Source: a virus. Taken from it: a stretch of DNA of 26,899 nt. The position numbers and the translations under genes are program-made. Below, piece after piece: positions 1 through 26,899 of this stretch (the first letter of the stretch is position 1; every line of letters begins with the position of its first letter). The stretch lies in IMG/VR virus record IMGVR_UViG_3300050821_016722, positions 1-26,899 of that record. One strand, given 5' to 3'. The notes under the pieces are model-generated. The model was not told where the DNA came from, ran no database searches, and saw only the letters and a list, made by a program, of their open reading frames with translations.

Positions 1-2478
1 AACGCTCGCCGACATGAAAGCGTTGCCTTCGATCCCTGTGCCCCACACCGACCAGAATGGTTCAGGCGACTGGAAGGAGGGTTGTTGGACGAACGGCTCA
101 GTGACATTGCCCGGCACGATTGGTTCGACGCTACCGGCGAACTTGCCGAAACCGATGCCCGACACGGCAAATTCCAGATTGGCGCTGATGCCGACCGACC
201 CGACCGAATTATCCTGGGCCTGGAGCCAGATACGATAGCCAGCTTTCTCAACGAAGACGCGGTCGGTTCCATAGACCTTGGTGTCGATGCGCTTTTGAAG
301 AGTCAATGACGGCGAAGCAAAAAGCGGAAAGAGCGACGTCCCGTTCGACCCCCACGCCGTATAAGACGAGCCGATCTTCTGGGTCGCAATCGCCGTCAGC
401 GGCACGCCCTGGCTGGCGATCGTCCAATCCTTCTCATTCCAGACGATCATGACGTTGCGCAAGACCTCGGTGTCGGGATCGAGCACCGTCATCAGCAGGA
501 GATAGTGCTTGACGTTGTAGATCGTCGCGACGGCCGAGGTCGGCGTCAGCGCGCCTGCGGTCGGCGGGAAAACCGCGTTGGTGAAAAGCTGATCGAGCTT
601 CTGGGATATTTTCGTCGCCGCGCCGCCGTAGAGACCGAAGACGCCGGTCTGGTTGGCCATGATCGTCGAGCGCCCAAAGTCCTGGAGAGCGTCGCGCCAG
701 GCAAGGCCCGCCTGCGGATCGACGTTCTGATAGTTGAACGACGTGTCGGGCGGCGTGCCGGTCGTCTGGACGTTCGAAGCGACGCTGACCGAACCGTCGC
801 CGAAGAAATAAAGATAGCCTGAGGATTGGCGGACGTTCTCGTATTGCGTCTGCAGGAAGCTGTCGGTCGAGACCGAGGAGCCGCCGCCGTCCGACCCCGC
901 GAAATCCCAAAAATCCTCCGGTGCACAATAGTTGTAGATCGTGCCGGGCGGCGTCGTGTTGAGCGGCGTCGTCGCCGGATTCATGATCCACACCCGCGAC
1001 AGATAGGTCTCCATCGCCGAACCGCTGATGCCGAACGGCATGATCGCGAAAGTCGCCCCAGCCGCATTGTTCGCGCCGGGCTCGACGATCACCGACGGCG
1101 CGTTGGTGTAGAAATTGCCGGAGTTGCTGACCGTCACCGAGGCGATCGAGGTCGGCACAAGAACCGCGACCGCCGCGGCGCCGGATCCCCCGCCCGTATG
1201 GCTCGAATCGAAGCTGATCGCCGGCAAGCTGGTGATGCCGGAGCCGCCGCTCGCCAGATTGACCTGAACGACGGCCCCGTTGGCGACGATCGCCGTCGCC
1301 GTGATGCCAGTCGCGCCGATCGTGACGACAGGCGGACTGTTGTAACCTTCGCCGCCCGCCGTCACATTGACATAGGCCAGCGCTGTCGGCGTCATGTTCG
1401 CGACCGCTACGGCGCCCGATCCGCCGCCGCCCTCGATCTCCAGCAACGGCACCGAAGTGAAGCCAGTGCCGCCGTTGACGACGGTGATCGCCGTGACGCC
1501 ATGAGCGTTGAGAAAGGCCTGCGCCGTCGCGCCGGTCCCAGCGCCGCTGATCGAAACAGTCGGCGCGCTGGTGTAGCCGGAACCGGGACTGGTGACGGTG
1601 ATCGCCGTGACGACGCCGCCGGACACGGTCGCAGTCGCCGCCGCGCCGCTGCCTCCGCCGCCGGAAAAGCCGATCGTCGGCGCAGACGAATAGCCGGAGC
1701 CGCCGGCCGTGACATTGACGCCGGCGACACCGCCCGCGCCGATCGCAGCGGTAAGAATAGCGCCGGTATCGGAGCCGCCACCGGAGAACTGGCCCTGGAC
1801 CACGTCGCCGGGGCTGTAACCGGAACCTGGATTGGTGATCTCTATATTGACGACAGAGCCGGCGTTGATGATGGCCGTCGCCGCGGCGCCTGTGCCGGTG
1901 CCGCCGACCAGCGTCACCGCCGGCGTGACGGAATAATTGACGCCGCCAGAGAGGATGACCGGATTATTCTGCGTCGTCGGCGCGAGCGTGCCGGACGTAT
2001 AGAGAAGCGCGCCGTCCCAGACCCAATAGTCGTTCTTGGTGTTGCGGTTCGAGATCAGGAGGAACTGCGCGCCCCATTGCCGCGCGTATGGCAGAAACCC
2101 GCTCGATGAAAGATAGAAGGTCCCAGCGCCGGCGATCGACGTCTGGGCAAGATTGCTCAACTGAAGCTGGAGACCCGATCCATCGGAAAGAACGATGAAA
2201 GCGTAGTACGTCGAGACCAGCGTGTAGAACGTGTAATAGACGATCGTCTTGCCGGTCGGCGCCGTATAGGCTGCTGCGCCGGCGTCCCAAAGCGTTCTTA
2301 AATTGCCGTCGCCGAGCCGGACAAAATTCTCCAGCCAGAGAAACTCGGTGTCCTGCATCGCCGGCGGCGACGCCTGGACGTTCATACCGGCGAACGGAAA
2401 TGGAGAATAATATTTGAGACCTGGCGGCAGACCGAGTTGCTGCTGGGCCTTGGCCGAAACTTGCCCGCGATCAGCCAA
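1..2478 (-). CDS. Large virion protein, candidate tail hub/nozzle, 3' end outside window
   Basis: An open frame of 826 codons runs off the left edge. I place the start at TTG 2478 because AAGGAG lies 7 nt upstream and the codon overlaps the upstream stop. The N-terminal part (about residues 28-170, with [19 protein letters not shown] and NDYWVWDG) resembles beta-propeller-like packaged-DNA stabilisation or tail-nozzle proteins of podoviruses. This is an inference from pattern and gene order. Residues about 178-460 hold roughly eight Gly-rich repeats of the type [12 protein letters not shown], a block shared with the proteins at 3701-4786 and 4799-5893. The propeller-like character returns after the repeats. 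It would act at the portal-proximal end of the tail. Alternative: a tail fibre or other minor virion protein. Confidence 0.6.
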
Positions 2479-2701
2479 CGATCCGCTCCTTTACCTCCTC
2501 CACGGCCTGGAGATGACCAGCGACGGTGCGGACAGCGGAATCGGCCGCCTGCATGTGATGGCGCGGCTCGGCGAGCTGGATCAGCGTCTCGAGGATCAGC
2601 TTGAGGCTCGCCGACCGGACTTGCGTGAACTCGCGCGCATCGACATCGCCGAGCATGACGCGGGCAAGCGAAGCAACGGAGGCGTTATGATCGTGGATCA
2701 T
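2471..2701 (-). CDS. Small phage protein of unknown function
   Basis: This 76-residue protein starts [19 protein letters not shown] and ends ...[14 protein letters not shown] at 2710 is an alternative start. It is mostly helical in character, with a Leu-rich middle ([15 protein letters not shown]). It lies between the adaptor candidate and the giant tail protein, and its TGA overlaps the TTG of the latter, so translation is probably coupled. The ribosome-binding site of the next gene (AAGGAG) lies inside its last codons. Its start lies inside the small gene at 2685-2807. I do not recognise the family; position suggests a small structural or assembly factor. Confidence 0.6.
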
Positions 2702-2807
2702 GCCAACCAAAGACGATCTGCGTATAGCCGAACATAGCTCGTTTCAGCGTTACAGTGAATTTAACGGGAAAAGGAACAAGCAGACGTTTGGACAGAGCAA
2801 TCAACAT
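2685..2807 (-). CDS. Small 40-residue phage protein
   Basis: An ORF of 40 codons starts at ATG 2807 behind a very good ribosome-binding site (GAGGAGAAAACT then ATG) that begins right after the TAG of the adaptor gene. The product starts MLIALSKRLLVPFPVKFTV and ends ...GWHDPRS. It is basic and moderately hydrophobic with no convincing transmembrane span. It ends in TAA and overlaps the start of the next gene by 17 nt. The strong start signal and tight fit in the operon are the evidence that it is real. No function recognised. Confidence 0.5.
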   Translation of the reverse strand: MLIALSKRLLVPFPVKFTVTLKRAMFGYTQIVFGWHDPRS

Positions 2808-2818
2808 AGTTTTCTCCT

Positions 2819-3622
2819 CTAGTAGCCCGCCCCATAGTACGAACTGACCTTGCCGCCGTCGACCGCGACCCGCGTCAGACCGCACGTATCAGCGAACATG
2901 TTCTCATAGACCTGAGCGTCAGCGTAGCGCCGGGACGCCATATAACACAAAGACGCCGCTTTGAACTTGATCGCCTCGCGAAAGCCTTTCGGCACCGCCT
3001 CGGGGTCGCTGTCTAAATAGAGCGGGATCGGCAAGGCCTGGCAGTCGAGCTCGATCTCGCCATAGGTCGAAGGAACCGGAAACATCCATATCTCGCCCTG
3101 CGGCCCGTCGTTATAGACGCTCCACACGGCGGGATAGGTCGTGTTCAACACGGCGTAGGCCCGGCAATAGGCCTGAAAATCGTCCCACGGGATATAGTCA
3201 AGCGCGGGCCGGTCGACGCCGCCCCAGTTAACCGCCAGAGAGATCGAGTCGATCACGCAGTCGCAACCGGCATATTCCTGGCGAAGAAAGAGATTGAAGA
3301 ACCCTTCGTAAGGATAGCGCTCGACATTCGGGATCGTCTGGCAGGCGTTCAACTGGGCGCCGGTCACGGTCAGTTGGTTCGACAGCGGCGCAGGCGAACC
3401 GGGGATCATGCCGGGCTGCATCGCGCCGGGGATCGCCATGCCGGGCTGCGAGGACGCCCCGAACGCCGATTGGCCGGTGATCAGACGACGAACGCAAGGC
3501 GTACGCTTGGCAAGATTTCGCCGCGACTCATTGATCCATACGGTCATCTGGTTCTGCGACGTGAACGTGAAATTCAAGTCGTTGAGCAGCGCCGACGTGT
3601 CCCTGAGATACGTGCTGAGCAC
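2819..3622 (-). CDS. Head-tail adaptor/connector candidate
   Basis: 267 residues. Start GTG 3622 has AAGGAG about 11 nt upstream. The N-terminus (LRDTSALLNDLNFTFTSQNQM, then WINESRRNLAKRT) matches the helical opening common in podoviral head-tail adaptors (P22 gp4-like or T7 gp11-like), where a helix packs against the portal. Residues about 50-75 are a Gly/Pro/Met-rich linker; the remainder contains DYIPWDDFQAYCRAY and a C-terminal part rich in Tyr and Ala. It lies downstream of a terminator-like hairpin and upstream of the tail-hub candidate, the expected place for an adaptor. The stop is TAG, five codons ahead of an in-frame TGA. Family assignment is by pattern only. Confidence 0.55.
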   Translation of the reverse strand: MLSTYLRDTSALLNDLNFTFTSQNQMTVWINESRRNLAKRTPCVRRLITGQSAFGASSQPGMAIPGAMQPGMIPGSPAPLSNQLTVTGAQLNACQTIPNVERYPYEGFFNLFLRQEYAGCDCVIDSISLAVNWGGVDRPALDYIPWDDFQAYCRAYAVLNTTYPAVWSVYNDGPQGEIWMFPVPSTYGEIELDCQALPIPLYLDSDPEAVPKGFREAIKFKAASLCYMASRRYADAQVYENMFADTCGLTRVAVDGGKVSSYYGAGY

Positions 3623-3640
3623 CGCGCCCGGCTCCTTAAG

Positions 3641-3674
3641 TTAAAAGACCCGCGCCCGGCGAACCAAGCGCGGG
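3641..3674 (-). terminator. Rho-independent terminator candidate after the paralogous virion genes
   Basis: On the minus strand CCCGCGC pairs with GCGCGGG (7 bp, 12-nt loop) and is followed by TCTTTTAACTT. It lies between the stop at 3701 and the GTG start at 3622. It could partly separate high-level capsid/decoration transcription from the adaptor and tail genes. Confidence 0.6.
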
Positions 3675-3700
3675 CCAAAGCCCGATCCAAGGGAGGGAGG

Positions 3701-4786
3701 TCAGATCGGGAGAATTTCGATCGTGTCGGTCGTCCCGCCCATGGTGAAAGTCAGCGACGCCGCGCCGGTCGGCGGCGTATTATAGGTCATCATCTGATCA
3801 GGCGCCGCGGTAAAAATGCCGCCGTCGAGAACCGTCTGGCCTGTCGCCGTGATCGCGCCGGCCGACAAAGCCGCGATGATCGACGCCGGGCGCGTCTTCA
3901 CCATGCCGGTCTGCGTATCAGGATTCGTATAGGCCGTCGAAGTCCCCGTGAACTTGATATCGAACGGCGAGACGAGAACAATGCCGGAGAAACCCGATCC
4001 GCCCGAAGTCACGGCATAGGCCGTGCAGGTCCAGCACATGATTGCGGTCGCCGCGGCCGAGGACCCGCCGCCACCCGCGAAAGTCAGGGTCGGAACGGCA
4101 GTCTGGCCGCCGATTCCGTGATCGACGCAAACGACGCCGGTCACGGTCTGAGCGCCGGTCAGGGTCGCCGTCGCAATAGCGCCCAAGCCGACGCCGATGC
4201 CGTTCAGCCCCTCGCGCGGATCGTTGAGCAGTTGGATCGTCGGCGGCGTGACATAGCCTGCGCCCTGGTTCGAAACCGTGATCATCGACACCGCGCCGGC
4301 CGAGATCGTGCAATAGCCCGACGCCGGGATGCCGCCGACAGGCGGATAGGAGAAGACGACGATCGGCGGGTAGGTGTAGTTCGAGCCGCCCGCGTTGACC
4401 GTGACGGACGTCGAAACGGCGCCGCCGACGATCGCGCGCCAGACCGAGGAACCGGCGCCCGCGGTAACGGTCGGCACGGATGTGTAACCCGTGCCGGCGG
4501 TTGTCACCAGTGCGCCGACGGCGCAGCCGGTCTGGTTGGCGACGCGGAAATTCTGGCCGTCCGAGATAACGACCATCGGATCGGCGTAAGGCGACGAGCC
4601 GCCGATATCGAGCCAGATGCCGGTGATCGGATCGCGCTGCTGGATAGCCGAATAACGCCCCGGCTTGATCCACCAGGCCTGCTCAGGCCCTGGGATCGTC
4701 CAGGTCCCGCCGGACGGAAGCTTGATCCGCTGCGACGTCAAGCCGCCAATGCTGGCCGAGAGACGAGGACTGGTGAGAAGACCCAT
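3701..4786 (-). CDS. Gly-rich virion protein, paralogue B
   Basis: 361 residues from ATG 4786, with GAGGAACAA just upstream. The protein is rich in Gly, Ala, Thr and Ser and carries repeats of the form GTGYTSVPTVTAG, GAGYVTPPTIQL and GSGFSG. It aligns by eye over most of its length with the neighbouring product of 4799-5893 (shared NQTGCAVGAL, SSxWRAIxGGAVST, GGGGSSAAATxIMCW and MVKTR/LVKTR segments), so the two arose by tandem duplication. The C-terminus reads LTFTMGGTTDTIEILPI. Position directly after the major capsid gene suggests a capsid decoration or minor head protein; this is inference. The stop is TGA, followed by the terminator at 3641-3674. Confidence 0.75.
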   Translation of the reverse strand: MGLLTSPRLSASIGGLTSQRIKLPSGGTWTIPGPEQAWWIKPGRYSAIQQRDPITGIWLDIGGSSPYADPMVVISDGQNFRVANQTGCAVGALVTTAGTGYTSVPTVTAGAGSSVWRAIVGGAVSTSVTVNAGGSNYTYPPIVVFSYPPVGGIPASGYCTISAGAVSMITVSNQGAGYVTPPTIQLLNDPREGLNGIGVGLGAIATATLTGAQTVTGVVCVDHGIGGQTAVPTLTFAGGGGSSAAATAIMCWTCTAYAVTSGGSGFSGIVLVSPFDIKFTGTSTAYTNPDTQTGMVKTRPASIIAALSAGAITATGQTVLDGGIFTAAPDQMMTYNTPPTGAASLTFTMGGTTDTIEILPI

Positions 4787-4798
4787 TTGTTCCTCGAA

Positions 4799-5893
4799 TC
4801 AGACGACCAGAATCTCGCTCACGTCGGTATAGCCGCCCATCGTGAAGGTGATCGTGGTCGTGGCGGTGATCAAGGCGCCGTTAGTCGTGACCAGGGGCGT
4901 CGGGACCGACGTATAGATGCCGCCGTCATAGAAGACCGCGCCGGACGAAGCCGGAATGGAGCCGCTGCCGGCCGGCATCAGGATATTGGCGAGACGAGTC
5001 TTGACGAGATTTCGCTGCGTCGTGACATTGGTATAGGCCGGGCTGGTCGTCGGGAAAGCGTCGAGCCCGGAAAGGAGCGACGGTCCCGTGAAGCCGGTGC
5101 CGCTCGTCGGCGTGAAACCGGTGATCGACCAGCACATGATCGTCGTCGCCGCGGCCGAGGAGCCGCCGCCGCCCGTGAAAGAGAGGGTCGGCAAGGCCGT
5201 CAGCGACGTGCCGTGGTCAATGCAGATCAGGCCCGTCAAGGTCTGCGAGCCGGTCAGCGAGCAGACCGCGGAAGCGCCGGTTCCGTAAGTAACGGCGGTC
5301 GGACCCGCGTTGAGCGTCTCGCGATAGTCGTTGATGAAGGTAACGGTCGGCGGCGACGTATAGCCGGCGCCCTGGTCGATGATCGTCACGGTCGAGACCG
5401 CGCCGCCCGACAGCGTGCAGGTCGCCGTCGCCTGGATGCCGCCCTGCGGCGGGGCTGAGAGAAGGACGATCGGCGCGTAAGTGTAGCCCGTACCGCCGTT
5501 CGAAACGGTGACGGTCGTCGAAACGGCGCCGCCGATAATGGCGCGCCACTGCGAGGACCCCGCCGAAGCGGCGACAGCTGGAACGGACGTGTAACCGGAG
5601 CCCGCATTGGTGATCAGCGCGCCGACAGCGCAGCCGGTCTGATTGGCGAGCCGCCAGTTGATCCCGTCCTGATTGACATAGTCGGTCGTCGCCGACACAT
5701 CGCCGGCGCCCGGCGTTCGCCAGGCCTGGAGGATCGGATCGAAGAGTTGCAGCGACGTATAACGGCCGGGCTTGCAGCCGAAAGCGCCACCGGTCGGGAG
5801 CTGATAGGTCTCGCCAGGCGCAAGCGCGACTGTGTTGGTGATGAGGCCGCGCCCCGAGGGCTGCTGACCGATACCGCCGAATCCACTAGCCAT
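4799..5893 (-). CDS. Gly-rich virion protein, paralogue A
   Basis: 364 residues from ATG 5893, with GAGGAG 8 nt upstream. It is the tandem paralogue of the product of 3701-4786, from which it is separated by only 12 nt. Gly-rich repeats (GSGYTSVPAVAAS, GTGYTYAPIVLL, GAGYTSPPTVTF) recur at roughly 40-50 residue intervals, suggesting a beta-rich fold with repeated turns. The N-terminus contains LAPGETYQLPTGGAFG, which also corresponds to the paralogue (IKLPSGGTWTIPGPEQ). Being next to the major capsid gene and in duplicate, it is best read as an abundant decoration or minor capsid protein. No enzymatic motif was seen. Confidence 0.75.
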   Translation of the reverse strand: MASGFGGIGQQPSGRGLITNTVALAPGETYQLPTGGAFGCKPGRYTSLQLFDPILQAWRTPGAGDVSATTDYVNQDGINWRLANQTGCAVGALITNAGSGYTSVPAVAASAGSSQWRAIIGGAVSTTVTVSNGGTGYTYAPIVLLSAPPQGGIQATATCTLSGGAVSTVTIIDQGAGYTSPPTVTFINDYRETLNAGPTAVTYGTGASAVCSLTGSQTLTGLICIDHGTSLTALPTLSFTGGGGSSAAATTIMCWSITGFTPTSGTGFTGPSLLSGLDAFPTTSPAYTNVTTQRNLVKTRLANILMPAGSGSIPASSGAVFYDGGIYTSVPTPLVTTNGALITATTTITFTMGGYTDVSEILVV

Positions 5894-5905
5894 AAGTCAA
5901 GCTCC

Positions 5906-6979
5906 TCAGAGGACCGCCGGATTTGTACCTGGAACAAGCGGCCATGCCGAACCGGTTATGCCCGTAACCTGAGCGCCGGACGACGGCTTGGCGCAGACGA
6001 GATCGGCGCAGGAAATCAGGACGCCGATGTCGCTGATCTGACCGATCGGAATCTGGCTCTCGAAACCCGAGAAGGTCATCGGCGCATATTCCGACATGTA
6101 GAGGCCGGTGTAGCGCGAATTGACGATGAAACAGGTCCCGAGCGGACAGAACGGATCGGGGAAAATCGGCGTATCAAGAACGCGGATCGCCCGGAAGCCG
6201 GCGTTGACGACATTGTCCTTGTCGTAGAGCGAACGCGGCGTCGTGGTGAACTGCTCGAGACTCATGAAATCGCTCATGAGCTGCGCCCAATTGGCCGGGT
6301 TCATGACGGCATAGTCAGGCGCTTCGCCGCCGGCCCCGGACTGGACGCGCGCCAGAATTTGGGCGGCGCCGACGCGCGTGGTCATCTGGGCGCCGGTGTT
6401 CGGAATCAACTGACCGGACCAGAACGAACCAGTCGAACGTGAGATGCCGCCGTAGGACGGAACGTTGGCGCCGTCGTCATAGGCCTGGGCGAGAGAATCC
6501 CAGGCCTGCGTGTTGGCGTAATTGTTGTTGTAGAGCGCCTGGGCGTAGGCCTGTTTGATGACCACTGCCGCGTCCGACATGACGGCGCGCAGCTTGGGGA
6601 TGATCACTTCGGACGACTGGACGATCGCCTCCATTCCGAAGAAGCCGATCGGCACCATGCCGAGCTTCAGCGAAAACTGAGCGTTCTGGATGGCGGTCTG
6701 GTCCGTCGGGATCGGAAAATCGCCGGCGAACGAACCCCAGTTGAACGTGACGAACGAAGAGCCCTGAACCGGAACGGTGATCTGCGAGACGCCGCCCCTG
6801 GCCGCCTTGGCGTTACCTAGAAACGCCGACAGTAAAGGATGGCTCTGGTACACCTGGACGTAAACTGACGGTATAACGGCCCTCCTGGTGAGAGCTGCGA
6901 GTTGCGCTCCGAGGGAGCCTGAAGGCGTAATGCCGCTTCCTGTGAGCGTAGTCACTGGCGACGTAGGATAGGCAGCCAT
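5906..6979 (-). CDS. Major capsid protein
   Basis: 357 residues from ATG 6979, with AGGGG 9 nt upstream. The sequence has the composition and layout of an HK97-fold coat protein without an N-terminal protease-cleaved delta domain. It opens with MAAYPTSPVTTLTGSG, then a mixed region with SVYVQVYQSHPLLSAFLG, a central helix (VVIKQAYAQALYNNN), and an A-domain-like region with the YAVMNPANWAQLM segment typical of tailed-phage coat proteins. The separate scaffold candidate directly upstream (6999-7622) supports this reading. It would form the icosahedral shell. Domain borders are inferred; the call rests on sequence style and gene order. Confidence 0.8.
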   Translation of the reverse strand: MAAYPTSPVTTLTGSGITPSGSLGAQLAALTRRAVIPSVYVQVYQSHPLLSAFLGNAKAARGGVSQITVPVQGSSFVTFNWGSFAGDFPIPTDQTAIQNAQFSLKLGMVPIGFFGMEAIVQSSEVIIPKLRAVMSDAAVVIKQAYAQALYNNNYANTQAWDSLAQAYDDGANVPSYGGISRSTGSFWSGQLIPNTGAQMTTRVGAAQILARVQSGAGGEAPDYAVMNPANWAQLMSDFMSLEQFTTTPRSLYDKDNVVNAGFRAIRVLDTPIFPDPFCPLGTCFIVNSRYTGLYMSEYAPMTFSGFESQIPIGQISDIGVLISCADLVCAKPSSGAQVTGITGSAWPLVPGTNPAVL

Positions 6980-6998
6980 GCTTAAAAACCCCTATACG

Positions 6999-7622
6999 TT
7001 ACGCCGCCGCGCCGAAAGTCTCGCGGACGTACTTATCAGGATCGCGGAGCATCTCCCGAACCTCGGAATCGAAGAACTTGCCGGCCGGGTCCTTGTGCAG
7101 AAGAGCCAGCGACTCGTCGCGATCCTTGGAGCCGAACAGGTTCAAATCCTGCGGCATCCAGGTCGGACCCGTAACTTCCTTCGGCGGGGCGCTCTGAACG
7201 ACCCAGGCGCCAGCGGCCTCCGCGTCAAAACTTCCGGTCGCAATCATGCGATCGGTCATCTGTTTGAAACCTTCGTCAGTGAGGCTGTATTTCTTGCGAG
7301 CAACCTCAAGCTGCTGCTCCATCGACGTGTTACGCTGAGCCTCTTCGGTCGCCTTCTTCTCAGCGGCGCGCGACTCACGCTCGGCCTTCAATTCCGCCGA
7401 CAACTCGTCGAGACGAGAGCGCAACGGCGAGATTATCGGCGCGAACGCATCCTCGTCGATCGTGACGTCGGGATAAAGCTCCTTCGCGATCTTCTGGACC
7501 TTAGGCCCGAGCTCCGCATCGTTCCAGAGCTTCTTCTGGAGAATCTCCAGCGCCCTGATCTCGGCTTGCGAGGCTGGGCGCTGGGGCGGGATCGGCGGAG
7601 GCGTTGTCGTAGCGGTCGTCAT
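6999..7622 (-). CDS. Scaffolding protein candidate
   Basis: 207 residues. The ATG at 7622 overlaps the upstream TAA (TAATG), so translation is probably coupled. After a Thr/Pro-rich N-terminus (TTATTTPPPIPPQRP) the protein is strongly helical and charged, with a probable coiled coil around residues 65-115 (LRSRLDELSAELKAERESRA...EEAQRN). A C-terminal segment contains REMLRDPDKYVRETFG. A charged, coiled-coil protein of about 200 residues immediately ahead of the coat gene is the normal layout of phage scaffolds, which nucleate procapsid assembly and then leave. No protease motif is visible. Confidence 0.65.
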   Translation of the reverse strand: MTTATTTPPPIPPQRPASQAEIRALEILQKKLWNDAELGPKVQKIAKELYPDVTIDEDAFAPIISPLRSRLDELSAELKAERESRAAEKKATEEAQRNTSMEQQLEVARKKYSLTDEGFKQMTDRMIATGSFDAEAAGAWVVQSAPPKEVTGPTWMPQDLNLFGSKDRDESLALLHKDPAGKFFDSEVREMLRDPDKYVRETFGAAA

Positions 7623-7825
7623 TATTTACGACCGCTGTTCGAATTCTGGCCCGTCGAGCCGCCAACGTGCTCGATCGACTTCGGCCCGGCGGAAGCGTTC
7701 TGCGGCATGCCGGAGCGGCGCGCGCCGATGCCCATCGTCGGAAACAACGTATAGACCATCATCGACGTATCGCCCTCTTTGGGTACGTCGTTGATATAAG
7801 GCTTGGGGATTCTACCTGTGGACAT
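7622..7825 (-). CDS. Small virion-module protein
   Basis: 67 residues from ATG 7825, behind AAGGAG with a 9-nt gap. The sequence (MSTGRIPKPYINDVPKEGD, then MVYTLFPTMGIG and a Ser/Gly/Asn-rich tail ending SNSGRK) has low complexity at its C-terminus and no motif that I recognise. It is tightly placed between the Gly/Pro-rich protein and the scaffold candidate. Its TAA overlaps the scaffold start. A small assembly or internal head protein is possible. Confidence 0.6.
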   Translation of the reverse strand: MSTGRIPKPYINDVPKEGDTSMMVYTLFPTMGIGARRSGMPQNASAGPKSIEHVGGSTGQNSNSGRK

Positions 7826-7843
7826 GACTGACTACTCCTTCCC

Positions 7844-8233
7844 TCATGCCGCCATCTGCGACGGCGCTGGCGGAGGCGCGCCGCCGCCTTGCGGCATGGC
7901 GGGCGGCGGATTAAGCTTGGCGCTGCGCGCCGCCTCGACAAGTTGCTGGATCACGGCGGAAGGATCGCCTTCGCCGGCGCCGCCCTTGTCAAGGTGCTTG
8001 CCGACATCGGTCAGCGCCTTGAGAACAGCGGTATGAAGATCGGAGCCGAGCGGAAGCTGCGGCAAGGCTTTCTGGAGCGCCTCCATGGCGACCTTCACCG
8101 CGGTCATGCCTTGCTGGAGAGCGCCGGCCATGTGGCCGGGCGCGGCGGCTGGTCCGGTGCCGCCGCCAAGACCGGGCGGCGGAGCGCCGGGCCCGCCGGG
8201 CGGCGGAAGAACCATGCCGGGCGGCAAAGCCAT
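7844..8233 (-). CDS. Pro/Gly-rich small protein of the head module
   Basis: 129 residues. The N-terminus (PPGMVLPPPGGPGAPPPGLG) and C-terminus (NPPPAMPQGGGAPPPAPS) are Pro/Gly low-complexity tails. They flank a helical core at about residues 33-105 (LQQGMTAVKVAMEALQKAL and DPSAVIQQLVEAARSAKL). The ATG overlaps the TGA of the tiny basic ORF upstream (TGATG), which indicates coupling. Proteins of this shape are common between the portal and scaffold genes of alphaproteobacterial phages, but no function is established. It could be a scaffold accessory factor. Confidence 0.65.
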   Translation of the reverse strand: MALPPGMVLPPPGGPGAPPPGLGGGTGPAAAPGHMAGALQQGMTAVKVAMEALQKALPQLPLGSDLHTAVLKALTDVGKHLDKGGAGEGDPSAVIQQLVEAARSAKLNPPPAMPQGGGAPPPAPSQMAA

Positions 8234-8271
8234 CAGCAGCGGCCTTTACGGGACATCTTGCGTTTCTTCAT
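8233..8271 (-). CDS. Tiny basic peptide ORF, 12 residues
   Basis: The ORF encodes MKKRKMSRKGRC and ends in TGA that overlaps the ATG of the next gene (TGATG). GAGGGG lies 3 nt upstream of the ATG, which is close for a ribosome-binding site. Seven of 12 residues are Lys or Arg. It may be a real DNA-binding or packaging peptide, or a leader that couples translation of the 7844-8233 gene. Its size makes the call uncertain. Confidence 0.35.
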   Translation of the reverse strand: MKKRKMSRKGRC

Positions 8272-8291
8272 CGACCCCTCGCTAAGAACAT

Positions 8292-8317
8292 CGGGGCGCC
8301 GCCGGAGCAGCGCCCCG
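8292..8317 (-). other. Strong GC-rich hairpin between the two tiny basic ORFs
   Basis: CGGGGCGC then an 11-bp stem with one mismatch (C8300 opposite A8309) closes on a CGGA tetraloop (plus-strand view). No U-tract follows on the plus strand, and only a weak one (GATGTTCTT) on the minus strand, so it is more likely an mRNA stabiliser or attenuator than a full terminator. Confidence 0.5.
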
Positions 8318-8323
8318 AACGGA

Positions 8324-8371
8324 TCACTTGCGGCCGCGCCGCTTGTGCCTACGGAACCGGATACGTTCCAT
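8324..8371 (-). CDS. Tiny arginine-rich peptide ORF, 15 residues
   Basis: The ORF encodes MERIRFRRHKRRGRK and ends in TGA. Its ATG has an excellent ribosome-binding site (AAAGGAG, 7 nt spacing). Nine of 15 residues are Arg or Lys. It is the first ORF downstream of the leftward promoter at 8431-8460, so it would be translated strongly if real. The composition recalls small DNA-condensing peptides such as the J peptide of microviruses; this is an analogy, not a homology claim. Confidence 0.45.
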   Translation of the reverse strand: MERIRFRRHKRRGRK

Positions 8372-8430
8372 GTGGAGTCTCCTTTGCGAAGCGTCGCGGG
8401 GAGAGACTAGCCTCATCCCGGACAAACATA

Positions 8431-8460
8431 TTGCTACGCTTCAACTATAAGCTATGTCAA
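8431..8460 (-). promoter_or_regulatory. Leftward promoter of the head module
   Basis: On the minus strand TTGACA (8460-8455) is followed after 18 nt by TAGCAA (8436-8431). It lies in an AT-rich gap and points to the head genes. It is back to back with the rightward promoter of the portal gene. Confidence 0.5.
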
Positions 8461-8467
8461 TATACTC

Positions 8468-15743: not shown

Positions 15744-16065
15744 CGACAGCGTCCTCCGCACCTAAATATTTTTTATAATCTTCCTGAGATATGGATGGAA
15801 AAATCCAACCACGTTTTCGTACCTCCTCGAAAAACAACGCCGTCGTATCGCAAGCGCGCCTCACAACATCTTCCGGCGACATGAGATCGAGTTTCGCTCG
15901 TCCGCTCGAATCTTCTCCGTCCGGTCTAGCGGACACCATTCCCCAATGCGTCACGAGCTTTGACGCCATATCGGCTTCGGGGCCGAAATGCTCGTCACTG
16001 TGAATCATTACCTTTCTGCTAGTGTTTCTAAAATCGTCTTTGACGAGATACGCCTTGACCGTCAT
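15736..16065 (-). CDS. Small phage protein of unknown function
   Basis: 109 residues from ATG 16065, with GGAGGGA 6 nt upstream. The sequence opens MTVKAYLVKDDFRNTSRKVM and later has SPEDVVRRACDTTALFFEEVRKRGW. It appears to be a compact alpha/beta protein without a known motif. Its TGA overlaps the start of the next gene by 8 nt, suggesting coupled translation. Confidence 0.6.
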   Translation of the reverse strand: MTVKAYLVKDDFRNTSRKVMIHSDEHFGPEADMASKLVTHWGMVSARPDGEDSSGRAKLDLMSPEDVVRRACDTTALFFEEVRKRGWIFPSISQEDYKKYLGAEDAVDD

Positions 16066-16079
16066 GTTCTTCCCTCCGT

Positions 16080-16286
16080 TTATCGAGCCTTCTCCAAACA
16101 GCGCTCGACGAACTGCTCTATACCCTCGCGGGCGATATCGGTCGGCGTGCGCCGCAAATCCGCGGCCAACGCCCAGACCCGGTCCCGCAGTTCCTCGGAC
16201 ATCGGCACCGACATGGTGTGCCGCTTGGCGTCAGGCCGGCGATGATACTCGCGCTTGCGCGGCTCGGTTTCGATCGCCCGCGTCAC
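16080..16286 (-). CDS. Ribbon-helix-helix (Arc/CopG-like) protein
   Basis: 68 residues from GTG 16286, overlapping the upstream TGA (GTGA). A basic N-terminal arm (TRAIETEPRKREYHRRPDAK) precedes a beta strand and two helices (TMSVPMSEELRDRVWALAAD and RTPTDIAREGIEQFVERCL). This matches the ribbon-helix-helix DNA-binding fold. Such proteins bind DNA as dimers and usually repress their own or nearby promoters. It is coupled to the XRE-type regulator just upstream, so the two may form a small regulatory unit inside the late operon. Confidence 0.7.
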   Translation of the reverse strand: MTRAIETEPRKREYHRRPDAKRHTMSVPMSEELRDRVWALAADLRRTPTDIAREGIEQFVERCLEKAR

Positions 16287-16507
16287 GATTTTTTAAATCC
16301 CACGGAACGCAGAAACTCTATCAGCGCGTCCGCTCGGCCCTGCTGATGCTCTTTATGAAGCGTCAACAGCAGCGTTCGATAAGGTCCGGTGAAAGACGAC
16401 AGGCCTTTCTCGTAACGAGCGACGGTCTGGACATTGACGTCCAGCAACTCCGACAATTGAGACTGCGTCAAGCCAAGATCAAGTCTCATCTGCAGAGGAC
16501 CGATCAT
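16283..16507 (-). CDS. XRE-family helix-turn-helix regulator
   Basis: 74 residues from ATG 16507, overlapping the upstream TGA. The segment QMRLDLGLTQSQLSELLDVN followed by VQTVARYEKG is a textbook Cro/CI-type helix-turn-helix covering most of the protein (residues about 6-35). The remainder is helical (RTLLLTLHKEHQQGRADALI). It would bind operator DNA; the palindromes at 18951-18990 or the GTGT-N-ACAC sites are possible targets but nothing links them directly. It is embedded in an operon rather than divergent from a promoter, which is unusual for a phage repressor. Confidence 0.8.
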   Translation of the reverse strand: MIGPLQMRLDLGLTQSQLSELLDVNVQTVARYEKGLSSFTGPYRTLLLTLHKEHQQGRADALIEFLRSVGFKKS

Positions 16508-16692
16508 ATCGGCAAGCCCCTGATGTCGTCTTCGCTCGGCTCCTGGTGGCGAAGCTCCGCCAATTCGTCCATGGCCTGCTGGCCGAGCCTGGCGATCTCG
16601 ATCAGCCGCTGCAGCTTGCGGTGAAGCTTGGCGTCGAACCAGACGTCGGCCGCGCGCAGCAGCTCCTGGGCAAGGACATCAAGCTCAGTCAT
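16504..16692 (-). CDS. Small helical phage protein
   Basis: 62 residues from ATG 16692. The sequence (MTELDVLAQELLRAADVWFD, then LHRKLQRLIEIARLGQQAMD) is almost entirely helical and rich in Leu, Glu and Arg, ending QEPSEDDIRGLPI. It overlaps the upstream stop by 8 nt and the XRE regulator by 4 nt. Its function is unknown; it could be a small oligomeric accessory protein. Confidence 0.6.
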   Translation of the reverse strand: MTELDVLAQELLRAADVWFDAKLHRKLQRLIEIARLGQQAMDELAELRHQEPSEDDIRGLPI

Positions 16693-16882
16693 TCAAATAG
16701 TCCTCGTACGAATCGTAGACCTTGACGCCATCTTCCCAGCGGTAGTTCGACTTCGGCCACTCGACGACAGAGCGAACCCAGGATTCCCTTTGCTGGCGAA
16801 ACATCTCTTCGCGCTGCTCCGGCGTCATTTTCTGAACAGCTTCGGCGCTCTCGCGCAGTAGCTTCTCAAGTTCCGGCGTCAT
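16685..16882 (-). CDS. Small phage protein of unknown function
   Basis: 65 residues from ATG 16882, with GAGAGG shortly upstream. It is charged and helical (MTPELEKLLRESAEAVQKMT, then EQREEMFRQQRESWVRSVVE), with an acidic, Tyr-rich tail ending YDSYEDYLND. This pattern of E/Q-rich helices followed by W and Y-rich acidic ends is common among small phage proteins of unknown role. Confidence 0.65.
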   Translation of the reverse strand: MTPELEKLLRESAEAVQKMTPEQREEMFRQQRESWVRSVVEWPKSNYRWEDGVKVYDSYEDYLND

Positions 16883-16891
16883 GCGATCCTC

Positions 16892-17098
16892 TCAGTAATC
16901 GCCGTCCTGAAGCACACGGACCTTCGGCTTGTCGATCGGCAGACGGACCAGCGTGCCGTTGAACTTCAAACCGTGCTGTTTAAGTTCAGCTACGAGAAGC
17001 TCCTTGGCCTGCTCCTCGGTCTCCGCGACAACGACCGCCGAAGCGCCGACATAGTGTCCGGTGATGTCGTTGGATGTGTAGACCGATAAGGCCGTCAT
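16892..17098 (-). CDS. Small phage protein of unknown function
   Basis: 68 residues from ATG 17098, overlapping the upstream TGA (ATGA). The pattern MTALSVYTSNDITGHYVGAS, then AVVVAETEEQAKELLVAELK and HGLKFNGTLVRLP, reads as alternating strands and a helix, a small ferredoxin-like shape. The segment VVVAETEEQAKELL is found in many small phage and bacterial hypothetical proteins. No function is assigned. Confidence 0.65.
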   Translation of the reverse strand: MTALSVYTSNDITGHYVGASAVVVAETEEQAKELLVAELKQHGLKFNGTLVRLPIDKPKVRVLQDGDY

Positions 17099-17250
17099 CG
17101 CTTTTTCTTAGGATGAGCGTATTCGCCGAGCCGGCTGATCGGGTTCGACGAGGATGCCTTGGGCTTGGCGGCCGCAGCTTGCGGCTTGGCGGCCGCCGTT
17201 TTCATCGACGCGCCCATCTTGTTCGGTACGACAGTCTTTCGGCCCGCCAT
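17095..17250 (-). CDS. Small Lys/Ala/Pro-rich protein
   Basis: 51 residues from ATG 17250, below the length at which most ORF callers report. The product starts MAGRKTVVPNKMGASMKTAA, has two Ala-Lys-Pro stretches, and ends EYAHPKKKR. It is highly basic and disordered in character, like histone-H1-type or HU tails, so nucleic-acid binding is plausible. It is coupled to its neighbours: 2 nt after the upstream TGA and ATGA overlap downstream. Confidence 0.6.
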   Translation of the reverse strand: MAGRKTVVPNKMGASMKTAAAKPQAAAAKPKASSSNPISRLGEYAHPKKKR

Positions 17251-17252
17251 GA

Positions 17253-17543
17253 TCAGCCCCCGGTCAGCTTGACGAGAAACTCCCGGATCCGATCGGCCAA
17301 GGGTCTGGCGTGCGCCGGCGCGGCGCCGTCCTCCGGGAAAAGCTCGTCGACGAGACGGCGCAATCCGCCTTCGCTCGGCGCAGGCTTGTTTGGCGGTGGA
17401 GGAACAATGCCAGTGTCGCCGTCGCCAGTTCCGACGACCGCGCTCGGCGGATCGTAATGCATACGCCGGGACATCGGATCAGGGACGTCTTCGCCGTTGT
17501 TCTCGCTCGAGGGCGCGTCGGCGGCCGTGTTTTCGTCAACCAT
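17253..17543 (-). CDS. Small acidic, proline-rich protein
   Basis: 96 residues from ATG 17543, overlapping the upstream TGA by 8 nt. The N-terminal half is acidic and disordered in composition (MVDENTAADAPSSENNGEDV, GTGDGDTGIVPPPPNKPAPS). The C-terminal part forms a likely helix pair (LRRLVDELFPEDG and RPLADRIREFLVKLTGG). No motif is recognised. It precedes the basic protein at 17095-17250, and the opposite charges could allow the two to interact, but this is speculation. Confidence 0.55.
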   Translation of the reverse strand: MVDENTAADAPSSENNGEDVPDPMSRRMHYDPPSAVVGTGDGDTGIVPPPPNKPAPSEGGLRRLVDELFPEDGAAPAHARPLADRIREFLVKLTGG

Positions 17544-17853
17544 TATGCTTCTCCTTCAACGTCAGATATCTGATCAGAATCGTCTTCGGCGACAAACCAT
17601 CGCTTCTGACCCAAGCGTAACCGCTCTCTTTGTCAACGGACAAGACGCGGTAAATGTTCTTGCTGACCTCGGGCTCTATGAGAACCTCGTCGCCGACCTC
17701 GATCGGGCGTTTCTCGTGGCCGACCACTTCGGCCCACGGGACAAAAATATGATATCCGCTGATCTCGGCGCAGAGTCCGCCGTCCACGTTCGCAACCTTG
17801 GCGCGGACATGGACGGTGTCGCCTTCGCGCACGCTGTTCGGATCGACGCTCAT
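17536..17853 (-). CDS. Small beta-rich phage protein, first gene of the operon
   Basis: 105 residues from ATG 17853, with GGGGG 7 nt upstream as a weak ribosome-binding site. The sequence (VREGDTVHVRAKVANVDGG, then YHIFVPWAEVVGHEKRPIE and VGDEVLIEPEVSKNIYRVLS) has the alternating pattern of a small beta barrel, perhaps SH3- or OB-like. The phrase GDEVLI...YRVLSVDKESGYAWV is common among such domains in phage and bacterial proteins. It opens the minus-strand terminase operon. The precise role is unknown. Confidence 0.65.
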   Translation of the reverse strand: MSVDPNSVREGDTVHVRAKVANVDGGLCAEISGYHIFVPWAEVVGHEKRPIEVGDEVLIEPEVSKNIYRVLSVDKESGYAWVRSDGLSPKTILIRYLTLKEKHNG

Positions 17854-18241
17854 CGAGAAACCCCCGGCGACCGCTGCTCCTCCAAACCTGCCTTACGAAC
17901 AGGCTCCCGCCCAAGCGCACATGGGCGTCGGAACACGAAGCAGCGGCCGGGACGGAGCATCTCCCCGGCGAGCGGGCAAGTCAATACCATATTATAGGAT
18001 GGTGTGGATTTTCTGAAGAAGCGAAGACTGCGCGGGGTCCCGGCGCTACCAGGACTGTTGTCAGACCGCTTTTGCTCCGAAAGCGGTCCTGATCTGCACG
18101 GGAACGCCTCGACGCCTGGCTCTCGGAGCGTGAACTCGCTTTTACCGTGCTCGCAGCGTGAGCGACTGCCGCTCCCGCGCATTGACAGCGACCGTAGCAG
18201 CGACGCCGACCCGGCGCAATGCCGCGGCGGCTGAGCGGTCT
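17854..18241. other. Intergenic region, 388 nt, with promoter-like elements
   Basis: No convincing gene is present. On the minus strand a perfect TATAAT (17996-17991) lies upstream of the operon at 17853, with only a weak -35. A second weak candidate starts at TTGACT (17984-17979). A GACCGCTTT/AAAGCGGTC hairpin occurs near 18065-18089 without a U-tract. The HNH reading frame stays open for about 87 codons past its TAG into this region, but the composition does not look like protein. Confidence 0.5.
17991..17996 (-). promoter_or_regulatory. Candidate -10 element for the terminase operon
   Basis: TATAAT on the minus strand, about 140 nt ahead of the first operon gene. The -35 position (TCTTCA or TTCTTC) is poor, so an activator or another sigma factor may be needed. 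Confidence 0.3.
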
Positions 18242-18619
18242 CTAGTCAAAGATGCTCGGCTCGCACTGTTTGAGTCGAACATGCTCTTCCCGGTGATGCG
18301 CTCTGCATAACCAAACGACATCAAGCGGCCTCTTATAATCCGGATGGTGAGCCTCAGCATTCGGTAAACCGCAAACTTCACAGGCGCCGCGGGTCATGCG
18401 GCCGATTCTTATTTCGTATTGCGCCGCCTCTCTCGCTTTGATCTTATCTGCGTTTCGTAATCGGCAACGTTTACCGTGCTCCGGATGCGCCTCAAACCAC
18501 GCTTTCACTAAAGCTTTCTGGCGGTCAGGATTTCGCTTTCGCCAAGCTCGCATGTTCTCAAGCTGTCGCTGGCGTTTCTGTTCGGCCGTTAAGCCTATGA
18601 GTTTTCTACCTTTCGGCAT
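18242..18619 (-). CDS. HNH homing-type endonuclease
   Basis: 125 residues from ATG 18619. The N-terminal half is basic and helical (RKLIGLTAEQKRQRQLENMR), probably DNA-binding. Residues 80-113 are an HNH core with two zinc knuckles: C80-x2-C83, HH at 91-92 with D94, then C105-x2-HH at 108-109. It would cut one or both DNA strands with a single metal ion. No group I intron borders are visible, so it is a free-standing nuclease in an otherwise noncoding tract. No Shine-Dalgarno precedes the ATG; a -10-like TATAAA at 18631-18626 would give a leaderless message. It ends in TAG, then a long open frame. Confidence 0.85.
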   Translation of the reverse strand: MPKGRKLIGLTAEQKRQRQLENMRAWRKRNPDRQKALVKAWFEAHPEHGKRCRLRNADKIKAREAAQYEIRIGRMTRGACEVCGLPNAEAHHPDYKRPLDVVWLCRAHHREEHVRLKQCEPSIFD

Positions 18620-18625
18620 GAAAAA

Positions 18626-18656
18626 TTTATAGCATAAAAATATTCCATTCGTCCAA
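18626..18656 (-). promoter_or_regulatory. Promoter candidate of the HNH gene
   Basis: On the minus strand TTGGAC (18656-18651), a 19-nt spacer, and TATAAA (18631-18626). The predicted start falls at about the ATG, consistent with a leaderless transcript. Confidence 0.35.
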
Positions 18657-19111
18657 AACTTTTTGGCGGGGACGTTTGGGGCCTCCGACCACTCACGATC
18701 CCAGGACCCTGCGCCGATAGGAATTCCTCTCGAGCCGGCGCGGCCTACCAGGCTCTCCCGAGCTCCGCCAGACCAGGCGTCGCTCGAGCAGATCGAGATC
18801 AGCCTCGAAGCGGTTCGAATCCTATATCATCCGCCGAACTGCTTAATTAAAATATTATAATCATTACACAATTCGCTTGTCGCCGATACTCCGCCCCAAT
18901 ATTCACCCTAACAAGCCGCGCCTCCGCGTCGGTTGTCGGGTTGTATGATGACCTGATGTCAGGTGACATGGCTATACGGTGATCAGGTGATGCGACGATG
19001 CGGCCGCACAATAGGTAAGTCAGCATGACTGACCTAATTTTCCACCGTTTTGGTTTGCGGCGCGGGGGGAAATTTTCGAGGCGCACCGACTAAGCTTGAC
19101 CTAAAAACCGC
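18632..19111. other. Intergenic tract, about 480 nt, without a convincing gene
   Basis: The left half is GC-rich and complex, and contains GGTTCGAATCC near 18812, a sequence typical of a tRNA T arm, but I could not fold a full tRNA around it. The right half is AT-richer and carries palindromes at 18951-18990. An ORF of 79 codons on the minus strand (18847-19086) lacks a ribosome-binding site and a protein-like pattern. Confidence 0.4.
18951..18990. promoter_or_regulatory. Operator-like palindrome plus half site
   Basis: ACCTGATGTCAGGT (18951-18964) is a perfect 6-2-6 palindrome. TCAGGTGA occurs at 18959-18966 and again at 18983-18990, 24 nt apart. Spacing and symmetry fit a phage repressor operator, but no partner protein is proven. 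Confidence 0.4.
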
Positions 19112-19140
19112 TTGACACAGTGTCATACACATGATCTACT
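19112..19140 (+). promoter_or_regulatory. Rightward promoter with embedded palindrome
   Basis: TTGACA (19112-19117), 17-nt spacer, TCTACT (19135-19140). GTGTCATACAC (19120-19130) lies between the two elements and resembles the GTGT-N-ACAC sites at 20364 and 25901. It would drive the small plus-strand genes from 19176. Confidence 0.6.
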
Positions 19141-19143
19141 CCC

Positions 19144-19178
19144 GTCACTGAGTTTTTCATTCACAGGAGCGGATCATG
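19144..19178 (+). repeat. Leader repeat, copy 1
   Basis: This 35-nt leader, ending at the ATG of the 35-codon gene, matches 19313-19347 at 32 of 35 positions. It contains the ribosome-binding site (GGAGCG) and the AGTTTTTCATTCAC segment. Confidence 0.85.
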
Positions 19179-19283
19179 ACCTACCAAAACCTTAGAAGCC
19201 TCGCACTCGCCGCCGTAGTATTCGGTTACGGCGCAGTCATGCTTTGCGTCGCCGGTTTCGCGTTCCTAGCGGCGTTTCACTAG
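19176..19283 (+). CDS. Small membrane peptide, 35 residues
   Basis: Starts at ATG 19176 behind AGGAGCGGATC and ends in TAG. The product begins MTYQNLRSLALAAVVFGYGA and continues as an almost unbroken hydrophobic stretch (about residues 8-34) to FLAAFH, so it is probably a single-span membrane peptide. It could be a holin-like, superinfection or regulatory peptide; the size and position do not decide. It is the first gene after the promoter at 19112 and lies in a repeat-flanked cassette. Confidence 0.6.
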   Translation: MTYQNLRSLALAAVVFGYGAVMLCVAGFAFLAAFH

Positions 19284-19313
19284 CGCCAATCGACACGCCT
19301 TCACCTCGCAACG
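19283..19313 (+). repeat. Trailer repeat, copy 1
   Basis: GCGCCAATCGACACGCCTTC opens a 31-nt segment that recurs at 19556-19586 with one mismatch. It follows the stop of the first small gene directly. Confidence 0.85.
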
Positions 19314-19347
19314 TCACTGAGTTTTCCATTCACGGGAGCGAATCATG
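19313..19347 (+). repeat. Leader repeat, copy 2
   Basis: Second copy of the 35-nt leader (see 19144-19178), ending at the ATG of the 68-codon gene. Three substitutions relative to copy 1. Confidence 0.85.
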
Positions 19348-19551
19348 GCAAAGCAATTCACCGTCCAATACGCCAACCAACCGTGGCGCAATCGTTCCTT
19401 CGCCATACGCGGCATTTGCGAGCATGACGTGCTCAACCCGTGCTGGGATAACCGCAAAACCGACATCCCTGGTCAGCATTGGGGCGGCGGTTTGGCGTGC
19501 TCGCCGTGCACAGAAGCCGCTAAGGCCGCTAAAACCGCTAAGCGTCCTTAA
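19345..19551 (+). CDS. Small Cys/Trp-containing phage protein
   Basis: 68 residues from ATG 19345, with GGGAGCG 4 nt upstream. The sequence (MAKQFTVQYANQPWRNRSFA, then ICEHDVLNPCWDNRK and GLACSPCTEAAKAAKTAKRP) has four Cys residues, two as C-x2-C near the C-terminus, and an Ala/Lys tail. A small zinc-binding protein is possible. It is the second gene of the cassette row and is flanked by the leader and trailer repeats. Stop is TAA. Confidence 0.6.
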   Translation: MAKQFTVQYANQPWRNRSFAIRGICEHDVLNPCWDNRKTDIPGQHWGGGLACSPCTEAAKAAKTAKRP

Positions 19552-19555
19552 ACCT

Positions 19556-19586
19556 GCGCCAATCGACACGCCTTCACCCCGCAACG
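19556..19586 (+). repeat. Trailer repeat, copy 2
   Basis: Second copy of the 31-nt trailer, one mismatch from 19283-19313. It runs into the ribosome-binding site (GGAGCAACGCCA) of the third gene. Confidence 0.85.
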
Positions 19587-19597
19587 GAGCAACGCCA

Positions 19598-19867
19598 ATG
19601 ACTTGGAACCACGTTCAATTCGCAACACGCGGCGGATATGACGCCTTCCCAAAGGCGCGGATCGAGCGCGCCTATGCGCACTACGCCATGCTGTGCGGCG
19701 GAAAGGCTCTTGGCGGGCGAATCGGCGGGCCCGTGCTATACTTCCTCACCTACAAAATGTATCTCGGCAAATCACCGGAACGCGCCGCCGTATCAGAATA
19801 CCTTTACCGCGTTTGGCTCTCAATCGAATCAAAGACATTCGGAACGCCGCATATCCTTGGCCTCTAG
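19598..19867 (+). CDS. Small phage protein of unknown function
   Basis: 89 residues from ATG 19598, with GGAG 9 nt upstream. The product (MTWNHVQFATRGGYDAFPKA, then AHYAMLCGGKALGGRIGGPV and YFLTYKMYLGKSPERAAVS) is aromatic-rich and probably helical. Its TAG at 19865-19867 lies in a CTAG that also supplies the TAG of the convergent gene 19864-20328. No family recognised. Confidence 0.6.
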   Translation: MTWNHVQFATRGGYDAFPKARIERAYAHYAMLCGGKALGGRIGGPVLYFLTYKMYLGKSPERAAVSEYLYRVWLSIESKTFGTPHILGL

Positions 19868-20328
19868 GTGTCCTTGAACCCCTCCCCGGATCCGCCTCCC
19901 GCCGCGCCTCTCTCGGCCGCCTTTGTGGCCTCGGAGAGCCGCGGCGTTGCGACATGCGCCGGTGGAACACCCGCCGGAAGCTTCTTAGCCAGACTTCTTA
20001 TCCGTCGAGTGCTGACGCCTTTCGCGCGCCAGTTCTGCAGCCGCTCGACATCCGCGTCGTGTTTTGCTTTCCACTTTAAAACTTCGATAATTATATCGTT
20101 GAACGCCTGCTTTATCTCATCGCGATGCAACGCCCATGTCGGCTTATGGCAGCGTGCGATCAAGCGGAGCTCGTCATTCGATTTTGGCATAGGCTCGCAA
20201 TCTATCATCCAAAAATGAATAACCAGCCGCATCAGCGCGCCGAATCCCGCGCTCGGAAGCCGGATCGCTATGGGATGAGAGGACAAATGGTCGATCGGAA
20301 GCGGTTTGATCACACGTCGTCGCGACAT
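19864..20328 (-). CDS. DUF1376/YdaU-like protein, replication-linked candidate
   Basis: 154 residues from ATG 20328 (TTG 20349 is also open). The core, PLPIDHLSSHPIAIRLPSAG followed by FGALMRLVIHFWMIDCEPMP and DELRLIARCHKPTWALHRDE, matches the usual opening of DUF1376/YdaU-type phage proteins. These start with a strand and a helix bundle and often lie beside replication initiation genes. A basic helical C-terminus follows (VERLQNWRAKG, KKLPAG). It ends in TAG, overlapping the TAG of the convergent plus-strand gene. The link to replication comes from the family, and fits the origin candidate about 1 kb to the right. Confidence 0.6.
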   Translation of the reverse strand: MSRRRVIKPLPIDHLSSHPIAIRLPSAGFGALMRLVIHFWMIDCEPMPKSNDELRLIARCHKPTWALHRDEIKQAFNDIIIEVLKWKAKHDADVERLQNWRAKGVSTRRIRSLAKKLPAGVPPAHVATPRLSEATKAAERGAAGGGSGEGFKDT

Positions 20329-20363
20329 GGCCGGCAAGTTTGTCCGCAAGGATCAATCGTCAA

Positions 20364-20407
20364 GTGTCACACAAAACGCTTGACAAAACGCGTAACAGCA
20401 TTAGAGT
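20364..20407 (+). promoter_or_regulatory. Rightward promoter with upstream GTGTCACAC operator
   Basis: GTGTCACAC (20364-20372), then TTGACA (20380-20385), 16-nt spacer and TAGAGT (20402-20407). It would drive the genes at 20434 and 20658. The divergent gene at 19864-20328 starts 35 nt to the left, so the operator could serve both. Confidence 0.65.
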
Positions 20408-20433
20408 GGCGGAATTCACCGGAGATGACGCCC

Positions 20434-20661
20434 ATGTTCACCGAAACAGTCTGGAGCTTCCGAACCGCTCGCTTCGAAGTCAAACTCTTGGCGCAGTCGC
20501 GAGCGATATCGCCGCAACACACGAGAATGGACCGCAGTTCTCGACCGAGACGAATTAGAAGCGTGCGCCAAACGCCTACGCGACTATTACGCACAACATA
20601 TCCAAGAATGCGGCGCCTAGCCTCTCCAAGCCACACAAACGCTCCAGGACGCCTTTCATGA
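20434..20661 (+). pseudogene. Small gene with apparent frameshift
   Basis: From ATG 20434 (GGAG 9 nt upstream) the frame encodes MFTETVWSFRTARFEVKL, which matches the usual opening of a small phage protein family (WxFRTARFEVxL). It then becomes Arg/Ser/Pro-rich without protein character until a TGA at 20659-20661. The +1 frame over the second half reads RERYRRNTREWTAVLDRDEL, continues EACAKRLRDYYAQHIQECGA, and ends in TAG at 20618-20620. That frame has no start codon, so the real product seems split across two frames. Causes: an indel, programmed frameshifting, or sequencing error. The frame-0 TGA overlaps the next ATG. Confidence 0.5.
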
Positions 20662-20858
20662 CAAACCAGCCTTCACCCTTCCCAAATCCCGACTCGCCCG
20701 CCAGGCGCCCGCCGCTGCGGCGGGAAACCGCCGAAGCGTTCAGCTTCGACGCCGAACCACCGCCGATCAACTGGATCGCCGAATTCGCCCGCTTTCTCGC
20801 CTGCGTCGCCGCAGGGATCGCGATCGTCATGGCCTGCGTGCTGTGGACAGCTAGATAA
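20658..20858 (+). CDS. Small membrane protein
   Basis: 66 residues from ATG 20658. A Pro/Arg-rich cytoplasmic part (MTNQPSPFPNPDSPARRPPL, FSFDAEPPPINW) precedes one hydrophobic span at about residues 43-63 (FARFLACVAAGIAIVMACVL). It is a probable single-pass membrane protein of unknown function. The ATG overlaps the TGA of the frameshifted gene upstream. It ends in TAA, and the last few bases overlap the end of the convergent minus-strand gene. Confidence 0.6.
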   Translation: MTNQPSPFPNPDSPARRPPLRRETAEAFSFDAEPPPINWIAEFARFLACVAAGIAIVMACVLWTAR

Positions 20859-21069
20859 TATCGACGACGGCGACATTAAAACCTGTCGTATCGTAGATAC
20901 GCTTCAAGAACTTCTGGCGCTCTCGCACATAGACCGCCAGATCCTCTTGACTGACCTCACCTTTCTTCGGAACGTCTGGACTCCACTCGGCCGACAAGCG
21001 TCTGTCTTTCCAAATCAATTCACAAACAAACCGCCCCTGTTTGAATTCATGACGCAACTCTTCCTGCAT
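20851..21069 (-). CDS. Small phage protein, in frame with upstream zinc protein across a TAG
   Basis: 72 residues from ATG 21069. The product (MQEELRHEFKQGRFVCELIW, then KDRRLSAEWSPDVPKKGEVS and YVRERQKFLKRIYDTTGFNV) is alpha/beta with a conserved-looking end. Its ATG lies 9 nt after the TAG (21081-21079) of the zinc protein and in the same frame, so reading TAG as sense would join them into one product of about 155 residues. A possible ribosome-binding site (AGGAG) overlaps the upstream TAG. Its own stop is TAG, seven sense codons ahead of TGA. Confidence 0.6.
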   Translation of the reverse strand: MQEELRHEFKQGRFVCELIWKDRRLSAEWSPDVPKKGEVSQEDLAVYVRERQKFLKRIYDTTGFNVAVVDII

Positions 21070-21078
21070 GAATCGCTC

Positions 21079-21318
21079 CTAATCGAAAACACTGACCATT
21101 TTCTTAGCTCGACGCACGTCCACGCATTTCCGACAACGGCGCAGAGGTTCGAATTTCTTATCCTCCGCGCCTCGGGTCATGACCTCGGTTTCTACGCCGC
21201 AATCACAGCAAACCGTTGACCACGCAGCCAGCATGATCGTCTCCCCTTTCCGATTAACGTAAGGCCGTTCACCGACCAGTTCGTAAATTTGATTTTTATA
21301 CGCACGGCGCGTCGTCAT
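21079..21318 (-). CDS. Small zinc-knuckle protein
   Basis: 79 residues from ATG 21318, with AGGGAACGTT upstream. C37-x2-C40 (CCDC) and C62-x2-C65 (CRKC) form a probable zinc ribbon; the N-terminus reads MTTRRAYKNQIYELVGERPY. Proteins of this type are common in phages as nucleic-acid or protein adaptors. It lies next to the iteron array, so a role in origin control is possible but unproven. It ends in TAG directly ahead of the in-frame start at 21069. Confidence 0.65.
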   Translation of the reverse strand: MTTRRAYKNQIYELVGERPYVNRKGETIMLAAWSTVCCDCGVETEVMTRGAEDKKFEPLRRCRKCVDVRRAKKMVSVFD

Positions 21319-21376
21319 AACGTTCCCTATAGATATGGATTGCGCTATCGTCAAAAATAACGCCCGTCAACTAGAA

Positions 21377-21523
21377 TCTGCGCGCACGGGTCTGCGCGCA
21401 TGGTCTGCGTGCATTCCACTCGCTCCCTCTCCTCCTCTCTAGAGGGAGGAGGGGATGCACGCAGTGCGAGCAGAAATTGATGCGCGCAGATGCAAGCAGA
21501 ATGCGCGCAGACATGCGAGCAGA
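21377..21523. other. Putative origin of replication: nine iterons around a hairpin
   Basis: Consensus ATGCRNGCAGA. Left array, inverted: 21377-21387, 21391-21401, 21404-21414. Right array, direct: 21455-21465, 21464-21474, 21480-21490, 21490-21500, 21501-21511, 21513-21523. Between them a polypyrimidine/polypurine hairpin (CCTCCTCTCTAGAGGGAGGA near 21431-21450) is bounded by GTGCAT and ATGCAC. The region from 21355 to 21531 has no gene. It abuts the 3' end of the primase-helicase gene. Confidence 0.75.
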
Positions 21524-21531
21524 CGCTTAAC

Positions 21532-23718
21532 TCAGTCAAAAACAGTTTCATCGACGGCCTCAAGCATCTCCCATTCGCGGTAATTCTTGACGTAGCGCAC
21601 GACGCGGACACGCTTGGCGGCGAGCGCCGTGTCCAGGGCGCGCTGGAACTGCGCCTTGGTCACGCCTTCGCCGCTCTCATGCTCGGAGCAGGCCTTCGGG
21701 GCGAAGTTGTTGGCTTTCGGCTTGGAGCTCAGCGGACGGTCCTCGAGAGCGAACTGCCGGATCATCTCGACCAGCTTGTCGACGACCTCACGCGGCTGAA
21801 GGGGTCGCGGCGGGCCAGAATTGACCGCTGATCCGCCTCGCCTGACAAACCGGCCCTCAGACCACTTCAGAAGGACCTCGCCGCCTGTGGGCGATCTATT
21901 GGCTTTCTTGACGATCAGCCGCCGCATGAGTGGATCGATCTCCCGTTTCGGTTCGTCCGGCCGTCCCGACGCCATGATCCGTTCGAGTAGGAGTCGCGAG
22001 CGCACCGAATTGCTCCAGGCGACATTGCCGCTTGTCCCGGTTCCGCTGGTCATGCCGTAGACGGAAGGGTGCTGCAGGATCACCACGGCGGGCCCCCAGC
22101 GTAAAGCCATGCCCCGCCATAGGGAAATGAACGCCCGGACGTGGATTTTCTTGATTTCGTCACCACCGAATATGTCGGCTAGGTTGTCCAGGATCACCAG
22201 CGCCGGCCGGGTCCTCGCGACATAGGCTTCGAGCCGTTTGAAGAGAGGCGTTGCTTCGATCAGATCGCCTTTCTTGGTCGCCGCCGCCATCACCGCGTCC
22301 TGGTCCGCGAGCTGCGCGATCGTCAGGTCCTCGAGCGCCAGGACGTCGACGCCCATTGCCGCCAGGCGCCGGCGCTGCTCTTTCGTCTCATCCTCCGCCG
22401 CGACGTAAAGGACCTTGCCGCGCGCCGTCGTCATGCCGAGCCATTCGCCGGTCAAGGCCACCGCGACGGACAATTGCAGCGCCAGGATCGATTTTCCCGT
22501 CCCGCCGTCGCCCCCCAGGATCGAGACCTGCGCCGCTGGGATCATGTCCTTGACGATCCACGGCTGGGGATCGAGCGGGATGTGAACAAGATCCGGCGCG
22601 GCGATGAGATGAAGCGCGCTGTCGTCCAGGACGGCCGGTTTCTGGCCCGCCTCGCCCCTTTCCGGCGCCGCTTCTATGATCTCTTCGAAGAACTGCGCCA
22701 CCATCGGCGATATGAACCGCCCTCCTGACCGCTTCGCCGCCTCGCTATAGATGCGTTGCGCGCCGGCCCGAAACGGCCCGTTGAAGTCCCAGGTCTGGCG
22801 CACATAGTCAGGATCGTTGGTCTCGCCGTTCGCCCCCGTCCATCGCTCCGAGAATTCGAGCGCGATCTCCAGTCCCCGTTCTGGGTCTTCAACCGTCGCC
22901 GCCTTGAGCGCGAAGATGAGGTTCGCCCAGCCTGCGCGGTCCTCGTAGTCGTTCGGGATATGGCGCATCGCCTCGGCGATCTGGTCGATGTCGCCGAGGA
23001 GGTCTTCTTGCCGCGGCATTTCGCCGTTGATGAAGCCTCGCGACGTTTGGCCTTGCGGAAGCGCCTCGGCGAGGTCCTTGGCCAGGCCATCGGCTTCCGC
23101 CGGGCTGATCAGCGGCAGCGCGTCGAACCGCACGAGCGGGCGATCCCAGACATAAGCCGATCCGCTCGGATGCGTTCCCATCGCCACGAATTGCTTGGCG
23201 GTCAGGAATTCGATCTGTCCGCCGGCGAACTGGACGTTCGGATGCGAATAGGCGCCTTTGACCCGGATCGGGAAGAGCGCCTTCGGCCGCAGGCCGGTCC
23301 GTTTTGGGCCAATCCCCGTGCGCCGGACGATGATCGCCTCGATGCGCTCGGCGAGGTCCTTGTCGAGGCAGTCCGCGTCGAGCCCCAGCAAAGTTTCGTC
23401 GCGAGCTGGATCATGGCCGCACAATATGCCGGCGTTGGCGCCCATCACGCCCCATTCTTTCAGGTTTTCCGGAGTCGGGGTTCGGCTGTTCCAGCCGTCG
23501 AGCAATGTCCAGTGCCCGTTCGACTTGATCCCCGGCGCTTTGCCGCGGTCGTCCTTGATCTTGTATCGCTCGGCGAGCCAGGCGTCGACCGGGGCGTTCG
23601 GCGGAATGACCGGGACGAGCCGGGCCCCGTAGCCCAATCCGTCCAGGATATCGAAATAAGTCCTTGTGACAGGCCCTGGCGGTTCTTGCGCAGCCCCCGC
23701 GCTTCCTGTATTTGTCAT
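21532..23718 (-). CDS. Primase-polymerase fused to RepA-like AAA helicase
   Basis: 728 residues from ATG 23718; ATG 23772 is an alternative and the frame is open to 24042. The N-terminal domain (about 20-205) is a bifunctional primase-polymerase: GLDADCLD (112-119) supplies the metal-binding Asp pair and FVAMGTHPSG (177-186) the His motif. Residues about 240-330 resemble a primase C-terminal domain (IAEAMRHIPNDYEDRAGWAN). Residues about 385-600 are a RepA/AAA_25 ATPase with Walker A GGDGGTGKS (402-410), Walker B ALVILDNLADIF (506-517) and ILQHPS (547-552). It would prime and unwind at the iteron array next to its 3' end. Confidence 0.88.
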   Translation of the reverse strand: MTNTGSAGAAQEPPGPVTRTYFDILDGLGYGARLVPVIPPNAPVDAWLAERYKIKDDRGKAPGIKSNGHWTLLDGWNSRTPTPENLKEWGVMGANAGILCGHDPARDETLLGLDADCLDKDLAERIEAIIVRRTGIGPKRTGLRPKALFPIRVKGAYSHPNVQFAGGQIEFLTAKQFVAMGTHPSGSAYVWDRPLVRFDALPLISPAEADGLAKDLAEALPQGQTSRGFINGEMPRQEDLLGDIDQIAEAMRHIPNDYEDRAGWANLIFALKAATVEDPERGLEIALEFSERWTGANGETNDPDYVRQTWDFNGPFRAGAQRIYSEAAKRSGGRFISPMVAQFFEEIIEAAPERGEAGQKPAVLDDSALHLIAAPDLVHIPLDPQPWIVKDMIPAAQVSILGGDGGTGKSILALQLSVAVALTGEWLGMTTARGKVLYVAAEDETKEQRRRLAAMGVDVLALEDLTIAQLADQDAVMAAATKKGDLIEATPLFKRLEAYVARTRPALVILDNLADIFGGDEIKKIHVRAFISLWRGMALRWGPAVVILQHPSVYGMTSGTGTSGNVAWSNSVRSRLLLERIMASGRPDEPKREIDPLMRRLIVKKANRSPTGGEVLLKWSEGRFVRRGGSAVNSGPPRPLQPREVVDKLVEMIRQFALEDRPLSSKPKANNFAPKACSEHESGEGVTKAQFQRALDTALAAKRVRVVRYVKNYREWEMLEAVDETVFD

Positions 23719-23824
23719 GCGTCCTGCCTGCCCCGGTGGGATAACTTGCCGATTGGGCGCGAACGGTTTCATCCGCCGTTCGCGCCTTCGGGTCGAGGAC
23801 GATGCGCCCGCCGCTCTTTCGCGG

Positions 23825-24784
23825 TCAATCCCGTAAATTAGAAATTTCGTTATGCTGGGGTTCGCCGTGCGCGTAATCATGGAGGATAACGCCACGTTCT
23901 CTTGATCCAACCAAATGAGCGCGGACCCAATACGGTTTATCGTTAAGATGTCGAATGTGACCGCGGCGCCAATGAAGACGAGGCGTTGCGTGAGAGCCGC
24001 CGAGACGAGAATCACTCCAGGACTTATCCAGGCGAACCACAAAATATTGGATTGAGGCAGACGGAAATTTATCGGGATTCTTGCGGGAACGTGCTGAGAG
24101 AATCTCCGTAATAGCGTACTTCGTGTTCATGACGGCCAAGTAGTAATAGATTTCATCGATATTAGGCTTCGTGGTGGAGATAATCGGAGGACGATTATCA
24201 CGAGGGGTAAAACAAATCGCTTTCATTTCTAGTTTCTTATCGTTTCGACGCAACAATGAGCACACATCAAAAAGATTATCCTCGTCAGAATGAAAGTATT
24301 GGGAGACAAACACACACTCTTCGAACGGTAGTTCTATGATACCTTTCTCTACAAGGTCCCTGCCAAAGTCCGCCATATCAGAATTTGTTCCAGTAGGGAT
24401 TGCTCGGAAATCAAACCAATGAGCTTCTCGCCAATCGCGATACCCTGCGTCGCGTTGTTCTGGCGACAATTCACGCAGTTTGACTTGCCAATCTATTCCT
24501 TCTCTAGCCCGACTACGTAAATGAAGAATGGATGTATCAGGGCTATCTTGCGCGACTGGCCAGAGGTTATGGCGAAGGCCAAGGAGCGCCCAATTAAGCG
24601 CGTCACAATAGGCGCGGTTATCGGCAAGTAGTTTGTTTAGACGCGATTCTTCTAAGGCTAATTCCTTGCGGCGCTCTTGCAAAAATAGAGGAGGCCGGAG
24701 TGATCGGCGCAATGTCGGCGAGAATGCTCCCACGAAAGACGTAGAAGAAAGAAGCTCGTCCGGTTTAATTCTCTCGTCTTTCAC
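23825..24784 (-). CDS. AT-richer cargo protein of unknown function
   Basis: 319 residues from GTG 24784. The gene is visibly poorer in GC than its neighbours and lies where small regulators would otherwise follow the helicase, suggesting recent transfer. The N-terminal half is helical and charged (FLQERRKELALEESRLNKLL). The central part has FVSQYFHSDEDNLFDVCSLL and Asp/Arg-rich loops. The C-terminus carries PRLHWRRGHIRHLNDKPYWV followed by RAHLVG and GVILHDYAHG. I recall similar RxHWRRGHxRRL...WVRPHLVG endings in proteins of prophages and mobile elements. Their role is not established; anti-phage defence or exclusion is conceivable. It sits beside the control region of the primase gene. Confidence 0.7.
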   Translation of the reverse strand: MKDERIKPDELLSSTSFVGAFSPTLRRSLRPPLFLQERRKELALEESRLNKLLADNRAYCDALNWALLGLRHNLWPVAQDSPDTSILHLRSRAREGIDWQVKLRELSPEQRDAGYRDWREAHWFDFRAIPTGTNSDMADFGRDLVEKGIIELPFEECVFVSQYFHSDEDNLFDVCSLLRRNDKKLEMKAICFTPRDNRPPIISTTKPNIDEIYYYLAVMNTKYAITEILSARSRKNPDKFPSASIQYFVVRLDKSWSDSRLGGSHATPRLHWRRGHIRHLNDKPYWVRAHLVGSRERGVILHDYAHGEPQHNEISNLRD

Positions 24785-24842
24785 AGGCGTAAACCTTTAG
24801 TGAACCGCCGTCGGCGTTCTCGTCGAACACGATGGGAATTTT

Positions 24843-25097
24843 TTAATGCGGTTTCTCCTGTAGGAACGCCCGCCGCGCGGCCTCGATTGTATCGCGCTCG
24901 AGAGGCCCCTCGGCCGAGACGATGATTTTCGCTTCGCCGATCAGCGCCGCCGCGGCGAGCCTAGCGTCGTCCGTCGAAACGATCACGGCGCTGTCGCCGT
25001 TGCGCAGCACGATCGTGATCGGCAGCCTTGGATAGGCCTCGCGCATTTCCTTGGCGAAGGCGATGGCGCGCTGTTCGAAGAACGTCGGGTCGGTCAT
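24843..25097 (-). CDS. Small phage protein of unknown function
   Basis: 84 residues from ATG 25097, overlapping the upstream TGA (ATGA). The product (MTDPTFFEQRAIAFAKEMRE, then YPRLPITIVLRNGDSAVIVS and ARLAAAALIGEAKIIVSAEG) has an N-terminal helix, a beta hairpin and a further helix pair. No family recognised. It ends in TAA, followed by a 58-nt gap before the cargo gene. Confidence 0.65.
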   Translation of the reverse strand: MTDPTFFEQRAIAFAKEMREAYPRLPITIVLRNGDSAVIVSTDDARLAAAALIGEAKIIVSAEGPLERDTIEAARRAFLQEKPH

Positions 25098-25315
25098 GGG
25101 TCGCTCGTTCTGATCGGGGCCAGGGTTACGGGAATCTTCTTCGTGCGGCGCGACATCTGCGCCGAGCGCACACCCTTGTTCGAACCGGGGCCTTTCTTCA
25201 CCAGCATCTTGCTCAGAAGATTGGTCTTCGGCTCTTTGCGGATGAAAGTATTTCGGTTGTTTCCTGTGCGATTTCGATGAGCAGCTTTACTGTTCCTGTC
25301 GTTGAGGCCGCTCAT
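25094..25315 (-). CDS. Small basic protein
   Basis: 73 residues from ATG 25315, with GGAG 11 nt upstream and ATGA overlap to the upstream stop. The sequence (MSGLNDRNSKAAHRNRTGNN, then RNTFIRKEPKTNLLSKMLVK and RSAQMSRRTKKIPVTLAPIR) is very rich in Lys, Arg and Asn and is probably disordered with nucleic-acid affinity. No family recognised. It forms a row of coupled small genes (25859 to 24843). Confidence 0.55.
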   Translation of the reverse strand: MSGLNDRNSKAAHRNRTGNNRNTFIRKEPKTNLLSKMLVKKGPGSNKGVRSAQMSRRTKKIPVTLAPIRTSDP

Positions 25316-25617
25316 CCTGTGTGGCTCCTGTAGGCGATGCAATTCGAGCACAGCTTCGACGGGGGTTCGCGCGGGTTCTTGCCGCAGCTCTCGCAAGGCT
25401 CCGGGCCTTCGCACAGAACCTCAGGCCGCGGCGGTTCGACGCCGAAGTAGCGTCCGAGCGCCGCGCATAAGACTTCCGACCGCGAGGTCCCTTCGACGCC
25501 GCGCTTCAGGGCTTCCTTGACCAATTCGTCGATCTTGCGCATCAGCACATGCGGGATGCGAATGCCGACCTGTTCGGAGCGCATGTTGACGCGATTGGTT
25601 CCAACCGAATTGGTCAT
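25312..25617 (-). CDS. Ribbon-helix-helix protein with C-terminal zinc finger
   Basis: 101 residues from ATG 25617, overlapping the upstream TGA. Residues 15-58 form a probable ribbon-helix-helix unit (EQVGIRIPHVLMRKIDELVK, then GTSRSEVLCAALGRYFGV). Residues 75-93 carry C75-x2-C78 and C90-x2-C93 (CESCGKNP...KLCSNC), a zinc knuckle. The combination points to a DNA-binding regulator that might act on the nearby GTGT-N-ACAC operators, but this link is inference. Confidence 0.7.
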   Translation of the reverse strand: MTNSVGTNRVNMRSEQVGIRIPHVLMRKIDELVKEALKRGVEGTSRSEVLCAALGRYFGVEPPRPEVLCEGPEPCESCGKNPREPPSKLCSNCIAYRSHTG

Positions 25618-25859
25618 TGTTTGGCCTGATACATGTCTTCGTAATTACGTTCGTTGAGCCAGCGCTTGCTCGCAAGACGCATGTCCTCGGGTAGCGTCAT
25701 GATCGCGGTCCGGCATTTGTGATAGGCGATTTCGGCGACTTCTTCCGACGGAAACGGTTTTCCTTCGTTCTTCGCGAACGTCATGAAATCATTGAGAGGT
25801 CCGCTGACGGCTGCGTTTCGGCGCCGGCAATATTCAGCGATTTCTTCTTCGATCGTCAT
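25614..25859 (-). CDS. Small phage protein of unknown function
   Basis: 81 residues from ATG 25859, with AGAGAGG 4 nt upstream; an upstream in-frame start at 25907 would cross the operator. The product (MTIEEEIAEYCRRRNAAVSG, then NDFMTFAKNEGKPFPSEEVA and MTLPEDMRLASKRWLNERNY) is helical. It is the first gene of the small leftward cluster under the control of the 25898-25926 region. Confidence 0.6.
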   Translation of the reverse strand: MTIEEEIAEYCRRRNAAVSGPLNDFMTFAKNEGKPFPSEEVAEIAYHKCRTAIMTLPEDMRLASKRWLNERNYEDMYQAKQ

Positions 25860-25897
25860 TGATCCTCTCTTGACGGCTGCTTGCCGATGCGTTAGAC

Positions 25898-25926
25898 AAT
25901 GTGTCACACGAAACGGTGGACGTCAA
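25898..25926 (-). promoter_or_regulatory. Leftward promoter with GTGTCACAC operator over the -10
   Basis: Minus-strand TTGACG (25926-25921), 17-nt spacer and CACATT (25903-25898). GTGTCACAC (25901-25909) overlaps the -10, so a repressor bound there would block this promoter. Divergent from the plus-strand operon at 25944. Confidence 0.5.
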
Positions 25927-25943
25927 GAGAGGGATTTACTGTA

Positions 25944-26177
25944 GTGACATTCCGTCCTGACTATCTTCGCCCCGCCTTCGAGGTTGTCTGCGCAGGCTAT
26001 CTCGAAGCGCCGCGCTGGGCTCTCGAGACCATGCTCGCCGACCTCGACGCGCTCGGCCGCCCGGTCTCGTTGCGCGAATACGCCATCCGGTCGGCGATCG
26101 CCTGGCAAATCGGCAATTGGGCGGCGGCGCGCGCTCTGCGCGAGCCGGTCGTTCTGGAGCGGAGGCCTGCGGTATGA
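25944..26177 (+). CDS. Small phage protein of unknown function
   Basis: 77 residues from GTG 25944, with GAGAGGGA about 11 nt upstream; the frame is open back to 25899. The product (VTFRPDYLRPAFEVVCAGYL, then EAPRWALETMLADLDALGRP and SAIAWQIGNWAAARALREPV) is helical and Trp/Ala-rich. It overlaps the next gene by 4 nt (ATGA). No family recognised. Confidence 0.6.
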   Translation: MTFRPDYLRPAFEVVCAGYLEAPRWALETMLADLDALGRPVSLREYAIRSAIAWQIGNWAAARALREPVVLERRPAV

Positions 26178-26446
26178 TGACGATCTGGAAATTAACTCTC
26201 GGCGCAGCGGGCGATCAGGTCTTCAGGTTGCCTCGCGGCGCCAAGTTTCTGTGCGTGAAAACGCAGCACGACGTTCTTTCTCTCTGGTTCATGTTCGATC
26301 TCGCCAATCGCGACATGCTGGAGCCGCGAGAGATAAGAATCTACGGAACCGCTCATCACATCGCCGATGAGAAACTCGTCTATATCGGCACGGCGCTTCT
26401 GTTTCACGACGATCTGGTTCTCCATGTTTTCGAGGCCAAGCCATGA
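26174..26446 (+). CDS. DUF7352-like phage protein
   Basis: 90 residues from ATG 26174 (ATG 26177 equally possible), with GGAGG about 8 nt upstream. The sequence TIWKLTLGAAGDQVFRLPRG, then FLCVKTQHDVLSLWFMFDLA, PREIRIYGTAHHIADEKLVY and IGTALLFHDDLVLHVFEAK, closely follows the pattern I remember for DUF7352-type phage proteins (xxIWKFPL...MPxGAxxLxVQ...YIGT...LVFHVFE). These are small beta proteins of unknown function found widely in phages. It overlaps both neighbours by 4 nt, so the operon is coupled. Confidence 0.75.
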   Translation: MMTIWKLTLGAAGDQVFRLPRGAKFLCVKTQHDVLSLWFMFDLANRDMLEPREIRIYGTAHHIADEKLVYIGTALLFHDDLVLHVFEAKP

Positions 26447-26899
26447 ACGACGAGGTCGACGTCGACCCGGCGACCGCCGCCGAGGTCAAACGGCTCTGGG
26501 ATTGGTGCATGGAGACGCCGGCGCCTGATCCGTCCCTTGACGCGAGCTACGTCTGCTACAATCTCCGCGGCTTCGCGCTGTCCTTCGACTTCCCCTATTG
26601 GCTCGTCGCGGCCGAGATGCGGCGCCGGCGGCTCGGCGGCAAGGCCCCGCTCAAGGTCGGCTTCTGGGCCGGCGAGGACGGCGAAGCGGGCCTCAGCCTC
26701 GCCTATCGCCACCGCATGCTGAACAACGTCATCCGCCCGATGCTGCGGCTGATCAGCGCGATCGAGGATCCCAAAGCCGTGCGCGGCTGGGCCGAATCGA
26801 TCGTCACGTCGAAATCGATCGTCGAGGCCTACGCCGCCGGCGAACATGTCCCCTTGCTGTACGCGCCTTATTCGATCGCGCACGAGTTCTTCAAGCCGC
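26443..26899 (+). CDS. Phage protein of unknown function, 3' end outside window
   Basis: 152 codons are visible from ATG 26443, which overlaps the upstream TGA; the gene continues past the right edge. The product opens MNDEVDVDPATAAEVKRLWD, then YNLRGFALSFDFPYWLVAAE, GKAPLKVGFWAGEDGEAGLS and LAYRHRMLNNVIRPMLRLIS. It reads as a soluble alpha/beta enzyme-like protein, but the part seen lacks a motif that I can name. It belongs to the coupled rightward operon that begins at 25944. Confidence 0.7.
   Translation, partial: MNDEVDVDPATAAEVKRLWDWCMETPAPDPSLDASYVCYNLRGFALSFDFPYWLVAAEMRRRRLGGKAPLKVGFWAGEDGEAGLSLAYRHRMLNNVIRPMLRLISAIEDPKAVRGWAESIVTSKSIVEAYAAGEHVPLLYAPYSIAHEFFKP

Follow-up and report, generated by a model that had tools for sequence, protein, structure and literature searches.

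What is the purpose of the cluster of short repeats in the gap behind the primase-helicase gene of this virus? The window, by which we mean the whole 26,899-base stretch of DNA analyzed here, is a virus record that is probably a fragment. The gap has some of the elements by which iteron origins are recognized: several short direct repeats, a noncoding stretch and an adjoining gene for a likely initiator. On the strength of sequence comparison, a predicted structure and analogy with known replicons, we consider it highly probable that the array is a phage iteron origin and that the helicase encoded just before it recognizes the repeats through its C-terminal domain.

A scan of the whole window with the 11-bp pattern ATGCRNGCAGA returned six exact copies and three with one mismatch, and all nine lie within 21377-21523 (Table 1). 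The initial annotation had counted nine 11-bp copies, three inverted and six direct, and this count is confirmed once the mismatch in three of the nine is allowed for. Its remark that some copies overlap by a base is correct for 21480/21490, whereas the copies at 21455 and 21464 overlap by two. All eight copies of the core TGCNNGCAGA in the 26,899 bases fall inside the same 147 bp; 100 shuffles of the window contain 1.0 on average and never more than 4. When up to two mismatches are allowed, the matches to ATGCRNGCAGA elsewhere in the window are scattered and the total is 38, versus a shuffle mean of 54. This total is below chance, so loose matching is meaningless and the clustering carries the signal.

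Table 1 Features of the array and its surroundings in the window (positions in bases).
Feature	Position	Strand	Remarks
Left array, three iterons	21377-21387 (1 mismatch), 21391-21401, 21404-21414	-	Spacing 13-14 bp
Central polypurine/polypyrimidine hairpin CCCTCTCCTCCTCTCTAGAGGGAGGAGGGG	21417..21466		Between the opposed arrays; found by inverted-repeat search
Right array, six iterons	21455..21523	+	Spacing 9-16 bp
Right-array iterons 1-3	21455-21465 (1 mismatch), 21464-21474 (1 mismatch), 21480-21490	+	
Right-array iterons 4-6	21490-21500, 21501-21511, 21513-21523	+	
Prim-Pol/PriCT_2/RepA-type helicase/winged-helix protein, proposed initiator	21532..24042	-	Longest ORF, 836 aa
Prim-Pol domain, residues 143-309	23116..23616	-	Weak Pfam match, 22.0 vs cut-off 22.8 bits
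Helicase ATPase domain AAA_25, residues 489-660	22063..22578	-	RSF1010 RepA is the nearest relative of solved structure
C-terminal winged-helix domain, residues 746-830, proposed iteron reader	21553..21807	-	Predicted structure; tracks array sequence
Next gene, small Cys-containing protein	21079..21318	-	Homologs come after the array in L050 and L051

The GGA/TCC hairpin that had been noted between the opposed arrays is borne out by inverted repeats, with outer arms (21417-21440/21443-21466) that are 71% complementary and inner arms (21426-21435/21445-21454) that are 90% complementary, and by the fold of the array region as single-stranded DNA (z -5.7). The ORF limits also uphold the placement of the array in a noncoding gap beside the primase-helicase gene, about 8 bp from the end of that gene at 21532 and about 60 bp from the start (~21318) of the next gene on the same strand. 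An AT-rich melting region is not striking in the window; by eye, an AT-rich stretch flanks the array in the related records L050 and L051. There, TATAATAACAAT...TTGTTATAAT lies between the array and the next gene (L050:3900-3945, L051:4010-4035) and may be a melting region or a promoter.

The window also carries features away from the array. An Rfam scan of the window returned only two tRNAs (10383-10453 and 10860-10933, both on the - strand), which sit beside a portal-like gene (8509-10278) that is encoded on the + strand, opposite to its neighbors. Neighboring structural-type ORFs on the - strand (1-2478, 3701-4786 and 4799-5893) share, by eye, 11-residue-like repeats, as if by tandem duplication. 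The first 70 residues of a small ORF (14536-15183, - strand) resemble, again by eye, a DnaJ-like J-domain, and the PHROGs that match this part have no known function.

The true start of the primase-helicase gene is probably the ATG near 23772 (residue 91), since the first ~90-125 residues are modeled with low confidence and are without counterparts in relatives. Domain matches of the 836-aa ORF include Prim-Pol (E 2.5e-4, just below the cut-off), PriCT_2 (E 8e-5, above it) and AAA_25 (E 2e-34); the Prim-Pol domain scores above the cut-off in the relatives L062 and L063. A PDB profile search with four homologs identified RSF1010 RepA (1g8y, E 1.5e-13), and RepA structures were also the best Foldseek matches of the AlphaFold model (TM 0.72-0.80 on the target, 0.76-0.80 for the two best). 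The model predicts a helix-helix-helix-hairpin arrangement for the C-terminal domain. Folded alone, this domain reaches a mean pLDDT of 77 and aligns with a winged-helix-DNA complex (best Z 9.8, 71 residues, 1.9 Å) and with the N-terminal domain of DnaD (Z 8.1, 76 residues, 2.4 Å). Its Foldseek E-values are weak (best 0.09), as is expected of a small, common fold. The winged helices of P4 alpha, RepC and pRN1 are absent among the matches listed, which is not evidence against kinship. We predict from the model that the C-terminal domain of the window helicase is a winged helix.

Relatives of the locus were gathered by several searches. The window helicase searched directly against viral contigs gave no match, and neither did megablast against phages. 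The terminase identified 25 related viral contigs, three of which (L049, L050 and L051) carry the helicase. A search with a helicase alignment yielded 12 viral loci, three of them in the same records, and five loci in bacterial genomes, all alphaproteobacterial; further helicase loci came from a second place in one of those bacterial genomes and from 11 of 397 genomes of an order. A second whole-genome search, of 385 genomes, matched in 1; both genome counts include the center genome itself. Plasmid searches returned nine and eight records with partial matches. Five phage records, hand-picked among 54 that matched, were added. The final set comprises 33 distinct helicase loci, window included; L066 was left out of every 33-locus count because the sequence behind its gene is identical to that of L063. 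The window terminase is present in one of nine further helicase records, which means that the replication module is passed among phages whose packaging genes are unrelated.

The initial annotation held that iterons missing from close relatives would refute an origin. Taken literally they are missing, as the exact pattern occurs in 0 of the 25 terminase-related records, yet a different array occupies the same place. Directly behind the helicase stop, L049 has CTTCCAACCCC repeats and both L050 and L051 have opposed GATCGGCGCA repeats. Directly behind the helicase gene there are GGCGGAGAT repeats in the cultured Rhizobium phage RHph_N65, GGCGGAAGTA repeats in EBPR siphovirus 5 and AAGATGGCA/AAGTTGGCA repeats in Wolbachia phage WO.

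This position was assessed across the loci in a blind test of repeated 7-mers on both strands in 200-base windows, with a cut-off score of at least 40 at -350 to +300 of the stop. Near the helicase stop, 24 of the 33 loci reach this score, and none of 200 dinucleotide shuffles attains the observed value in those 24. Terminase stops, used as a control, reach it in 0 of 21 cases (21 of 25 were usable, the other four having fewer than 200 bases past the stop; the 21 include several near-identical sequences). The helicase stop region is the best repeat window of the entire stretch in 23 of the 33 loci, and the array of the 62.7-kb record G003 is its top repeat window, scoring 208 versus 54 for the next. 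The distance between successive copies peaks at 10, the next most frequent values being 11 and 12, and echoes appear at 21-23 and 33-34. The proposal of an iteron-type origin beside the primase-helicase is thereby well supported, as many phages have a short-period array in this position 3' of the same helicase, often together with a hairpin.

Some loci depart from this pattern. A stronger repeat is found away from the helicase stop in L053, L056 and L079, the array lies 616 bases before the stop in L067 and 662 after it in L088, and L083 and L087 have weaker arrays. The strongest repeats of L053 (300-560) and L056 (1930-2330) are long GGCCGTCGACTC-like 12-bp tandem repeats, ~4-6 kb before the helicase stop and probably coding. 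There is no array in the stretch at five of the 33 loci (L061, L065, L071, L073 and L089); among these, L061 has a D5_N helicase, and L065 and L089, whose helicase is of the AAA_25 type, are true negatives. In the Wolbachia phage WO protein a Toprim domain replaces Prim-Pol, and helicase-only ORFs also bear arrays in some loci (such as L081 and L082). The array thus goes with the helicase and its C-terminal domain, not with Prim-Pol.

Hairpins behind the helicase are frequent too. In the 400 bp 3' of the stop, 14 of the 33 loci have a C4..G4 hairpin (0.85 expected) and 15 a C3-TA-G3 hairpin (1.35 expected). The window is in neither group; its hairpin is of the looser GGA/TCC type, without the C4..G4 pattern. 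When the 220 bases past the stop are folded as DNA, 17 of the 33 loci reach a z of -2 or lower, versus 3 of 33 coding controls.

Because the window array sits between two genes of the same direction, and the stretch 21000-22000 contains one stem that, with its T-rich tail, resembles a terminator, it could instead be an operator or attenuator, where a phage regulator would bind the repeats and control the helicase operon or the next gene, with the hairpin ending transcription. However, the one terminator-like and one promoter-like site compare with 1.0 and 0.4 expected. RHph_N65 and phage WO have a convergent gene as the next one annotated, leaving no promoter to control there, and the array starts before the helicase stop in L055, L057 and L083 and lies inside the gene in L059 and L067. 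We regard an operator role as unlikely.

A scan of viral contigs with ATGCRNGCAGA matched 17 contigs. The stretch around the match was inspected in all 17 and ORFs in four (L007, L010, L021 and L022); many of the other matches appear by eye to be in-frame coding repeats, and those in L022 and L007 lie within or adjoin replication genes. A ATGCACGCAGA-like array in L022 (~3008-3047), very close to the window iterons, is situated inside a gene (L022:2486-3394) that matches the replication initiation family phrog_1408. Phage lambda O is comparable in that its repeat array lies inside the initiator gene. In L007, the stop of a Toprim/DUF5906 DNA primase gene (L007:6244-8403, - strand) is immediately followed by CCGCAGA repeats (6190-6240), so RepA-type helicase genes are not the only ones with an array downstream. 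The similar GCAGATGCACGCAGATG repeat in L022 could be taken as a sign of a neutral dispersed repeat or palindromic element that is functionless here. We give this idea hardly any credence, as arrays of mostly unrelated sequence occupy, in 24 of 33 loci, a set position 3' of a single gene family, the window has a single cluster and the L022 array itself lies in a replication-initiator gene. A DUF1376-type protein, which the initial annotation had named as a possible initiator, is not needed here, even though the look-alike array of L022 does sit inside an initiator gene.

Which part of the protein might read the repeats? At 26 loci we compared array 6-mer spectra, by Mantel tests, with how similar the C-terminal domains and the helicase cores are. 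This comparison left out L066, the array-less L061, L065, L071, L073 and L089, and L059 and L067, in which the array is inside the gene; L088 entered with its array at +600 to +900. With the core controlled for, arrays that are alike go with C-terminal domains that are alike (partial Mantel r 0.43, permutation p 0.0002); with the C-terminal domain controlled for, the same loci show no such link between array and core (r -0.06, p 0.82). L058 and L068, for example, have similar cores (0.73) and zero array words in common. The C-terminal coding end and the array adjoin, so the result could also arise by recombination without binding. The comparison hints that the origin site and its reading protein change together across phages, and together with the structural model it makes the C-terminal winged helix of the preceding helicase the likely reader of the iterons. 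The suggestion that the neighboring Prim-Pol acts as initiator is accordingly retained for the protein, through its winged helix, and dropped for the Prim-Pol part, as the array occurs without it.

The same comparison bears on two other readings. The R1 parC site consists of two arrays of 11-bp repeats bound by ParR. The 11-bp unit and the two arrays of the window, together with a weak RHH match (25312-25617) and an Arc-like match (16080-16286), could therefore suggest a partition site bound by an RHH or ParB-like protein. We consider this very improbable, given that no ParM/ParA-type motor gene is present among the subset of window ORFs whose proteins were scanned, that the array recurs with the helicase across unrelated phages and that its sequence tracks the helicase C-terminus. 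Alternatively, the array could be an iteron origin read by another protein, such as host DnaA/IHF or a separate phage initiator, with the helicase only recruited. RSF1010 binds its iterons through the separate RepC, and the pRN1 protein did not bind its downstream element specifically in vitro (both in the available text of PMC4234260). The arrays differ from one group of phages to the next, a change that a host factor would not keep up with, and they track the helicase C-terminal domain, which makes another reader rather unlikely.

For an origin read by the helicase itself, we propose the following sequence of events. The helicase gene product would use its C-terminal winged helix to bind the 11-bp repeats in double-stranded form, with the 10-12-bp spacing setting the iteron copies on about the same helix face. 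The opposed arrays could then load two helicase rings that face each other across the hairpin. The RepA-type motor would melt the DNA, and the hairpin would be exposed or extruded. Finally, the Prim-Pol domain of the same polypeptide may make the first primers, perhaps at the hairpin. We infer binding, ring loading, melting, priming and a replication start at the array; the ring-loading and priming steps are modeled on SaPI Rep, SCCmec Cch2, pRN1 and RSF1010, as far as the available accounts of these systems go.

Cumulative GC skew, suggested in the initial annotation as a check, has no minimum at the array in any of four records. The minimum is at 23734 in the window, 2.2 kb off the array, at 24294 in RHph_N65, whose array is at ~34.9 kb, and at 2.9 and 1.8 kb in G003 and G017, respectively, whose arrays are at ~17.7 kb. 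Skew is uninformative as an origin test here.

We speculate that proteins combining a primase (Prim-Pol or Toprim), an RSF1010-RepA-type motor and a winged helix in one polypeptide, with the origin just 3' of their own gene, might constitute a large and unreported replicon class. Its winged helix and array would have been replaced together repeatedly while the motor was kept, and the driver could be pressure against shared origins. This broader proposal is tentative, and we hold it to be possible but doubtful. Pressure of this kind could stem from incompatibility at superinfection or from origin-directed nucleases like Odn, which acts against PLE. The practical consequence of the origin reading would be a rule for finding origins in many phages and prophages whose replication is unstudied, namely to look just behind the RepA-type helicase gene; it covers the cultured Rhizobium phage and Wolbachia phage WO. 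The 26 natural pairs of winged helix and repeat compared here would let one read how a winged helix chooses its DNA site, and would allow testing whether phages are pushed to change their origins.

Among known systems, SaPI Rep and SCCmec Cch2 are helicases whose C-terminal domain binds iterons just downstream of their own gene (PMC7581432, available text). The window locus resembles them in its iterons directly downstream of the helicase gene, and the winged helix predicted at the helicase C-terminus may play the same part. The SaPI/Cch helicases belong to another family (Cch2 is D5-related), whereas the window helicase is a RecA-fold AAA_25 protein of RSF1010-RepA type with a fused Prim-Pol, and the window repeats are 11 bp long in contrast to the 5-nt AAGTG unit of Cch2 (PMC7581432, available text). 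The hosts of window-type loci, where known, are alphaproteobacteria, unlike those of SaPI/SCCmec.

Replication of pRN1 requires a 100-nt stem-loop that lies behind its Prim-Pol-helicase gene and is conserved in form though not in sequence (PMC4234260). The window shares with pRN1 and the proposed Bordetella BIP-1/BPP-1 origin the combination of Prim-Pol, helicase and C-terminal winged helix and an element directly 3' of the gene, and with pRN1 a large stem-loop in that place (window fold z -5.7). The accessible part of that paper reports no iteron origin, whereas an array is present in the window; for BIP-1 it describes a stem-loop behind the gene and mentions no repeats there (PMC4234260). 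We found opposed 10-bp GTTTGCCTC repeats in BIP-1 (L090, record 26571-26790), ~400-600 bp behind the Prim-Pol/D5 gene. The helicases also differ, being SF3 in pRN1 and D5_N/DUF5906 in BIP-1, and the window is without an SF3 helicase.

The iterons of RSF1010 are longer, at ~20 bp. RSF1010 oriV is otherwise similar in its RepA-type hexameric helicase, the closest solved relative of the window protein, in its iterons and in the hairpin in its origin, and the RSF1010 hairpins serve as priming sites (ssi) (PMC4234260, available text). RSF1010 uses the three proteins RepA, RepB' and RepC, whereas the window has primase and helicase fused in one ORF (PMC4234260). The primase-helicase alpha of phage P4, which binds short origin repeats through a C-terminal winged helix, can likewise be compared to the window protein (in part PMC4234260). 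Its primase is of the Toprim type, in contrast to the Prim-Pol of the window. The P4 ori is not known to lie directly 3' of alpha. In the PLE replicon, as described in the available text of PMC8263062, the initiator is conserved except for its DNA-binding domain, which varies together with the iteron origin, as we propose here; PLE differs in its RepA_N initiator, its three ~30-bp iterons and in being a satellite rather than a phage.

The available text of PMC9203015 mentions no origin at this place in Wolbachia phage WO, and the open-licence PMC literature, which does not extend to subscription papers, gives no account of arrays behind this helicase in these phages. An origin that adjoins its initiator is already known. 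As far as the open-licence literature shows, what is new is the combination of a RepA-type helicase, a fused primase and their own 3' array in many phages.
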